DNA of 64,000 bases from Effusibacillus pohliae DSM 22757 (GCF_000376225.1 NZ_AQXL01000130.1:1-64000); one strand, 5' to 3'; positions 1 to 64,000 are shown, counted from the stretch's first letter. Program-made: numbers and translations. The notes: generated by a model from the letters alone, not told the origin.

Positions 1-1
1 C

Positions 2-70
2 ATCCAGGTCAGGAGCCTCACAAAATTGCATATAGGACTGGACATCAGCAAAGAGGGCGCTGTAACATGA
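2..70 (+). other. possible 3' end of an upstream gene
   Basis: One frame stays open from the window edge to a TGA at 68-70, giving about 22 residues ending in ISKEGAVT. A Rho-independent terminator follows at 110-159, which fits the end of a gene that starts outside the window. The fragment is too short to name. Nothing else gene-like is visible before the protease gene at 418. Confidence 0.25.
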
Positions 71-109
71 AGGCATAGTTATTGTTGTACCCGGTAACAA
101 CCGGGCACC

Positions 110-159
110 GGAAGAGAGACTCAGAGGCGGCCAACCTGCAGGGTCTCTCTTCCTTTTTT
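110..159 (+). terminator. Rho-independent terminator
   Basis: An 11-bp perfect stem (GGAAGAGAGAC at 110-120 with GTCTCTCTTCC at 143-153) is followed by six T. A small hairpin with a CCCGGT stem lies just before it at 90-105. It closes whatever gene ends near 70. Confidence 0.8.
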
Positions 160-169
160 CACCTCCGTA

Positions 170-209
170 ATGATTGTCGTTACGATACGGATCATGATAC
201 GACAATCAT
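170..209. repeat. 11-bp inverted repeat upstream of the protease gene
   Basis: ATGATTGTCGT (170-180) is exactly repeated in reverse complement at 199-209, with an 18-base spacer and no T-run. It could be an operator dyad or an RNA hairpin. It lies about 160 bp before the visible -10 box of the protease gene. Confidence 0.45.
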
Positions 210-238
210 CCGAAGAATCCTCCGACATTGAACATGAC

Positions 239-276
239 AAAAAACCGCTCACTCGCCGCCAAATAGCGTGAGCGGT
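239..276 (-). terminator. hairpin with terminator form on the minus strand
   Basis: ACCGCTCAC (244-252) pairs with GTGAGCGGT (268-276), and on the minus strand the stem is followed by six T (244-239). No leftward gene starts nearby, so it may stop antisense transcription or act only as a dyad. Confidence 0.4.
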
Positions 277-372
277 AACAGGATTGAACAACTCACAACC
301 ACTTTGTCAATTAGCCGAAAGTATGGGAGAAAAGTATACTTTCGTGTAATCCCTGGCACCCGTTTGTCCACC

Positions 373-378
373 TATAAT
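373..378 (+). promoter_or_regulatory. -10 box for the protease gene
   Basis: A perfect TATAAT lies 40 bp before the start codon. No good -35 element is seen at 16-18 bp, so the promoter may need an activator. The ribosome site GAGGGGG follows at 407-413. Confidence 0.4.
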
Positions 379-417
379 AGAATTATTCGATATATCATCA
401 TGCGATGAGGGGGATGA

Positions 418-2784
418 ATGTCGGTGAAAAACCATTTAATCAGTGCTTTCCTGACGTCGGTGCTGATCACCGTCCCGTTCGGGAGTGCAGGGCTTCCCCA
501 GCACCAGGCGTACGCGGCAAACGCTGTTGCAATCGACCCGAGTCTGCTGTCGAAGCTGGACAGCATGGGGGATGCGGACACGCTGAAGGTGATCCTCACC
601 TACAGCCAGCAGCCCACGCAGGACGATTTGAATACGCTAAAAGCGCTGGGCATTCCCGCAGGTACGGTGTTGCATGAGCTGCCGATGGTGATCGCAACGC
701 TGACGAAACTGCAGATCCAGAAGCTTGTACAGTCTTCGATTGCCAATTTGCAATCGGTTTATGCGGACAAACAGTTGCACTATTTCCTGGACAAGTCGGT
801 TGCACAGATCGGCGCTGCCAAAAACCGGACGACCCCCAGCATGGGATATTCCGGAAAAGGGGTTGGCGTTGCGGTCGTCGACAGCGGTATTGACGGTACG
901 CATCCCGATCTGAAATTCGGTTCCCGGGTGATCCAGAATGTGAAGGTCGTGGGGAATGAAACCGTTTCCGATTTTGTGGCGCCTTCCTATTTGGAAGGGG
1001 TTCCGGATACGGATAATGCGGGTGGGCATGGCACCCATGTTGCAGGCATCATCGGCGGAGACGGTACTGCCAGCGGCGGCAGGTATGAGGGAGTGGCACC
1101 CGCGGCCAACCTGATCGGCGTGTCGGCCGGGGCCACCCTGCTGATCACCGCTGCTGTGGAAGGGCTTGACTACGTATTAACCCACCAGTATCAATACAAC
1201 ATCAAAGTCGTGTCCAATTCTTGGGGTACAACCGGATCGTTCGATCCGAACGACCCGATCAACCAGGCGACCAAAATTCTGCACGACCGCGGGATTACAG
1301 TTGTGTTTGCCATGGGGAACGAGGGCCCTTCCGCCAATACGCAAAATCCCTATGCGGTCGCTCCCTGGGTGATCGGGGTGGCGGCGGGTACGAAAGACAC
1401 AGGGTTACTGGCCGATTTTTCATCGCGTGGGATTCGCGACGACGCTCTCTATCATCCGACGATCACAGCGCCCGGCGTCGATATCATTTCTGCTCGCGCC
1501 AAACAGAGTGTCCTGACTCCCTTGTCGGCAAGCAAGGATGCGGCGATGATACAGACCGCGTACCAGCCGTATTATACGACCATGAGCGGTACTTCCATGG
1601 CAACTCCGCACATCTCCGGAGTTGTGGCGCTGCTAACGGAAGCGAATCCGGCATTGACACCGGATCAGGTCAAACAGATACTAATGGACACGGCTACGCG
1701 CATGCCCGGCTATCAAGCGTTTGAAGTGGGAAGCGGCTTTGTCAACGCGTATGCGGCCATCGACAAGGCGCAGCATATGGAGCGCAATTATGGAGCGGTG
1801 CTGAACCAGACCTTCAATGCAAAATTCAAGGGATACGTGGATGCGCTCGATCCTACGGATACCGTGTGGGATCCGACGACACCAGTCACGTTCACAATGA
1901 ATGTAAACGACAATGCGGTCGTTTCCGATTTGACGATCGCTTGGGACAATCCGGCCAATCTGCTGCAGGTGATAGTAACCGCACCCGATGGCAGTTCAAA
2001 AGTCTACAGTGCCTATTTGCTTTCGGCCGTCTATGGCACCCAGACGTCCATCACGTTGCAAACGCCGCAGAAAGGAACCTGGAAAGTCGAAGTTTCGGGC
2101 TACCGGGGAACGATCGGGGTGCCGGACACGGTTCATTTTTCCTACCGCACGTATTACGGAACCTTTACGGGACTGAATGACGTGGCCGGAACGCCGTATG
2201 AATCGGCGATTCGTGCGGCAGTTTCGAAAAGGTTGATCGACTCCGCGAATGCAAACGAGTTTAAACCGGATCAATCGATTACCAAGGGGGAATTGGCCCG
2301 CTGGATCGCGTCCGATTTGGAAATCCGTCAGAATCTGACGCAGCCTGTTCCCTACAGTGACGTCTCCTCGTTCCTGGCGCCGTTTGTGGCGGCAGTCACT
2401 GCGAATGCGGCGCCGATGCGGGATATTTTCTGGACGGGCGGCAGTGTGATGAGCGCATGTTCCGCCACCCGGTTCGGTACAAACGACAAGATCACCCGTT
2501 CTCAGTTGGCGGTTGCACTGGTGAAAGCGATGGGATTGGACGAACTGGCCCGGCAGAATATGAACACCAAAACCTCATTTACCGATGATGACCAGATCCC
2601 GCCGGAAGATCGCGGCTACGTGGTGGTCGCAACGCAAAAAGGGATCATGAAAGGGTATGTCAACCAGTCGACAGTCGAAGGAGCCGCACCGACTTTCTCG
2701 TTCAGGCCGAATGAAACTGTTACTCGTGGGAGCTTGGCTTACAACCTGATGAACACCTACAATTTCTTCATGAGTGGCAAGTAA
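418..2784 (+). CDS. secreted subtilisin-like serine protease with SLH domains
   Basis: A 788-residue S8 family peptidase that should be exported and held at the cell surface. The N-terminus has a signal peptide (hydrophobic stretch around residues 8-24, likely cleavage near AYA-A), then a propeptide-like region. The catalytic triad is visible: Asp155 in VVDSGIDGTHPD, His204 in GGHGTHVAGI and Ser393 in GTSMATPHISG, with the oxyanion Asn in FAMGNEG. A beta-rich region follows, then about three SLH-like repeats from near residue 590 to the end, which normally bind pyruvylated secondary cell-wall polymer. ATG 418 follows GAGGGGG; GTG 424 is an alternative. The gene is monocistronic, with a terminator at 2809-2843. 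Substrate unknown. Confidence 0.9.
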   Translation: MSVKNHLISAFLTSVLITVPFGSAGLPQHQAYAANAVAIDPSLLSKLDSMGDADTLKVILTYSQQPTQDDLNTLKALGIPAGTVLHELPMVIATLTKLQIQKLVQSSIANLQSVYADKQLHYFLDKSVAQIGAAKNRTTPSMGYSGKGVGVAVVDSGIDGTHPDLKFGSRVIQNVKVVGNETVSDFVAPSYLEGVPDTDNAGGHGTHVAGIIGGDGTASGGRYEGVAPAANLIGVSAGATLLITAAVEGLDYVLTHQYQYNIKVVSNSWGTTGSFDPNDPINQATKILHDRGITVVFAMGNEGPSANTQNPYAVAPWVIGVAAGTKDTGLLADFSSRGIRDDALYHPTITAPGVDIISARAKQSVLTPLSASKDAAMIQTAYQPYYTTMSGTSMATPHISGVVALLTEANPALTPDQVKQILMDTATRMPGYQAFEVGSGFVNAYAAIDKAQHMERNYGAVLNQTFNAKFKGYVDALDPTDTVWDPTTPVTFTMNVNDNAVVSDLTIAWDNPANLLQVIVTAPDGSSKVYSAYLLSAVYGTQTSITLQTPQKGTWKVEVSGYRGTIGVPDTVHFSYRTYYGTFTGLNDVAGTPYESAIRAAVSKRLIDSANANEFKPDQSITKGELARWIASDLEIRQNLTQPVPYSDVSSFLAPFVAAVTANAAPMRDIFWTGGSVMSACSATRFGTNDKITRSQLAVALVKAMGLDELARQNMNTKTSFTDDDQIPPEDRGYVVVATQKGIMKGYVNQSTVEGAAPTFSFRPNETVTRGSLAYNLMNTYNFFMSGK

Positions 2785-2808
2785 CGGTGAGGAGGCACAA
2801 TCTGCAGA

Positions 2809-2843
2809 GGAGGAAGCGGTCAATGCTTCCTCCTTGATTTTTT
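2809..2843 (+). terminator. terminator of the protease gene
   Basis: GGAGGAAGC (2809-2817) pairs with GCTTCCTCC (2825-2833), followed by a T-run at 2838-2843. A second short hairpin (GGGAT/ATCCC) with five T lies at 2865-2883. Confidence 0.75.
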
Positions 2844-2898
2844 CAGCAGTATTGTCTGCAGCACGGGATCTGCATCCCTTTTTGAAGGTCCTGTGGTT

Positions 2899-3579
2899 TC
2901 ATGTCTGATTCAACGGAATTGCGCGGTTGGGGGCTCCCCATTTTTCTTCAAACACGAGTTCCGCCAGCGGAATCCGATCGCGCCATCCCGCCGATTCCAG
3001 CAACGGCCGGTTTGGAAATGCCTCCACATATCCCAGCGAGATGAGGCCCACCGGGTCGATGTGCGGCGGAATGTCGAGGATGTGGCGGATGTCCTGTTTT
3101 TTGAAAATCGACACCCAGCCCATCGCGATTCCTTCTGCCCGCGCGGCCAGCCACATGTTCTGGATGGCGCAGGAAACGGAAAAAACGTCCGTTTCCGGAA
3201 TCGAGTTGCGGCCCAGCACGTGCCGGCCGCCGCGGGTCGGATCGCAGGTGACGCAGATCGTCAAGGGCGCCTGGAGGATGCCTTCCACTTTCAGCTTGAG
3301 ATACAGATCCTGCCGTTCGTCCTCGAAATGGAGCGATGCGGCGAGGCGCTCCCGGTCCACTGCATCCCGCAGTTGCTGCTTCACCTCCTGCGAACGGATG
3401 AGAATAAAGTTCCAGGGTTGCATAAAGCCCACCGATGGCGCATGATGGCCGGCGTCGAGGATGCGGGCGACCGCCGCTTCATCCAGCGGGTCCGGCAGAA
3501 AACTGCGGATGTCCCGTCTTTCGTAAATCGCTCTGTAAACGGCGGCTCGTTCTTCCGGGCTGAAAGCGTGGCGGCTCAT
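2899..3579 (-). CDS. bluB: 5,6-dimethylbenzimidazole synthase (BluB, nitroreductase fold)
   Basis: A 226-residue flavin enzyme of the nitroreductase superfamily. BluB breaks down FMNH2 with O2 to 5,6-dimethylbenzimidazole, the lower ligand of B12. Family features seen: RRDIRSF near the N-terminus, the HHAPSVGFMQPWNF segment, and GWVSIFK followed by PVGLISLGY. The ATG at 3577-3579 follows a strong AGGAGGAGAG site; an in-frame extension upstream has no such support. It is the last gene of the leftward cobK-pduO-bluB unit, 37 bp after pduO, and so lies under the riboswitch at 5242-5398. Its need for oxygen contrasts with the cobalt-early ring pathway encoded next door. Confidence 0.88.
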   Translation of the reverse strand: MSRHAFSPEERAAVYRAIYERRDIRSFLPDPLDEAAVARILDAGHHAPSVGFMQPWNFILIRSQEVKQQLRDAVDRERLAASLHFEDERQDLYLKLKVEGILQAPLTICVTCDPTRGGRHVLGRNSIPETDVFSVSCAIQNMWLAARAEGIAMGWVSIFKKQDIRHILDIPPHIDPVGLISLGYVEAFPNRPLLESAGWRDRIPLAELVFEEKWGAPNRAIPLNQT

Positions 3580-3616
3580 TGTGTCTCTCCTCCTGCTGGG
3601 TGCAATGTGTGGCGTT

Positions 3617-4300
3617 TCATGATGTCTCTCCTCCTGTCGGGGACTCGGCTGGGGTTGCGGTATCGGGGGAATACGCTGGGCTGGAACCTGTACAAGCTGT
3701 TTCCGCCGATTCCCTACCACTGTTTTGGCCCATCGCGTGCCGGAACACGTTGCGCGACCGTTGGTACTCCCGGTCGGAGCGTCCGCAGCGTGCGTTCGCT
3801 GCGCGGGCCATCGCAAAAAACAGGTCCGACAGCCGGTTCAAATAGCGCAGGCATTCCGGGTTGACCGGTTCCGTTTGGGAAAGGGCCACTACCCGCCGTT
3901 CCGCCCTGCGGGTGACCGTCCGGCAGATGTGCAGCTTGGCGGCGGGTCGGGAGCCGCCCGGCACGATAAATTTTTTCACGGGTACCGCCTGTTTCAGATA
4001 GTGATCGATCAGCGGTTCCAGCCGCTCCACCATGCCGGCTGACACCTTGTACGGGCGCACTTCGCCGACGGTGGCCAGGTCGCTGCCCACGTCAAACAAC
4101 TCTTGTTGGATGTCCTGCAGCACATCCGCCATATCCTGCAGGTCGACCGGCCATTCTTCCAGCAAAGCCAGGGCGTCGCCGACAAACGAATTGGCCTCGT
4201 CGACCGTGCCGTACGCCTCGACCCGCAGGTCGTGTTTGCTGCGGCGATCGCCGACGAGCGCCGTCGTCCCCTGGTCACCGCTGCGCGTGTAAATGCTCAT
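3617..4300 (-). CDS. pduO: PduO-type ATP:cob(I)alamin adenosyltransferase
   Basis: Transfers the 5'-deoxyadenosyl group of ATP to cob(I)alamin or a cob(I)inamide precursor. The N-terminal YTRSGDQGTTAL and AYGTVDEANSFVG motifs and the RTVTRRAERRVVAL segment are diagnostic. It has 227 residues; the last 35 or so, after FRHAMGQ, are a low-complexity Ser/Thr/Pro tail beyond the usual family end. The start overlaps the 3' end of cobK by 26 bp, so the two are probably translationally coupled; AAGGAGGCGG precedes the ATG. Confidence 0.9.
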   Translation of the reverse strand: MSIYTRSGDQGTTALVGDRRSKHDLRVEAYGTVDEANSFVGDALALLEEWPVDLQDMADVLQDIQQELFDVGSDLATVGEVRPYKVSAGMVERLEPLIDHYLKQAVPVKKFIVPGGSRPAAKLHICRTVTRRAERRVVALSQTEPVNPECLRYLNRLSDLFFAMARAANARCGRSDREYQRSRNVFRHAMGQNSGRESAETACTGSSPAYSPDTATPAESPTGGETS

Positions 4301-5066
4301 GCGGAACCGCCTCCTTGATCGCCCGAATCAGATCATCGGCCGCTTCATACACCCGCCCGTAGTCGATGCCCGGCCGGCAGATGACAATCACGTGCACCCC
4401 GTTGTCTAACGCCGCTTTCACCTTTTCCTGGACGGAACCTTCCGCACCGGACTCCTTGGTGATCACCGTGGTCACCCCGTAATGGCGGTAGAATGCAGCA
4501 TTCAGTTCTTCCGAAAACGGCCCCTGCATCGCCACGATGTTTTTTTGCGGAATGCCCAGTTCGGCGCATTTTCGCATGTTGTCTTCCGTCGGCAGCATGC
4601 GGGCGATCAGCCGGATGCCTTCGACTCCGTTTAACACCTCGACAAAAATGGGCAGGGTTTTCGAGCCGGTCGTCAGGAAAATCGTGCCTTTTCGCTGCAA
4701 CGCCGCCTCCGCCGCCTCCCGGTAATCGCGGACATAGGTGATCAACGGATGGTCGGACAGAATCGAGCCGGGCCGTTCGTAACGAAAATAGGGAATCTCC
4801 GCCGCCGCGGCCGCCTGTATCGCGTTTTGCGATGCGATTTCGGCAAACGGATGGCTGGCGTCGACGATCGCGGCCGCCTGTTCGTGGTGAATCAGTTCAA
4901 TCATCTCATCGGACGTTTTGCGACCGACCGTCACGGCCAGCCCCGCTTCCCTAAGCGATTCGGCCGCCGATTCGGTGACAACCGACGCGAGCAGCGGATA
5001 TCCCTGCGCCTGCAGTTTGACTGCCAATTCGCGGGCATCGCTGGTGCCCGCCAAAAAGAAAATCAT
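4275..5066 (-). CDS. cobK: precorrin-6A / cobalt-precorrin-6A reductase (CobK/CbiJ)
   Basis: A 263-residue NAD(P)H-dependent reductase that reduces the corrin macrocycle at C18/C19. It starts with the typical FFLAGTSDARELA motif and contains IVDASHPFA and TGSKTLP, both hallmarks of the family. The ATG at 5064-5066 sits behind GGGGGGAG; longer in-frame forms would run back into the riboswitch expression platform and are rejected. It is the first gene of the leftward unit. The terminator hairpin at 5082-5108 lies only 16 bases before the start codon, so the riboswitch can control it by termination and possibly by hiding the ribosome site. In the cobalt-early pathway it acts between CbiD and CbiE/T, whose genes are in the divergent unit. 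Confidence 0.9.
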   Translation of the reverse strand: MIFFLAGTSDARELAVKLQAQGYPLLASVVTESAAESLREAGLAVTVGRKTSDEMIELIHHEQAAAIVDASHPFAEIASQNAIQAAAAAEIPYFRYERPGSILSDHPLITYVRDYREAAEAALQRKGTIFLTTGSKTLPIFVEVLNGVEGIRLIARMLPTEDNMRKCAELGIPQKNIVAMQGPFSEELNAAFYRHYGVTTVITKESGAEGSVQEKVKAALDNGVHVIVICRPGIDYGRVYEAADDLIRAIKEAVPHEHLHAQR

Positions 5067-5081
5067 GATACTCCCCCCAAC

Positions 5082-5108
5082 AAAAATTCCCCTCGCCAGG
5101 GAGGGGAA
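5082..5108 (-). terminator. riboswitch-controlled terminator before cobK
   Basis: On the minus strand TTCCCCTC pairs with GAGGGGAA (8 bp, 6-base loop) and five T follow. It lies between the B12 aptamer and the cobK start, as expected for an expression platform that stops transcription when cobalamin is bound. Confidence 0.75.
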
Positions 5109-5241
5109 GGGCACGGCAGGACGGATCCAGCAGCCAAGCATGGACAGCTTGCCGTCTCGCGTGACACCTCCCCATCTCCCGTAGGTGCGATCATGCCGGT
5201 GAAGCGCGTGGCTGTCACCGACACGATTTCGCGGTGCCGTT

Positions 5242-5398
5242 GGAACAGGCAGGTCTCCTGGCTTCGAATCATCATCCTGCACTCCCTTCCCAAGCATATG
5301 CCCAGTGGATTGCGCGCAGGACTCTTCGTTACAGTGGCGGGACCGCGGTGGATTTGCACCACACTTCCCTTTTCACCCCGGATCCGGGGACCTGTTCC
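5242..5398 (-). ncRNA. cobalamin riboswitch controlling cobK-pduO-bluB
   Basis: On the minus strand the conserved core GGTGCAAATCC...GGTCCCGCCACTGT is followed by a B12 box, AGCCAGGAGACCTGCC. P1 is closed by 8 bp (CCTGTTCC at 5391-5398 against GGAACAGG at 5242-5249, plus-strand sense). A terminator hairpin lies downstream. Confidence 0.93.
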
Positions 5399-5510
5399 CG
5401 AACTGTTCAATTTTTGTGTTGCTTTGATGTATTCGGAGTGGCAGGCAGAAAATCCTTCCGCCCGAACATTTTTTTTGATCATGGACGATCAACTCGGCGT
5501 TGCCTTTGGA

Positions 5511-5575
5511 TTGGGGCCCCGGCAAAGTACTCGGACTAGGCTTCGAAGCGATGCGACACTTTGCGGGGTGATGTG
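5511..5575. repeat. structured dispersed repeat, copy A
   Basis: About 65 bp that closely matches 34442-34506. The outer stem is CCCC plus GCAAAGT paired with ACTTTGC plus GGGG. It encloses ACTCGGA and a small GCT/AGC hairpin with loop TCGA. In the other copy the G-C pair next to AAAGT is a C-G pair, which suggests the fold is maintained. It lies in the cobK leader region, upstream of the aptamer. Confidence 0.6.
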
Positions 5576-5654
5576 GCGGCCACTCTGACTGTTGCTTGGT
5601 ACGACAACTCTCGCTTTATCTGATGCTTGCTTTTATTACCCATATGTTCACTCC

Positions 5655-5682
5655 ATTATAAATATTCTGAAAAATATCTTGA
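5655..5682 (-). promoter_or_regulatory. candidate promoter for the cobK riboswitch transcript
   Basis: On the minus strand TCAAGA is followed after 16 bp by a perfect TATAAT. The -35 is weak. Transcription from here would read the repeat copy A and then the aptamer. Confidence 0.35.
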
Positions 5683-5732
5683 CTGTCCAGCATATTATAC
5701 CACAGGGAAACGATGTAAAGGGGTTTGCGGCA

Positions 5733-5947
5733 ATGATGATGTTGGTCGCAGGAGTGCTGGCAACCTCGTGGGGCCTGCTTGATGTTTGGATCCTGGCTTC
5801 CAAACGGTGGACGTCATCCTCGGAATCCTCACCTACCGCGTGTTTACCCGCGGCATGCTGCGAACAGCGGAAAATCAGGTGCGGCAGGGCGCACTTGTCT
5901 GGATGTATCGTGGGCGATTCAAATTGGGTATGGACAAACTTTCCTGA
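5733..5947 (+). pseudogene. possible frameshifted small membrane-protein gene
   Basis: From ATG 5733 (behind AAAGGGG) one frame gives a hydrophobic start, MMMLVAGVLATSWGLLDV. From about 5790 a different frame becomes protein-like: VDVILGILTYRVFTRG, then RTAENQVRQGALVWM, ending at TGA 5945-5947. The switch between frames looks like a one-base indel in a gene of about 70 codons. Alternatively only the second part is a small gene starting at GTG 5807 (46 codons). Family not recognised. It lies between the two divergent riboswitches. Confidence 0.35.
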
Positions 5948-6011
5948 CACCCCGTATACTGGACACGAATATTGAATTTTTGCAAGGCATACAATTGCAT
6001 AGCGAACTCGT

Positions 6012-6211
6012 CTAGGTGCCCCAGATCGCTGGGGGTAACAGGGAATCGGGTGCAAGTCCCGAGCGGTCCCGCCACTGTAACCGGCGAGCTCTCTTTCATC
6101 GATGCCACTCGAACGGTCGGCACGGCTGTCAAACGGCTGTGCCCGCGATCGGTTCGCACCGTCGGGGAAGGCGAAAGAGCGTGATGACCCGGAAGCCAGG
6201 AGACCTACCTA
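6012..6211 (+). ncRNA. cobalamin riboswitch controlling the cbi operon
   Basis: Textbook elements in order: P1 strand CTAGGT (6012-6017), GGGTGCAAGTCCC, GCGGTCCCGCCACTGTAA, a long variable arm, then the B12 box AAGCCAGGAGACCTACC and the returning P1 strand ACCTAG (6206-6211). It controls the rightward unit that starts with cbtB. Confidence 0.95.
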
Positions 6212-6313
6212 GTTGCGAGCACACCGCAAGGTACCTTCGAGGAAAAGGTACGGTGTTGGAAGTGGATGCCTGCTGCCCGAGCAGTGGCTGTGCAGGTTTG
6301 CCCTGCTTTTGCA

Positions 6314-6340
6314 CCTCAGCCTTTCCGGCTGGGGTTTTTT
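6314..6340 (+). terminator. riboswitch-controlled terminator before cbtB
   Basis: CCTCAGCC (6314-6321) pairs with GGCTGGGG (6327-6334), followed by six T. A separate GTACCTT/AAGGTAC hairpin lies at about 6230-6252. It sits between the aptamer and the first gene, so it is probably the regulated stop. Confidence 0.75.
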
Positions 6341-6431
6341 GTTGGTGGTGTGCGCAGTGTCAAACGTTCAGGCATGCGGGGGACGGCTTAGCACTCGGCA
6401 AAGAGGCCTGACGGAGAGGGAGGTGAGACAG

Positions 6432-6629
6432 ATGAGCACCCTGGTGCAAAAATATGTCGCTTTGCAGACAAGTCCTGCAGTCGCCAAAAGCTTATATGTG
6501 TTGCAATGGATTCTGCTGATCGCCTGGATTCCGGTTACGCTGTACGGTCTGTTCTTTTCTCCGATTGCCGCGTTGCATGACGCGGTGCACCCGGCCCGCC
6601 ACGGGGTAACGATCGTGCCCTGCCACTAA
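6432..6629 (+). CDS. cbtB: CbtB-like cobalt transporter subunit
   Basis: A 65-residue protein with one membrane helix (about residues 20-45) and a His-rich C-terminus, HDAVHPARHGVTIVPCH. That matches the CbtB signature: a helix followed by a histidine motif ending in PCH. CbtB proteins are found under B12 riboswitches, usually with CbtA, and are predicted to take up cobalt. ATG 6432 follows GGAGGGAGGTGAG. It is the first gene after the riboswitch. No CbtA lies next to it; the following gene is a different membrane protein that may take that place. Confidence 0.7.
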   Translation: MSTLVQKYVALQTSPAVAKSLYVLQWILLIAWIPVTLYGLFFSPIAALHDAVHPARHGVTIVPCH

Positions 6630-6746
6630 ACGTTGCCCGACAGTCCCCCGCATGCCTGAGGGTTTGAAAGACCGGTTCGCGCGTGCAGGATGCATACAGA
6701 ACGTTTGTCAGATGTCAGATTCGGTTCGGTAAAGGAGTTTTTGTTC

Positions 6747-7886
6747 ATGAAAAAATATTGGTTTCGCTTCTCGGTTTTACTGGTTCTACCGTTTTTGATC
6801 ATCGGCGCCGTGATGTTTGGCGTGGCGATTTTGGAAAGTTACGAGGAAAAAGGGGAGTTTCTGGTGCCCGAACGGCCGCCGGCGCATGAACTGGCCCGTG
6901 TCTCCTACCAGTTTGTCGATCCTGCCACCAAGCAGCCGCTGCATGACGTATCGGTGCATGTGGAAATCGAGAAAACAAAAGCGCTCAATCCCTGGCTGTA
7001 TGTGGGTTACCTGCGGGAGGACCATCAGGGAATCGGCCTCGTGCAGGTGATGGATCTGCATCTGTACAATGGCAAGCTGGAGCTCGACACGAACTTCTGG
7101 GACGCGGGTTCCTATGTGATCGCCTTGCACGCCGCCGCTCCCGGCCTGCAGCAGCCGATCGACGCCAAAATTCCGGTCGAGGTGAGAGTGCCGCTGGGCC
7201 AGTTGATCCGCACCTTCGCTCTGTTTGTGGCGATTTTTGTAGCGGCGGTGGCCAGCGGGTATGTCGGCGGATCGCTGGAAAATCCGTTCCGTAAAAAACA
7301 GGCGACTGCAGCGGTGTTGCGCAGGTCTTCCACCGTCAGCCTGCTCGCATTGGCGGTTGCCGGTAGTTTGCTGGCCCATCCAAAATTCGCCTGGGCGCAC
7401 GGACACGGTACGCCATCCAGTCCGCCGCAAACCGTTTCGTTGGCCAACCAGCAGATCCGGGCCGAGTTGAAAGTCAATCCGGCGGAACCGGTGCAAAAAG
7501 GAGCACCGGCCCATTTTGCCATCGAGCTGCGGGATGCCAAAACCGGACAGCCGATGCACGGGCTTGACGCGTCCGTCTCGTTGTACCACGTGGATGACAA
7601 CCTGACGATGTTCGCGACACGCACACAAATTCCCGACGGTCTGCTGGAATTCGACTACGCGTTTCCCGATACGGCCGAATACAAGGTCGTGCTGCACGCT
7701 GCGCCGGATTCGCCGCAATCGTCCTTGCGGGCGCCGTTTGACGGCGAGTTCACATTTGAAGTGCCGCCCGTGGATCCAAGCCCGGTGGCCCAACTTCGCG
7801 CCGGGATGCTGATGCTGGCAACCGTTATCGCGGGCCTGGCGCTGGGGGCCCTGGCCGGCAGGCGCAGCAGAATGGCCGCTGTGTAG
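6747..7886 (+). CDS. membrane protein with two beta-sandwich-like domains, B12-riboswitch regulated
   Basis: A 379-residue protein of no family I can name. Seen: an N-terminal membrane helix (residues 8-28), a first extracytoplasmic domain (about 45-155), a helix (about 160-180), another hydrophobic segment near LLALAVAGSLLAHPKFAWA, then HGHGTP, a second domain (about 230-345) and a C-terminal helix followed by RRSRM. Both domains have repeated strand patterns of the kind seen in YtkA-like/Ig-like modules (SVHVEIEK, DAGSYVIALHA; ASVSLYHVDD, DTAEYKVVLHA), which suggests internal duplication. ATG 6747 follows AAAGGAG. Its place between cbtB and cbiC suggests a role in cobalt or corrinoid handling, which is inference. 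Confidence 0.75.
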   Translation: MKKYWFRFSVLLVLPFLIIGAVMFGVAILESYEEKGEFLVPERPPAHELARVSYQFVDPATKQPLHDVSVHVEIEKTKALNPWLYVGYLREDHQGIGLVQVMDLHLYNGKLELDTNFWDAGSYVIALHAAAPGLQQPIDAKIPVEVRVPLGQLIRTFALFVAIFVAAVASGYVGGSLENPFRKKQATAAVLRRSSTVSLLALAVAGSLLAHPKFAWAHGHGTPSSPPQTVSLANQQIRAELKVNPAEPVQKGAPAHFAIELRDAKTGQPMHGLDASVSLYHVDDNLTMFATRTQIPDGLLEFDYAFPDTAEYKVVLHAAPDSPQSSLRAPFDGEFTFEVPPVDPSPVAQLRAGMLMLATVIAGLALGALAGRRSRMAAV

Positions 7887-7923
7887 AAAACAACAAAGGC
7901 ATACGAGCGAAGGAGTGATTTTG

Positions 7924-8574
7924 ATGTCGTTTGTGCCGTTGACCACCCAACCGCAGGAGATCGAGGAGAAGAGCTTCCAGATCATCGCGGAGGAACTGGG
8001 CGAACATCCGTTTACGGAGGAGCAATTTCCGATCGTGCAGCGGGTGATTCACGCTTCGGCCGATTTTGAGCTCGGCCGCTCCCTCCTGTTTACCCCGGAT
8101 GCGGTACAGTCCGGCATTCGGGCGATCCGCGCCGGCCGCCCGGTGGTGGCGGACGTGCAGATGGTGGAGGTCGGGATTTCCAAGCCGCGGCTGGAGAAGT
8201 TTGGCAGCACGGTGCATTGCTTTATCTCCGATCCGGATGTGATCGAAGAAGCGAAACAATTGAACACCACCCGGGCGATCGTCTCGATGCGGAAAGCGGC
8301 CCGGCTCTGCGAAGGCGCGATCGTGGCGATCGGCAACGCGCCCACCGCTCTGCTGGAGCTGATTCGTCTGGTGGAGGCGGGAGAAGCGAAGCCGGGCCTG
8401 ATCGTCGGGGTACCGGTCGGATTCGTGTCGGCAGCCGAGTCGAAGGAACTGCTCAGCAAGCTGCAAGGGGTGCCGTTTATCACCAATATCGGTCGCAAGG
8501 GCGGCTCCCCGGTCGCCGTGTCGATCGTCAACGCCCTGTCGCTGCTGGCAGTACGGGAACCGGCGGAAAAATAG
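7924..8574 (+). CDS. cbiC: cobalt-precorrin-8 methylmutase
   Basis: Moves a methyl group from C11 to C12 of the ring, giving cobyrinate. The 216-residue length fits CbiC/CobH. Seen: RVIHASADFE with the catalytic-type His, ADVQMVEVGI, AIGNAPTAL and GVPVGFVSAAESKE. ATG 7924 follows GAAGGAG; a GTG three codons earlier is too close to that site. It is the first ring-modifying gene in the rightward operon. Confidence 0.93.
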   Translation: MSFVPLTTQPQEIEEKSFQIIAEELGEHPFTEEQFPIVQRVIHASADFELGRSLLFTPDAVQSGIRAIRAGRPVVADVQMVEVGISKPRLEKFGSTVHCFISDPDVIEEAKQLNTTRAIVSMRKAARLCEGAIVAIGNAPTALLELIRLVEAGEAKPGLIVGVPVGFVSAAESKELLSKLQGVPFITNIGRKGGSPVAVSIVNALSLLAVREPAEK

Positions 8575-8604
8575 GGCGGACAGCACATCGGGATTGGGTC
8601 GAAC

Positions 8605-9828
8605 ATGGCGAAGCAAGCCGATCGGATGAAGGAACCGGACGGGCGGGCTGGCGGACAGGATGCGCAGGACGGGGGGCGATCCGATACAGCAGCACCGGAA
8701 GCGGACCGGCGGGCTGAGGAAGCCAAACCGTTGCGCCACGGCTATACGACCGGCGCATGCGCGACGGCGGCTGCGAAAGCGGCGACGCATGCGCTACTGA
8801 CGGGGGAGGCGTGGTCGCATGTGACCATCCGCATCCCGGCCGGGATGGACGTCACGTTTGAAGTGCACAACCTGGAGGTGACCCGCGATATGGCCGCCTG
8901 CTCCGTTATCAAGGATGGCGGAGACGACCCGGACGCGACACATGGCGCCCACATTTTCGCCACCGTCACGTATGCGGATCAACCGGGGATTCAGCTGGAC
9001 GGCGGCGTTGGCGTGGGCCGGATCACCAAGCCCGGCCTCGGGCTGCCGGTCGGCGATCCGGCGATCAATCCGGTGCCGCGGAAGATGATTGCGCAAGCGG
9101 TGACGGAAGAAGCGGGGGATCTGCTGGCTGGACGCGGCCTGCGGGTTGTGATTTCGGTGCCGAACGGCGAAGAGATCGCGAAAAAAACGCTCAACGCCAG
9201 ACTCGGCATCATCGGCGGCATCTCAATCCTTGGCACCACCGGCCTCGTCAAGCCGTTTTCTTCCGCCGCGTATATCGCGAGCGTCAAGCAGGCGATCGAT
9301 GTGGCGGTGGCGAACGGCTGTGACCATTTGGCGCTGACGACCGGCGGCCGCAGCGAGCGGGTGGCGCAGGAAGCTTTGCCGGAATTGCCGGAAGAAGCGT
9401 TCATCCAGATGGGGGATTTTGCCGGTATCGCGCTCAAGCATTGCGCCCAAAAGGGTGTAAAAAAAGTTACGCTGTCCGGCATGATGGGCAAATTTTCGAA
9501 ACTGGCGGCCGGGCACATGAACCTGCACTCGAAGGGGTCACAGGTCGATTTTGAATTTTTGGCCGGTGTGGCGGCCCGGGTCGGTGTGCCTGACGAACTG
9601 TTGGCCGAGATACGGCAGGCCAATACAGCCAAGCAGGTGGGCGACCTGTTGGAGGCGGCCGGGCATCGGCGTTTTTTCGCATTGTTGTGCTCAATGATCA
9701 GCGAGGAATGCAAGCGGTACGCCGGCGGCATGTTGGAAGTGGATACGATTTTGGCGGAGTTTGATGGACGTATTATCGGGAGGGGGTCGACCGATGCATC
9801 CAGTCCGAATTATCGGGATTGGCGATGA
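8605..9828 (+). CDS. cbiD: cobalt-precorrin-5B C1-methyltransferase
   Basis: Methylates C1 of the ring using S-adenosylmethionine. Family motifs: LRHGYTTGACATAAAKAA near residue 44, GGVGVGRITKPGLGLPVG, and TTGRSE-like sequence at TTGGRSERVAQ. The first 40 or so residues are a charged Gly/Asp/Ala-rich extension before the normal family start, and no strong ribosome site precedes ATG 8605, so the true start may be further in. The 3' end overlaps cbiET by 35 bp. Confidence 0.9.
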   Translation: MAKQADRMKEPDGRAGGQDAQDGGRSDTAAPEADRRAEEAKPLRHGYTTGACATAAAKAATHALLTGEAWSHVTIRIPAGMDVTFEVHNLEVTRDMAACSVIKDGGDDPDATHGAHIFATVTYADQPGIQLDGGVGVGRITKPGLGLPVGDPAINPVPRKMIAQAVTEEAGDLLAGRGLRVVISVPNGEEIAKKTLNARLGIIGGISILGTTGLVKPFSSAAYIASVKQAIDVAVANGCDHLALTTGGRSERVAQEALPELPEEAFIQMGDFAGIALKHCAQKGVKKVTLSGMMGKFSKLAAGHMNLHSKGSQVDFEFLAGVAARVGVPDELLAEIRQANTAKQVGDLLEAAGHRRFFALLCSMISEECKRYAGGMLEVDTILAEFDGRIIGRGSTDASSPNYRDWR

Positions 9829-11086
9829 CGGACCGGCGAGTTTGAGCGCGGCCGCCTTACAGTGGGTGGAAGCGGCCGATCTGCTGGTCGGCGGGGAACG
9901 GCATCTTGCTTTTTTTCCGAATCTGCGGGCGGAAAAATGGGCGGTGCAGGAAGGACTGGCGAAAGCGGTGCAGGTGATCGATGCCGCGCAAACGGCCGGC
10001 CAACAGGTGGTGGTGCTCGCCTCGGGGGATCCGAATTTTTACGGAATCGCCGGGTATCTAGGGAATAAACTGGGCAAGGAACGGATTGAAATTCACCCCG
10101 GCTTGTCGTCGATCCAACTGGCGTTTGCCCGGTTGAAGGAAAGCTGGCATGACGCGTTTCTTGCATCGGTGCACGGCAAGACGCGGGACAAGGTGGCCGA
10201 TTGGGTGAGGACGCATCCGAAAGTGGCGCTGCTGACCGACCCGGAGAACACGCCGGCGGCGATCGCGAACGATCTGCTGGCATCCGGGATCCGTGGCGTG
10301 AGGGCGTTTGTGGGGGAAAATCTGGGCGGAGCGGACGAGCGAACCGGCTTGTACACGCTGGAGGAGCTGGCGGAGCGGGAGTTTTCGCCGCTGAACGTGC
10401 TGGTGTTGCTGCGGGAAGAGGAGGCCGGGGGAGCCGCAACGCCGGCGGATGGCTCCGGGGACGGCGGCCATCGTCCCTTTTTTCCGATGGGGATTCCCGA
10501 CCGCCAGTTTTACCAGCGCAAACCGAAGCGCGGCCTGATCACCAAGTCGGAAGTGCGGGCTGTGACGCTCGCCAAATTGCAGATCCGGCCGCATGACATC
10601 ATCTGGGACATCGGGGCGGCCACCGGATCGGTCGGGATTGAGGCGTCCATGCTGGCTCCCTACGGCCACGCCTACCTGATCGAAAAAAACGAGGAGGACA
10701 TGGACATCCTCCGGGCCAACGTGGAGAAGTTCGGGCGGACGAACGTCACGTTTCAATGCGGCAAGGCGCCCGACGGGCTGGAGGAATGGCCGGATGCGGA
10801 CGCGATTTTTATCGGCGGTACGTCCGGGCAGATGCAGCCGCTCCTGGAAATGTGCGTCCGCAAACTGAAACCGGGCGGGCGGATCGTGCTGAATGCGGCG
10901 ACGATCGAGAATTTGTACGGGGCGGTGGACGGGTTCAAGCGGCTCGGCATGCACGTGGAGATCACCATGCTGCAGGTGGCGCGGAGCAAACCGATCTTAA
11001 ATCTGACGCGGTTTGAATCGTTTGACCCTGTGTACATTGTGAAAGCGGTGCGAATGGAAGACCGGGAGGAGACGGACGAGGAATGA
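9794..11086 (+). CDS. cbiET: CbiE-CbiT fusion (CobL-type): C5,C15-methyltransferase/decarboxylase
   Basis: A 430-residue fusion. The N-terminal half (about 1-215) is a tetrapyrrole methylase of the CbiE type (IIGIGDDGPASLS, LASGDPNFYGI, HPGLSSIQLA) that methylates C5. The C-terminal half (about 240-430) is a class I methyltransferase of the CbiT type (WDIGAATGSVGIEASML, AIFIGGTSGQM) that methylates C15 and decarboxylates the C12 acetate. A Gly-rich linker joins them. ATG 9794 follows GGGAGGGGG; an upstream in-frame ATG lacks this. It overlaps cbiL by the four bases ATGA. Confidence 0.93.
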   Translation: MHPVRIIGIGDDGPASLSAAALQWVEAADLLVGGERHLAFFPNLRAEKWAVQEGLAKAVQVIDAAQTAGQQVVVLASGDPNFYGIAGYLGNKLGKERIEIHPGLSSIQLAFARLKESWHDAFLASVHGKTRDKVADWVRTHPKVALLTDPENTPAAIANDLLASGIRGVRAFVGENLGGADERTGLYTLEELAEREFSPLNVLVLLREEEAGGAATPADGSGDGGHRPFFPMGIPDRQFYQRKPKRGLITKSEVRAVTLAKLQIRPHDIIWDIGAATGSVGIEASMLAPYGHAYLIEKNEEDMDILRANVEKFGRTNVTFQCGKAPDGLEEWPDADAIFIGGTSGQMQPLLEMCVRKLKPGGRIVLNAATIENLYGAVDGFKRLGMHVEITMLQVARSKPILNLTRFESFDPVYIVKAVRMEDREETDEE

Positions 11087-11790
11087 ACATCGGCAAACTG
11101 TACGCGATGGGCGTGGGCCCAGGCGATAAGGAACTGATCACGGTAAAGGCGTACCGCATTCTGGCGGAAACGGACGTGATCGCCTATCCGCGCAAACTGA
11201 ACGGGGACAGCTATGCGTTGGCGATCGTGGAGGACTATCTGCCGGACGGGGTGGAGCGGCTGGGGCTGCACTTCCCGATGACGCGTGACAAAGAACTGCT
11301 GCAGGCGAAATGGGAAGCGATCGTGCAGGAAGTGTGGGAGAAGCTGGCGGCCGGCCGGAATGTGGCGTTTGTGACGGAAGGGGATCCTTATTTTTACAGC
11401 ACGGCGATCCATCTGACGCGGTTGATGAAACAGCGGCACCCGGAGGTCGAGATCGAAGTCGTGCCGGGAGTCTCCTCTGTCAACGGGGCTGCCTGCCGGC
11501 TGGACATCCCGCTGGCGGACGGGGATCAGCAGCTGGGGATCATTCCCGCCACTTACGATCTGGACGCGATGCGCAAAGCGCTTGAGGAACACGATACGGT
11601 CGTGTTTTTAAAAGTGGCGAAAGTGCTGACCGAAATGATCGGCCTGCTGAAAGAGATGAACCTGGTTGACAAAGCGACCGTCGTGACGAAGGTCGGGTCG
11701 CCGGAGGAAGTGATCTACCGGGACGTGGCCGCGTTGGAAGGAGAGGAGCTCGAATATTTGACCCTGATGATCGTGAAAAAAGGGGCGTGA
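11083..11790 (+). CDS. cbiL: cobalt-factor II / precorrin-2 C20-methyltransferase
   Basis: A 235-residue tetrapyrrole methylase that adds the C20 methyl group. Seen: GVGPGDKELITVKAYRIL, AYPRK, TEGDPYFYSTA and VPGVSSVNGAA. In the cobalt-early pathway it works right after cobalt insertion by CbiX. Coupled to cbiET by an ATGA overlap and followed four bases later by cbiF. Confidence 0.92.
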   Translation: MNIGKLYAMGVGPGDKELITVKAYRILAETDVIAYPRKLNGDSYALAIVEDYLPDGVERLGLHFPMTRDKELLQAKWEAIVQEVWEKLAAGRNVAFVTEGDPYFYSTAIHLTRLMKQRHPEVEIEVVPGVSSVNGAACRLDIPLADGDQQLGIIPATYDLDAMRKALEEHDTVVFLKVAKVLTEMIGLLKEMNLVDKATVVTKVGSPEEVIYRDVAALEGEELEYLTLMIVKKGA

Positions 11791-11794
11791 TCGC

Positions 11795-12742
11795 GTGGCG
11801 GGTAAAGTCTATTTTATCGGGGCGGGGCCGGGCGATCCGGAGCTGATTACCGTGAAAGGCAAGCGGCTGATCGAGCAGGCCGACCTGATTTTGTACACCG
11901 ATTCGCTGGTGAACGAAGCGGTTGTGGCGGACCACAAACCGGGTGCGGTTGTCGAAAAAAGCGCCGGTCTCACGCTGGAGGAAATCGTCGCCCGGATGGT
12001 GGAGGTGGCGGCGGCCGGCGGCACGGTCGCGCGGGTGCATACAGGCGACCCGGCTGTCTACGGGGCGATTTTGGAGCAGATCGTGCATCTCAACGAAGCG
12101 GGCGTCGAATGGGAGATTGTGCCGGGCGTGTCGTCGGTGTTCGCGGCCGCGGCGGTGCTCGGCGCAGAATTGACGGTGCCGGAGCTGACGCAGACGCTGA
12201 TTTTGACGCGGGCGGAGGGGCGGACGCCGGTGCCGGAAGGCGAGAAGCTGAAGGATCTGGCGAAGCACGGGGCGACGATCGCTCTGTTCCTGTCCGCCAC
12301 GCTGATCGACAAAGTGGTGGCGGAGTTGCGGGAAGCGGGCTGGAGCGGGGAGACGCCGGTGGCGGTCGTGCAAAAAGCGACCTGGCCCGACCAACAGGTG
12401 CTCCGCTCGACGCTGGGGGAAGTGGCGGGCGAAATGAAGCGACTCGGCATCCGTTCGCATGCGATGGTGCTCGCCGGAAAAGCGCTCGATCCGGCACTGC
12501 AGTGGTCGCATCAGCACAAGTCGAAGCTGTACGACAAGACCTTCGCCCACCGCTATCGGCGGGCGGTGAAAGAGGAAGACGATACGCGGGCGGGTGCCAC
12601 CTGCAGTTGCAGCAAACACCAGCCGGACGCATTGCAACAGGTGGGCGTACCGGAACAGCTAGTCACCGAACCGATCGTATCACATGGTGAGCAGTCGACC
12701 GGTCGGCCTGAACGACACATGGCAGTGCGAGGTGAAGCGTAA
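11795..12742 (+). CDS. cbiF: cobalt-precorrin-4 C11-methyltransferase
   Basis: A tetrapyrrole methylase (IGAGPGDPELITVKGKRLI, ARVHTGDPAVYGA, VPGVSSVFAAAA) acting on C11. The GTG start at 11795 is four bases after the cbiL stop; no strong AGGAGG precedes it, so coupling with cbiL is likely. It has 315 residues. The normal family end (KLYDKTFAHRYRR) is reached near residue 255, so about 55 extra C-terminal residues with a CSCSKH motif are unusual. The stop overlaps the cbiG start (TAATG). Confidence 0.92.
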   Translation: MAGKVYFIGAGPGDPELITVKGKRLIEQADLILYTDSLVNEAVVADHKPGAVVEKSAGLTLEEIVARMVEVAAAGGTVARVHTGDPAVYGAILEQIVHLNEAGVEWEIVPGVSSVFAAAAVLGAELTVPELTQTLILTRAEGRTPVPEGEKLKDLAKHGATIALFLSATLIDKVVAELREAGWSGETPVAVVQKATWPDQQVLRSTLGEVAGEMKRLGIRSHAMVLAGKALDPALQWSHQHKSKLYDKTFAHRYRRAVKEEDDTRAGATCSCSKHQPDALQQVGVPEQLVTEPIVSHGEQSTGRPERHMAVRGEA

Positions 12743-13992
12743 TGCGGATTGCAGAGAACCCGAAGGCGTACGCGATCGTCGGCATCACCAAACATGGGGC
12801 GGAACTGGCTCGCCGCCTAGCGGCGCGGATGCCGGATACCGACCTGTACCTGTCGGAAAAATTCCTGCAGCCGGGCGAGGCGCAAAAGGTCTACTCGTTC
12901 CCGACGAACGTAAGGCTTCTGCTGGAGCAGGCGTTTCACCGCTATGAAGGGTGGATTTTGCTGATCTCGCTGGGGGCGGTGGTGCGCATGATCGCACCCG
13001 TACTGAGAGATAAAAAAACCGATCCGGCCGTCGTGGTGGTCGACGATAAAGCGCAATTCGCCATCTCTGTGCTGTCGGGCCATCTCGGCGGGGCTAACGC
13101 CCTGACCGAAAGGGTGGCAGAGATTCTCGGCGCGACGCCGGTGGTGACGACCGCCTCCGATGTGTCCGGCACGATCGCGGTCGATCTGCTGGGGCGCGAG
13201 TTTGGCTGGCAACTCGACGACGACCGGCACGTCACGCCCGCATCGGCGGCGGTGGTGAACGAGGAACCGGTGGCGGTCATCCAGGAAACGGGGGAACCCG
13301 GCTGGTGGCGGCGAAAATCGCCGATCCCGCCGCAAATCCAGGTGGTACGAAGTCTGGAGGAGGCGAGAGCGGTGCGGCCGCAGGGGTTCAACGCGGTGCT
13401 CTGGATCACCGATCGGCTGTTGGCCGAGCCGGAACTGGCAATCGCTCCGTACCGGGTGATCTACCGGCCGAAGTCAATTGTAGTGGGGCTTGGCTGCAAT
13501 CGCGGAACCTCGCTGGAAGAGATCGAAAACGTGGTGTTTGCAACATTGGACCAGCAACGGCTGTCCTGGAAAAGCGTCGCGTGCATCGCAACCATCAGTC
13601 TGAAAAAGGACGAGGCCGGGCTGTTGGCTCTGTCCGAAAAATTCGGCTGGCCGCTCGTGGCATACGAGCCGGATCAATTGAACACCGTACCGATTCCCAA
13701 CCCGTCCGAAACCGTTTTTAAGTTTACCGGCGCCTACGGGGTCAGCGAACCGGCCGCCTTGTTGGCTGCCGGGACAGACCAGCTGCTACTGGAAAAAGTG
13801 GCGAGCGGCAATGTGACGATCGCGCTGGCCCGGGTCGATTTTGCCCAGAAGCTGGGGGCCGCCACATCGGATGGGGCCCGGGGAGAGGATAACGCGAACG
13901 GGTTTTGGCACGGAGAGGGCCAGGGGAACGGAACAGCGACTTCACGGAAGCCCGGGGTATCCGCTTCTGTTGAGACGGAGGTGACAACATGA
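12742..13992 (+). CDS. cbiG: cobalt-precorrin-5A hydrolase
   Basis: Opens the delta-lactone of cobalt-precorrin-5A and releases the C20 fragment as acetaldehyde. Its 416 residues include the N-terminal CbiG domain with LISLGAVVRMIAP and LSGHLGGANALTE, a middle region, and a C-terminal domain starting near VGLGCNRGTSLEEIE. The last 45 or so residues are a low-complexity Gly/Asn/Thr tail. Linked to its neighbours by TAATG upstream and ATGA downstream. Confidence 0.92.
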   Translation: MRIAENPKAYAIVGITKHGAELARRLAARMPDTDLYLSEKFLQPGEAQKVYSFPTNVRLLLEQAFHRYEGWILLISLGAVVRMIAPVLRDKKTDPAVVVVDDKAQFAISVLSGHLGGANALTERVAEILGATPVVTTASDVSGTIAVDLLGREFGWQLDDDRHVTPASAAVVNEEPVAVIQETGEPGWWRRKSPIPPQIQVVRSLEEARAVRPQGFNAVLWITDRLLAEPELAIAPYRVIYRPKSIVVGLGCNRGTSLEEIENVVFATLDQQRLSWKSVACIATISLKKDEAGLLALSEKFGWPLVAYEPDQLNTVPIPNPSETVFKFTGAYGVSEPAALLAAGTDQLLLEKVASGNVTIALARVDFAQKLGAATSDGARGEDNANGFWHGEGQGNGTATSRKPGVSASVETEVTT

Positions 13993-15386
13993 ACCGGATT
14001 CCCCGCCTGGTGGTGGCCGGCACAGGCTCGGGAGCCGGCAAAACCACCTTGACGGTCGGCCTGATGGCCGCTTTTCAAAACAGAGGGCTGCAGGTGCAGG
14101 GGTACAAGGTCGGCCCCGATTACATCGATCCGTCCTATCACACGGCGGTGACCGGCCGACCGTCCCGCAACCTGGACAGCTGGATGCTGACACACGATGC
14201 GATGCGGGAATGTTTTTGGCGCGGCGCAGCGGGGGCGGACCTGGCGATCATCGAAGGCGTCATGGGCTTGTATGACGGAAAGAGCCCGATCGGCGACCGC
14301 GGGAGCACGGCGGAAGTGGCGAAATTGCTCGACGCGCCTGTGCTGCTGGTGCTGAACGCGCATGCGATGGCACGTTCGGCGGCCGCTGTCGTGCTTGGCT
14401 TTCAAAAATTGGATCCAGCCGTCCGCATCGCCGGCGTCATCGCCAACAAGGTCGGCTCGAAAGGGCATTTTGAGATCGTCAAGGCGGCGATTGAGCAGGA
14501 ATGTGGAATTCCCTGCCTCGGCTATCTGGAGCGGGACGATGCCTTGACGATGCCGGAGCGCCACCTCGGTCTGATCCCGGCTGTCGAGCGGGGCGAATTG
14601 AGCGGGTTGTTTCAGCGGCTCGCCGGGAAGGTGAGCGAAACGGTCGATCTGGACCGCTTATGGGAACTGGCAAGCGCCGCCCCCAGCCTGCAGCCGCCAG
14701 GCCACGCGCTGTTCCCGCGGGAGCAGGCGGCCCCGCGCGTGCGGATCGGTGTCGCCCGCGATTCGGCGTTTAACTTCTACTACCCCGAGAACCTGGAACT
14801 GCTGGCCGCTCACGGGGCGCAGCTGGTCTATTTTTCGCCGCTTGCCGATGAGCGGTTACCGGACGATCTTGACGGGTTGTATATCGGTGGCGGATTTCCG
14901 GAAGAGTTTGCGGCACAGTTGTCGGCACAACAAGCATTGATCGAAGCCATACGCCGGGCGCATGCGGCCGGCATGCCGATCTACGCGGAATGCGGGGGAC
15001 TGATGTTTCTCTGCCGGAGCCTGACTGACCGGCAGGGGCGTGAATATCCGATGGTCGGACTGGTTCCCGCGAACGTCAGGATGCAAGGGCGGCTGGCGGC
15101 GCTCGGATACCGGGAGGCGGTTGCAGCCATCGATCACCTTTTGTTGCCGGAAGGAGAGGCGGCGAAAGGACATGAGTTCCATTATTCCGTTCTCACGCCG
15201 GAGATCGATCCGTACCCATGGGCGTGGCGTTTGTCCGGCCGCTCAGGGGAGACCCCGGAAGGATACGCCGACGGAAATCTGCTCGCCAGCTACACTCATT
15301 TGCATTTTGGGTCGAATTTGCGAATCGTTCATTCACTGCTCGCCAGGTGCGAGCAGTTTCGAGCGCGACGGCAGAAAAGGGAATAG
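13989..15386 (+). CDS. cbiA: cobyrinate a,c-diamide synthase
   Basis: ATP-dependent amidation of the a and c carboxylates of cobyrinate with glutamine as nitrogen source. The N-terminal P-loop domain shows AGTGSGAGKTTLTVGL, YKVGPDYIDPSYH and GVMGLYDG. The C-terminal class I glutamine amidotransferase domain shows YAECGGLMFL with the catalytic Cys and a terminal HLHFGSN. 465 residues, normal length. Overlaps cbiG by four bases. Confidence 0.94.
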   Translation: MNRIPRLVVAGTGSGAGKTTLTVGLMAAFQNRGLQVQGYKVGPDYIDPSYHTAVTGRPSRNLDSWMLTHDAMRECFWRGAAGADLAIIEGVMGLYDGKSPIGDRGSTAEVAKLLDAPVLLVLNAHAMARSAAAVVLGFQKLDPAVRIAGVIANKVGSKGHFEIVKAAIEQECGIPCLGYLERDDALTMPERHLGLIPAVERGELSGLFQRLAGKVSETVDLDRLWELASAAPSLQPPGHALFPREQAAPRVRIGVARDSAFNFYYPENLELLAAHGAQLVYFSPLADERLPDDLDGLYIGGGFPEEFAAQLSAQQALIEAIRRAHAAGMPIYAECGGLMFLCRSLTDRQGREYPMVGLVPANVRMQGRLAALGYREAVAAIDHLLLPEGEAAKGHEFHYSVLTPEIDPYPWAWRLSGRSGETPEGYADGNLLASYTHLHFGSNLRIVHSLLARCEQFRARRQKRE

Positions 15387-15441
15387 CAGCCGCGCTTACG
15401 AAGGAGTGCCCACAAGGAAACGCGTAAAAACGGGGGCGCAA

Positions 15442-15525
15442 ATGAAGGAGCTACAAATAAAGCATGTCCCGCCTGATGGATACGGCACGAAGGGGGATTC
15501 GAAGTGCAAGAAGCGGTGTTGCTGA
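15442..15525 (+). CDS. possible 27-residue ORF in the cbiA-cbiX gap
   Basis: The 117-bp gap between cbiA and cbiX can encode MKELQIKHVPPDGYG followed by a Lys/Cys-rich end, KCKKRCC, overlapping the cbiX start. The ribosome site is weak (GGGGGCG). It could be a coupling peptide for cbiX or mere chance. Confidence 0.2.
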   Translation: MKELQIKHVPPDGYGTKGDSKCKKRCC

Positions 15526-16478
15526 TCGGCCATGGTAGCCGGGATGCGGAAGGCAACCGGCAATTTGAATCATTCGTCGAGCGGGTGCGGGCGAGAAAAC
15601 CGGATACCCGGATTGAATTGGCCTATTTGGAACTGGCCCGCCCGACGATCGGCGAAACGATCGAGCGCCTTGCGGCGGAGGGAGTCACCGCGATTACTGC
15701 GGTACCTGTAATTTTGCTGGCGGCAGGTCATGTCAAAATCGAGATTCCGCACATGCTCGATGAAGCTAGACAACGGCATCCCCAACTGCAAATTCGCTAC
15801 GGCAGGCACTTGGGGCTGCATCACGCGATTCTGGAGATTATGGAGGAAAGGTTGCAAGCGGCGGAAACAGCCGGACACAACCGACAGGACACAACCGTTC
15901 TGCTGGTTGGCCGTGGGTCGAGCGATCCGGACGCGAACGGAGACTTGTACAAATTGGCGCGAATCCTGTGGGAACGCACTGGGGTGGCCCATGTGGAAAC
16001 CTGTTTTATCGGGGTCACTTATCCGGATTTTCCAGGCGGCGTAAGACGGGCGGCCAATACAGGAACTTCCAGTGTGATTGTGCTGCCCTATTTTTTGTTT
16101 ACCGGCGTTCTGATGAAACGGATGGAAGCGATGCTGCAGGAGTTGTCGCTGCAATTTCCGGCTGTAGCGTTTTCGCTGGCTGATACTTTCGGCTATCACC
16201 CGAAACTGGTTGACATCGTCAGCGACCGGATCGAGGAAGTGGCAACCGGCGAGGCCAAGATGAACTGCGACATGTGCAAATACCGGCTGCATGCGGCTCA
16301 TCATCACGATCATGACCACGATCACAATGAACATGAACATGGGCATGGGCATGGGCAGCCTCATACGGCGGGCGAGCCATCCCATCATCATGCGGCACAC
16401 GGGCATAACCACGGCCATTCGCCGCGCCAGGAGGAACCCGTTCCCCACCATGCGAGCGGCGTGAAGCGAAACGTCTGA
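15504..16478 (+). CDS. cbiX: sirohydrochlorin cobaltochelatase with CxxC and His-rich tail
   Basis: Inserts Co2+ into sirohydrochlorin at the start of the cobalt-early pathway. Two chelatase half-domains are seen: LIGHGSRD with the metal-binding His near residue 10, a second His in AAGHVKIEIP, then the degenerate half GRGSSDPDANGD. After the fold comes MNCDMC (M253, C255, C258), matching the MxCxxC iron-sulfur motif known in Priestia megaterium CbiX. A His/Asp/Glu/Gly-rich tail with more than twenty His follows, and probably stores or delivers cobalt. The start is GTG 15504 behind AAGGGGGA. 324 residues, long because of the tail. Confidence 0.9.
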   Translation: MQEAVLLIGHGSRDAEGNRQFESFVERVRARKPDTRIELAYLELARPTIGETIERLAAEGVTAITAVPVILLAAGHVKIEIPHMLDEARQRHPQLQIRYGRHLGLHHAILEIMEERLQAAETAGHNRQDTTVLLVGRGSSDPDANGDLYKLARILWERTGVAHVETCFIGVTYPDFPGGVRRAANTGTSSVIVLPYFLFTGVLMKRMEAMLQELSLQFPAVAFSLADTFGYHPKLVDIVSDRIEEVATGEAKMNCDMCKYRLHAAHHHDHDHDHNEHEHGHGHGQPHTAGEPSHHHAAHGHNHGHSPRQEEPVPHHASGVKRNV

Positions 16479-16505
16479 CATGCAACCGGGAAGGAGGGAA
16501 CTGGA

Positions 16506-18176
16506 ATGGGGAAAATTTTTGTCGTCGGATTCGGACCGGGCGCCTATGAACATATGACCGAACGGGCGCGTGTGTCGATCGAACAGAGCGAGATGGTGAT
16601 CGGGTACAAGACGTATGTCGATATTGTAAGCGGCCTGCTGACCGACAAGCAGATTGTGCGCACGGGCATGACGGAAGAAGTCTCGCGGGCACAGGAAGCG
16701 GTCAAACAGGCAAAAGCGGGCCGCACGGTCGCCGTCATTTCGTCGGGGGAATCGGGCATCTACGGGATGGCGGGACTGGTTTACGAAGTGCTGATCGAAC
16801 AGGGGTGGAAGCCGGGAGACGATCCGGAAATCGAAGTCGTACCGGGCGTGCCGGCGCTCGCTTCCTGCGCGTCCCTGCTGGGGGCACCGTTGATGCACGA
16901 TTTTGTCTCGATCTCGTTGTCCGATTTGCTCACGCCCTGGGAAGTCATCGCCAAGCGGGTGGAAGCGGCGGGAATGGGCGATTTTGTCGTCGTTTTGTAC
17001 AATCCCCGCAGCGGTCGGCGGACGCGGCAAATCGTCGAAACGCAGAAGATTCTGCTCAAATACCGTTCTCCCAAGACACCGGTCGGCCTGGTGAAAAGCG
17101 CGTTCCGGCAGGCGCAAAACGTGGTGGTCACGACGCTGGAAGAGATGCTCAACCATGAGATCGGGATGCTGACCACCGTGATTATCGGCAATTCCACAAC
17201 GTTTAACTACCATGACCTGATCGTGACGCCGCGCGGCTATCAGCGAAAATACACTCTATCCCGCGAAGGTGGCCGGTTGGAAGGACAGCCGCGGGGGGTG
17301 CAGCCGAGTCCCTGGTCGCTTGATGCCACGGTTCCGGTTGACTTGGAAGCGGGCGCTGATTCAAATGGTCCCGTTGGTACCGACTCGCGTGTTGCTGTCC
17401 CGATGCAAGCGAACGGAGCGGCCTTCGCAACCGCGTCGGCGCCTTCCCGCTTGTCGGCAGCGACCACCGAAGAGGACAGGGCCGCGTCATCCGATGCAAT
17501 GGCCACCGCTCCCATACATCCTAATTTTCTGCCTGTGTTGGAGATTGCGGTATCGCCTGGTGTTGCCAACAAACAGTTCACGCCCACCCAACTCACAGGC
17601 ATTGCGGAACTGCTGGGCGAACACGGCACGATCACCTACACACCGAGTCACGAGATGATCCTGAAAATCCCCGGCGGCGATCCGCATCTCGTCAGCCAGC
17701 GGCTGCTCGACATGGGACTGTTGATCTCTCCGACCGGATTGAAAGCGCAGATTGTGGCATGCGATTTTTGCGATGGAGAGAAGACGGAAGCGATTCCGTA
17801 CGCGGAAGAATTGCATCAGCTTCTGCACGGGCAGGAGATGCCGAATGAACTGAAAATCGGCTTCAACGGATGTGCCATGGCCTGTTACGGCGCCGTCATG
17901 GAGGATATCGGCGTCGTCTACCGGCGCGGATTTTTTGAGGTCTATCTGGGCGGCAAACGGGGCGGATGCTCGCCGCACCCTGGACAGAAAGTGGCGGAAG
18001 GCGTCTCGCCGGAGGAACTGGTCGGCATCGTGCAGCGAATCGTCGAGGAATATCAGGCGAACGCCCATCCGAAAGAGCGGTTTCACAAGTTTATGAAGCG
18101 GCAGGGGGAGGTCGCAGGCTTTCGCTGGGACGGATCGGTTCCTGTGAAAACGGTGGAACCGGTGTGTGGAGAGTAG
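16506..18176 (+). CDS. cbiH60: CbiH60-type precorrin-3B C17-methyltransferase fused to a nitrite/sulfite-reductase-like module
   Basis: A 556-residue fusion. Residues 1-245 are a CbiH tetrapyrrole methylase (VGFGPGAYEHMTERA, SSGESGIYGMAGL, VPGVPALASCA, LYNPRS) for C17 methylation and ring contraction. A variable Ala/Ser/Pro linker runs from about 255 to 340. Residues about 340-556 resemble a sulfite/nitrite reductase half, with C419, C422, C456 and C460 in CDFC and CAMAC placed to bind a 4Fe-4S cluster. This matches CbiH60 of P. megaterium, where the iron-sulfur module takes part in anaerobic ring contraction. ATG follows AAGGAGGG. Confidence 0.9.
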   Translation: MGKIFVVGFGPGAYEHMTERARVSIEQSEMVIGYKTYVDIVSGLLTDKQIVRTGMTEEVSRAQEAVKQAKAGRTVAVISSGESGIYGMAGLVYEVLIEQGWKPGDDPEIEVVPGVPALASCASLLGAPLMHDFVSISLSDLLTPWEVIAKRVEAAGMGDFVVVLYNPRSGRRTRQIVETQKILLKYRSPKTPVGLVKSAFRQAQNVVVTTLEEMLNHEIGMLTTVIIGNSTTFNYHDLIVTPRGYQRKYTLSREGGRLEGQPRGVQPSPWSLDATVPVDLEAGADSNGPVGTDSRVAVPMQANGAAFATASAPSRLSAATTEEDRAASSDAMATAPIHPNFLPVLEIAVSPGVANKQFTPTQLTGIAELLGEHGTITYTPSHEMILKIPGGDPHLVSQRLLDMGLLISPTGLKAQIVACDFCDGEKTEAIPYAEELHQLLHGQEMPNELKIGFNGCAMACYGAVMEDIGVVYRRGFFEVYLGGKRGGCSPHPGQKVAEGVSPEELVGIVQRIVEEYQANAHPKERFHKFMKRQGEVAGFRWDGSVPVKTVEPVCGE

Positions 18177-18288
18177 GCGCATGTCCGTCATTCGCTTCCC
18201 GTTCTTTGTCAGTCCCTGTGGAACTTGTGGGTGAAATGAATCGGGTGTGCCCACCAAAAGAGTTTGGACGCTATCCTGACAAAAGTAA

Positions 18289-18317
18289 TTGACTTTTACG
18301 GTTTTATGCGGCAAAAT
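18289..18317 (+). promoter_or_regulatory. candidate promoter before the SUMT gene
   Basis: TTGACT (18289-18294), 17 bp, then CAAAAT (18312-18317). It lies in the 183-bp gap after cbiH60, so SUMT may also be made independently, for example for siroheme. Confidence 0.45.
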
Positions 18318-18359
18318 GCGGATAAGTTGAGTAAGGGAGAGCCGGAAGGGGGAGGGGAG

Positions 18360-19127
18360 ATGGGAAAAGGGAAAGTCTATCTGACCGGGGCGGGTCCTGG
18401 GGACCCGAAGCTGATCACGGTCCGCGGATTGGAAACGATCCAATGTGCCGATGTGATCGTCTATGACCGGTTGGTGTCCAAAACGTTGCTCGAATATGCG
18501 CCGGCGCATGCGGAGTTGATTTATGCAGGGAAGCTGCCGGACAATCATACGCTGCGGCAGGGGGAGATCAATCAGCTGCTGGTCCACCATGCCTTGCAGG
18601 GGAAGACGGTGACCCGGTTGAAGGGCGGGGATCCCTTTGTGTTTGGCCGCGGCGGGGAAGAGGCGGCGGTGTTGGCGGCCAACGGGATCGAATACGAGAT
18701 CGTGCCGGGCGTCACGTCCGCTGTTGCGGTTCCCGCCTACGCCGGCATACCGGTCACCTATCGGAACGTTGCGGCCGCTTTTTCCGTGATCACCGGATGC
18801 GAAACCCCGGACAAACGGAGTTCCGCGATCAACTGGCAACGCTACGCCGCGTCGGATGAAACGCTGGTGATCCTAATGGGCATCCGCAATTTGCCGGCGA
18901 TCACCGACAACCTGATCCGCCACGGCCGTCCGGCTGATACCCCGGTCGCGCTGATCCGCTGGGGAACCTACCCGCAACAGGCGACCCTGACCGGCACCCT
19001 GCAGGACATTGCGGACAAGGCGGCACAGGCCGATTTTCAAAATCCGGCCGTGATCGTCGTCGGTGAAGTGGTGAAGCTGCGGGAGTCGCTCAGTTGGTAC
19101 GAGAACATCGGTGCGTTGCCGGTATAG
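18360..19127 (+). CDS. cobA: uroporphyrinogen-III C-methyltransferase (SUMT)
   Basis: Adds methyl groups at C2 and C7 of uroporphyrinogen III to give precorrin-2, the branch point to siroheme and B12. 255 residues without fused CysG domains. Motifs: LTGAGPGDPKLIT, VYDRLVS, RLKGGDPFVFGRGGEE, VPGVTSA and GIPVTYR. ATG 18360 follows GGGGGAGGGGAG; a longer in-frame ORF starting near 18264 would overlap the candidate promoter and is not preferred. A precorrin-2 dehydrogenase is not in the window. Confidence 0.93.
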   Translation: MGKGKVYLTGAGPGDPKLITVRGLETIQCADVIVYDRLVSKTLLEYAPAHAELIYAGKLPDNHTLRQGEINQLLVHHALQGKTVTRLKGGDPFVFGRGGEEAAVLAANGIEYEIVPGVTSAVAVPAYAGIPVTYRNVAAAFSVITGCETPDKRSSAINWQRYAASDETLVILMGIRNLPAITDNLIRHGRPADTPVALIRWGTYPQQATLTGTLQDIADKAAQADFQNPAVIVVGEVVKLRESLSWYENIGALPV

Positions 19128-19149
19128 CCCCTTTTCAGGGGCTATTTTT
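19125..19149 (+). terminator. terminator of the cbi operon
   Basis: TAGCCCCT (19125-19132) pairs with AGGGGCTA (19137-19144), followed by five T. The SUMT stop codon is part of the stem. Confidence 0.85.
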
Positions 19150-19275
19150 ATGAAACTTGAGCCGGGATACGGTTGGCTCGATGAATGACCCTCCGGTATC
19201 TGGATAAATCGCAATAGATTTTGCATAATTAAGTTATTGTATACAAGGAGATCTGCAAGGGAAGGAGAGGGGAAT

Positions 19276-19617
19276 GTGAGAATCCAGTCGTACCGCGAAT
19301 TTTGGCTGTATTACGTGAGCGAACATTTGCATCCTTATACCCGGATTTGGCATGCCATCGGTACCACTTGCGTGATTTTTTTGTTGCTGGTGAGCCTGTT
19401 CACCGGGAACGGGTGGTGGCTGCTGCTGGTTCCGGTTGCAGGGTACGGGCCCGCATGGTTCAGCCACTTCAAAATTGAGAAGAACAGGCCGGCGACCTTT
19501 TCCTATCCACTCTGGTCGTTGCGCGCCGATTTTCGGATGTATGGACTGATGCTGACGGGACGCATGTCGCAGGAGGTGGAGAAAGCGAAGCGTTGGCTGG
19601 CCAGCCGTTCGATATAG
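19276..19617 (+). CDS. DUF962 / Mpo1-like membrane protein
   Basis: A 113-residue protein of the DUF962 (YGL010w) family; the yeast member Mpo1 is an iron-dependent 2-hydroxy fatty acid dioxygenase. Seen: HPYTRIWHAIGTT with family His residues, two adjacent hydrophobic segments (about 27-65), and WFSHFKIEKNRPATF followed by PLWSLRADFRMY. The GTG at 19276 lies 6 bases after AAGGAGAGGG. Single gene facing ohrR, with a shared terminator between. Confidence 0.75.
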   Translation: MRIQSYREFWLYYVSEHLHPYTRIWHAIGTTCVIFLLLVSLFTGNGWWLLLVPVAGYGPAWFSHFKIEKNRPATFSYPLWSLRADFRMYGLMLTGRMSQEVEKAKRWLASRSI

Positions 19618-19643
19618 GGAAACATCCGGTCCGCTTTGAAGTG

Positions 19644-19695
19644 AAAATCCCGTGCCAACGCGTGACACTTTTGTTGACAGCAGGCACGGGATTTT
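19644..19695. terminator. bidirectional terminator between convergent genes
   Basis: A 13-bp perfect stem (AAAATCCCGTGCC at 19644-19656 with its complement at 19683-19695) has A and T runs at its foot, so it can stop both the DUF962 gene and ohrR. Confidence 0.75.
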
Positions 19696-19722
19696 CGCTT
19701 TCCGTCCCATTCGTCCGTGAGT

Positions 19723-20178
19723 CTACCGATTTTCCAGCGCCAGATTTTGCCTGTGGACACGCTGCAGCAGACGTTGAAATTCTGCCAACAGGCGTTGCAA
19801 CTCATCTGCTGTCAACCCGCTTCTGCATAACAGCTCGTACGGCACTTCGCGGGCGGCTTCCTGCAGGGCTTTGCCTCGTCCGGTCAAGCGGATGCGAACC
19901 TTCCGTTCATCCTCGTGGGAACGCTCTCTTGCCACCAGTCCGGAGGATTCCATCCGTTTCAACAGAGGGGTCAAAGTCCCCGAATCGAGATACAGCCGCT
20001 CCCCCAGCTCTTTCACGGTGATGCCGTCCCTTTCCCACAATACCAGCAGGACCAGGTATTGCGGATAGGTAAGGCCCAATTTTTCCAGGAGGGGACGGTA
20101 CAACTTCGTGATTTCCCGCGAACAGGCATAGATGGTGAAACAGAGCTGGTTCTCCAAAAGCAGCGAACGTTCGTTCAT
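19723..20178 (-). CDS. ohrR: OhrR-type MarR family peroxide-sensing repressor
   Basis: A 151-residue winged-helix regulator. Cys13 in NQLCFTIYACSREI is at the position of the reactive Cys that senses organic hydroperoxides, and KLGLTYPQYLVLLVLWE and LYLDSGTLTPLLKRME are typical of OhrR. The start is three bases after the glutathione peroxidase stop, so the two form an operon; the repressor probably controls that promoter at the tandem repeats at 20694-20723. Confidence 0.88.
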   Translation of the reverse strand: MNERSLLLENQLCFTIYACSREITKLYRPLLEKLGLTYPQYLVLLVLWERDGITVKELGERLYLDSGTLTPLLKRMESSGLVARERSHEDERKVRIRLTGRGKALQEAAREVPYELLCRSGLTADELQRLLAEFQRLLQRVHRQNLALENR

Positions 20179-20181
20179 CGG

Positions 20182-20670
20182 TTACTCCTTTTGCGCCAAC
20201 AGCCGACGAACATCGGGCTCCAGTTTGTCGGGCGATACGGAGGGGGCGTATCGTTTTACTACTTGGCCTTTGCGATCGACCAGGAATTTGGTGAAATTCC
20301 ATTTTATAGCTTTTGTGTTCAGGATACCCGGCGCGTGTTCCGACAAGTAGACAAACAAAGGATGGGCATCGGGACCGTTCACGTGGATTTTTTCGAACAG
20401 GGGAAATGTCACGCCGTAGTTCAGTTGGCAAAATTGTTGGATCTCCCCGCTGTCTCCGGGCTCCTGATTGGCAAATTGATTGCAGGGAAAGCCCAATACC
20501 TCAAAGCCTTCATCCCGATACTTCTCATACAAACCTTGCAGTTCCTTGAATTGAGGCGCAAAACCGCATTTGCTGGCCGTGTTCACAATGAGCAATACTT
20601 TTCCCTTGTAATCGGCAAGCGATTTGGGTTCACCGGAAATCGTCCTGGCGGAAAACTGGTACAAACTCAT
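20182..20670 (-). CDS. glutathione peroxidase family protein
   Basis: A 162-residue thiol peroxidase of the GPx fold. Catalytic Cys35 lies in NTASKCGFAPQ; the GFPCNQFANQEPG segment supplies the Gln and the likely resolving Cys, and KWNFTKFLVD contains the conserved Trp and Asn. In Bacillota such enzymes normally use thioredoxin or other thiols to reduce hydroperoxides. First gene of the gpx-ohrR unit, with AGGAGGAAC before the ATG. Confidence 0.9.
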   Translation of the reverse strand: MSLYQFSARTISGEPKSLADYKGKVLLIVNTASKCGFAPQFKELQGLYEKYRDEGFEVLGFPCNQFANQEPGDSGEIQQFCQLNYGVTFPLFEKIHVNGPDAHPLFVYLSEHAPGILNTKAIKWNFTKFLVDRKGQVVKRYAPSVSPDKLEPDVRRLLAQKE

Positions 20671-20693
20671 CCGCTGTTCCTCCTATTGGTCGC

Positions 20694-20760
20694 TAAAAAT
20701 TAAATTGTTAAAAATTAAATCGTTTGATCTGAGAATACCACACTTGGAAAAATGAATCAA
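20694..20760 (-). promoter_or_regulatory. SigA promoter and tandem operator for gpx-ohrR
   Basis: On the minus strand TTGATT (20760-20755), 17 bp, TATTCT (20737-20732). Just downstream are two abutting 15-bp direct repeats (20694-20708 and 20709-20723, one mismatch), each containing AATTAAAT, similar to the AT-rich half sites OhrR uses. Binding there would block the transcription start. Confidence 0.6.
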
Positions 20761-20935
20761 CCCCATGCATACTTGTCCCTTACCGCTGCATAGCCTGATA
20801 CAGGTGGATCGAATCAAGCACATGGCACGTTTCCCCTGCCGGATGTCAGAATCATCTGCGGCGGGTTGCGGCCGGGTGGTCACTGCAGCGGGAGAGTTCG
20901 TTGTCGTTGGTTGGTGGATAAAGGAGTCGAGCGGC

Positions 20936-21583
20936 ATGAATGGATTCTGGTTCCAGTTGGGCGAGATCGTGCTGGTCAATCTGGTGTTGTCGGGGGACAA
21001 CGCGTTGTTGATTGCGATGGCTACGTCTGGTTTGCCACGGCGGCAACGGCGGCTGGCGATGGCGCTTGGCATTGGCGGAGCTTTGCTGATACGGCTGGTG
21101 CTGACCGGCCTGGCGGCGGAAGTGATGGCTGTCCCGTTTGTACGGTCGGCCGGGGCCCTGCTGCTGACGGTCATCGCGTTAAAATTGATGATTCAGGATG
21201 AGGCTCCGCCGTCGATAGGGGGCGGCCGTACTCTGCTGGCGGCGGCAGGGACGATTCTGCTGGCTGATTTGACGATGAGCATCGACAACGTGGCGGCGAT
21301 CGCCGGTATGGCAGCAGGCAACCTGCCGCTGCTGACAGCCGGGCTGATCATCAGCATGGGGTGTATGCTGGTTGCCAGCGTATGGATCGGTTGGGTGCTG
21401 GAACGGGTTCCGCAACTGATGGCGATCGGTGCCGGCATTCTCGCGTGGACAGCCGGGCGTATTTTGGCGGAGGATACCGGTGTATCCCATTTTGCAGGAA
21501 AATATGTTTGGGGCATCCTGCTGATCCTCTCGCTGGTGCCGGTGGCGATGATGGCAAGGAAAACGCCGGACAGCAGCCGGTAG
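20936..21583 (+). CDS. TerC/YjbE family integral membrane protein
   Basis: A 215-residue membrane protein with about seven helices. Family motifs are NLVLSGDNALLIAMA near the start and ADLTMSIDNVAAIAG in the second half, both with the acidic residue of the TerC metal site. TerC-type proteins take part in metal (often manganese) export or metalation of secreted proteins. ATG 20936 follows AAAGGAG. I looked for a yybP-ykoY manganese riboswitch in the 175 bp upstream and did not find one. Confidence 0.8.
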   Translation: MNGFWFQLGEIVLVNLVLSGDNALLIAMATSGLPRRQRRLAMALGIGGALLIRLVLTGLAAEVMAVPFVRSAGALLLTVIALKLMIQDEAPPSIGGGRTLLAAAGTILLADLTMSIDNVAAIAGMAAGNLPLLTAGLIISMGCMLVASVWIGWVLERVPQLMAIGAGILAWTAGRILAEDTGVSHFAGKYVWGILLILSLVPVAMMARKTPDSSR

Positions 21584-21630
21584 ACCGGCGGATGACGGCC
21601 GCCACTTTTGCGTGTAGGTGGTGGTTTTGA

Positions 21631-21652
21631 TGTGATATCATAGGATATCACA
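21631..21652. promoter_or_regulatory. perfect inverted repeat, operator-like
   Basis: TGTGATATC (21631-21639) and its exact complement GATATCACA (21644-21652) are separated by four bases. The dyad lies in the 245-bp gap between the TerC-like gene and the ketopantoate reductase gene and could bind a dimeric repressor. Confidence 0.5.
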
Positions 21653-21669
21653 GGGAGAAGGTGTTGGTG

Positions 21670-21738
21670 ATGAACGAACAAAAGGCGTTTGTGATCAACC
21701 GGTTGAGCGCTGGGCGGCGGGGAGAGAGACACGGGTAG
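21670..21738 (+). CDS. possible 22-residue ORF after the dyad
   Basis: ATG 21670 follows GGAGAAGGTG and opens a short frame, MNEQKAFVINRLSAG..., ending at TAG 21736-21738. It could be a leader peptide or a remnant. The rest of the gap to 21829 holds nothing recognisable. Confidence 0.2.
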   Translation: MNEQKAFVINRLSAGRRGERHG

Positions 21739-21828
21739 CGGAAACAGACAGCAGAGGGAGCCGCGTCAGAGGACGTGGAAATGGGTAGGGTCAAAAAGTT
21801 TGGCTAGTGAAAAACAGGAGGTGTAGCG

Positions 21829-22782
21829 GTGGACGGAGCAGAACCGATTCGCATCGGCGTGTTGGGGGCGGGGGCGGTCGGCAAGTTGACGGCGGCGGCG
21901 CTTGTTTCATCCGGAATGTCGGTCCGGCTGCTGGTCCGTCGCCAAGAACAGGCGGCCTCCCTTCGCCAAAACGGACTGGTGCTGGTGAATTCGGATGGCA
22001 AGCGGCTGCGTTTCCCGGTTGCTGTTTCGGCCGATCCGGTTGCCGAAGCTGTTGACCTCGTGATGGTCACCGTCAAAAGTATCGATACGGAACAAGCCGC
22101 CCGGCAGGTCGCCGCCATGCCGGGAACACCCTGCGTGCTCTCGTTGCAAAATGGGCTTGGCAACGGCGAGACGCTGGCTGCTCTGCTTGGACCGGAACGC
22201 GTCTTGCTGGGGGTTTCCACCTATGGCGCGACTGCTCAGTCCGACTACGAAGTGGCAGCGCGAGGCTCAGGGGAGCTTGTGGTGGGCGGGTATCTCGGTT
22301 GCCACCCGCTGGCGGACAAGCTGGCTGCGATCTTTTCCAAAGCGGGCTGGAACGTGCGGGTCAGCTCCGACATGCAGCGGGAGGTGTGGAAAAAAGCGCT
22401 GGTCAACATCGGGATCAACCCGGTCACCGCGATTCACCGGGTTCCCAACGGGGCGATCCTCGAACGGCCGGACTTACGGCAGATCGCCGTGGCCGCAGTG
22501 TGGGAAGCGGGGCAAGTGGCGCAGGGGCTCGGTGTCCTGTCGGCAGATGAGGCAGCAGCCGGCGTGGAGCGGATGCTTCTGGTGTGCCGGGCCACGGCGG
22601 CGAACAGGTCGTCCATGCTGCAAGATGTGGAAAAAGGGCGGCGAACGGAGATCGGGTCGCTGAACGGGGCGGTTGTCCGAATGGCGGACGAACTGTCCGT
22701 CGCCACGCCGGTCAACCGGGAATTGGTCAACCGAATCCGGCAGATTGAGGCTGGCAATTGTGATGGCGCTTACTGTACTTAA
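21829..22782 (+). CDS. panE: 2-dehydropantoate 2-reductase family protein
   Basis: A 317-residue NADPH-dependent oxidoreductase of the ApbA/PanE family, which reduces ketopantoate to pantoate on the way to CoA. The N-terminal Rossmann motif is GVLGAGAVGKL; the C-terminal domain has the catalytic-type Lys in WKKALVNIGINPVTAIH. The GTG 21829 lies behind ACAGGAGGTG. Several paralogues of this family exist in Bacilli with other substrates, so the exact reaction is probable rather than certain. Confidence 0.8.
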   Translation: MDGAEPIRIGVLGAGAVGKLTAAALVSSGMSVRLLVRRQEQAASLRQNGLVLVNSDGKRLRFPVAVSADPVAEAVDLVMVTVKSIDTEQAARQVAAMPGTPCVLSLQNGLGNGETLAALLGPERVLLGVSTYGATAQSDYEVAARGSGELVVGGYLGCHPLADKLAAIFSKAGWNVRVSSDMQREVWKKALVNIGINPVTAIHRVPNGAILERPDLRQIAVAAVWEAGQVAQGLGVLSADEAAAGVERMLLVCRATAANRSSMLQDVEKGRRTEIGSLNGAVVRMADELSVATPVNRELVNRIRQIEAGNCDGAYCT

Positions 22783-22837
22783 GTGAGTAAAATGAATACG
22801 ATTGTAGTTGCAAACAACTTCCAGGGAGGCGGTCAGA

Positions 22838-23857
22838 GTGCCATCATTGTTTGATCCATTTGAACTGAAGGGACTGCAGCTGAAAAACCGGATCATGATG
22901 TCCCCGATGTGCCAGTACCAGGCCAACGAAGACGGAACGGTCGCCGAGTGGCATTACGTTCACTACGGTTCGCGTGCAGTCGGCGGCGTCGGCCTGGTGA
23001 TGGTGGAAGCGTCCGGGGTGGAAAACCGAGGACGAATTACGACGCGGGACGTTGGAATTTTTTCTGATACGCACATTCCGGGGCTCCGGCGCATCGTGGA
23101 TTTCTGCCATACATACGGTGCAAAAATCGGTATTCAATTGGCGCATGCCGGCCGCAAGTCGGAAGTGGCGGAAGAACCGAACGTGGGCCCGAGCGCGATC
23201 GCGTTTTCCGAGAAGTACCGCGTGCCGCAGGAACTGACTGTGGAAGAGATTCAGCAAATCGTTGAGGCGTTCGGGCAGGCTGCGCGGCGGGCCGTGCAGG
23301 CCGGTTTCGATACGGTCGAGATCCACGGGGCTCACGGGTACCTGATTCACGAATTTTTGTCCCCCATTTCCAACCGGCGCACCGACTCATATGGCGGCAG
23401 CCAAACCAACCGTTTGCGGTTCCCGCTGGAAGTGATCGCGCGGGTAAAAAAAGAGCTTCCCCCCGGCATGCCGCTGCTAATGAGGGTTTCGGCCACCGAG
23501 TATGCGGCTGACGGCTACGACGTGTCGGATATGGTGGAGATGGTCAAACAGTTTAAGGAAGCGGGCGTGGATATGATCGATGTGTCGTCCGGCGGGAACC
23601 TGCCGGTCGCGCCTGTCCAATACCCCGGCTACCAATTGGCGTTCGCCGAGCAAATTCGCAAGCAGGCGGAGATTGGCGTGATCACCGTCGGCCGGATGGA
23701 GAGTCCGCAACTGGCGGAGGAAACGATCCGCAACGGGCGTGCCGACATCGTGGCGGTAGCGCGCGGTCTGCTGCGCGACCCCCACTGGGCGAAAACGGCA
23801 GCCGTCGCACTCGGAGTGGAAATGGAGATGCCCGGCGTCTACCGGATGGGCTATTAA
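22838..23857 (+). CDS. namA: NADPH dehydrogenase, old yellow enzyme family (YqjM/NamA type)
   Basis: A 339-residue FMN-dependent TIM-barrel ene-reductase. Seen: SPMCQY with Cys25 and Tyr27 matching Cys26/Tyr28 of YqjM, VEIHGAHGYLIHEF with the substrate-binding His pair, and FLSPISNRRTDSYGG. Usual role: reduction of the C=C bond of unsaturated carbonyl compounds in detoxification. GTG 22838 is seven bases after GGGAGGCGG; a TTG ten codons upstream has no good ribosome site. Confidence 0.9.
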   Translation: MPSLFDPFELKGLQLKNRIMMSPMCQYQANEDGTVAEWHYVHYGSRAVGGVGLVMVEASGVENRGRITTRDVGIFSDTHIPGLRRIVDFCHTYGAKIGIQLAHAGRKSEVAEEPNVGPSAIAFSEKYRVPQELTVEEIQQIVEAFGQAARRAVQAGFDTVEIHGAHGYLIHEFLSPISNRRTDSYGGSQTNRLRFPLEVIARVKKELPPGMPLLMRVSATEYAADGYDVSDMVEMVKQFKEAGVDMIDVSSGGNLPVAPVQYPGYQLAFAEQIRKQAEIGVITVGRMESPQLAEETIRNGRADIVAVARGLLRDPHWAKTAAVALGVEMEMPGVYRMGY

Positions 23858-23941
23858 GAAAATGCCGAATTTGTTTCGAACGAAGGTACTTTGTTGACGA
23901 GACCGCTTTGGAGAGAGATATCTACCCAGTCACGGCTCCGG

Positions 23942-23978
23942 CCGGCGTGCACTCTTTTGGCACGCCGGTTTCTTTTTT
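23942..23978 (+). terminator. terminator after namA
   Basis: CCGGCGTGC (23942-23950) pairs with GCACGCCGG (23960-23968), followed by a T-rich tail TTTCTTTTTT. Confidence 0.85.
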
Positions 23979-24093
23979 CCGTCAGATTCCCCCACCAGCC
24001 AGCTGTCCGACTCAACATGGGACCGTTTGGGGATCGCTTTTGCGTGAACGGCCCCCCACTCTCCCCCACTCGGACACCATAGGACTATAGTCT

Positions 24094-24188
24094 CGAAGAA
24101 CTTGTGGATAACATGTGGATCAATAGGTCTGGATTCCCTAATTTTCTGTTAACAGCAACGTTCTTCGAAAAATTTTTCCTGTGGATAG
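24094..24188. promoter_or_regulatory. DnaA-box-like cluster upstream of mraZ
   Basis: A perfect reverse DnaA box TGTGGATAA lies at 24103-24111. Near matches lie at 24114-24122 (TGTGGATCA) and 24180-24188 (TGTGGATAG). An 8-bp inverted repeat, CGAAGAAC/GTTCTTCG, lies at 24094-24101 and 24160-24167 and encloses the first two boxes; the third lies just outside it. No clear SigA promoter could be assigned. Confidence 0.5.
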
Positions 24189-24227
24189 CAGGAATTCACC
24201 GCTCAGGAACGAATCAGTAAAACAAGC

Positions 24228-24277
24228 AAGTGGTGAAAAGTGGAGGGAAGTGGTGGAAATTCCCTCAAGGTGGTGAT
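24228..24277 (+). promoter_or_regulatory. MraZ-binding type decamer repeats
   Basis: Consecutive 10-base units AAGTGGTGAA, AAGTGGAGGG and AAGTGGTGGA (24228-24257), then a diverged unit and AGGTGGTGAT. Tandem GTGG-type repeats at one-helix-turn spacing before mraZ are the known pattern of MraZ autoregulation. The last unit also contains the likely ribosome site. Confidence 0.65.
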
Positions 24278-24282
24278 GCAGG

Positions 24283-24714
24283 GTGTTCATGGGTGAATAT
24301 CAGCACAGCATCGACGACAAGGGCCGTCTGATCATTCCCGCCAAATTCCGGGAGGAGTTGGGTGCCGGTTTTGTCGTGACCCGTGGCCTCGATCACTGCC
24401 TGTTTGTATACCCCCGCAAGGAGTGGGAGACGCTAGAAGCGAAATTGAAAAGTCTTCCATTAACAAGTTCCGATGCTCGCGCGTTTGTCCGTTTTTTCTT
24501 TTCGGGTGCGAGCGAGTGCGACCTGGATAAACAGGGAAGAGTGTTGATTCCAAGCACGCTGCGGGAGTACGCCAAGTTGGAGCGCGACTGCGTTGTTATC
24601 GGCGTATCCAACCGGGTGGAGATCTGGGCGAAAGAAGCTTGGGAATCGTACAGCAACGATGCGGCCGATTCGTTTGCCGCGATTGCGGAAAAACTGACCG
24701 ATCTCAACTTCTGA
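24283..24714 (+). CDS. mraZ: transcriptional regulator MraZ
   Basis: A 143-residue DNA-binding protein with two SpoVT/AbrB-like MraZ folds. It begins with the standard [16 protein letters not shown] (GTG start at 24283) and has the second DKQGRVLIP motif near residue 85. MraZ represses the dcw cluster by binding the repeats just upstream. First gene of the division/cell wall cluster. Confidence 0.95.
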
Positions 24715-24785
24715 CGGCCGGTTGGCGGCCGCGAATCCGCCCTGTCAACCCGGATTCGGCAGCCGTGCTTTGTGGGGTGGAGTGG

Positions 24786-25724
24786 GTGTCCGATTTTTAT
24801 CATGTGTCTGTGCTTTTGGAAGAAGCGGTCGACGGATTGGCGCCCCGTTCCGGCGGCGTCTATGTGGACTGCACACTCGGCGGCGCCGGCCACAGCAAAT
24901 TGATTCTGGAGCGGACCGCGCCGGACGGCAGGTTGATTGCGATCGACCAGGACTTGCAAGCGATTGCGAATGCGAAACGGGTGCTGGCCGATTTTACCGG
25001 TCGGTTCCGGATTGTACACGCCAATTTTCGCGAATTGAAACGGATCGTCGAGGAATACGCGGCGGAAGGTGTGGACGGTATCCTGTTCGATCTGGGCGTC
25101 AGTTCACCGCAGCTTGACGAAGGGGAACGCGGCTTCAGCTACATGCGCGATGCCCCGCTTGACATGCGGATGGATCGGACGCAGCCGTTCAGCGCGTATG
25201 ATCTGGTGAATACGTGGAGCGAGAGTCAGATTGCCGAAGTGATTTTCCGCTATGGCGAGGAGCGTTGGGGCAAGCGGATTGCGGAATTTATCGTGCAAGC
25301 GAGAAAAAAAGGGCCGATTCAAACCACCGGCCAACTGGTGGACATCATTAAAGCGGCGATCCCGGCGGCAGCCCGGCGGGAAGGTCCGCATCCGGCAAAA
25401 CGGACGTTTCAGGCGCTGCGGATTGCGGTGAACGACGAGCTCAATGCATTGGAGCAAGCATTGCAAGACGCGGTCGATTGCCTGAAACCAAGCGGCCGGG
25501 TATCGATCATCACGTTCCATTCGCTGGAAGACCGGATTGCCAAACATGTGCTGCAAGCGGCGGCAAAAGGCTGCATCTGCCCGCCGGAGCTGCCAGTCTG
25601 TCAGTGCGGCCGCCAACCGAAGCTGAAGCTCGTCGCGCGCAAGCCGATTTTGCCTTCGGAAGCAGAGGTGGAACGGAATCCGCGCGCCCGTTCCGCGAAA
25701 CTCCGGATCGGCGAGCGAATTTGA
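24786..25724 (+). CDS. rsmH: 16S rRNA (cytosine-1402-N4)-methyltransferase
   Basis: A SAM-dependent enzyme that methylates C1402 in the 30S P-site. Motifs: [13 protein letters not shown] at the start, [10 protein letters not shown] for [33 protein letters not shown]-like sequence and [14 protein letters not shown] 24786 gives a 312-residue protein of normal length; an open frame continues upstream over the mraZ end but is not expected to be translated. Confidence 0.93.
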
Positions 25725-25807
25725 ATTGCGGGTGCACAGCGCGAATTTTGTTGAGACGCTGATCGTTGTTTGGATGGTAATTTTTATGTAGGAGAGGGGA
25801 TACGTTC

Positions 25808-26173
25808 ATGTTAGCAGCAAGACCATTGCATAACACCGCACCCAACACACTGCGCAAGGAAAACCGGGTTTCCCGTCCGGTTCCAGAGCAGGCAACCGGT
25901 TCGAAAGCGGGGGAACGCCTCAAATGGATCGGGACCATCGTGTTTTGCACCGCCGTTTTATGCGGGATCATTGGGCAATTTTCGGAGATCGCCCGTGCCA
26001 ACCTGGAAGTCGAACGGTTAAAGGCGCAGGTGCAGGAACAGCAGGAGCAAAACGCCAAACTGAACGATCGCGTCAATGAATTGTCCTCGCCTTCCCGGAT
26101 TATCGAGAAGGCCCGGCAAATGGGGATGGTGTCGGCGAATCAGGGCGCCTTGGCAAAGGCGGGCAAGGAGTGA
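25808..26173 (+). CDS. ftsL: cell division protein FtsL
   Basis: A 121-residue bitopic protein of the divisome: basic cytoplasmic N-terminus (about 1-38), one membrane helix (about 40-60), then a leucine-zipper-like coiled coil, LEVERLKAQVQEQQEQNAKL. It pairs with DivIC and FtsQ to activate septal synthesis. Place between rsmH and pbpB is the usual one; six bases separate it from pbpB. Confidence 0.88.
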   Translation: MLAARPLHNTAPNTLRKENRVSRPVPEQATGSKAGERLKWIGTIVFCTAVLCGIIGQFSEIARANLEVERLKAQVQEQQEQNAKLNDRVNELSSPSRIIEKARQMGMVSANQGALAKAGKE

Positions 26174-26179
26174 CCGGAG

Positions 26180-28345
26180 ATGGTCGACCGGCAAGTGACA
26201 GTCCGCGCCAAATGGCTGCGGGTGCTGCTTTTGTGCGGCCTGTCGCTCCTGATCGTGCGGCTTGTGTACATCCAGATTTTCAAAAGTGAGACCTGGGCAC
26301 AAGCGGCCCAAGGAATTTGGCAGGAAACGGACAAAATCCAGGCGGTTCGCGGCACTATCTACGACCGCAACGGGAAAATGCTCGCCTATACGACGGTCGC
26401 TTACGATGTCCGGGCGGATCTGAAGATGATGCAAGCCGCCAAGCAGGAAGTAGAGAACCCGAAAAAGAAGCCCGGCAAGGAACTCGAACCGTGGCAGGGA
26501 GATCCGCGCTATTACGCGCAGAAACTGGCTCCTCTGTTGAAAATGCCAGAGGAAAAAATTTATCAGACTCTGACGCAAAAAGACGTCGTCGGTGTCGATT
26601 TGAAACAGGCGGTCGACGCCGACACGGCGGAGAAGATTGACCGGTTGGGGTTGAAAGGCATCTATCTGCACAAGACCACCACCCGCCATTATCCGAACGG
26701 CTCACTGGCCGCCCACCTATTGGGCTATGTGACGAATGACGGGAAAGGCGGCTCCGGTGTCGAACTGCAATACGACAGCGTGTTGCGCGGCCAAGACGGC
26801 GTACGGAAGTTTCTCAAGGACAACGAAGGCAACCCGCTGCCGTACGAAAAGGAAAACGTGCAACCGGCGGTCGACGGCAAGGACGTCTGGCTGACGATCG
26901 ATGAGACGATCCAGCATTACGCGGAAGACGCGCTCGACCATCTGGTGAGCCAATACAAGCCGAACAGCGCATCGATCGTCGTGGCCGATCCGAACACCGG
27001 AGAGATTCTGGCGCTTGCGAACCGGCCGACGTTTAACCCGAACAAATTCTGGGAATCGAAGCAAGAGGTGCTTGACAACAACCGGGCGGTTAACGCCGCG
27101 TTTGAGCCGGGATCGACTTTTAAGATCGTGACGATGACAGCCGCCCTCGCGGAAAAGAAAGTGACTCTGGACGCGACGTTTAATTCCGGCAGCATCACAG
27201 TACAAGGAAAGACGATCCATGACTGGAACAACATTGGATGGGGCACCATCACTTTCCGGCAGGGAATGGAACACTCCAGCAACGTTGGGATGGTGATCCT
27301 CGGACAGCGGCTCGGCAAACAGATGCTGTTCGATTACATTTACAAATTTGGGTTCAACCAAAGGACGGGCGTCGATCTTCCCGGCGAAGGCGATTCGGTA
27401 CTGTTCAATCCTGGCAAAATGAGCGATCTCGACCTGGCGGTCAGTTCGTTCGGACAGGGGAACGCGGTCACGCCGATGCAACAGGTGGCGGCCGTGTCGG
27501 CGGTGGCGAATGGCGGAAGCGTGATGCGGCCGTTTGTGATGAAGGAAATACGCGATCCGAAAACGGGTGCCACGGTGCAAGAGCAGAAACCGCATGTGAT
27601 CAGCCAGGTGGCCACGCCGGAAGTGATGGCGACGATGCGCAGCGTGCTGGAAGGGATCGTCAAGAACGACGAGACGAAGGCCGGTTACATCGAGGGCTAC
27701 CACATCGCCGGCAAAACCGGTACGGCGCAGATTGCCAAACCGACAGGAGGATATTACTCGGATCGATACATCTGTTCGTTTATCGGATTTGCGCCGGCTG
27801 ACAAGCCAAAGGTGCTCGTCTATGTAACGGTCGATTCACCGAGCAACGACCTGCAGTTCGGAAATATCGTGGCGACTCCGTTTGCCAAGGAAGTGTTTGC
27901 GAACGTCCTGCCGTATCTCGGCATGCAGGCCCAACAGGCAAAAGCGGCCGTCACCGCGCCCGATCGGCCTGTCAAATACAGCACGGTGCCAAACTGGGCG
28001 GGTATGGACCGGAAGCAAGCCGAACAGCTGGCGAAAGCGAACGAGATCCGTTTGCAAATCCTCGGCTCCGGTGACCAAATCAGCCTGCAGTGGCCGAAAC
28101 CGGGCAGCAATGTACCGGCCGGCAGCTCGGCGATCGTGATCGCCGGCCAAGTGAAAGATGATCACGGCAATGTACAGGTGCCTGATCTGACCGGGAAAAG
28201 CATGCGGGAAGCGTTTGAAATCCTGTCGATGCTCGGCCTCGTTCCCGACATCAGCGGTTCCGGTTATGTGATCGGGCAGGAGCAAAAAGCCGGCTCGTTT
28301 GTTCCGGCCGGATCCAAAATCAAACTGACGTTGGGATCGAATTAG
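26180..28345 (+). CDS. pbpB: penicillin-binding protein 2B, division transpeptidase
   Basis: A 721-residue class B PBP. N-terminal membrane helix (about 10-30), dimerisation domain with RGTIYDRNGK, then the transpeptidase domain: SxxK at 312-315 (FEPGSTFKIV), SSN in EHSSNVGMVIL and KTG in AGKTGTAQI. Two PASTA modules follow (from about 590), beginning near STVPNWAGM and VQVPDLTGKS. It crosslinks septal peptidoglycan with FtsW. ATG follows a GGAG site and the gene is closed by the terminator at 28362. Confidence 0.94.
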   Translation: MVDRQVTVRAKWLRVLLLCGLSLLIVRLVYIQIFKSETWAQAAQGIWQETDKIQAVRGTIYDRNGKMLAYTTVAYDVRADLKMMQAAKQEVENPKKKPGKELEPWQGDPRYYAQKLAPLLKMPEEKIYQTLTQKDVVGVDLKQAVDADTAEKIDRLGLKGIYLHKTTTRHYPNGSLAAHLLGYVTNDGKGGSGVELQYDSVLRGQDGVRKFLKDNEGNPLPYEKENVQPAVDGKDVWLTIDETIQHYAEDALDHLVSQYKPNSASIVVADPNTGEILALANRPTFNPNKFWESKQEVLDNNRAVNAAFEPGSTFKIVTMTAALAEKKVTLDATFNSGSITVQGKTIHDWNNIGWGTITFRQGMEHSSNVGMVILGQRLGKQMLFDYIYKFGFNQRTGVDLPGEGDSVLFNPGKMSDLDLAVSSFGQGNAVTPMQQVAAVSAVANGGSVMRPFVMKEIRDPKTGATVQEQKPHVISQVATPEVMATMRSVLEGIVKNDETKAGYIEGYHIAGKTGTAQIAKPTGGYYSDRYICSFIGFAPADKPKVLVYVTVDSPSNDLQFGNIVATPFAKEVFANVLPYLGMQAQQAKAAVTAPDRPVKYSTVPNWAGMDRKQAEQLAKANEIRLQILGSGDQISLQWPKPGSNVPAGSSAIVIAGQVKDDHGNVQVPDLTGKSMREAFEILSMLGLVPDISGSGYVIGQEQKAGSFVPAGSKIKLTLGSN

Positions 28346-28361
28346 GCGGCACCAACAGGAG

Positions 28362-28397
28362 GACACTCCCCACACGCCGGGGGGGGGTGTCTTTTTT
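28362..28397 (+). terminator. terminator between pbpB and spoVD
   Basis: GACACTCCCC (28362-28371) pairs with a G-run plus GTGTC (to 28391), followed by six T. It can reduce read-through from pbpB into spoVD, which is normally sporulation-specific. Confidence 0.8.
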
Positions 28398-28482
28398 GCG
28401 TTTCATTTCTGTCCCTCATTTGATTCTAGTCCAAGCATGACAAGCATAAGGTTGGTAATGAATGTGACGACGGGGGGGCAAA

Positions 28483-30426
28483 ATGGTGCGCGTTGTGAAC
28501 CGAACGCTGCGAAAACGACTGGTGATCGTCCTTTTTGCGCTTGCTGCGATGTTTTTTGCGCTGATCGGCCGCCTGGCGTATATTCAGTTGATTCAGGCTC
28601 CCTGGCTCACAGAGAAAGCGGAGGATCTGTGGACGCGCGTGATACCGGTGGAACCGAAGCGGGGCACGATCATGGACCGAAACGGGGAAGTGCTCGCATA
28701 TAACGGAAGCGCGCCGACGGTGGTTGCGTTTCCGTCGCAAATCAAAGACAAACAGGGAACGGCCGAGAAGCTGGCACAAGTGCTCGGGGTTGACAAGCAA
28801 GATTTGCTCGCGAAAATCAGCAAGCGGACACTATTGGTGTACGTGATGCCGGGCGGGCGCAAGATCGACGACCAGAAAGCGAAGGAAGTGCGCGCATTGA
28901 AACTGCCCGGCATCTACATCACAGAGGAAGGGAAGCGGTATTATCCGTTCGGTGCTCTGGCGGCGCACATCCTCGGTTTTTCCGGGATCGACAACCAGGG
29001 ACTGACCGGATTGGAACAATGGTATGACGAACAGTTGCGGGGCAAAAAAGGCGGCATTTCGTTTTTCGCGCAGGCGAACCAGCTGCCGATGCCGAACCAG
29101 AGCGAATCCTATACGCCGCCGCAAAACGGCCTCAATCTAAAGCTGACGCTGGACAAGGACATCTCGACGTTTGTCCGGCGGGAGATTGACAACGCGGTCG
29201 CCAAGTACAACCCGGACGGGGTGATGGCGATCGTTGCCGATCCGAAGACCGGCGAGATCCTGGCGATGGAAAATTACCCAACGTTCAATCCGGGCAATTA
29301 CAAGGATTATCCGCAGGAAGTCTACAACCGCAACCTGGCGATCTGGAAAACGTTCGAGCCCGGTTCTACCTTTAAGATCGTGACGCTGGCCGCCGCGTTG
29401 GAGGAAAAGAAGGTGAACCTGACCGACAGGTTTTTCGACCCGGGCTATTACGAAGTGGCGGGCCGCCGCATTCGCTGCTGGAAAGCGGGCGGCCACGGAT
29501 CGGAGACGTTCCTCGAGGTGGTCGAGAACTCGTGCAACCCCGGGTTCATGCTGATGGGGCAGCGGCTCGGCAAGGAAAAGCTGTTTGAATATATCTACAA
29601 GTTCGGATTCGGGCAAAAAACAGGCATCGACATGCCGGGCGAAGGCAAGGGGATTATGTTCAAGCTTGACAAGGTGGGACCGCTTGAGCTGGCCACCACC
29701 TCGTTCGGGCAGGGCGTTTCGGTTACCCCGATCCAGCAGGTAATGGCGGTGTCGGCGATTGCCAACGGCGGTGTGTTGATGCAGCCGCACGTGGCGAAGG
29801 AATGGATCGATCCGGAAACCGGCCAAGTGGTCGAGAAGATCGAACCGCTAGCCAAGCAGCGGGTGGTCTCTGAACAAACGGCGAAGGCGGTGCGGGAGAC
29901 GCTGGAAAGCGTGGTGGCGCAGGGAACCGGCAGAAACGCATTCCGCGAAGGGTACAGGATTGCCGGAAAAACGGGGACCGCACAGGTGGCGGCGCCCGGC
30001 GGCGGGTACAAACAGGGGCATTACATCGTGTCGTTTATCGGCATGGCGCCGGCCGATGATCCGCGGCTGGTCGCTTATGTGGCGGTTGACAATCCGAAAG
30101 CGGGCCTGGTTTTCGGGGGTGTGATCGCCGCGCCGATCGTCGGCAACATTCTGGCCGACTCGCTGCATTATCTGAACGTTCCGGCAAGGAAAAACGGAAT
30201 TTCCCGCGAATATCAATATGGAGATATCCGTCCCGTTGAAGTTCCGCAGCTCGCCGGTCTGACTACGGAGGAAGCGCAGAAAGTGATGATTCAGAATGTC
30301 GCCAACCTGAAAGTGGAAGCGGTCGGCCAGGGCGCGCAAATTGTGGCGCAAGCGCCGTCTGCCGGGACGAAAGTGCCGCCCGGTTCGACCATCCGCGTCT
30401 ATCTGAGTGAGCAGCCTGTTCCTTGA
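28483..30426 (+). CDS. spoVD: stage V sporulation protein D (class B PBP)
   Basis: A 647-residue class B PBP closely related to its upstream neighbour. Membrane helix (about 15-38), RGTIMDRNGE, active-site Ser295 and Lys298 in FEPGSTFKIV, NSCNPGF, KTGTAQV, and a single C-terminal PASTA module from about 585. SpoVD makes spore cortex peptidoglycan together with SpoVE. Tandem pbpB-spoVD and the single PASTA domain support the assignment. The upstream gap contains CATAAGGT, a poor match to a SigE -10 box, so I do not assign a promoter. Confidence 0.9.
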   Translation: MVRVVNRTLRKRLVIVLFALAAMFFALIGRLAYIQLIQAPWLTEKAEDLWTRVIPVEPKRGTIMDRNGEVLAYNGSAPTVVAFPSQIKDKQGTAEKLAQVLGVDKQDLLAKISKRTLLVYVMPGGRKIDDQKAKEVRALKLPGIYITEEGKRYYPFGALAAHILGFSGIDNQGLTGLEQWYDEQLRGKKGGISFFAQANQLPMPNQSESYTPPQNGLNLKLTLDKDISTFVRREIDNAVAKYNPDGVMAIVADPKTGEILAMENYPTFNPGNYKDYPQEVYNRNLAIWKTFEPGSTFKIVTLAAALEEKKVNLTDRFFDPGYYEVAGRRIRCWKAGGHGSETFLEVVENSCNPGFMLMGQRLGKEKLFEYIYKFGFGQKTGIDMPGEGKGIMFKLDKVGPLELATTSFGQGVSVTPIQQVMAVSAIANGGVLMQPHVAKEWIDPETGQVVEKIEPLAKQRVVSEQTAKAVRETLESVVAQGTGRNAFREGYRIAGKTGTAQVAAPGGGYKQGHYIVSFIGMAPADDPRLVAYVAVDNPKAGLVFGGVIAAPIVGNILADSLHYLNVPARKNGISREYQYGDIRPVEVPQLAGLTTEEAQKVMIQNVANLKVEAVGQGAQIVAQAPSAGTKVPPGSTIRVYLSEQPVP

Positions 30427-30479
30427 CAGGTTCGCGCTTCTACCGTACATTCTCTCTAATAGAGGGATTTGCGAGTTTT

Positions 30480-30512
30480 GCCGGATCCCGGGCTCCACTC
30501 CCGCGATCCGGC
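30480..30512 (+). terminator. hairpin after spoVD, weak terminator form
   Basis: GCCGGATC (30480-30487) pairs with GATCCGGC (30505-30512). The tail is only TGCTTTC, so it is a poor intrinsic terminator and may partly separate spoVD from murE. Confidence 0.4.
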
Positions 30513-30583
30513 TGCTTTCACAGAGTACGCGAGAGCAGGTTCCGGCGACGGAATCGAACTGATACGTAAGAGGAGGCTTTCCC

Positions 30584-32068
30584 TTGCAGTTAGAATCGTT
30601 GCTTGCTCCTGTTTTATTAAAAAACATCACAGGTTCGATCGATGGAATCGAAATCTCGCAGATTACCGCCGACTCCCGGAAAGTGACGCCCGGTTCGCTG
30701 TTTGTCGCACTGCAGGGGAACACGGTGGACGGACATCATTTTGTGCCGCAGGCGATTGAACGGGGAGCGGCCGCGGTCGTGGTGGAGAAACAGTTGGCCA
30801 ATCTGCCCGTGCCGCAGGTGATCGTGAAAAATACGAGAGACATCATCCCGATCCTGGCTGCCAAATTTTACAACCATCCGTCAAAATCGATGAAGGTGAT
30901 CGGCGTCACCGGCACCAATGGGAAAACGACGGTCACCCATTTGATTGATCAAATTTTGTCCGACCAAGGCCGCCGCACCGGCTTGATCGGCACGATCAAA
31001 AAGCGGATCGGCGGGCAAACGTTCGATGTGGCGAACACCACACCGGAAGCGTTGGAGCTGCAAGAAACGTTCCACCAAATGAAAGAGGTTGGCACCGAAT
31101 ACGCGATCATGGAAGTTTCGTCGCACGCGCTCGAGCTGAAACGGGTGGCGGGGACCGAGTTCCGGACGGCCGTGTTTACCAACCTGACACAGGACCACCT
31201 CGATTTTCACGGATCGATGGACGAATACCGGGCAGCGAAAGGCAAATTTTTTGCGCGGCTCGGCAATACATATGGCGACCGGCCGGAAGACAACCGGTAT
31301 GTCGTGATCAATGCGGATGATCCGTCCGCCGATTTTTTCATCCGGCAAACGGTTGCCCAGGTGATCACCTACGGGATTGACCGGGCGGCGGACGTGCGGG
31401 CGGTGAATGTGCGGATCGAAGCGGAGGGGGCCTCCTTCACCCTGCACAGTTTTGCCGGCACAGCGGACGTTCGGCTGCAGGTGACCGGCAAGTTTTCCGT
31501 TTACAACGCGCTGGCGGCGGCTGCCGCTTGCCTTTGTGAAGGGGTGCCGCTGGCGGCCATCAAAGCGTCGCTCGAGTCGGTCCGCGGCGTTGACGGCCGG
31601 TTCGAACGGGTGGTGGCCGGACAGGACTTTACGGTGATCGTCGACTATGCCCATACGCCGGATTCGCTGGAAAACGTGCTGAAAACGATCCGCGAATTTG
31701 CTACTGGCAAGGTGTACACGGTGGTCGGCTGCGGCGGCGACCGGGACCGCGGCAAGCGGCCGCAGATGGCGCGGATTGCCGTCGAATACAGCGATCTTGC
31801 GATCCTTACCTCCGACAACCCTCGCACGGAAGATCCGGAACGGATTTTGGACGATATGGAGGCAGGGCTCGCAGACGTTTTCCGCGACCGCTATGTGCGC
31901 TTGACAGACCGTACGGAAGCGATTCGCCACGCGATCCGGCAGGCAACAGCCGGTGATGTGGTGCTGATCGCCGGCAAAGGCCACGAAACCTATCAAATCA
32001 TCGGCACGACGAAATATCATTTTGATGATCGGGAAATCGCCGCCAAGGTCATCCGAGGTGAACTATGA
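30584..32068 (+). CDS. murE: UDP-MurNAc-tripeptide synthetase (meso-diaminopimelate adding)
   Basis: Adds the third stem residue to UDP-MurNAc-L-Ala-D-Glu. P-loop GVTGTNGKTTVTH near residue 108 and the DNPR motif at 411-414, which marks use of meso-diaminopimelate rather than lysine. 494 residues. The start is TTG 30584 behind AAGAGGAGGC; no ATG fits. Overlaps murF by ATGA. Confidence 0.95.
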   Translation: MQLESLLAPVLLKNITGSIDGIEISQITADSRKVTPGSLFVALQGNTVDGHHFVPQAIERGAAAVVVEKQLANLPVPQVIVKNTRDIIPILAAKFYNHPSKSMKVIGVTGTNGKTTVTHLIDQILSDQGRRTGLIGTIKKRIGGQTFDVANTTPEALELQETFHQMKEVGTEYAIMEVSSHALELKRVAGTEFRTAVFTNLTQDHLDFHGSMDEYRAAKGKFFARLGNTYGDRPEDNRYVVINADDPSADFFIRQTVAQVITYGIDRAADVRAVNVRIEAEGASFTLHSFAGTADVRLQVTGKFSVYNALAAAAACLCEGVPLAAIKASLESVRGVDGRFERVVAGQDFTVIVDYAHTPDSLENVLKTIREFATGKVYTVVGCGGDRDRGKRPQMARIAVEYSDLAILTSDNPRTEDPERILDDMEAGLADVFRDRYVRLTDRTEAIRHAIRQATAGDVVLIAGKGHETYQIIGTTKYHFDDREIAAKVIRGEL

Positions 32069-33453
32069 TCCGGGTATCCATTGATCAATTGCTGGACATG
32101 ACAGAGGGGAAGCTGTTGCAAGGTCCCCTTTCGATCGAAATACATGGGGTTTCCACCGACTCCCGGGCGGAATTGTCCGGGCGTCTGTTTGTGCCGTTAA
32201 TCGGCGAGCGGTTTGACGGCCACGATTTTTTGCCGCAGGCGGTTGCACGAGGGGCGGTCGCCGCGCTTTGGCAGGAAAATCGGCCGCTGCCGCAAGGACT
32301 CGACTCGCGCGTTGCGGTGATCGGTGTGGCAGATACGCTGCTGGCATTGCAGAAGCTGGCGAAGTCGTACCGGCGGACGCTGCCGGCAAAAATAATCGGC
32401 GTGACGGGCAGTAACGGGAAGACTTCGACGAAAGATTTAATAGCATCCGTTTTGTCGGAACGGTTCAAGGTGCAAAAAACGCAAGGTAATCTGAACAACC
32501 ATATCGGCTTGCCGTTAATGGTTCTCTCATTGCAGCAGGATACGGATGTGGCGGTGCTGGAAATGGGCATGAGCGGGATGGGCGAGATCGCGCTGCTGGC
32601 TGACATTGCGGCACCGCACATCGGCGTGATTACCAATATTGGCGAGGCTCACATCGAATACCTTGGTTCGCGGGAGCGGATCGCGCAGGCGAAGTTCGAA
32701 CTGATCGAAGCGCTTGCTGCGGACGGGTTGGCGCTCTTATTCGGAGACGAACCGCTGCTGCGCCGCTTGAGCGGGAAGATTCCATGCCGCGTCCAGTGGT
32801 TTGGTTTTGCCGAAGCAAACGACATTCGGGCAGTGGATGTGCGCTCGCTTGGCCTGGAGGGAACATCGTTCCGGTTGGCCGGCGATCCGTTCGAATACCG
32901 GATTCCGATTCCCGGCGCTCATCAGGTGGGCAATGCGCTGGCGGCGGTTGCGATCGGGCGCGAGCTTGGCATGAACCGGGAGGAAATTGCCGCCGGATTG
33001 GCAAAAGCGACTTTGTCCGCCATGCGGATGGAAGTGAAAGCCCGGCCGGCCGGCGGATATGTGGTCAACGACGCCTACAATGCGAGTCCGACTTCGATGA
33101 AGGCGGCGCTGCGCCTGCTTGCGGAAACGCCGGACGCCGATTTTAAAGCGGCGGTGGTTGGGGATATGCTGGAATTGGGGGATCTCGCCGCCCAGATGCA
33201 TTACGAAGTCGGGCAACTGGCCGGACAGCTGGGCATCGACCTGCTGGTCGCAGTCGGCCAGCACGCGGCGGCTGTAGCGGCAGGAGCGAAAGCCGGCGGA
33301 ATGCGGGAAACGCAAATTTTTGTTGCGGATTCGAAACAACAAGCGGTTGATCATGTCTGCGCACGCGTGGCGGAAAAGCGGCAGCCGGTGATTCTGGTCA
33401 AGGCGTCGCGCGGGATGAAACTGGAAGAAGTCGTCACAGGGCTGTTGGCGTAA
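32065..33453 (+). CDS. murF: UDP-MurNAc-tripeptide:D-Ala-D-Ala ligase
   Basis: Completes the stem peptide by adding D-Ala-D-Ala. 462 residues. The ATP site is GVTGSNGKTSTKDLI near residue 112, with GNLNNHIGLPL, EMGMSGMGEI and VVNDAYNASPTSMKAAL downstream, all typical. ATGA overlap with murE and 15 bases before mraY. Confidence 0.95.
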   Translation: MIRVSIDQLLDMTEGKLLQGPLSIEIHGVSTDSRAELSGRLFVPLIGERFDGHDFLPQAVARGAVAALWQENRPLPQGLDSRVAVIGVADTLLALQKLAKSYRRTLPAKIIGVTGSNGKTSTKDLIASVLSERFKVQKTQGNLNNHIGLPLMVLSLQQDTDVAVLEMGMSGMGEIALLADIAAPHIGVITNIGEAHIEYLGSRERIAQAKFELIEALAADGLALLFGDEPLLRRLSGKIPCRVQWFGFAEANDIRAVDVRSLGLEGTSFRLAGDPFEYRIPIPGAHQVGNALAAVAIGRELGMNREEIAAGLAKATLSAMRMEVKARPAGGYVVNDAYNASPTSMKAALRLLAETPDADFKAAVVGDMLELGDLAAQMHYEVGQLAGQLGIDLLVAVGQHAAAVAAGAKAGGMRETQIFVADSKQQAVDHVCARVAEKRQPVILVKASRGMKLEEVVTGLLA

Positions 33454-33468
33454 GGAGGACCACTGCAC

Positions 33469-34431
33469 ATGGAATTACGGGCATTGTTTTGGACAGCGGG
33501 GGTGGCTTTTTTCATCGCCGTCATCATCGGCCCTCTGTTCATTCCGGTTTTGCGAAGGTTGAAATTCGGGCAAGCGATTCGTTCCGAGGGACCGCAGGGG
33601 CATCAAAAAAAGGCCGGCACCCCGACGATGGGCGGAACGATTTTTCTTGTCGCGTTGACGATCACCGCCATCCAATTCTCTGACCGGTCGCCGCAGTTGT
33701 GGATGGTGCTGTTGGTGACACTCGGCTTTGGACTGGTCGGGTTTGTCGACGATTACATCAAGGTGATTATGAAACGGAATCTGGGGTTGCGCGCCCGGCA
33801 GAAGCTGCTCGGGCAGCTGATCGTGTCGGCCGCGTTTTTTCTCGCTTTGTACTGGCAGGGATTTGACTTTTCGGTGTCGATTCCGTTTACTGATATCAAA
33901 TGGCATCTTGGCATTTTTTATTCCGCTTTTCTGCTCCTGGTGCTGATAGCTGCCACCAATGCGGTAAACCTGACAGACGGACTGGACGGTCTGGCGGCCG
34001 GGACATCGGCGATCGCGTTTGGTACGTATGCGGGGATTGCGGCGATCTGGACCAGCCAGTTTGACGTGGCGATCTTTTGCGCCGCGATGGCGGGGGCGCT
34101 GCTCGGGTTCTTGGTGTTTAACGCGCACCCCGCCAAAGTGTTCATGGGCGACACCGGCTCCCTCGCACTGGGTGGAGGGCTGGCGGCTGCCGCCGTGTTG
34201 ACAAAAACGGAGCTAATGCTGGTGGTAATCGGCTTCGTGTTTGTCGTGGAAACCCTGTCCGTGCTGATTCAGGTGTTTTCGTTCCAGACGTTCGGCAAAC
34301 GGGTTTTCAAAATGAGCCCGTTGCATCACCATTTTGAATTGTCCGGCTGGTCCGAGTGGCGCGTCGTGCTCACGTTCTGGGCGGCCGGTTTGATCTGCTC
34401 GATGGTTGCGCTGTCGACCTATATGAAATAA
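33469..34431 (+). CDS. mraY: phospho-MurNAc-pentapeptide translocase
   Basis: Integral membrane enzyme that links phospho-MurNAc-pentapeptide to undecaprenyl phosphate, forming lipid I. Ten hydrophobic segments; motifs [40 protein letters not shown] and SPLHHHFEL. 320 residues. TAAGGAGGACC precedes the ATG. Confidence 0.95.
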
Positions 34432-34441
34432 AAGCGAGGTC

Positions 34442-34506
34442 TTGGGGTCCCACCAAAGTACTCGGAATTCGCTGCGAAGCTTTGCGTCACTTTGGTGGGA
34501 TTTTAG
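34442..34506. repeat. structured dispersed repeat, copy B
   Basis: Closely matches 5511-5575. A perfect 12-bp outer stem (TCCCACCAAAGT with ACTTTGGTGGGA) encloses ACTCGGA and a GCT/AGC hairpin with a GCGA tetraloop. It fills the mraY-murD gap, and the T-rich end runs into the murD ribosome site. It may affect murD translation or be a passive repeat. Confidence 0.65.
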
Positions 34507-34517
34507 GAGGTGGCATC

Positions 34518-35873
34518 GTGAATTATCAAGCGAAAAACGTGTTGGTGCTAGGCCTTGCCCGCAGCGGCGCGGCCGTTGCCCGTTTATTGGCGAAACAGGG
34601 TGCCCGGGTCACCGTCAATGACCAGAAGGAGCGGGAGGCGTTCGGCAGTGTGCCGGAGGAGTTGGAACGGCTGGGGATCCAGGTGATTTGCGGCGGTCAC
34701 CCGGCGGGGATCGTCGGCGATCATTTGGACTTGCTCGTAAAAAATCCGGGCATCCCGTATTCCGCCCTTCCCATCCGGCGAGCGCTGGAAATCGGCATCC
34801 CGGTTGTCACCGAAATTGAAGTCGCCTACCAGTTCTGCCGGGCGCCGATTATCGGCATCACCGGTTCCAACGGCAAGACGACGACCACCAGCCTGACCGG
34901 GGAGATTCTGCAAACGGCCGGTTTGCGGCCGGTGGTGGCCGGCAACATCGGCACCGCTTTGTCTGACATTGTCGAATCGGTCACACCGGACCAGTGGTTG
35001 GTGGCGGAACTTTCGTCGTTCCAGCTGATGGGGACGGTGACGTTCCGCCCGCGCATCGGCGCGCTTTTGAATGTGTACAAGGCACACCTCGACTATCACG
35101 GTACGATGGATAAGTATATCGCGGCGAAAAGCCGCTTGTTCATGAACCAAACGGCGTCCGACGTGGCGGTGCTCAATGCGGATCAGCCGACTGTGATGCA
35201 GGTGGCGGCGTCAGTGCCGGGGCGAATTTTTCCGTTCAGTTTGACACAGCGTCTGGATGAGGGTGTTTTTGTCAAAGATGGGAGTATCGTGATTCGTTCG
35301 AACGGTCAGATCCACCATGTATGCCGGCTGTGCGAAATTCCCCTGAAAGGCGCCCACAATCTGGAAAATGTGCTGGCGGCCGCCGCCATCTCGTTTGCCG
35401 CGGGCGCAGCTGTGCAGGCGATTCGCGAAGGCATCCGCCGGTTTCAAGGAGTGGAACACCGGCTGGAATTTGTTGCCGAGAAAAATGGAGTCAGCTACTT
35501 CAACGACTCGAAAGCGACCAATGCGGAAGCGGCGACGCGGGCGATCACCTCGTTTACCAACCCGGTCGTGCTGATCGCCGGGGGGCTGGACCGCGGCACC
35601 GACTTTGCCGAGCTGATCCCCGTTTTTCAAAACCATGTGAAGGCGATCGTCACGCTTGGGCAAGCGGCCGACAAACTGGCTGCCGCCGCGGAAAAAGCGG
35701 GTGTTCGCGAACGCCGCCGTGCCAATTCGATTGAAGAGGCGGTCGCCATCGCCAAAGCGCTTGCGGAACCGGGGGATTCCGTCCTGCTGTCGCCCGCCTG
35801 CGCAAGCTGGGACATGTACAGCTCGTTTGAAGAAAGGGGACGTATTTTTAAGGCCGCCGTGCATACAATGTAG
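34518..35873 (+). CDS. murD: UDP-MurNAc-L-alanine:D-glutamate ligase
   Basis: Adds D-glutamate, the second stem residue. 451 residues. N-terminal VLVLGLARSGAAVARLL, ATP site GITGSNGKTTTTSL near residue 112, and VEHRLEFVAEKNGVSYFNDSKATN. GTG 34518 follows TTAGGAGGTGG; a longer frame reaching back into mraY crosses the repeat and is rejected. Confidence 0.94.
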   Translation: MNYQAKNVLVLGLARSGAAVARLLAKQGARVTVNDQKEREAFGSVPEELERLGIQVICGGHPAGIVGDHLDLLVKNPGIPYSALPIRRALEIGIPVVTEIEVAYQFCRAPIIGITGSNGKTTTTSLTGEILQTAGLRPVVAGNIGTALSDIVESVTPDQWLVAELSSFQLMGTVTFRPRIGALLNVYKAHLDYHGTMDKYIAAKSRLFMNQTASDVAVLNADQPTVMQVAASVPGRIFPFSLTQRLDEGVFVKDGSIVIRSNGQIHHVCRLCEIPLKGAHNLENVLAAAAISFAAGAAVQAIREGIRRFQGVEHRLEFVAEKNGVSYFNDSKATNAEAATRAITSFTNPVVLIAGGLDRGTDFAELIPVFQNHVKAIVTLGQAADKLAAAAEKAGVRERRRANSIEEAVAIAKALAEPGDSVLLSPACASWDMYSSFEERGRIFKAAVHTM

Positions 35874-35908
35874 CGATTGGACGAGACCGAGTTTGAGGGG
35901 GATCTCAG

Positions 35909-37006
35909 TTGGCGGCGTACGATCGGAAACATCCGGACTTGCTGATCATCGTCACGGTACTCTTGCTGCTTGGCATCGGCGTTGTGATTGTGTACAGCGC
36001 CAGCGCCATCAAGGCGGCGCAAGATTTTCACGACAGTTTTTATTTTGCCAAACGCCAGTTGATGTGGGCGGTGGCTGGGCTTGGCATGATGTTTTTCATG
36101 ATGAACTATGACTACACCCGCCTGAAAAAATGGGCGAAGGCGATCGTGCTGGTTTGCTTCTTCCTGCTGGTGATCGTGCTGACGCCGCTTGGCGTCGAGC
36201 GCAACGGTTCGCAGGCGTGGCTCGGCATCGGGTCGTTCGGCATCCAGCCGTCGGAAGCGTCGAAGCTGGGATTGATCATTTTCTACGCGTGGTACCTGGA
36301 GCGGCATCAGGATCGCATTCACGAGTTCAAAAAAGGCCTGTTGCCGCCGCTCGGACTGTTGGTGCTGGCGCTGGGGCTGATCATGCTGGAGCCCGACCTC
36401 GGGCAAAGCACGGTGTTGGCGGGAACGACGCTGATCGTCATTTTTGCCGCCGGTGCGCAGGTCAAACATCTGATGGGATTGGCCTCGCTTGCCATTCCGG
36501 CGTTTGCCGCGCTGGTTCTGGTCGCGCCGTACCGGCTGAAGCGGATTTTTGCGTTTCTTGATCCATGGAAGTATGAACTGGACGCCGGCTATCAGATCAT
36601 CCAGTCGCTCTATGCGCTGGGCCCCGGCGGGCTGATGGGACTGGGACTCGGACGTTCGCGGCAAAAATTCTTATATCTGCCGGAACCGCAGACGGACTTT
36701 GTGTTTTGCATCCTGGCAGAAGAGCTCGGGTTTATCGGCGGGGCGACCGTGTTGATTTTGTTTCTGTTGCTGCTCTGGCGGGGGGTGCGGGCGGCGATCA
36801 CGGCGAAAGACACGTTCGGCAGTTTGCTGGCGATCGGGATCACCGGCATGATTGCGGTACAGGTGATCATCAATATCGGTGTCGTCACGGGCTCAATGCC
36901 AGTTACCGGGATCACGCTGCCGTTTATCAGTTACGGGGGCTCCTCGCTGGTACTGATGCTGACAGGGGTCGGCATCCTGTTGAACATTTCCCGATATTGC
37001 AGGTAG
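35909..37006 (+). CDS. ftsW: SEDS glycosyltransferase FtsW/SpoVE
   Basis: Polytopic SEDS family protein of 365 residues with about ten helices, which polymerises lipid II at the septum (FtsW) or spore cortex (SpoVE). Motifs: LIMLEPDLGQSTVLAG, YQIIQSLYALGPGGLMGLGLG, PEPQTDFVFCILAEELGFIG and PFISYGGSS. The TTG start at 35909 is supported by GAGGGGGA. The locus between murD and murG is that of spoVE in Bacillus subtilis, so a sporulation role is possible. Confidence 0.9.
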   Translation: MAAYDRKHPDLLIIVTVLLLLGIGVVIVYSASAIKAAQDFHDSFYFAKRQLMWAVAGLGMMFFMMNYDYTRLKKWAKAIVLVCFFLLVIVLTPLGVERNGSQAWLGIGSFGIQPSEASKLGLIIFYAWYLERHQDRIHEFKKGLLPPLGLLVLALGLIMLEPDLGQSTVLAGTTLIVIFAAGAQVKHLMGLASLAIPAFAALVLVAPYRLKRIFAFLDPWKYELDAGYQIIQSLYALGPGGLMGLGLGRSRQKFLYLPEPQTDFVFCILAEELGFIGGATVLILFLLLLWRGVRAAITAKDTFGSLLAIGITGMIAVQVIINIGVVTGSMPVTGITLPFISYGGSSLVLMLTGVGILLNISRYCR

Positions 37007-37071
37007 AATGGGTATCAGGGATAAGTTTTCGTCGAGACGGTCCACGGCGGCAAGCGAGAGGGTGTGTTTCG

Positions 37072-38184
37072 TTGAAAATTGTAGTTTCCGGCGGCGGCAC
37101 GGGCGGACACATTTATCCGGCCCTTGCCATCGCGCGCTATCTTGCTGAAAAGGAACAGGCGGAGATCCTGTACATTGGGACCGAGCGGGGGTTGGAAAGC
37201 GATATCGTCCCCCGCTCGGGTTTTGCTTTTCGCACGATTGAAGTGAGCGGCCTGAAGCGCAGTTTGTCGCTCGATACGATCAAAACGTTTGTCCGGCTGG
37301 GGAAAGGGCTGCTGCAGGCACGCCGGCTGCTGCAGGAGTTTCAACCGGATGTGGCGATCGGCTGCGGCGGATATGTGGTCGCGCCTGTGATTTTTACGGC
37401 CAAACTGCTCGGCATCCCCACCTACATTCATGAGATGGATGTGCTGCCCGGCTTGACGAACCGCTCGTTAAGCCGGTTTGCCGACCGGATCGGCGTTTCG
37501 TTTGAAGGGGCGGTCCGGCACTTCTCGCACGTGCGGCAGAAGGTGGTCGTGGCTGGCAATCCGCGGGCGAGCGAGGTGGTCAGGGTGACGCCTGAGCAAG
37601 TTCGTAAGCGGAAGCAGGAATTGGGTCTCGACCCGGCGAAAAAAACGGTCGTGATCGTATCCGGGTCGCGCGGAGCCGAACCGATCAACGATGCAACGGT
37701 CCGCATGCTGGATTCAGTCGTCCAACAGAGGCAGTTTCAACTTGTGTATATTACAGGGAAAATCCATTACGACAAGGTGGCTGCCCAACTTCAGGCAAAA
37801 GGGTACGGACCGCGGACGGGCATTTTTCTCAAACCGTTTGTGTATGACATGCCCCCTTTGTTGGCCGGTGCCGATTTGCTGGTTTCCCGCGCCGGAGCGA
37901 CGACGATCGCGGAAGCGACTGCACTTGGCATTCCGGGTATCTACATTCCGTCTCCCTACGTGACGAACAACCACCAGGAACACAATGCGAGATGGCTGGC
38001 GGACGCGGGGGCCGGCATGATGATCCGGGAGTCCGATTTGACTCCTGAACTGCTGTATCATACGATCTCTTCTTTGATTGAATCCCCATCGAAATTGCAA
38101 GCGATGAAAGAACGGAGCCGTGCGCTGGGAATTCCGGAAGCTTTGCCAAACATCCACCGCACGATTCTGGAGCTGATCAAATAG
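37072..38184 (+). CDS. murG: undecaprenyl-PP-MurNAc-pentapeptide GlcNAc transferase
   Basis: GT28 glycosyltransferase that makes lipid II from lipid I at the inner membrane face. N-terminal GGGTGGHIYPALAIA, then GCGGYVVAPVI, HEMDVLPGLTNR, and C-terminal SRAGATTIAEATALGIPGIYIP for UDP-GlcNAc. 370 residues from TTG 37072, which matches the normal start; longer frames run back into ftsW. Confidence 0.93.
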   Translation: MKIVVSGGGTGGHIYPALAIARYLAEKEQAEILYIGTERGLESDIVPRSGFAFRTIEVSGLKRSLSLDTIKTFVRLGKGLLQARRLLQEFQPDVAIGCGGYVVAPVIFTAKLLGIPTYIHEMDVLPGLTNRSLSRFADRIGVSFEGAVRHFSHVRQKVVVAGNPRASEVVRVTPEQVRKRKQELGLDPAKKTVVIVSGSRGAEPINDATVRMLDSVVQQRQFQLVYITGKIHYDKVAAQLQAKGYGPRTGIFLKPFVYDMPPLLAGADLLVSRAGATTIAEATALGIPGIYIPSPYVTNNHQEHNARWLADAGAGMMIRESDLTPELLYHTISSLIESPSKLQAMKERSRALGIPEALPNIHRTILELIK

Positions 38185-38220
38185 ACAAACCGGTGGTCCG
38201 GCAAGGATCGGCTTCCCTTT

Positions 38221-38323
38221 TGTGTGACACGCCCGGGACCCTGCACTGCGGGTCCCGCCACCGTTTATAGGGGAGCTTGGGGCTTGTTTGGGCGCCTGTC
38301 ACACATCTATGCTTCTCGCATAG
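38221..38323 (+). ncRNA. structured element in the murG-murB gap
   Basis: TGTGTGACA (38221-38229) and its exact complement (38297-38305) would form a long-range closing stem. Inside is an 8-bp hairpin CGGGACCC/GGGTCCCG (38234-38241 with 38250-38257). A third hairpin CTATGC/GCATAG (38307-38323) follows at once. There is no T-run. It ends 50 bp before the murB start and looks like a cis-regulatory RNA; no known family recognised. Confidence 0.45.
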
Positions 38324-38373
38324 TATAGGGTACGTAACCGCTGGGAGAGCGACCGGATTGACGGAGGTACGGT

Positions 38374-39285
38374 ATGAACGCAAAAGATCTGCAAACGATT
38401 TTTCACGGACTCGACGTAGGAACCGTCACTTTCAACGAACCGCTATCCAGGCACACGACATGGAAAATTGGCGGCCCTGCCGATATGTTTGTGGTTCCGA
38501 CCAAAGTGGAACAGCTTCAATTGTTGGCGAAAACGATCGGGGAACATCATCTGCCCTGGTACGTGATCGGCAGAGGTTCCAACCTGCTGGTGCGCGATGG
38601 CGGCATCCGTGGGGTGGTCATCAAGCTGGCGGACAATTTTGCGGACGTTTCCGTTACCGGCAACCGGCTGACCGCGCAGGCCGGACGTTCCTATGTCTCA
38701 GCGGCCAATACTGCGATTCGTAGCGGTTTGCAAGGTCTCGAGTTTGCGACGGGCATTCCGGGAACTGTCGGCGGCGCCGTGATGATGAATGCCGGGGCGC
38801 ACGGAGGCGAAACGAAAGACGTGCTGCTCTGCGCCGACATTATTGAGGAGGATGGTTCGATCCGCACCCTGCACAACCGCGATTTGAAGTTTGCTTACCG
38901 GTACAGCATTCTGAAAGACCGGCCCCGGATCGTTGTTCGCGCCACTTTTCAATTGCAGCCGGGAAATACGGAAGAGATGTTGCAGAAAGTGCGGGCCTGG
39001 ACCAGGCGGCGGCAAACCACCCAGCCTTTGCAGTTGCCAAACTGCGGATCGGTGTTTCGGAACCCGGAGGGCACCCATGCCGGTTTGCTGATTGAGCAAG
39101 CGGGACTGAAAGGCACCCGCATCGGCGGGGCGCAAATTTCGGAGCTGCACGGAAACTTTATCGTCAACCTCGACAAAGCGAAAGCTGCCGACGTGCTGGC
39201 CTTGATCGAACTGGTGCAAACGACAATCCGGGAACGAACTGGCATTACTCTCATCCCTGAAGTGCGAATCGTAGGTGAGGATTGA
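38374..39285 (+). CDS. murB: UDP-N-acetylenolpyruvoylglucosamine reductase
   Basis: FAD enzyme that reduces enolpyruvyl-UDP-GlcNAc to UDP-MurNAc. 303 residues, short (type II) form as in Gram-positives. Motifs: RHTTWKIGGPADM, GRGSNLLVRDGGIRG, ATGIPGTVGGAVMMNAGAHG and NCGSVFRNPEG with the active-site Ser. ATG follows GACGGAGGTAC. Confidence 0.94.
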   Translation: MNAKDLQTIFHGLDVGTVTFNEPLSRHTTWKIGGPADMFVVPTKVEQLQLLAKTIGEHHLPWYVIGRGSNLLVRDGGIRGVVIKLADNFADVSVTGNRLTAQAGRSYVSAANTAIRSGLQGLEFATGIPGTVGGAVMMNAGAHGGETKDVLLCADIIEEDGSIRTLHNRDLKFAYRYSILKDRPRIVVRATFQLQPGNTEEMLQKVRAWTRRRQTTQPLQLPNCGSVFRNPEGTHAGLLIEQAGLKGTRIGGAQISELHGNFIVNLDKAKAADVLALIELVQTTIRERTGITLIPEVRIVGED

Positions 39286-39314
39286 CAACAGGAATTGACT
39301 CAGGGGGTGACGTG

Positions 39315-40571
39315 GTGGAACGATTTGCCATTGAGGGTGGCCAACCGCTCACTGGTTCCGTTCGGGTGCATGGGGCAAAAAACGCTGCGTTGCCGATCCT
39401 GGCTGCCAGCGTACTGGCAAAGGGAGAAAGCGTGATTCATGACGTTCCCGACTTGCAGGATATACAGGTCATGGAATCGATCCTGCGCAGTCTCGGGGCC
39501 CGCGTTACCAGACAGGGCCCGAGCATCTCGGTCGACCCGACGCCGATTCATTCCACAGAAGTCCCGGACGAATTGATGCGCCAGATGCGCTCCTCGATTT
39601 TTTTGATGGGGCCGCTCCTGGCCAGATTCGGTTCGGTGCGGGTGTCAAAACCGGGCGGCTGTACGATCGGAACGCGGCCGATCGATTTGCATCTGAAAGG
39701 GCTCAAGGCGATGGGCAGCCAGATTGATGAGAGCCACGGCTTTATTTTTTGCCGTGCCAACCGGTTAAAGGGCGCTTCCATCTACCTGGACATTCCGAGC
39801 GTCGGGGCCACCGAGAACCTGTTGATGGCTGCGTCGCTCGCTGACGGTACGACGATGATCGGAAACGCCGCCCGGGAACCGGAAATTGTCGACCTGGCCA
39901 ATTTTTTGAACAAAATGGGTGCCAAAATCAAGGGGGCCGGCGAGGCGACAATCTATGTTGAAGGCGTCCCGGAACTGATGCCGGCCGAGCATACCGTTAT
40001 TCCGGACCGGATTGTGACAGGGACTCTGCTGGTGGCGGCCGCCATCACCAAAGGCCGCATCCGGTTGGAAAACGTAAACGCGGATCACCTGGGTGTAGTG
40101 ATGACGAAACTGCGGGAAACCGGTGTTGAAATCGAAGTGGAACGTGATATAATGACTGTAAAATCAAGCAATCGACTGACTGCGATTGATCGAATTCAGA
40201 CTTCGTATTATCCCGGTTTCCCAACCGACTTGCAAGCTCCGTTCATGTCACTGCTGACGATCGCCAACGGCACGTCTGTGATCTCGGAAACGGTGTTTGA
40301 GGAGCGGTTAAAGCATGTGAGCGAGCTGCGGCGAATGGGAGCCCGGATTAAAGTAGACCTTCGCACCGCTTTTATCGAAGGCGTTCCGGAACTGACGGCA
40401 GCCAATGTCGAAGCGACCGATTTGCGGGCCGGTGCGGCGCTGGTACTTGCAGGCTTGGCGGCAAACGGAACGACGATTGTGGAGAACGCTCACCATATTG
40501 ATCGCGGATACGAGCGGATTGAGCAGGTTCTCGGTTCACTCGGCGCCCGGATCACCCGGATTCGCGACTGA
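39315..40571 (+). CDS. murA: UDP-GlcNAc 1-carboxyvinyltransferase
   Basis: First committed step of peptidoglycan synthesis: enolpyruvyl transfer from PEP to UDP-GlcNAc. Cys116 in PGGCTIGTRPIDLHL corresponds to the fosfomycin-reactive Cys115 of E. coli. GTG 39315 is chosen because it follows CAGGGGGTGA and gives the normal N-terminus (ERFAIEGGQPLTGSVRV); GTG 39312 and TTG 39282 are in frame. A murA copy inside the cluster between murB and ftsQ is common in Bacilli. Confidence 0.93.
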   Translation: MERFAIEGGQPLTGSVRVHGAKNAALPILAASVLAKGESVIHDVPDLQDIQVMESILRSLGARVTRQGPSISVDPTPIHSTEVPDELMRQMRSSIFLMGPLLARFGSVRVSKPGGCTIGTRPIDLHLKGLKAMGSQIDESHGFIFCRANRLKGASIYLDIPSVGATENLLMAASLADGTTMIGNAAREPEIVDLANFLNKMGAKIKGAGEATIYVEGVPELMPAEHTVIPDRIVTGTLLVAAAITKGRIRLENVNADHLGVVMTKLRETGVEIEVERDIMTVKSSNRLTAIDRIQTSYYPGFPTDLQAPFMSLLTIANGTSVISETVFEERLKHVSELRRMGARIKVDLRTAFIEGVPELTAANVEATDLRAGAALVLAGLAANGTTIVENAHHIDRGYERIEQVLGSLGARITRIRD

Positions 40572-40585
40572 AGCCAAGACAAGAA

Positions 40586-40619
40586 GCGGCATATACTTCG
40601 GATATGCCGCTCGTTTTTT
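40586..40619 (+). terminator. terminator after murA
   Basis: GCGGCATAT (40586-40594) pairs with ATATGCCGC (40602-40610), followed by a run of six T. It lies 12 bases before the ftsQ start, whose ribosome site uses the G-run right after the T-tail. Confidence 0.85.
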
Positions 40620-40630
40620 GGGGGCATCTG

Positions 40631-41404
40631 ATGATTCTAGAACAGAGACGTACAGTTCCCGAACAAAAACGGAAGCGCAGCAGGAAAGCGCGGGTTCTGC
40701 TCGTGGTTTTTTTCGCGGGCGTGGCGGTCGCCGTTTTTTTTACGTCTCCGCTGTCGAAGGTGCGGACGGTGGAGGTGGTCGGCAACAGCCAAATCCCGGC
40801 CGAACAGATCCGCAACGCCAGCGGTGTAAGGGAAGGCATGAATTTCTGGGAAGTCAAGCCGGTGAATGTGGACAAACGGTTAAAGAGCCAATTTCCGCTG
40901 ATTGCAAAAGCGGACGTGGAAGTCAAATTTCCCGGGAATGTGGTGATCGCCGTGGCGGAAAAGCCGGTTGCCGCCGCTCTCTACAGCCAGGGCTCCTACT
41001 ACCGGCTGCTGAGCGACGGAACGGTGTTCGACGCAGTGAAGGAGATTCCCAATGGGACATTGCCTTTGCTGATTTCGGACAAGCCGCTGCAGATCGAACC
41101 CGGGAAGCAAATTCCCGACCCGGACGTCCAGAAATTTTGCGAGCAGATCGTCAAAGTGGATCGTTCGTTATTGGAACAGATCTCGAATTTTGTGATCCGA
41201 CAGGGCAGCTTGTGGTCCGCGTGGACCAATTCCCCGCATCAGTTTGAGATTCGCTTTCCTCCCGGTGACATATCGACGACACTGACTGTATATATGAAAT
41301 TCTGGAAGAAAGAATTGCAGAACAAAGTATCCGGCACGATCTACATCTACGGTCCGGACGAAGCCTGGTATGATCCGTCTTCCGCAAAACCGGAAAAGGA
41401 GTGA
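40631..41404 (+). CDS. ftsQ: cell division protein FtsQ/DivIB
   Basis: A 257-residue bitopic divisome protein: basic cytoplasmic tail with KRKRSRKA, one membrane helix (about 22-42), a POTRA domain starting at SKVRTVEVVGNSQIP, and the beta/gamma region. Works with FtsL and DivIC. ATG 40631 is preferred over an ATG nine codons earlier that lies inside the terminator stem. Confidence 0.9.
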   Translation: MILEQRRTVPEQKRKRSRKARVLLVVFFAGVAVAVFFTSPLSKVRTVEVVGNSQIPAEQIRNASGVREGMNFWEVKPVNVDKRLKSQFPLIAKADVEVKFPGNVVIAVAEKPVAAALYSQGSYYRLLSDGTVFDAVKEIPNGTLPLLISDKPLQIEPGKQIPDPDVQKFCEQIVKVDRSLLEQISNFVIRQGSLWSAWTNSPHQFEIRFPPGDISTTLTVYMKFWKKELQNKVSGTIYIYGPDEAWYDPSSAKPEKE

Positions 41405-41409
41405 ATCTG

Positions 41410-42132
41410 TTGGCCTCTGCGAAAAATCGGTTGATCGTTTCCCTGACGGTGATCTCCGTCACGTTGGGATTCATGATGGCGGTTCAATACAAAAGCACGC
41501 AAAAAATCAACGAACAGGTAGGCTGGGGTTCTTCCAACAAGGAGGTGCTCCAGGCAAAGGAAAAGCTGGCAGCGGTGCAAAAGGAAAACAAGGACCTGGA
41601 AAACCATCTCAACGAACTGAATAAACAACTGGTGGCGCTGGAGCAGGAAGCAGCCAGGCACGACACGTCAGATATTCAAAAACAGTTAGCGGAAGTCCGG
41701 ATCTTGGCCGGAACCTCGCCGGTGAAGGGACCCGGCATTGTACTGACAATCGATGATAGCAAAAAAGAAAAATCGCCAAATCCGATCACGCACGACACCG
41801 ATGTGATGCGAATTGTCAACGAACTGTTTCTGACCGGGGCGGAAGCGGTCAGCATCAACGGGGAACGGGTCGCCTCCGCTTCCGGCATCCTGTGCGTGGG
41901 GCCAACCGTGCGGGTGAATGACCGTTTGCTCACCCCCCCTTACAAAATCGAAGCGATCGGCGATCCGGCCACACTCATCAAGGGTTTGACGTTACGCGGC
42001 GGCATTATGGACGTTTTGCAACTGAAGGAACGGGGATTGCAGGTGCAAGGTCCGAAAGAAGTGGCGATGATCCAGATGAAAGGGTACTCGGGCGATCAGA
42101 CGAAACTGTCGTCCAATCAGGACAAACGATAG
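41410..42132 (+). CDS. DUF881 family protein (YlxW-like)
   Basis: A 240-residue membrane-anchored protein: helix near residues 8-27, a coiled coil (about 45-95, VLQAKEKLAAVQKEN), then the DUF881 domain (GPGIVLTIDDSKKEK, VNELFLTGAEAVSINGERV). Function unknown; always found near ftsQ-sbp-ftsA in Bacilli. TTG 41410 is eight bases from AAGGAG, whereas GTG 41401 lies inside that site. Confidence 0.82.
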   Translation: MASAKNRLIVSLTVISVTLGFMMAVQYKSTQKINEQVGWGSSNKEVLQAKEKLAAVQKENKDLENHLNELNKQLVALEQEAARHDTSDIQKQLAEVRILAGTSPVKGPGIVLTIDDSKKEKSPNPITHDTDVMRIVNELFLTGAEAVSINGERVASASGILCVGPTVRVNDRLLTPPYKIEAIGDPATLIKGLTLRGGIMDVLQLKERGLQVQGPKEVAMIQMKGYSGDQTKLSSNQDKR

Positions 42133-42144
42133 CGAGGAAAATCA

Positions 42145-42945
42145 GTGAGAGAAACCAGACAGAAAGAGGGCTGGATGATGGGCAACCAGTCGATCAACAA
42201 GTTCAGATTGAGTCTTTTTGCAGTCAGCGTTTTGCTCGGCGTGATGCTGACCACCCAAATGACCTCCAATAAAAAAGAGCCGAATTTTGGTGGAGCGGAC
42301 ATTATCACGGTCAAAAACGCGCTTGCCTATGAAAGCAAACACCACGAGCAATTGCTGGAACAGATTCACGAGATGGAACGGAAAATCCAGGAGTATCAAG
42401 GGGCGGCAGGCAGCCGGGATGACGTGCTGAAAAAAATGAATGAGGATCTGAACAAGGCGAAGGTGGAAGCTGGCCTGATTCCGCTCGAAGGCAACGGGAT
42501 TCGGATCGAGATCAAGGATGCCCCTGCTCTTTTCGGGATCGCTCCAAGTTCTCATATCTGGGATTACGAATTGCAGTTTCTGATCAATCTTCTGAAGGCG
42601 AACGGGGCGCAGGCCGTATCCTTTAACGGTCAGCGAATCGTCACCACCACCGGCATCCGCGAAGTCGGCGTACAGATGCAGGGAGACACGGTGATTCCCG
42701 GGATCATGCAGGTCAACTTCACCCCGGTGACGATGCCTTACGTGGTCGAGGCGATCGGTGATGTCGACAAGATGAAGGGGGCGGTCACCACCTACATGGG
42801 AAAAGATTTCTTCCGGATTGAGAAAGGGAAAGACCTGGTGATTACCGAATTTCGCGATGGCAACAAGCTGCGATTGCCAGCGTACACAGGCAGCGTCCAT
42901 TACCAGCATGCGAAGGAAGATAAAGCGGAAGGAGCAGGTAAGTGA
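42145..42945 (+). CDS. DUF881 family protein (YlxX-like)
   Basis: Paralogue of the preceding gene, 266 residues with the same order: membrane helix (about 20-38), coiled coil (ESKHHEQLLEQIHEMERK), DUF881 domain (GNGIRIEIKDAPALF, INLLKANGAQAVSFNGQRI). The GTG at 42145 follows GAGGAAAA; ATG 42175 or 42178 are possible starts. Overlaps sbp by one base (TGATG). Confidence 0.82.
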   Translation: MRETRQKEGWMMGNQSINKFRLSLFAVSVLLGVMLTTQMTSNKKEPNFGGADIITVKNALAYESKHHEQLLEQIHEMERKIQEYQGAAGSRDDVLKKMNEDLNKAKVEAGLIPLEGNGIRIEIKDAPALFGIAPSSHIWDYELQFLINLLKANGAQAVSFNGQRIVTTTGIREVGVQMQGDTVIPGIMQVNFTPVTMPYVVEAIGDVDKMKGAVTTYMGKDFFRIEKGKDLVITEFRDGNKLRLPAYTGSVHYQHAKEDKAEGAGK

Positions 42946-43304
42946 TGATCTGGATCCCGATTGTCGGACTCGCTTTGGGGATTTCCCTCGGGCTGATTTT
43001 CAATATTACGGTGCCAAGCCAATACGCCAGCTTCATGTCGATCGCCATTTTGGCCGCGCTGGATACGGTGTTTGGGGGAATCCGCGCCAGTCTGGAGCGG
43101 CATTTCGACAGCGGTGTGTTTATCACCGGCTTTTTCTCCAACACACTGATGGCCGCTTTGCTGGCGTACATCGGGTCGGAGCTTGGGGTGGACCTCTATC
43201 TGGCTGCGGTGTTTGCGTTTGGCGTCCGCCTGTTCAACAACATTGCGACGATCCGCCGGCTGTTGATGCAAAAGAGCAGGGCAGGAAAATCGGCCGTCAA
43301 GTAA
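42945..43304 (+). CDS. sbp: small basic protein Sbp (DUF1290)
   Basis: A 119-residue membrane protein with about four helices, WIPIVGLALGISLGLIF at the start and SIAILAALDTVFGGIRA in the middle, ending in a basic tail. Conserved upstream of ftsA in Bacilli; function unknown. GTG 42942 directly before the ATG is an alternative start. Confidence 0.85.
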   Translation: MIWIPIVGLALGISLGLIFNITVPSQYASFMSIAILAALDTVFGGIRASLERHFDSGVFITGFFSNTLMAALLAYIGSELGVDLYLAAVFAFGVRLFNNIATIRRLLMQKSRAGKSAVK

Positions 43305-43360
43305 ACAACTGGGTTGGGAGTTTTTCCGGACATTGTTTTTGAAGAAAGTTTCCAAGAAAA

Positions 43361-43389
43361 AAAGGGATTCGACACGTCGCGTTGAATCT
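43361..43389 (+). promoter_or_regulatory. SigH-like promoter upstream of ftsA
   Basis: AAAGGGATT, 11 bp, then GTTGAATCT. This fits the SigH pattern RnAGGAwww-N11/12-RnnGAATww with two mismatches. In B. subtilis an ftsAZ promoter is SigH dependent. The same bases also form a GATTCGAC/GTTGAATC hairpin. Confidence 0.45.
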
Positions 43390-43433
43390 AATTAGGTACA
43401 GGTTGTTTTTTCAGGTTAGGGAGGTGCCACTGC

Positions 43434-44654
43434 TTGACTAAAGGCGATATCATCGTCAGCCTGGATATCGGAACATCGAAAATACGGGCGATCATCGGCG
43501 AATACAACGGATCGACGCTGAGCATCATCGGTGTCGGGTCTGCTGACGGTGAAGGGATACGCAAAGGCTCGATCGTTGATATAGATAAGACGGTACAATC
43601 GATCCGCGAAGCGGTTGAACACGCGGAGCGGATGGTCGGAATCCGGATTGTGTCTGCATACATCGGCATTACGGGCAACCATATCGCGTTGCAACCGAGC
43701 CATGGTGTGGTGGCGGTCTCCTCCGCCGACAGGGAAATCGGCGAGGAGGATGTGGAACGGGTGCTGCAGGCGGCCAAGGTGATCGCTGTTCCGCCGGAAC
43801 GCGAAATTATCGGGATGGTGCCAAAACAATACATCGTCGACGGCCTGGATGAAATCAACGATCCGCGCGGCATGATCGGCGTCCGGCTGGAGGTGGAGGG
43901 CTCGATCGTCACTGGTTCCCGCACGGTCATTTCGAACCTCCTGCGCTGTGTGGAAAGGGCGGGCGTGCAGAACGCCGGACTGGTTCTGATGCCATTGGCG
44001 GCAAGTTCGATCGCACTGTCCAGCGACGAGAAAAAACTCGGCGTCGTACTGGTCGATATGGGCGCCGGCCAAACGACCGTCTCCGTTTTTGAGAACGGAG
44101 TGTTGACCGCTTTGTCGGTGCTGCCTGTCGGCGGCGATCATGTCACGAACGACATTGCGATCGGGTTGCGAACGCAGACGGAAGTGGCGGAATCGGTCAA
44201 AATCCGCTTCGGACGTGCGATGGTGGCCGGTTCCTCAGATGAAGTCACGTTTAAGGTGCCGCGCATCGGCAGCAATGTGGACAAGGAATTTTCCCAATCC
44301 GATCTGGCGAGTATTATCGAGCCGCGGATGCAGGAAATTTTTCTGATGGTGCGGCGGGAAATCGAACGGATGGGCTACGTGAAGGAAATCCCCAGCGGCT
44401 ATGTGCTGTCCGGCGGAGTGGCTTGCATGCCGGCTGTCGACAAGTTGGCCGAATTCGAGTTACATGCACCGATCCGGATTGCCGTTCCGGAGCACCTGGG
44501 TGTGCGCGACGCTTCTTTTGTAAACGGGGTCGGGATCATTCAATACGCGATCCGGCACTACATACGGCGCACACATGCGCCAAACGCCACACCTGTCGAA
44601 CGCAAATCCCGATTTATGGATCGCGTGAAAGGCTGGTTCAGCGAATTCGTATAG
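43434..44654 (+). CDS. ftsA: cell division protein FtsA
   Basis: Actin-like membrane anchor of the Z-ring, 406 residues. Seen: VSLDIGTSKIRAIIGE (phosphate 1), VVLVDMGAGQTTVSVFENG (phosphate 2), YVLSGGVACMPAVDKLAE (adenosine motif), and a C-terminal amphipathic helix in FMDRVKGWFSEF. The TTG start at 43434 follows AGGGAGGTG. 120 bp separate it from ftsZ. Confidence 0.95.
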   Translation: MTKGDIIVSLDIGTSKIRAIIGEYNGSTLSIIGVGSADGEGIRKGSIVDIDKTVQSIREAVEHAERMVGIRIVSAYIGITGNHIALQPSHGVVAVSSADREIGEEDVERVLQAAKVIAVPPEREIIGMVPKQYIVDGLDEINDPRGMIGVRLEVEGSIVTGSRTVISNLLRCVERAGVQNAGLVLMPLAASSIALSSDEKKLGVVLVDMGAGQTTVSVFENGVLTALSVLPVGGDHVTNDIAIGLRTQTEVAESVKIRFGRAMVAGSSDEVTFKVPRIGSNVDKEFSQSDLASIIEPRMQEIFLMVRREIERMGYVKEIPSGYVLSGGVACMPAVDKLAEFELHAPIRIAVPEHLGVRDASFVNGVGIIQYAIRHYIRRTHAPNATPVERKSRFMDRVKGWFSEFV

Positions 44655-44774
44655 CGCATGCTAACGCGGCTGAAGTCGCGTGGCAGTCAGGCAGGCGCGA
44701 TTTGGCTCGCCGTTTGGACATGGGAAAGTCGCCGGAATGGGCCGAAATGGTAAGATGATCGAGGAGGAAACTGT

Positions 44775-45845
44775 ATGCTGGAATTTGATCTTGAAATAGA
44801 TTCTCTCGCCCAGATTAAGGTCATCGGATGCGGCGGCGGCGGTTGCAACGCGGTCAATCGAATGATCGAATCGGGCATCAAGGGTGTTGAATTTATCACT
44901 GTCAACACGGACGCACAGGCGCTTCAACTGTCAAAAGCCCACCAGCGTCTGCAGATCGGGGAAAAGCTGACGCGCGGTCTCGGCGCCGGGGCGAATCCGG
45001 AGATCGGCAAAAAAGCGGCGGAAGAGAGTCGCGAACAGATCACCAACGCGCTGCGCGGAGCTGACATGGTGTTCGTCACCGCCGGTATGGGGGGCGGCAC
45101 GGGAACAGGGGCGGCTCCGGTGGTCGCGGAAATCGCCAAGGAACTGGGCGCGCTGACGGTCGGCGTGATCACCAAGCCGTTCACGTTTGAAGGCCGCCGC
45201 CGGATGACGCAAGCGGAACAGGGCATCGCCAACCTGAAAGAAAAGGTTGACACGTTGATCGTAATACCGAATGACCGGCTGCTGGAAATCGTCGATAAAA
45301 ATACGCCGATGCTGGAAGCGTTCCGGGAAGCGGACAATGTGTTGCGGCAGGGCGTATCCGGCATTTCCGACCTGATCGCCGTGCCGGGCCTGATCAACGT
45401 CGATTTTGCCGATGTCAAGACGATTATGACCGAGCGCGGTTCCGCCCTGATGGGGATCGGCATTGCAAGCGGCGAAAACAGGGCGGCGGAAGCGGCGAAA
45501 AAGGCGATCTGTTCCCCGCTTCTGGAAACGTCGATCGACGGGGCGCGCGGTGTGCTGATGCACATAGCGGGCGGTTCCAACCTGTCCCTGTTTGAAGTGA
45601 ACGAGGCTGCCGAAATCGTGTCCTCCGCCGCCGACCCGGAAGTCAACATGATTTTCGGCGCGGTTATCAACGAGAATCTGAAGGACGAGATCGTTGTCAC
45701 CGTGATTGCAACGGGCTTTGAACACAAAGAGCGTCCGATCCCGCAGAGACCCTTAAGCAAGCTGGATATTCGCCCGTTTCAAAGCGCCGGCAGTTCGGAT
45801 GACATCGATGTACCTGCCTTCTTGCGCCGCAACAACGGCAAATAA
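44775..45845 (+). CDS. ftsZ: cell division protein FtsZ
   Basis: Tubulin-like GTPase forming the Z-ring, 356 residues. [15 protein letters not shown], the signature loop GGGTGTG at 106-112, and the T7 loop [11 protein letters not shown] are intact. The C-terminal linker is short and ends in the binding peptide [10 protein letters not shown] for FtsA and other partners. Last gene of the cluster; unlike in B. subtilis the spoIIGA-sigE-sigG genes do not follow within the window. Confidence 0.97.
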
Positions 45846-45870
45846 CAGTCCAACCAGTAAAAACAAAAGC

Positions 45871-45902
45871 ATCCCGTCTCACTTTTGATTGTGGGACGGG
45901 AT
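45871..45902. terminator. shared terminator between ftsZ and the ABC transporter operon
   Basis: ATCCCGTC (45871-45878) pairs with GACGGGAT (45895-45902). A T-rich tail exists only on the minus strand, so it is strongest for the leftward operon but may also stop ftsZ. Confidence 0.65.
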
Positions 45903-45919
45903 ATGATTCCGGACCGATT

Positions 45920-46825
45920 TTACTCAAAGTGATATTTTTTCAGCATCAGGTTGCCGATATAAGTGATCACTCCGTACAGGACAATCGATAAAATCGCGAG
46001 CAACGCGATACTGGTCATCACCAGATTCATTTGGAAAACCTGGCCTCCGTAAATAATCAGGAATCCGAGTCCGGCCTTTGACGACAGAAATTCTCCCATG
46101 ATCACCCCAACCAGGGTTAAACCGACATTCACCTTCATCGTTGCGACAAAATTTGGGATGCTGGCGGGGAGCACCACCATTCGCAACATCTGCCAGCGCG
46201 TGGCGCCGAAAGATTCCATCAACTTTAACTTCGTCTTGCTGATTTCTTTGAAACCGGACTCCAGCATGATGACAGTGACAATAATGGAAATCGCGATCGC
46301 CATCCCGTAGATTGACAGCCTGTCACCCAGCCAAATGTAGAAAATCGGCCCGAGTGCCACTTTGGGAAGCGCATTTAACACAACCAGATACGGGTCCAGC
46401 ACTTTCGACAAAAACGCGGACCACCATAAAAGAATCGCCAACAAAGTTCCGATGATCATCGACACGCAAAAACCGAGCAACGTTTCCTGACCTGTGATCA
46501 AAGTGTGGTTGAGAATCTTCCCCTTCAACAGGAGATCGCTGAAAGACGATACAATTTGCGAAGGCATGCCGGTGAGCATTGAATCAACCCAATGCAACCT
46601 TGCGGACAATTCCCATCCCGCAAGAAAAACGGCCAAAACAAGTAACCGTGCCATGCGAATCCACAGCAGCCTGCGCTTTTGCTGTTGCAAGTATTGCAGG
46701 TAGGGCGCACTACATTCAGGAAGTTGTTGTGCAGCGGATGCTGCCGTTTTTGCCACATACAGATCGGCGCTTTGAACCGGCTCGAGGTTTGCAGTTTCGA
46801 ACTTCTCGGTATTAAACGCGGACAT
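45920..46825 (-). CDS. ABC transporter permease, NMT1/SsuC type
   Basis: A 301-residue permease of the nitrate/sulfonate/taurine/thiamine-precursor class. About six helices after a hydrophilic N-terminus; the coupling-loop sequence ESFGATRWQMLRMVVLPASIPNFV is diagnostic. The start overlaps the ATPase gene by 14 bp. Last gene of the leftward operon, which is visibly AT-richer than its surroundings. Confidence 0.88.
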   Translation of the reverse strand: MSAFNTEKFETANLEPVQSADLYVAKTAASAAQQLPECSAPYLQYLQQQKRRLLWIRMARLLVLAVFLAGWELSARLHWVDSMLTGMPSQIVSSFSDLLLKGKILNHTLITGQETLLGFCVSMIIGTLLAILLWWSAFLSKVLDPYLVVLNALPKVALGPIFYIWLGDRLSIYGMAIAISIIVTVIMLESGFKEISKTKLKLMESFGATRWQMLRMVVLPASIPNFVATMKVNVGLTLVGVIMGEFLSSKAGLGFLIIYGGQVFQMNLVMTSIALLAILSIVLYGVITYIGNLMLKKYHFE

Positions 46826-47582
46826 TGTCTTCCAATTCCCCCCATATCGTATTGAAATAATCGTTATATTCCGGAGCCTGCCGAGTGAAAAACGGCGACG
46901 GACGTCCCCCGGCAAATTCAATCCGGTGGTCCGCCTTGATCGTGCTTGGCCGGCGGGACATGACGATCACCCGGTCCGCCATCGAGATTGCCTCCGAAAT
47001 GTCATGGGTCACTAAAATAACTGTTTTTCCCTGCTCCCTCAAAATGCTTGATATTTCATCCGCCAATGCCAGGCGGGTCTGGTAATCAAGCGCGGAGAAC
47101 GGTTCGTCGAGCAGAAGGATATCCGGTTGAACGACTAATGTTCGAATCAGTGCCACCCGCTGGCGCATCCCCCCGGAAAGTTGTTTCGGGCTATGGTGGG
47201 CAAATCCGCCAAGCCCGTACCGATTCAACAACTCCAATGCCCGCTCTGTCGCTTCCTTTCGGTCCATGCCGCGGATTTCCGCCCCGACCAATAAGTTATG
47301 CAAAACATCCCGCCATTCAAAAAGGTGGTCGTGCTGCAACATATACCCGATGCGTTTCGACGGTTCCTTAACACGCTCCCCGAATAAGCGCACTTCCCCT
47401 TCTGTTGGCTGGATTAATCCAGAGATCAGGGAAAGCAGCGTGCTCTTCCCACAACCACTGGGGCCCACAATGCTGATAAATTCTCCCTCTTCAATCGAAA
47501 GGTTAATATTCCGCAGCGCTTCCGTTTCCTCTTTCATCGTAAAATACCGCAATGAGACTTCGCGCAGTTCAATTTGAGCCAT
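46812..47582 (-). CDS. ABC transporter ATP-binding protein, NMT1/SsuB type
   Basis: A 256-residue ATPase with Walker A GPSGCGKST, Q-loop MLQHDHLFEW, signature LSGGMRQRVAL, Walker B ILLLDEPFSALD and the switch His in LVTHDISEA. It powers the adjacent permease and takes substrate from the lipoprotein encoded just upstream. Confidence 0.92.
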   Translation of the reverse strand: MAQIELREVSLRYFTMKEETEALRNINLSIEEGEFISIVGPSGCGKSTLLSLISGLIQPTEGEVRLFGERVKEPSKRIGYMLQHDHLFEWRDVLHNLLVGAEIRGMDRKEATERALELLNRYGLGGFAHHSPKQLSGGMRQRVALIRTLVVQPDILLLDEPFSALDYQTRLALADEISSILREQGKTVILVTHDISEAISMADRVIVMSRRPSTIKADHRIEFAGGRPSPFFTRQAPEYNDYFNTIWGELEDNVRV

Positions 47583-47651
47583 GAAACTCCTCCCTCTAAG
47601 CTACTTTGCCGCTCTTCATAACTCTCTTGCTTTCTACTCTTTCCCGTGTCA

Positions 47652-48701
47652 TTACTTGCCGCTCTTCCCTGCTTTTTCTGCGAACGTTGTGTCCACCACG
47701 TCTTCATACTTGACTTTTTGCTCCGGCTTTAAGGTGCCTGATTCAATCAAAACGTTTTGCAGAATGTTGAGTTGATCCTTTGTCATCACGGGAGTGGCGG
47801 GCCACGTATTCAACTTTTTATAGCGTTCGATCGACTTGGCGATCAGCTCTTTCGACGATCCTTCAAAATAGGGTGCAATAACCGCAGCCGCCTCATCGGA
47901 ACTGTGGCTGTTGATCCATTGCGTTGCTTTGTAAACCGCGTTGGTCCACGCCTGAATCACGTCTGGATGCTTTGCGATGTAATCGGTCGTGGCCACATAG
48001 GAAGTTTCCGGGAACGTGCCCATCGCTTCCCCCATTGATGCAACGAGATATGCCTTTCCCGATTGCTCCAGCATGGACGCGACCGGTTCAAAAACTTGAA
48101 TAAAATCGCCTTTCCCGCTTTCAAACGCCCCGACCATGGCTGGTGCCGCGATATTCGTAATCACCTCCGCGTTCACGTTATTCTTCTTTAAAACATTCGC
48201 CAGCACCATCTGGGGAGCGCTTCCGGGTCTCCAGCCGACGACCGATTTGCCGCTCACGTCACTCCATTTGAAATTGTCGATTTTTTTGCGCGACAAGAGA
48301 AACGATCCGTCAGTGCCCGTCAGTTGATAAAAGACTTTGACCTTTTTTTCTCCGTTTTGGTTGAAAACATAAATCGACGTTTCGGGTCCGACCAGTGAAA
48401 TGTCGGCGGTTCCTGCCAACAAGGCGGCCGTTCCTTTATCCGACCCTTGCGATGTCACCATATCGACCTGAATACCTTCTTCTTTAAAAAATCCTTTCTC
48501 GATTGCGACATAATGCGGAGCGTAGAAGAGGGAACGGATGACCTCGGAGAACCGGACGGTTTGAATGTTCTTGGACGGATCCGTCTTGGAACTGTCCTGC
48601 ATGTTGGAAGTAGATGATGTTGAACCCCCGCAACCGGTTAACGAAAAGGCTAATAAGGAAGCAATTGTGAACATGGAAACGAAAAATTGATTCTTTTTCA
48701 T
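47652..48701 (-). CDS. ABC transporter substrate-binding lipoprotein, NMT1/SsuA type
   Basis: A 349-residue lipoprotein: signal peptide with lipobox LTGC, then FSEVIRSLFYAPHYVAIEKGFFKEEG, which is the typical start of this family. Substrates of such proteins include nitrate, alkanesulfonates, taurine and HMP-type pyrimidines; nothing in the sequence decides between them. The start at 48699-48701 follows GGAGGGACAG. Confidence 0.88.
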   Translation of the reverse strand: MKKNQFFVSMFTIASLLAFSLTGCGGSTSSTSNMQDSSKTDPSKNIQTVRFSEVIRSLFYAPHYVAIEKGFFKEEGIQVDMVTSQGSDKGTAALLAGTADISLVGPETSIYVFNQNGEKKVKVFYQLTGTDGSFLLSRKKIDNFKWSDVSGKSVVGWRPGSAPQMVLANVLKKNNVNAEVITNIAAPAMVGAFESGKGDFIQVFEPVASMLEQSGKAYLVASMGEAMGTFPETSYVATTDYIAKHPDVIQAWTNAVYKATQWINSHSSDEAAAVIAPYFEGSSKELIAKSIERYKKLNTWPATPVMTKDQLNILQNVLIESGTLKPEQKVKYEDVVDTTFAEKAGKSGK

Positions 48702-48722
48702 AGTTAACTGTCCCTCCATTTC

Positions 48723-49808
48723 TCATTTTAACCAGAGCAAATTGGATTTGATCTCATCCCCGCCGAGGCGAACCGGATCTTTCATCCCGGCGGGAATTAA
48801 GTAACCTAATGCGATTTCCTGCCCGTAAACCTGAATTTCCTGATGCCCCATTTGTTGCAGCGGGGTGGCAGTAACCCGTTCACGCAGTACATAGACATCC
48901 AATCCGGGCAATAAATAATCGAGTGCGTATGCCAAGGGCATTCCGTTTTCAAGGATCTCGACAGAATGCGGATTGCCTACGATGAATGTCAAGCCAAGAC
49001 GTTTCGCTTCTTGAACGAGCGGATGAGTCGAGCGGACGCGGCTGATGCTTGCGATCAACGTGTCTGTCTCGGGATACAAGGAAAGAGCATGGTACAGGTG
49101 TTCCGTATTAAACCCGGTGTGCGGAAAGAAGTGCAAGATATTTTTAACCGGACTGTCCAAGTCTCCGTTGAGCAACAATGCGGAATTGGCGACGGTTGTC
49201 TCTTCGATGCAATCGGCGGAACGCACTTCCCGCTCCGACAAGAGCAGCGCTCTTTCGATGTTGCGCCCGATAAAATGATCCAGACGGCGAATGATGTCTC
49301 CGGCCGTCTTGATCTCATCGAGCGCCTTTCCTACATGCAAAACATTCCCGTGAATGCCTCCGAAACAAGTATCCGTTTTCTGCACTCTGTGGCCGTGAAT
49401 AAAAGTGATTCCCGGGTGCAGCCCGTGAAATGCCTCATGCAGTTCAATAATCGCTATGTCATAGAGGGGCAGATAATTGGTAAACGGCACTCCGCCCGAG
49501 TTGGCTGCTTCCGCAACCGGATGATGTACAACCAAAAGCTCTATGCCCATCGCGGAAGCAAGTTCAATCACCGATTCGGTCATGGTCATGACAACGCCAA
49601 GCTTGGTGATTGTTTTCTCCATGTTGCCAAAAACCAGTCCCGGTATTTCGATCACGCTTTTCCCAGGGATATGGGAAGTTTTGGTGACCACATAAGGATT
49701 GCTGTTCTCCGAAATCTCCCGCCAGTTCATGACGACCCGTCCGCGCGTGATGATATTAAGCGCTTCTAACACGGAAGAAACTTTGTACTTGGATGACGCA
49801 GTATGCAT
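48723..49808 (-). CDS. Nif3-like (GTP cyclohydrolase I type 2 fold) protein
   Basis: A 361-residue protein resembling the Nif3/YbgI dinuclear-metal family: GIELLVVHHPVAEAA carries a metal-type HHP motif (H95, H96), and the C-terminal half has GNPHSVEILENG, similar in place to the second family motif. The function of Nif3 proteins is unsettled; it is unusual for one to be bound into an ABC uptake operon, only 21 bp before the lipoprotein gene. It may act on the imported compound. AAAGGGGAG precedes the ATG. Confidence 0.65.
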   Translation of the reverse strand: MHTASSKYKVSSVLEALNIITRGRVVMNWREISENSNPYVVTKTSHIPGKSVIEIPGLVFGNMEKTITKLGVVMTMTESVIELASAMGIELLVVHHPVAEAANSGGVPFTNYLPLYDIAIIELHEAFHGLHPGITFIHGHRVQKTDTCFGGIHGNVLHVGKALDEIKTAGDIIRRLDHFIGRNIERALLLSEREVRSADCIEETTVANSALLLNGDLDSPVKNILHFFPHTGFNTEHLYHALSLYPETDTLIASISRVRSTHPLVQEAKRLGLTFIVGNPHSVEILENGMPLAYALDYLLPGLDVYVLRERVTATPLQQMGHQEIQVYGQEIALGYLIPAGMKDPVRLGGDEIKSNLLWLK

Positions 49809-49846
49809 GCAGACTCCCCTTTCAAGCTTTCAAGATTGCTGTTTAT

Positions 49847-49937
49847 AAAAAAACCGCCTACCATGCATACCTCAAGCCGTACCCGGCTTAGGAAGTAGTC
49901 ATGATAAGCGGTTCTAAAGCCTCTTGGTGAGGTCTTT
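49847..49937 (-). terminator. tandem hairpins with T-run before the Nif3-like gene
   Basis: Reading leftward, a short CCTC/GAGG hairpin (49937-49916) is followed by a long imperfect hairpin with AACCGC/GCGGTT at its foot and AAGCCG/CGGCTT at its tip (49913-49852), then seven T. It can end the DUF2294-like transcript or act as an attenuator for the downstream transporter genes. Confidence 0.6.
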
Positions 49938-49951
49938 ATCACCTGCTCATG

Positions 49952-50326
49952 TTACTCTTCAAGCGAATCCTCAAAAATTACGACCGTCGCTGCCATCTCG
50001 CTGCGGGGATCATAATCCTTCAGGACCGTTTTAATCGGAACACCCACGATCTCTTCAATTCTGTTTGCTAGCTGCCATTTGTTCAGTTCAATTAAGGAAC
50101 TGTCCACCATACGGGTTAGCGTTCGTTGGGAATCATCCAACACTTTCAAGGCCGGAATCCGTTTATGTACCGCACAGATGAGAATCTTGTCTCCTAGAAA
50201 CTCGATCCGTTGCGAACTGACCCCAATGGCGTACATTTCCTGATTGATTGAATTGTATGCCTTTATAATTTCCTGCTTTAGAACGTTAAAAGGTACTCTC
50301 ACCTTCACTGGTTTAATCTTCCTCAC
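49952..50326 (-). CDS. DUF2294-like small protein
   Basis: About 124 residues. The pattern of a mid-protein beta segment (RIEFLGDKILICAVHK), then RTLTRMVDSSLIELNK, then IEEIVGVPIKTVLKDYDPRSEMAATVVIFED resembles DUF2294, a family of unknown role in Bacilli. The start is uncertain: GTG 50326, or a GTG six codons later that follows AGGAAG. Directly downstream of the SigA promoter at 50397-50425. Confidence 0.6.
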   Translation of the reverse strand: MRKIKPVKVRVPFNVLKQEIIKAYNSINQEMYAIGVSSQRIEFLGDKILICAVHKRIPALKVLDDSQRTLTRMVDSSLIELNKWQLANRIEEIVGVPIKTVLKDYDPRSEMAATVVIFEDSLEE

Positions 50327-50396
50327 AATCTGGCCCGAGGGAAATTTGGTATTCTCTGATTCGAATGTTGAAAGTTAGAAAGATCTATTGTCTATT

Positions 50397-50425
50397 ATAC
50401 TAGGCCGAGTAAACTGAATTGTCAA
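50397..50425 (-). promoter_or_regulatory. SigA promoter for the leftward DUF2294/Nif3/ABC unit
   Basis: On the minus strand a perfect TTGACA, 17 bp, then TAGTAT. The start codon of the DUF2294-like gene is about 65 bp downstream. Confidence 0.7.
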
Positions 50426-50510
50426 GTAAGTCTAAAAATATCCCGATTGGTATCGGATGTTTGATGGTCCATACCTGTATCGTATCTTCTTTATTCAAAA
50501 TGGTCCATAT

Positions 50511-50540
50511 TTTACGTTAGGAAACCTAACATGTTACAAT
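50511..50540 (+). promoter_or_regulatory. promoter with metalloregulator-like operator
   Basis: TTTACG, 18 bp, then TACAAT (50535-50540). Between the boxes lies the palindrome GTTAGG-AAA-CCTAAC (50516-50530), similar to DtxR/MntR family sites. Repression by a metal-bound regulator is plausible. Confidence 0.5.
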
Positions 50541-50549
50541 AGGCTGGAG

Positions 50550-50675
50550 ATGAAAGACATTGAGAGCCTGGTGGTGAATACCAAGGGCATCAAGAATGTA
50601 CGTAGGGTTAAAGGTCACCAAGGAAGCGACCGCATAGTACAAAAGGGATCAAGAGATCATATTACCAATCCCTAA
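50550..50675 (+). pseudogene. possible remnant of a cation-efflux (CDF) gene
   Basis: A 41-residue ORF starting MKDIESLVVNTKGIKNVRRV after a CTGGAG site. The pattern (D/E)IxxxVxxTxGIKxVxxVxGHQGSD resembles the C-terminal cytoplasmic domain of cation diffusion facilitators, but the six helices of that family are absent. Either a truncated relic still attached to its operator and promoter, or an unrelated small gene. The stretch from 50676 to 50846 holds only a CCAAGT/ACTTGG hairpin and a T-run near 50712. Confidence 0.35.
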
Positions 50676-50846
50676 TTACCAAGTATCGGACTTGGAGTGA
50701 CTTAATAGTGTCTTTTTTTATGGGAGGCCGGAAGTATTATTTTTGGGATAGAATAAAGCAGGAGACCGCATTTGTCTGTCGAACCAGTAGAAAAGACTGG
50801 AAATATCAACGTGCAAGCGGGAATCTCGCCGACGAGAGGAGCCGGA

Positions 50847-51524
50847 ATGTTGGAAAAAGACCGTCACAATCAATGGGATCCGGAAGAATTGAGTCCGATC
50901 AGGGATAAAGTATACCAGTATATCAAACAGGCGATTCTGAACGGCGAATTGAAAGCGGGCGAGCGAATCGTCGAACGGGAGTTGGCCGACAAGCTGAATA
51001 TCAGCCGCACGCCAATCCGGGAAGCGTTGTTTCGATTGGAGTCGCAAGGATTCGTAAAAACGCTTCCCCGCAAAGGAGTCGTCGTGTCCCAACTTTCGCC
51101 TGACGAGGTGGTGGAACTATTCACCATCATGTCCGCCCTGGGGGGATTGGCTGTCAAACTGGCAGCCCAGAAAATCGACCCGGAACACCGCTTCCAGCTG
51201 GATCTGATGATCGCTGAGATCGACAATGTGTTGGCAGGGCAGGAGACGGGCAAAGACCTGAACCAGTTTCACTTGGAGATCGCCGACACCATCTACAAAT
51301 CGGCAAAAAGCCCGAAACTGTACGAAATGGTCAGCAGCCTGTACGAGTATATCCGGGCGTTCGCCCATCTCAGCCATGAACAGCCGGGCCGCAGACAGCA
51401 AGCGCTGCGGGAACACCGCGATATCGCGCTGGCGGTGCGCAACGGGGAAGCGGAACTGGCCGAGAATCTGATGAAGATCCATATCGAAAACTCGAAAAAA
51501 GCATATCTGGCATCGTTACAATAG
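50847..51524 (+). CDS. GntR family regulator, FadR/FCD type (paralogue 1)
   Basis: A 225-residue repressor or activator: winged helix (about 17-80; VERELADKLNISRTPIREALFRLE) and a C-terminal FCD ligand domain (about 90-220) with conserved Asp/His residues likely to bind a metal (HLEIADTIY, EHRDIALAV). Very similar to the regulator at 59817, which also supports ATG 50847 over a TTG at 50772. It converges with the permease gene, 12 bp between stops. Confidence 0.88.
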   Translation: MLEKDRHNQWDPEELSPIRDKVYQYIKQAILNGELKAGERIVERELADKLNISRTPIREALFRLESQGFVKTLPRKGVVVSQLSPDEVVELFTIMSALGGLAVKLAAQKIDPEHRFQLDLMIAEIDNVLAGQETGKDLNQFHLEIADTIYKSAKSPKLYEMVSSLYEYIRAFAHLSHEQPGRRQQALREHRDIALAVRNGEAELAENLMKIHIENSKKAYLASLQ

Positions 51525-51536
51525 TCGGAAGGTGCG

Positions 51537-52940
51537 TCAGAACAACAGTACGACCGTCAGCAGCAGCAACAGCAAAAAGCAGACGGTAAACGGCCAGCTC
51601 CAAAGCGAGATGCGGAACGGATTTTCCTTGATGAGGGACGACATAATGCCAAGTGTGGCGTTAAACGGTCCCATGATGAAAGTCGTCACCGCTCCGCCCA
51701 GCAGGGCGAGCGTCAGAGCGTTGGCCGAGACGGACAGGCTGGCCGGATCGAGCGATTGCGCCAGCAGCGTGATCGCCACCACCGGGTGCATCCCCAAGTA
51801 GGCCAGTACAAGCGGCAGCAGCGGCAAGCAAGCGAGAAACGCTCCCACTCCGATCGCCCGTTCGATTTGCAGCACCGCCCCGTTGATCGTTTCGCTATAG
51901 CCGGACAGTTGCAACGCCTTGACAAAAAATCCGGCGCTCAAAAAAATGGCGAATTGCTCCCCCATCTTCGGAATCTGCACGGTAACATGGTTGTGCACCT
52001 CCCGCCAAAACGATTTTGCTTGCCCCAACAGCATCGCCCAGGCGAATGCAAACGGCAGGCTGAGGATCGTCACGGTGGTCACGAGTCCGAACGGAAGCCA
52101 GTGCTCAAGCACCACCACCAGCATGAGAAAGAGAATGACTGCTCCCGCAAGTTCTGTCAATTTTTGTTTTGACGGAGAATGGCTGCCGCTGCACGTGGCC
52201 GAGTCCGCCGTGGCCGCCAATTCCCGCAATGAAATTTCGGCTTTCGTTTCAAGCGGAAGCCGCTTTTTTGCGACCTGGTGGCCGGCAACTTGTTGCAGGA
52301 GCCAATCGAGCAGCAAGCTGACGACGCTCAACCCGAACAATAAGGGAAACATCCGCAACCAGTTCGCTTTCGTCAGGTCCATGACGACGCCGACGATCGG
52401 GGCCACCGGCGTCCACAAAATCGGCAGGGCATAGCCGTGAATCATACCGAGTGAGGTAAACCGTTTGCTGTTGCGGATGCCAAACCGGGTCACCGCTCCT
52501 TGCACACTGTAGTACATCAGCGGGAGGGTGGCCAGGTTCAAAAAACTGCTCAGGAAAAAAGCCAGCCCCGACACCGTCCGGTACAGCTGCTGCGGAGTGT
52601 TGACCCGCCGCTGCAGCACTTGCTCAATCGCCGTGTTGTAGCCGCCCAATGGAATCGGCAGGGCCAGCAGCGGAATCAGCGCAAACAAACTTAACAGATT
52701 GAGCATCCCGCCATAAGCGGTTACATACGAGTACCAGTCGATGTGTCCGCTCCACAGCATCAGACTGCCGGTCAGCAGAAACAGTCCGGTCAGAGCCTGT
52801 ACCAGACGGGACGAACCGGGAATCGACAGGATCACCGCGAGCAGCGAAAGCAGGGAGATCACCGGGACCAACCCCTGCAGGCGAAAAAGGGTTGCGATCA
52901 GATATAGGCCGATCAGGGATAGAAACAGGAACGGTTTCAT
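51537..52940 (-). CDS. multi-pass membrane transporter, family uncertain
   Basis: A 467-residue protein with about eleven or twelve helices, a hydrophilic loop near residues 225-265 and conserved-looking LPIPLGGYNTAIEQVL and GMIHGYALPILWTPVAPIVG segments. The layout is that of ion-transporter-like permeases, but I cannot name the family. An operator of the island regulon (52981-52998) overlaps its likely promoter, so it probably moves the pathway substrate or a product. Confidence 0.65.
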   Translation of the reverse strand: MKPFLFLSLIGLYLIATLFRLQGLVPVISLLSLLAVILSIPGSSRLVQALTGLFLLTGSLMLWSGHIDWYSYVTAYGGMLNLLSLFALIPLLALPIPLGGYNTAIEQVLQRRVNTPQQLYRTVSGLAFFLSSFLNLATLPLMYYSVQGAVTRFGIRNSKRFTSLGMIHGYALPILWTPVAPIVGVVMDLTKANWLRMFPLLFGLSVVSLLLDWLLQQVAGHQVAKKRLPLETKAEISLRELAATADSATCSGSHSPSKQKLTELAGAVILFLMLVVVLEHWLPFGLVTTVTILSLPFAFAWAMLLGQAKSFWREVHNHVTVQIPKMGEQFAIFLSAGFFVKALQLSGYSETINGAVLQIERAIGVGAFLACLPLLPLVLAYLGMHPVVAITLLAQSLDPASLSVSANALTLALLGGAVTTFIMGPFNATLGIMSSLIKENPFRISLWSWPFTVCFLLLLLLTVVLLF

Positions 52941-52980
52941 AGGATCACCGGCTTTGGTTGGATTCTGTGTTTAACATTTT

Positions 52981-52998
52981 TGTATATTGTATACCAAA
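52981..52998. promoter_or_regulatory. GntR-type operator, site 1
   Basis: Reverse complement reads TTTGGTATACAATATACA, matching the core of sites 2-4. It overlaps a possible leftward promoter (TTGTTC, 18 bp, TATACA) for the permease at 51537-52940. Confidence 0.6.
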
Positions 52999-53122
52999 CA
53001 GCTGGGCTTGAGAACAAGTGAAGCGATTGTGTCGGATGCGGTCGAATCTCCGGATTTCTTGGGGAATCCTTGATTTAGAAATATTTTCTAGTGGTCAGGT
53101 TGAAAAAAATTTTCAAAGAATA

Positions 53123-53151
53123 TTCATATTTTGCGGACGATTTGCTATGAT
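53123..53151 (+). promoter_or_regulatory. SigA promoter for the creatininase-family gene
   Basis: TTCATA (53123-53128), 17 bp, TATGAT (53146-53151). Operator site 2 lies about 10 bp downstream, over the likely transcription start. Confidence 0.5.
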
Positions 53152-53160
53152 GTTGGTAGG

Positions 53161-53178
53161 TTGGTATACAAAACACAA
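53161..53178. promoter_or_regulatory. GntR-type operator, site 2
   Basis: TTGGTATACAAAACACAA; the first half is identical to sites 3 and 4, the second half is weaker. Located 38 bp before the creatininase-family start codon. Confidence 0.6.
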
Positions 53179-53215
53179 TTTTGACTGTTAGGTCGAGAAG
53201 CAGGAGGTTGCGCGC

Positions 53216-53968
53216 ATGAAATCCTATCTTCTCACTGAAATGACCTGGCCGGAGGTGAAGCAAGCCCTCGAGACGGTCAAACTGGCGATCATACCGGTGG
53301 GCGCTCACGAACAGCACGGTCCTCACATGAAAGAAAGCTGCGACGCTGTACTGGCAGCCGAAATGGCGAAAAAACTGGCGGAACGGTTGCACCCGCACGT
53401 TCTGGTGACGCCTCCCGTCAACTTTGGCGTTTCGATTCACCACATCGAGTTTCCGGGAACGATCACTTTGCAGCCGGATACGCTGATCCGCCTGTTGCGG
53501 GATATCGTGTGGTCCTTGCAGCAGCACGGCATCGGCAAGTTTCTGTTGCTCAATTCGCACGGCGGGAATCAATCGACACTGAGCGTCGCCTGCACGATTT
53601 TGACGCATGAGCTGGGGGCGGAGCTTTATTACGCGAAAACCACCGCATCCGCCAGGGAAGCGATGAAGAAGCATATCACGTCGACGCTGTACGGCCACAG
53701 TTGTGAACGCGAGGTGTCGGAAGCGCTTTACCTGGCTCCCCATCTGGTGCATCCCGACCGGCTGGAAAAAGGGGATATCCGGGAAGGACGCTGGCGCCTG
53801 CTGCGTCCGGGCCATGCTGTGCAAGGAACATACCGGTATCAAGAAATGACGGCCAACGGCTGCATCGGCGACGCTACCCGGGCAAGCTACGAAGCAGGCA
53901 AGGACATTGTGGAAGAAGCGCTGCACAACCTCACCGAGTCGCTGCGGCAAATTTTGCAAATCGATTAG
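53216..53968 (+). CDS. creatininase family amidohydrolase
   Basis: A 250-residue metal-dependent hydrolase. Metal ligands of the family are in place: E32 and H34 in GAHEQHGPH, D43 in ESCDAVLAAEM, H115 in NSHGGN, and a Glu in HSCEREVSEALY (near 164). Members hydrolyse creatinine or other cyclic amides and related substrates, so the exact substrate is open. AGGAGG precedes the ATG. First gene of the rightward island, behind operator site 2. Confidence 0.88.
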   Translation: MKSYLLTEMTWPEVKQALETVKLAIIPVGAHEQHGPHMKESCDAVLAAEMAKKLAERLHPHVLVTPPVNFGVSIHHIEFPGTITLQPDTLIRLLRDIVWSLQQHGIGKFLLLNSHGGNQSTLSVACTILTHELGAELYYAKTTASAREAMKKHITSTLYGHSCEREVSEALYLAPHLVHPDRLEKGDIREGRWRLLRPGHAVQGTYRYQEMTANGCIGDATRASYEAGKDIVEEALHNLTESLRQILQID

Positions 53969-54049
53969 GACAGATTAGGACAAACAGAAGGGATTTACAA
54001 CGCGTATCCTGAATTTGCAACCCAATTCGCGGAAATACCCAAAGGGCAT

Positions 54050-54087
54050 TAGTCGCGCCAAGGCACCAGAGGTGCCAGGTCGCGCTA
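54050..54087 (+). promoter_or_regulatory. bulged hairpin next to the permease ribosome site
   Basis: GGCACC-AGA-GGTGCC forms the tip and GG/CC, CGCG/CGCG and TAG/CTA extend it with single-base bulges. It ends directly at AAAGGAGGTG, whose nearest ATG (54098) is only three bases away. It may control or simply shield translation initiation, or be a repeat element. Confidence 0.4.
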
Positions 54088-54184
54088 AAGGAGGTGAATG
54101 TTCGGAAACGGGCGGGCGCACAAAAGGGAATCGCTGGTTGTCGATCAAAAAGTCAAAAAGTTCAGGAAGAAGGTGTGCGAAAAA

Positions 54185-55636
54185 ATGACATTAACCGCAG
54201 CTCATTGGATCTATGCTTTGGTGACCCTGGTCGTGATCCTCACGGTTCTGTTTCGAAGGGGCGTCGTTTTGCCGACTCTCGTTGGCACATTGCTGGTCGC
54301 TTGGGTGCACAAAGGAAGTTTTGTCGGTGGACTGCAGGCGATTTTCAATGCGAATCTGGTAGCGGCGAAGGAACTGTTCAGCATTTTTCTGATCATCACG
54401 TTCATGGTGGCGCTGCTGCATTCTCTGAAAGATCTCGGAGCGGACAAGAGGATGATCACACCGATCCAAAAAGTGTTCACCAACGGACACGTGGCCTTCT
54501 GGGTGTTGGCCGGGATCACCTATTTCATTTCCCTCTTTTTCTGGCCGACTCCTGCTGTACCCCTGCTTGGCGCTTTGCTGATCCCAGCGGCGATTCGGGC
54601 GGGCCTGCCGGCGATGGGCGCGGCGATGGTGGTTGCGATTGCGGGTCAGGGCATGGCCTTGTCGTCCGACTATGTGATGCAAGTGGCTCCGATGCTCAGC
54701 GCGAAAGCGGCAGGCGTCGACAAATCGTTGGTCGCCGACCGCGGATTGCTGCTGTCGCTGATCACCGGCGGAACGGCGATGATCGTTTCCTATGCGCTGA
54801 TGGCCAAACGTATGCGAAAAGCGGGGGATCTTGAAATTGACCGCGAACTTGGCATCCTCGGCTCCCTGCAGACGCAGGCGGAAGTGTCTGCCGCATCGGA
54901 AACCGGCTCTCCTCAGATGACCGCCATGGAAAAATGGGGCAAGCTGTTCGCCGTACTGGTCCCGCTGTCCTTGCTGGCGGTTGTGGTCTATATGGCGTCT
55001 ACCAAAATCAACGGGCGGATGGGCGGATTTGAAGGCGGTGACGGCGCCGCGTTTATCGGCGGTGTGGCAGCCCTGTTGCTGGTGCTGGCGTCGTTTGCAT
55101 ACGGCCGTGTGCACGCGCTCGATAAAATCAGCGAGCATATGGTGGAAGGATTCGTGTTTGCGTTCAAAGCGATGGGGCCGGTCGTGCCGATCGCAGGCTT
55201 CTTTTTCCTCGGCAGCGGTGATTTTGCCGGAACCATTCTGTCGTTGAAAGAGGGAATGAAGGCACCCCATTTTCTGCCGGATTTGGTGCAGGCGGCTCAG
55301 TCGTTCATCCCGGCGAACGGATTCCTTACGGCGTTTGGCATTTTGCTGGTGGGAATGTTGTGCGGGCTGGAAGGTTCCGGTTTTTCCGGATTGCCGTTGA
55401 CCGGCAGTCTATCGGGGGCACTGGCGGCTGGGGCGCATGTGGATCCTGCCACGTTGGCGGCGATCGGACAGATGGGATCGGTCTGGACGGGCGGCGGCAC
55501 GCTGATTGCCTGGTCATCGCTGGTGGCGGTCGCCGGTTTTGCAGGCGTACCTGTGATCGAACTGGCGCGCAAAAACTTCTTGCCGGTTGTGGCGGGGCTG
55601 GTGTTGTCGACGATCGTGGCGCTTGTAATCTGGTAA
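54185..55636 (+). CDS. multi-pass membrane transporter, family uncertain
   Basis: A 483-residue protein with about twelve helices. FFWPTPAVPLLGALLIPAAIRAGLP and the Gly-rich LCGLEGSGFSGLPLTGSLSG look like substrate-site hairpins of ion-transporter-type permeases. Start uncertain: ATG 54185 follows GAAGAAGGTG, while ATG 54098 follows a perfect but very close AAAGGAGG and adds 29 basic residues. It lies between the creatininase gene and operator site 3, suggesting import of the island's substrate. Confidence 0.7.
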   Translation: MTLTAAHWIYALVTLVVILTVLFRRGVVLPTLVGTLLVAWVHKGSFVGGLQAIFNANLVAAKELFSIFLIITFMVALLHSLKDLGADKRMITPIQKVFTNGHVAFWVLAGITYFISLFFWPTPAVPLLGALLIPAAIRAGLPAMGAAMVVAIAGQGMALSSDYVMQVAPMLSAKAAGVDKSLVADRGLLLSLITGGTAMIVSYALMAKRMRKAGDLEIDRELGILGSLQTQAEVSAASETGSPQMTAMEKWGKLFAVLVPLSLLAVVVYMASTKINGRMGGFEGGDGAAFIGGVAALLLVLASFAYGRVHALDKISEHMVEGFVFAFKAMGPVVPIAGFFFLGSGDFAGTILSLKEGMKAPHFLPDLVQAAQSFIPANGFLTAFGILLVGMLCGLEGSGFSGLPLTGSLSGALAAGAHVDPATLAAIGQMGSVWTGGGTLIAWSSLVAVAGFAGVPVIELARKNFLPVVAGLVLSTIVALVIW

Positions 55637-55663
55637 AGAGTTTGAAAGTTTTGCAAAAAACAG

Positions 55664-55692
55664 TTGACGCAATAGAGATGGATCGGTAAAAT
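55664..55692 (+). promoter_or_regulatory. SigA promoter for the HDO-ALDH operon
   Basis: TTGACG, 17 bp, TAAAAT. Operator site 3 begins 13 bp after the -10 box. A second possible promoter (TTGATA at 55802, TACAAT at 55823, 15-bp spacer) contains site 4. Confidence 0.6.
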
Positions 55693-55705
55693 GAAGATAA
55701 GAATT

Positions 55706-55724
55706 TTGGTATACCAAATACCAA
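55706..55724. promoter_or_regulatory. GntR-type operator, site 3
   Basis: TTGGTATACCAAATACCAA: a perfect 12-bp palindrome TTGGTATACCAA followed by an extra half ATACCAA. It matches the TnGTnnnACnA signature of FadR-subfamily GntR sites. Confidence 0.7.
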
Positions 55725-55809
55725 GAACGCATAAGTGTAAACCAATCGCACTTGCTAAAGCAAACGAATCACGGGCGTATGAGGGTTCGGCGGCTCAATA
55801 CTTGATAGT

Positions 55810-55827
55810 TTGGTATACCATATACAA
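55810..55827. promoter_or_regulatory. GntR-type operator, site 4
   Basis: TTGGTATACCATATACAA, with the same TTGGTATACCA core and a following ATACAA half. It lies 57 bp before the HDO gene. Together with site 3 it could allow repression by looping or cooperative binding. Confidence 0.7.
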
Positions 55828-55884
55828 TAAACAGCAGTGAACTGACCGAATCCCCGGCCCGCAAAACAAAGGAGGAATCTTGTC

Positions 55885-56604
55885 ATGGCCGAAATGTTGC
55901 CACGCGAAGAGTTTCGCAAACAGTTGGAGGAAGCGATCAAGGGCAAGCACAGCCAGGCGTCTCCGTTCAGTGTCGCCTGGTCGAACGGGCAGCTGCAGCG
56001 TGAACATTTTGCCCGCTGGGCGGAAAACCACTACCACTACGTAGGCCCGTTTGCCGACTATCTGGCCTACATCTACGCGAACATTCCCGACAAACTGACG
56101 GACGCAAAGGATTTTATCCTGCAAAACATGTGGGAAGAAGAATTGGGGGGTGACCGGCACACCGACCTGCTGATCCGATTTGCGGAAGCGTGCGGGACCA
56201 CCCGCGAACGGGTGACCGACCCGGCCAACATGCTGCCCACTACGCTCGGGCTGCAAAGCTGGTGTTACGCTGTCGCTTTCCGGGAGCATTTCGTGGTGGC
56301 GACCGCCGCTCTGATCGTCGGTCTCGAATCGCAGGTGCCGGACATCTACCGCAAGCAGCTGCCGCCGTTGAAGGAAAAATACGGTTTTACCGATGAAGAA
56401 GTCGAATTCTTCGACCTGCACATCGTATCGGACGAAATTCACGGGGAGCGCGGCTACCAAATCGTGCTCGACTATGCGGATACCCCCGAACTGCAGCAAC
56501 GCTGCCTGGAAATCGTGCGCACCGGCGCGAAAATGAGATGGATGTACATGGATGGACTCTATCGCGCCTATGTGCAGCCGGATCTCGAAAAAGTAGGAGT
56601 GTAG
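55885..56604 (+). CDS. heme-oxygenase-like diiron oxidase (HDO/PqqC-TenA fold)
   Basis: A 239-residue all-helical protein of the iron-containing redox enzyme family. The full ligand set of HDO enzymes such as CADD is present with the right spacing: E85 and H92 (EELGGDRH), E148 (GLESQ), and H179, D183, H186 (HIVSDEIH). HDOs activate O2 at a diiron site for oxidative decarboxylation, C-C or C-N cleavage or N-oxygenation, so the reaction cannot be read from the sequence. GGAGGAA precedes the ATG. It heads an operon with an aldehyde dehydrogenase, which suggests an aldehyde product. Confidence 0.85.
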   Translation: MAEMLPREEFRKQLEEAIKGKHSQASPFSVAWSNGQLQREHFARWAENHYHYVGPFADYLAYIYANIPDKLTDAKDFILQNMWEEELGGDRHTDLLIRFAEACGTTRERVTDPANMLPTTLGLQSWCYAVAFREHFVVATAALIVGLESQVPDIYRKQLPPLKEKYGFTDEEVEFFDLHIVSDEIHGERGYQIVLDYADTPELQQRCLEIVRTGAKMRWMYMDGLYRAYVQPDLEKVGV

Positions 56605-56622
56605 CAGCCTCAATCGGCGGCA

Positions 56623-56655
56623 AACGGCAGTTTTCCCGCGCGGAAAACTGCCGTT
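56623..56655 (+). other. 14-bp perfect hairpin between HDO and ALDH genes
   Basis: AACGGCAGTTTTCC (56623-56636) and its exact complement (56642-56655) with a five-base loop. No T-run follows, so it is more likely a processing or stability element in the operon mRNA than a terminator. Confidence 0.55.
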
Positions 56656-56689
56656 CCGGCCTGTATCAACGAATGAAGAAGGTGGCAGG

Positions 56690-58153
56690 ATGATCGGAAC
56701 CACAGTCCATACGTACAAAAATTACATCGGCGGCGAATGGGTGGAAGCGTCGAACGGCGAAACGTTTGACAGCATCAATCCGGCGGATACGGAAGACATC
56801 GTCGGACGTTTTCCGGCCTGCACGGCGGAAGATGCGATCCGGGCGATCCGCGCGGCGGAAGCAGCGTTTCCCGGATGGGCCAGGACAGCTCCCGCCAAGC
56901 GGGCGGAGATTCTGAACAAAGCGGCCGATCTTCTGGAACGTCGGCTGGAGAGAATCGCGCAGGAACTGACCCGGGAAGAAGGAAAAGTGATCTCCGCCAG
57001 CCGAATGGAAGTCAAACGCTCCGCCGCCACCTTACGCTATTATGCGGCAGAAGGCCTCAGTTTCAGCGGCGAAACGTTCCCGAACGACGATCCCGCTTCC
57101 CTCGTGTTTACGATCCGCGAACCTTTGGGGGTGGTATCGGTGATCACCCCGTGGAATTTTCCCGTATCCATTCCGGCGAGAAAAATCGCCCCCGCCCTGA
57201 TCACCGGCAACACGGTGGTGTTCAAGCCGGCATCCGATACGCCGTTGATGGGGTTGCGGCTGGTGGAAGCGTTGGTCGATGCCGGGGTTCCGGCCGGAGT
57301 CCTGAACTTTGTGACCGGATCCGCGTCGAAGGTGGGGCAGCCATTGACCGCGGATCCGGCGGTCAAGGCGGTCACGTTCACCGGATCGACGCAGGCGGGA
57401 GAAGCGATCCACCGTTCCGTGCCGCTGACGACCCGCACCCAGATGGAGTTGGGCGGCAAAAATCCGCTTTTGATCATGGAAGACGCCGACCTGGAGAAAG
57501 CGGTGGAGCTGACGATCAAAGGCGGTTTTGAGTTGACGGGCCAGGCGTGCACCGGCACCAGCCGCGTGATTGTGATGCGTTCCGTGCACGATCAATACGT
57601 GGAAAAGCTCGTGCAGCACACCAGCCGGTTAAAAATCGGCAACGGCTTTACCGACGGCGTGCAGATCGGTCCGCTGGCGAATCGCAGTCAACTGGCAACG
57701 GTGATTGACTATGTGGCAGTCGGCCGGGCGGAAGGGGCGACATTGGTGTACGGTGGCGAACATCTGACAGACGGCGAGTACGGTAAAGGCTACTACGTGC
57801 GGCCGGCCATTTTTACCGGTGTCACACCGGATATGCGCATCGCCCGGGAAGAAATTTTTGGGCCGGTCGTGGCTGTGATCGCGGTCGACAGCCTGGAAGA
57901 AGCCCTGCGGGTGGCCAATTCGGTCGAGTACGGACTCTCCGCATCGATCGTCACGAAGGATCTCGAAAAGGCGCAAATTTTTGTCAAAGAGATTCAATCC
58001 GGCACAGTCAAGGTCAACCGCACGACCACCGGTAACCTGATGAACGTGCCATTTGGCGGATTGAAAAAATCGAGCTCGTCCACATTCCGGGAATCGGGCC
58101 GGGTCGGACTGGAATTTTTCACGCAGATGAAGACAGTGTACTTCGGGTATTGA
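56690..58153 (+). CDS. NAD(P)-dependent aldehyde dehydrogenase
   Basis: A 487-residue ALDH. ITPWNFP, FTGSTQAGEAI, the catalytic Glu in MELGGKNPLL and Cys in GQACTGTSR, and EEIFGPV are all intact. The GQACTGTSR motif and overall look are closest to 2-oxoglutarate semialdehyde (2,5-dioxovalerate) dehydrogenases, but substrate prediction in this family is weak. GAAGGTGGCAGG precedes the ATG. It probably oxidises the aldehyde produced in the island's pathway. Confidence 0.9.
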   Translation: MIGTTVHTYKNYIGGEWVEASNGETFDSINPADTEDIVGRFPACTAEDAIRAIRAAEAAFPGWARTAPAKRAEILNKAADLLERRLERIAQELTREEGKVISASRMEVKRSAATLRYYAAEGLSFSGETFPNDDPASLVFTIREPLGVVSVITPWNFPVSIPARKIAPALITGNTVVFKPASDTPLMGLRLVEALVDAGVPAGVLNFVTGSASKVGQPLTADPAVKAVTFTGSTQAGEAIHRSVPLTTRTQMELGGKNPLLIMEDADLEKAVELTIKGGFELTGQACTGTSRVIVMRSVHDQYVEKLVQHTSRLKIGNGFTDGVQIGPLANRSQLATVIDYVAVGRAEGATLVYGGEHLTDGEYGKGYYVRPAIFTGVTPDMRIAREEIFGPVVAVIAVDSLEEALRVANSVEYGLSASIVTKDLEKAQIFVKEIQSGTVKVNRTTTGNLMNVPFGGLKKSSSSTFRESGRVGLEFFTQMKTVYFGY

Positions 58154-58171
58154 GACGGAAGGAGAGTGGAT

Positions 58172-58651
58172 ATGAAACAAGTGTTCAAGTTGGAACTGGC
58201 GGACGCAAAACGGATGATCGAGGCGGCGAAGCAAAAAGCAGCGGAGATTGGCGTCCCGGAAACGATCGCGATCGTCGATGACGGCGGCCACCTGATCGCG
58301 CTGGAACGGATGGACGGCGCCCGCATCACCGGTCCGGAGATCGCGGCGGCAAAAGCGTTTACGGCCGCTGGCCACAAACGTTCCACCCATCTGTTCAACA
58401 CAGAGCCGAACGGACCGGCGCTGCCCGGCAACGAGGCGTACGGCATCCAATTGATGTTTCCGGGCAAGTTCGCCATTTTCGTAGGAGGCTTCCCGGTTGT
58501 CGTCGACGGCCAGGTGATCGGCGGCGTCGGCATCAGCGGCGGCAACGGCGAACAGGATACGGCGGTTGGCACGGCTGCGCTGCAGGCACTGAAGGAAGCA
58601 CTGGCCCCGGCAGGCCACACGGTGGTCGCCGAGCCGAACATCAAGCTCTAG
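58172..58651 (+). CDS. GlcG/HbpS family protein (DUF336)
   Basis: A 159-residue protein with the family start LADAKRMIEAAKQKAAEIGVP, IVDDGGHLIALERMDGA, and the C-terminal GVGISGGNGEQDTAVG. Relatives are linked to glycolate and diol use or bind heme; the general function is unknown. ATG 58172 follows GGAGAGTGG; the stop of the ALDH gene is 18 bp upstream. Confidence 0.85.
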   Translation: MKQVFKLELADAKRMIEAAKQKAAEIGVPETIAIVDDGGHLIALERMDGARITGPEIAAAKAFTAAGHKRSTHLFNTEPNGPALPGNEAYGIQLMFPGKFAIFVGGFPVVVDGQVIGGVGISGGNGEQDTAVGTAALQALKEALAPAGHTVVAEPNIKL

Positions 58652-58675
58652 TTCAAGCGAAAAGAAGGGATTTCG

Positions 58676-59254
58676 ATGTCCTATCGGCAACTGATCATCG
58701 GATTTGCACGATCCGGGGTTCTCGGGTACGGCGGGGGCCCCTCGGTGATCCCCTTGATCCGGTATGAAGCGGTCGAAAAGTACAGATGGATGAGCGACGA
58801 AGATTTCGGCGATGTGCTTGCGTTGGCGAACGCGCTGCCCGGCCCGATTGCCACGAAAATGGCCGCTTACATCGGATACAGGGTGAAAGGCACCTCGGGT
58901 GCCGTTGTCGCGATTCTGGCCCACATTCTGCCTACCGTCATCGCCATGATCGGGCTGCTTGGCTCGCTGTACGCCCTCCGGGAATCATCCGTGGTAAGCG
59001 GCATGATCCGGGCGGTAGGACCTGTGATCGGGGTGATGCTGGCGGTGATGGCGTATGAGTTTTTCGCCAAAACGTGGAAAGGGATGGGGCCGGTGCGGGC
59101 GATTCTGGTGACGCTCGTCAGCCTGCTGGCTTTGCAGGGACTGGGCATCCATCCGGCCGTGTTGATTGTCGTGTTCCTGGCGGTCGCATTTTTCAAGACT
59201 ACCTTTAAAAATACGGTTGCTTCATCAGCGAAAGGGACGGCGGAAAAATTATGA
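58676..59254 (+). CDS. half-size ChrA (chromate transporter) family protein, first of a pair
   Basis: A 192-residue membrane protein with about six helices. LGYGGGPSVIPLIR and LALANALPGPIATKMAAYIGY are the ChrA motifs. Half-size ChrA proteins work as pairs of homologous units; its partner begins four bases before its stop (ATGA). In an accessory catabolic operon the pair may export an organic or oxo-anion rather than chromate. Confidence 0.85.
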   Translation: MSYRQLIIGFARSGVLGYGGGPSVIPLIRYEAVEKYRWMSDEDFGDVLALANALPGPIATKMAAYIGYRVKGTSGAVVAILAHILPTVIAMIGLLGSLYALRESSVVSGMIRAVGPVIGVMLAVMAYEFFAKTWKGMGPVRAILVTLVSLLALQGLGIHPAVLIVVFLAVAFFKTTFKNTVASSAKGTAEKL

Positions 59255-59781
59255 CGTATCTGCAATTGTTTTGGGCGTTTTTTCTATCGAATATCCTGGG
59301 CTATGGCGGCGGTCCGCCTTCGATTCCGCTGATCCAGAAGGAAGTGGTCGACCACTACGGATGGCTGACGTTGAAACAGTTCGGCGATCTGCTCGCTTTG
59401 GGGAATGCGCTGCCGGGACCGATCGCGACGAAAATGGCCGGGTTTGTCGGATACCAGGTGGGCGGTGTGACGGGGGCTGCGGTCGCTCTGATCGCCACCG
59501 TGCTGCCTTCGGCGGTGGCTGTGGTGGTACTGTTCAAATTTGTCGATCTGTTCCGGGAAGCCCCGCAAGTGAAAGCGATGACGCGGGCGGTGCAACCGGT
59601 GGTGGCGGTGCTGCTCGCTGTGCTGGCGTACCAATTTTTGCTTGATGCGTGGCACGCCAGCGGGTGGCTCAACACCGGCGTGCTGGCGATCGCCAGTTAT
59701 GTGGCGCTGGAGGTCATCAAGATTCACCCGGCCTTCGTGATCTCGGGAGCGTTGGCGTATGGGGCTTTGTTTCTCAGTTAA
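59251..59781 (+). CDS. half-size ChrA family protein, second of a pair
   Basis: A 176-residue partner of the preceding gene, with LGYGGGPPSIPLIQKEVVDHYGWL and LALGNALPGPIATKMAGFVGY and about six helices. Similarity to the first unit is strong over the N-terminal half. The two probably make a heterodimeric antiparallel transporter. Confidence 0.85.
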   Translation: MTYLQLFWAFFLSNILGYGGGPPSIPLIQKEVVDHYGWLTLKQFGDLLALGNALPGPIATKMAGFVGYQVGGVTGAAVALIATVLPSAVAVVVLFKFVDLFREAPQVKAMTRAVQPVVAVLLAVLAYQFLLDAWHASGWLNTGVLAIASYVALEVIKIHPAFVISGALAYGALFLS

Positions 59782-59816
59782 CCGGCAGCTTGCAGGCAAG
59801 GAGGTGAGCCGCCAGG

Positions 59817-60497
59817 ATGCATGGGCAGCAGGAACTGTGGGCTGCGGAAGAACTGGTGCCGATTCGGGATAAAGTCTACCAGTATTTGAAGCAGCAGATT
59901 TTGAACGGGGTGTACAAGGCGGGCGACCGCCTGGTCGAGCGGGAACTGGCCGGACAGCTGGGCATCAGCCGGACGCCGATCCGGGAAGCGCTGTTCAGGC
60001 TGGAATCGGCCGGGCTGGTGGTGACGGTGCCGCGGCGTGGCGTGGTGGTGACGCAAATTTCCCGTGAGGAGATCGAAGAGATTTTCACGATCCTGTCATC
60101 GCTCGAGGCATTGGCGGTCCGCCTGGCCGCGCAAAAAATCGATGACCAAACGGCGGTCGAATTCGGCCGGATGATCAGGCAAATCGACCTTTATTTGAAC
60201 GGTGATTCCAAACAGGAGATCGGCCAGCTCCACATCGAGATCAATGAACAGATTTACAAAGCGGCAAAAAGTCCCAGGTTGTACGAAATGCTGAGCGGGC
60301 TGCTCGATTACATCCGGGCGTTCGCCCATCTTGGACATGAGATGCCGGGCCGGATGGAGCAGGCGATGCGGGAACACCGGGACATTCTGGAAGCGGTGCG
60401 CAACAAGGAAGTCGAGCTGGCGGAAAACCTGACGAAGATTCACATTGAAAATTCGAGGAAAGCCTATTTGCGGGCCACGCAGGGCAAGGAGGTGTAA
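59817..60497 (+). CDS. GntR family regulator, FadR/FCD type (paralogue 2)
   Basis: A 226-residue paralogue of the regulator at 50847: winged helix with VERELAGQLGISRTPIREALFRLE and FCD domain with LHIEINEQIY and EHRDILEAV. The recognition-helix regions of the two are nearly identical (GISRTPIREAL against NISRTPIREAL), so both could bind the same operators while sensing different ligands. AAGGAGGTGAG precedes the ATG. It closes the HDO-ALDH-ChrA operon and probably regulates it. Confidence 0.88.
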   Translation: MHGQQELWAAEELVPIRDKVYQYLKQQILNGVYKAGDRLVERELAGQLGISRTPIREALFRLESAGLVVTVPRRGVVVTQISREEIEEIFTILSSLEALAVRLAAQKIDDQTAVEFGRMIRQIDLYLNGDSKQEIGQLHIEINEQIYKAAKSPRLYEMLSGLLDYIRAFAHLGHEMPGRMEQAMREHRDILEAVRNKEVELAENLTKIHIENSRKAYLRATQGKEV

Positions 60498-60500
60498 GCC

Positions 60501-60770
60501 TTGGCCATCCGGATTGAAGTGTGCGAAACCAACCTGTTGAAACACGCTTCCACAGCTGCCGTATTTTCGAGGATCCAGCGGGAGTTTCCCGAAGTTGAGT
60601 TTGCGATCGAATACTTGGAAATGAAGTGCGGCGGCATCTGCGGAATCTGCAAAAATACGCCGTACGCCTTGGTCAGCAAAAAATTTATTACCGGCATGTC
60701 GGCCGACAGTTTTTACGACAACCTGAAACGATACCTGACCGGCCTGCTGGCGGAAGATCCGGTCGCGTAA
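60501..60770 (+). CDS. DUF1450 protein (YuzB-like, CxxC)
   Basis: An 89-residue protein starting at TTG behind AAGGAGG, three bases after the regulator stop. IEVCETNLLKH near the start and MKCGGICGICKNTPYALV carry the four Cys of the DUF1450 family, probably a small metal or iron-sulfur protein. Function unknown. Its close link to the regulator and the ferredoxin suggests a redox role in the island. Confidence 0.75.
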   Translation: MAIRIEVCETNLLKHASTAAVFSRIQREFPEVEFAIEYLEMKCGGICGICKNTPYALVSKKFITGMSADSFYDNLKRYLTGLLAEDPVA

Positions 60771-60789
60771 ATCATCTGCGCGGTATGGG

Positions 60790-60951
60790 GTGCGGAAAGC
60801 ACCGGTGACAGAGGTCGGCAATGGGCAACAGTTTGCGGTCGTGATCGGGCCGGATTTTGATAAGATTGGACAGTTGCTGGAGCAATACGCACAGTCAGGA
60901 GGGAATGCCAATGCCGCGGATTCACTTTGCGAGCACGAACAAGTCGGTTGA
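60790..60951 (+). CDS. possible 53-residue ORF overlapping the ferredoxin start
   Basis: GTG 60790 opens a frame whose protein looks coding-like (EVGNGQQFAVVIGPDFDKIG followed by QLLEQYAQSGG) and ends at TGA 60949-60951, 41 bp inside the ferredoxin gene in another frame. There is no strong ribosome site. It may be a small coupled gene or chance. Family unknown. Confidence 0.3.
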   Translation: MRKAPVTEVGNGQQFAVVIGPDFDKIGQLLEQYAQSGGNANAADSLCEHEQVG

Positions 60952-61249
60952 AATTGAAGCAGATAGGGAAACGAACATTCTGCGCGCTTCCATCCGGTAT
61001 GAGGGAGGAATCCCCTACCGTTGCGGCGGCGGCTTATGTGGAACATGCAAAATCCACATCGAGCAAGGTGCGGAAAATTTGACTCCGATCAAGAAACAGG
61101 AGATTGCCCGACTGGGCGACAAACTGCAGGAAGGATACCGGTTGGCGTGTCAGACATTTACGAAAGGCGATGTGACCATTACCTGGGACACAAGTGTCAA
61201 TGTGAAGGTGCCGCCAAAGATCAAGGAGTTGTGGGAGAAAGCGAAATAG
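60911..61249 (+). CDS. 2Fe-2S ferredoxin
   Basis: A 112-residue plant-type ferredoxin. The cluster motif C-x4-C-x2-C is in YRCGGGLCGTCK, with the fourth Cys in YRLACQTF. The second of two close ATGs (60911) is chosen because it lies eight bases after AGGAGG; the first is too close. Likely electron donor for an oxygenase, possibly the diiron enzyme at 55885, which is inference from location only. Confidence 0.88.
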   Translation: MPRIHFASTNKSVEIEADRETNILRASIRYEGGIPYRCGGGLCGTCKIHIEQGAENLTPIKKQEIARLGDKLQEGYRLACQTFTKGDVTITWDTSVNVKVPPKIKELWEKAK

Positions 61250-61326
61250 CCGAATGGCAGCAATTATTGAACTGGCGGAACCACCTCCTGCATCCGGGCA
61301 CAAAAGAACGGCTTGCACAGTCGCAT

Positions 61327-61354
61327 TTGACAGTTGCCGTAAATGTGGTATAAT
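61327..61354 (+). promoter_or_regulatory. consensus SigA promoter for the cold-shock gene
   Basis: Perfect TTGACA (61327-61332), 16 bp, perfect TATAAT (61349-61354). Confidence 0.85.
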
Positions 61355-61360
61355 CGAGTC

Positions 61361-61456
61361 ATTGATAAGCCGTTTGCACAAATGTTTGCTTATGATGTGA
61401 TGAGTAGCCGATCGGTCGAGCCATTCTCATAGGCTGTAAGACTGGTCGGTTTTTTT
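61361..61456 (+). ncRNA. csp leader RNA with internal terminator
   Basis: Starting near the predicted transcription start, a first hairpin (CAT..ATAAGC with GCTTAT..ATG, 61361-61397) is followed by a terminator: 10 bp with two wobble pairs (61408-61417 with 61440-61449), an inner AGCC/GGCT helix, and seven T. Two further hairpins (61476-61491 and 61493-61509) precede the AGGAGG of the csp gene. Either an attenuated leader or a roughly 95-nt small RNA. Confidence 0.6.
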
Positions 61457-61528
61457 CTGGTCATAACGGATTTGGGCAAATGAGTATTTGCAGCCATGCG
61501 AGTCATGGCATTTTAGGAGGATTCCCGC

Positions 61529-61729
61529 ATGCAACAAGGGACAGTAAAATGGTTCAACCCGGAGAAAGGCTATGGTTTTATCTCGGTCGACGGCGGCGAT
61601 GACGTGTTTGTTCATTTCAGCGCGATTCTCAGTGAAGGGTTCAAATCCCTCGATGAAGGACAGCGCGTGCGCTTTGAGGTTGTGCAAGGAAATCGCGGTT
61701 TGCAAGCAGCGAACGTAACCAAACTGTAG
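61529..61729 (+). CDS. csp: cold-shock protein (CspA/CspB family)
   Basis: A 66-residue OB-fold single-strand nucleic acid binding protein. RNP1 KGYGFISV and RNP2 VFVHFSAI are intact. Acts as an RNA chaperone at low temperature and in stationary phase. The long structured leader is typical of csp genes, and the neighbouring DEAD-box helicase fits a shared RNA-remodelling role. Confidence 0.96.
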
Positions 61730-61738
61730 GTTGAACGG

Positions 61739-61773
61739 ACCCGTTTGGGGCACTCCCAACGGGTTATTTTTTT
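61739..61773 (+). terminator. terminator of the cold-shock gene
   Basis: ACCCGTT (61739-61745) pairs with AACGGGT (61758-61764), with an inner GGG/CCC helix and seven T. Confidence 0.85.
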
Positions 61774-61856
61774 CAAACTTGACAAAATACACAAGCAGGA
61801 CGATTCCGCTCACAGTGGTGTTGAACCCAGTACTTGTTGACGAAAGAGGTATTTGA

Positions 61857-63338
61857 GTGAAACAGTTTACAGACATTACATTAAGTTCTCCCGTATTGGC
61901 GGCGCTGGAGGAGATGGGATTTGAATCGGCCACTCCGATTCAAGCGGAAGCCATACCTGTTGCGCTGGCTGGAAGGGATCTGATTGGCCAGGCACACACC
62001 GGCACCGGCAAGACGGTTGCTTTTTCGATCCCGATGGTGGAGATGGTGGATCCGGACGATGAGACGGTGCAAGGGCTGATCCTGACGCCCACCCGGGAGC
62101 TTTGCATTCAGGTGGCGGAAGAGATTCGCAAAGTCGGATTCCGCAAACAGGTTCGCGTGCTGCCGGTCTATGGCGGACAAGACATCAACCGCCAAATCAA
62201 AGCGTTAAAAAATCGGCCGCATGTGATCATCGCCACGCCTGGCCGGCTGCTTGACCACATCAACCGGCGGACGATCCGGCTTTCCACGATCAGGATGGTC
62301 GTGCTGGATGAGGCGGACGAGATGCTGGATATGGGGTTTGTGGAGGACATTGAAGCGATTCTCAGTCGGTGTCCGGAAGCGAGACAGACGTTGCTGTTCT
62401 CCGCGACAATCAAACCGGAAGTCAAAAAACTGGCCGAAAAGTTTATGAAAGAGACTCAAATTGTGACCGTGAAAGCGCAAGAGGTAACCGTTCCGACGAT
62501 TGAACAGGTATACTACGAAGTTCCTGAGCGGCAGAAATTGGATGTGCTGACCAGGCTGCTGGACATTCAGAACCCGGAATTGGCGATCGTATTCGGGCGG
62601 ACCAAACGGCGCGTGGATGAACTGATGAATGCGCTGATTACACGGGGATACCAAGCGGACGGACTGCATGGAGATCTGAGCCAACGGCAGCGTGATCTCG
62701 TGATGCGCAAATTCCGCGAAGGACAAATCGAGATTCTGGTCGCCACTGATGTAGCCGCCCGGGGCCTGGATGTCTCGGGTGTCACCCACGTCTACAATTT
62801 CGACATCCCGCAAGATATTGACAGTTATGTGCACCGAATCGGCCGCACCGGACGGGCCGGAAAAAGCGGGGTGGCGGCTACGTTTGTCACTCCGCGTGAA
62901 CTGGATCACCTGCGCCAAATTGAAAAGGCCACCAAGCGGAAAATCGATAAGCAACCGCTGCCTTCGCTTGCGGAAGCAAAACTTGGCAAGCAGCGGATCG
63001 CGATGGAACAGTTGCTGAACGCCATTGAAAAAGAGGAGTTGGGCGGCTACAAAGCGCTGGCGGAAGAGCTGCTTGACCAGCAGGACTCCTTGTTGCTGGT
63101 ATCGGCTGCGCTCAAACTGTTGACGAAAAACACCAATGAAGCACCGATTGAACTGACAGCCGAACAGCCGGTTCGCAGCAAGAAGCCGCAAAATCGGACG
63201 AAAGACCAACGGAGGTTGATGCAGGGAGGCAAGCAGGCGTATGCTCCGCACAAAGCGGGTTTCGGCCGAACCGCAGGCCGAAAAGGGAACAAAAAGGAAG
63301 CGCGTGGACGTAAACAAGAGCTGGTACTGTGGAGGTAA
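61857..63338 (+). CDS. cshA: DEAD-box ATP-dependent RNA helicase (CshA-like)
   Basis: A 493-residue helicase: Q motif around F4-TPIQ, motif I AHTGTGKT, Ia [30 protein letters not shown] including [18 protein letters not shown] and [11 protein letters not shown]. The C-terminus after about 370 is a helical and basic extension with QNRTKDQRR. Probably unwinds RNA in cold adaptation, ribosome assembly or decay. GTG 61857 follows AAAGAGGT. Confidence 0.93.
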
Positions 63339-63364
63339 AGAGGCCGACCCGGCCTCTTTTCTCG
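63337..63364 (+). terminator. terminator of the helicase gene
   Basis: AAAGAGGCC (63337-63345) pairs with GGCCTCTTT (63351-63359), with a T-rich tail. It may also serve the convergent gene at 63402. Confidence 0.75.
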
Positions 63365-63401
63365 TTGCGCCTCACATTCACGGGAAGTCTGGAGCAGTAG
63401 G

Positions 63402-64000
63402 CTAGAGGCCGATCATCAAAGGGGTGGACAGATTTTTCAACACCTTTACGATGCTCATCGCCACGATGTAACCGGTTTTTGGGTTGGCGGACGGCGTATT
63501 TCGAATTTGCAAGTGGATTTCGCCAAATTTGCCAGATGCGGAAATTTCATGCGTGTTCCTGGTGATCGTCGGGTCGACGAACACTTTGACGGTCGTCCGC
63601 TCAAATCCGATTCCGGCCAGGCTCAGAGCGGCGGACACGTTGACGCTTTCCGGGAACAGACGGGCTGATTCCTTTGCGGGCCCCTCGAATACACAGACCG
63701 GTTCGGTTACCTGCTCAAGATTGACCTGTTGTTCCACGATTGTGCCGTACCAGGCACGAGGCGGTTTTCGGCTGGTTAATGTAACCTGTTCGATCGGGCC
63801 GACCGCTCCCGCCGCGATGCGGTCCAATCCGCCGACTGCAGCTGACGGAACGATCAGCTGTCTGCCCGTTTCGGCTGCCGTTTGCATCACTCGTTCATAC
63901 AGTTCCTGATCGGCGAAGGCGCCTACGCTCACCGTCAGAAAGTGGCTGCCGCTCCGCAGGGAACGTTCCGCATACAGTCGGACCGCTTCATGGCCTGCCG
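63402..64000 (-). CDS. nadX: L-aspartate dehydrogenase-like protein, 5' part outside window
   Basis: The frame stays open to the window edge, so only about the last 199 residues are present. The region from AGHEAVRLYAERSL through VSVGAFADQELYE and VPSAAVGGLDRIAAG to SANPKTGYIVAMSIVKVL matches the C-terminal domain of NadX-type aspartate dehydrogenases, which make iminoaspartate for NAD synthesis or release ammonia from aspartate. The N-terminal Rossmann domain is not in the window. Leftward, convergent with the helicase gene. Confidence 0.82.
   Translation of the reverse strand, partial: AGHEAVRLYAERSLRSGSHFLTVSVGAFADQELYERVMQTAAETGRQLIVPSAAVGGLDRIAAGAVGPIEQVTLTSRKPPRAWYGTIVEQQVNLEQVTEPVCVFEGPAKESARLFPESVNVSAALSLAGIGFERTTVKVFVDPTITRNTHEISASGKFGEIHLQIRNTPSANPKTGYIVAMSIVKVLKNLSTPLMIGL

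Follow-up and report, generated by a model that had tools for sequence, protein, structure and literature searches.

Four copies of an 18-bp site within a 64,000-nucleotide stretch of the Effusibacillus pohliae DSM 22757 genome (hereafter, the window), together with a fifth copy past its end, very likely serve as operators through which the island's two paralogous FadR-subfamily repressors control a single regulon. Based on sequence comparisons, we place the probability of this reading at about 0.86. What we computed are the sites, their rarity, their conservation before the same genes, their co-occurrence with the regulators, the promoter geometry and the motif common to the paralogs; from these we infer binding, repression, an inducer and a class of substrate. 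An earlier note on this DNA had proposed such a regulon, and comparative genomics, in the form of co-occurrence and recurrence of the same genes, lends support to that proposal. The regulon is new; its kind, a local regulon of the FadR type, is already known.

Predicted operator sites and their rarity in the genome

The features of the island are listed in Table 1. All four sites that the earlier note had placed at 52981, 53161, 55706 and 55810 are present, with coordinates correct to within one base, and a fifth target exists beyond the window. The gene that follows the fifth operator encodes aspartate dehydrogenase domains, and its closest solved relatives are L-aspartate dehydrogenases.

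Table 1. Regulators, operators, promoter-like sites and genes of the island
Feature	Position	Strand	Remarks
Regulator 1, FadR subfamily (GntR + FCD)	50848..51524	+	ATG 50848 most likely start, rather than TTG 50772
Left permease	51537..52940	-	predicted target; homologs in same cluster
Operator 1	52980..52997	-	TTGGTATACAATATACAA; left permease start 39 nt on; overlaps that gene's predicted -10
Left permease promoter-like site	52986..53014	-	TTCTCA-17-TACAAT; overlapped by operator 1; weak
Creatininase promoter-like site	53123..53151	+	TTCATA-17-TATGAT, extended -10
Operator 2	53161..53178	+	TTGGTATACAAAACACAA; one mismatch; creatininase start 37 nt on; begins 10 bp past predicted -10
Creatininase-family amidohydrolase	53216..53968	+	predicted target
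Right permease	54098..55636	+	probably co-transcribed with creatininase
HDO operon promoter, sigma-70-like	55664..55692	+	TTGACG-17-TAAAAT; equivalent position in most homologous loci
Operator 3	55706..55723	+	TTGGTATACCAAATACCA; 14 bp past predicted -10 of HDO operon
Operator 4	55810..55827	+	TTGGTATACCATATACAA; HDO leader; start codon 57 nt on; 104 bp from operator 3
Heme-oxygenase-like dimetal oxidase (HDO), CADD/PqqC relative	55885..56604	+	predicted target
Aldehyde dehydrogenase of HDO operon	56690..58153	+	
HbpS-like protein of HDO operon	58166..58651	+	
Two half-size chromate-transporter-family genes	58676..59781	+	
Regulator 2, FadR subfamily (GntR + FCD)	59817..60497	+	inside HDO operon
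DUF1450 protein	60501-60770	+	
[2Fe-2S] ferredoxin	60911-61249	+	
Fifth operator	C130:64216-64233 (= L018:1217-1234)	-	two mismatches; 216 bp outside window; 13 nt before L-aspartate dehydrogenase start codon

The search pattern, TTGGTATACMANATACMA (18 bp), was derived from the four window sites themselves, and hence the fifth site and the other genomes serve as the independent tests. We scanned the 3,363,524-bp genome with this pattern at up to three mismatches, with the reversed pattern as a control. Three exact matches and a single one-mismatch match correspond to the four window sites, and the sites with at most two mismatches number five in total, all inside 11.3 kb. The other 11 matches have three mismatches each, compared to 14 matches altogether for the reversed pattern. 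In the genome-wide scan for the 18-bp site, then, the five best matches cluster and weaker ones occur only at control frequency. With a 15-bp core pattern, the same four sites were returned at 0–1 mismatch. The third half of operator 2 (ACACAA) is weaker than those of the other sites.

An NMT1/THI5-type ABC importer and a DUF34/NIF3-like gene (45920-49808) adjoin the island; in the window, the importer genes carry no operator at up to two mismatches. ABC genes similar to this importer carry the operator at two other loci (L044, L078).

Architecture of the operator

Across 79 aligned sites from 18 homologous loci, GTATAC is invariant, and information is at background level outside a block of about 21 bp. 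The consensus is close to TTTGGTATACAATATACCAAA, with either ACCA or ACAA as the last arm. An inverted pair, TnGT-AT-ACnA, makes up the core, and a third half-site, ATACnA, lies 7 bp further right. Circularity was avoided by searching for the bare core TKGTATACMA first and inspecting the flanks afterwards. A third half (at least 4 of 5 letters, on one side) was found beside 69 of the 86 core dyads, compared to 8.8 (SD 2.7, maximum 18 in 500) when flanks were shuffled. This far exceeds the shuffled-flank expectation, and therefore we regard the third half as part of the site. The initial description, a TnGTnnnACnA dyad plus an extra ATACnA half, was right about the extra half, which is a fixed and highly conserved half-site, and wrong about the spacing, which is 2 nt (TnGT-2-ACnA) rather than 3.

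Operators of the FadR subfamily have TKGT/ACMA boxes in which GT and AC are 2–3 nt apart, and in many groups further, weaker half-sites lie 7–12 nt from the site centre (Suvorova et al. 2015, PMC4494728). The operator described here conforms to this rule, with two bases between GT and AC, and the system shares with that subfamily the GntR helix-turn-helix (HTH), the FCD domain and a clustered local regulon. In contrast to the weaker boxes of that study, the third half here, ∼10 nt from the core centre, lies on one side only and is nearly as conserved as the core; the target genes also differ. The architecture is thus a strong case of something already described (PMC4494728).

NanR of E. coli offers another comparison. 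This FadR-subfamily repressor has the operator (GGTATA)3, made of direct repeats with 2–3-nt spacers, to which three dimers bind through N-terminal extensions (PMC8012715). Both systems have GGTATA in the half-sites, more than two half-sites, and an operator downstream of the polymerase binding site. However, the core here is an inverted pair, and the one further half is oriented like the right arm, such that direct repetition is limited to halves two and three, which are 7 bp apart; the arrangement is not that of a NanR-type multi-dimer operator. The N-terminal tails of the regulators here vary in length and are not conserved.

We also considered a single 21-bp palindrome, TTTGGTATAC-A-ATATACCAAA. 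Most pairs fit this form, which is exact in L046 (17647-17664), but symmetry would require G at position 11, and 76 of the 79 sites have A there. A core dyad with a third half fits better, and for the bound complex either reading is possible.

Two paralogous regulators and their probable common operator

The two regulators are 65% identical over 216 residues. Each has an N-terminal GntR winged helix (PF00392; 70.0 and 76.8 bits, cut-off 27) and a C-terminal all-helical FCD domain (PF07729; 71.9 and 77.1 bits, cut-off 24.3). Neither reached the cut-off of the curated NCBIfam regulators (PhnR, NanR, UxuR, LldR, CsiR and others), the best score being for TIGR03338 (105–108 bits versus 271.5). Among 22 regulators, the recognition helix SRTPIREAL is invariant and the FCD histidines, the presumed metal site, are nearly so. 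The earlier note had seen two regulators at the island's edges with nearly the same recognition helix. The HTH regions are almost identical, as stated, but regulator 2 lies within the HDO operon and not at an edge, because the regulon extends to the aspartate dehydrogenase gene at about 64.2 kb.

In a tree of the 22 regulators, a GntR1 group (15 rows, support 89/94) stands apart from the GntR2-like rows, and four genomes retain one regulator of each type. Such separation and retention point to distinct roles. It could be, with odds of roughly one in three, that only one paralog uses the sites, or that each does so at different promoters or with opposite sign, the other controlling something else or acting as an anti-repressor; some FCD regulators, for example CitO, are activators (PMC4746285). 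Arguing against such a division of labour, genomes with GntR1 only have the operator consensus TTTGGTATACAATATACAAAA (51 sites) and those with GntR2 only have TTTGGTATACAATATACCATA (13 sites), which is the same operator, before the same target genes. Given this, and with HTH regions almost identical, the two regulators of the window very probably share their binding sites. There is also a precedent for redundancy in GntR1 and GntR2 of Corynebacterium glutamicum, where it was established by deletion (PMC2230225). These are likewise two similar FadR-subfamily paralogs with one binding site and one set of targets, although they control a gluconate regulon, are 78% identical and recognize sites with the canonical 3-nt spacing, compared to 65% identity and 2-nt spacing here.

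No site with up to two mismatches lies directly upstream of either window regulator gene. Regulator 2 would be controlled only via the HDO operon, and this would amount to feedback control.

Promoter geometry and direction of control

The sites had been said to overlap or directly follow the likely promoters of the left permease gene, the creatininase gene and the HDO operon. Promoter-like sites do precede operators 2 and 3, and operator 1 overlaps a −10 box; what had been missed is that the aspartate dehydrogenase gene is also a target, its operator being preceded by the promoter-like TTGACC-18-TAGAAT. The promoter call for the left permease gene is weak, given the operator's own resemblance to a −10 box. 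From the end of the −10 box to the first base of the operator, the distance is 10 for operator 2, 14 for operator 3 and 11 for the aspartate dehydrogenase operator. Among 100 oriented site windows, which include related genomes and hence are not independent, 25 promoter-like sites (called as consensus matches) end 7–18 bp before the operator, whereas shuffled flanks give about 3.4 (P about 4e-14). These −10 boxes suggest repression at the start of transcription, since an operator that covers about +1 to +20 has the geometry of a repressor site.

The opposite sign, with the sites serving as activator positions, is improbable. Activators exist in the FCD family, including CitO and C. glutamicum GntR1/2 at ptsG (PMC2230225), but activators rarely work from sites right downstream of a predicted −10 box, where the excess noted above is found.

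The second HDO site lies in the leader, and many homologous loci likewise have a second site close to the HDO gene. In four genomes of one family (L073-L076), this site ends 13 nt before the start codon, and in three of these (L074-L076) it merges into the ribosome-binding sequence AGGAGG. The simplest reading is that the second site acts as a roadblock or accessory operator. The paired HDO sites are 36–104 bp apart and follow no clear rule of helical phasing; therefore, we make no claim of DNA looping.

Sites, regulators and target genes in other genomes

Among 60 relatives, the three with a regulator ortholog at E < 1e-40 are the only three with at least three sites. We then surveyed 399 genomes of the class, 16 of which (E. 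pohliae included) have a regulator ortholog at E < 1e-50. Of these 16 genomes, 14 contain exact sites, versus 3 of the 383 others (Fisher P = 3e-21); the counts include related and hence non-independent genomes (five of family f16, four of f26). Sites with at most one mismatch occur in 16/16 and 55/383 genomes, respectively; such matches number 67 in the regulator-bearing genomes (control, 1) and 65 in the others (control, 41). There are three exceptions. Two genomes (G235, G289) have the same cluster with more distant GntR proteins (39–41% identical), and in a third (G186), exact sites precede another GntR gene.

A sister motif is present in G186. Four copies of TTGGTATACCACATACCA, one with two mismatches, lie around the start of another FadR-type regulator (L079:5953-6146), which is 27% identical and has an unrelated gene context.

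Three searched genomes of the same genus have neither the regulator nor clustered sites; one of them (G001) has one isolated one-mismatch match, located inside a gene. The island is therefore accessory. Attribution of the sites to another regulator, whether from among the genome's five other FCD proteins or from a different family, is highly unlikely: the genome does encode seven FCD proteins altogether and FadR-type operators are all alike, but across the 399 genomes exact sites accompany either the regulators of the island or its cluster, and they are absent from the congeneric genomes, where the island is missing.

We read 18 loci. Twelve came from the class survey; the others were the window and five further loci, two of them in Schinkia azotoformans LMG 9581 and an Alkalihalobacillus macyae MAG. 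Losses and rearrangements aside, the cluster comprises two permeases, creatininase, HDO, aldehyde dehydrogenase, the HbpS-like protein, two ChrA halves, GntR, one or two ferredoxins and aspartate dehydrogenase, the last being part of the cluster in most other genomes. The left and right permeases matched no Pfam or NCBIfam family, though they are conserved in the cluster across families. A site with up to two mismatches lies 13–161 nt before the HDO gene, often paired, in 18/18 loci, and in most there are also sites upstream of the creatininase, aspartate dehydrogenase and a ferredoxin gene, this conservation having been partly sought with the pattern defined from the window. In a separate search for HDO itself, 19 genomes of the class were found to carry the gene, all 19 with a site (up to two mismatches) just upstream, including three added by this search (G226, G235 and G289; in G226, 27 nt before). 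With S. azotoformans and the A. macyae MAG included, 21 of 21 HDO-bearing loci have an upstream site. The sites precede the same genes in about ten bacterial families and in at least 20 other Bacillota. In a phylum-wide draw of 398 genomes, HDO was seen in E. pohliae only, and hence we do not claim a wider range.

In two genomes (G152, G171), additional sites are present elsewhere; some of these stand before genes of no apparent relation, which counts against the proposed regulon. In G171, an exact site (L083:5091-5108) is divergent from an unlinked ferredoxin gene of the same family as that of the cluster; in G152, an exact site (L082:5741-5758) lies upstream of an unlinked small conserved protein whose family adjoins the cluster elsewhere. 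These last two sites suggest that the regulon reaches beyond the cluster there.

The idea that the sites are chance palindromes or a repeated element can be dismissed, for although TTGGTATACCA is palindromic and A+T-rich and hence gives a low rate of intergenic chance matches, all five best matches of a 3.36-Mb genome fall within 11.3 kb, the flanks beyond 21 bp have no mutual similarity, and chance is ruled out by the genome counts, the fifth site, the counts in other genomes with the same genes downstream across about ten families, and the alignment of 79 sites.

The HDO enzyme and the predicted pathway

Homologs of the regulated HDO, 67–90% identical, are present in at least 20 other genomes, and its closest solved relatives are CADD/PqqC-type enzymes (PDB 1rcw, 9pj4, 8va9). 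Its score against TIGR04305 is 103.7, below the cut-off of 200, placing it outside the CADD p-aminobenzoate synthases. In an alignment, the HDO keeps all six metal-binding positions of CADD-like enzymes, known from CADD, and has a serine at the position of Tyr27 of CT610, the sacrificed tyrosine of CADD. Sacrifice of a tyrosine in the CADD reaction is described in PMC11965152. With serine instead of tyrosine, a self-sacrificing p-aminobenzoate synthase of the CADD kind is out. Also in contrast to CADD, the HDO gene here belongs to a transport and degradation cluster, and the enzyme is likely catabolic.

Judging from the permeases, amidohydrolase, ferredoxins, HDO, and aldehyde and aspartate dehydrogenases, the gene set looks like one for uptake and oxidative degradation of a nitrogen-containing compound. 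We found no published description of it within the openly licensed literature. A joint proposal, offered tentatively, is that the third half of the operator is obligatory and bound by a second dimer, and that the pathway is O2-dependent, catabolic and not yet described: HDO would cleave a nitrogen-containing substrate opened by the creatininase-type hydrolase, and the aldehyde and aspartate dehydrogenases would handle the products. Rfam yielded no riboswitch that could name the substrate. An Rfam match to RybB at 61381-61458 falls below threshold (30 bits, cut-off 40); it lies ahead of a cold-shock protein gene and is probably due to chance.

A model for the regulon and its significance

In the model we favor, the four window sites and C130:64216-64233 would form one regulon, each site consisting of a TnGT-AT-ACnA pair and then ATACnA 7 bp later. 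Without inducer, one or more regulator dimers would cover about +1 to +20, blocking expression of the permeases, the creatininase-type hydrolase, the HDO–aldehyde dehydrogenase operon (with regulator 2) and aspartate dehydrogenase. The inducer is probably a carboxylate intermediate held in the metal-binding FCD domain. Its arrival would release the regulators, such that import and degradation of the nitrogen-containing substrate switch on together.

Loosely neighboring genes thereby become a defined regulon with a testable operator. Aspartate dehydrogenase joins this regulon, as do ferredoxins and an NMT1-type ABC importer in other genomes, so that the list of genes is probably complete for a degradation pathway centred on the HDO enzyme. 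To our knowledge, known members of the HDO superfamily are nearly all biosynthetic. With two paralogs on one operator, the system also offers a clean natural setting in which to ask why both repressors persist. The main interest, though, lies in the undescribed pathway that the regulon delimits.
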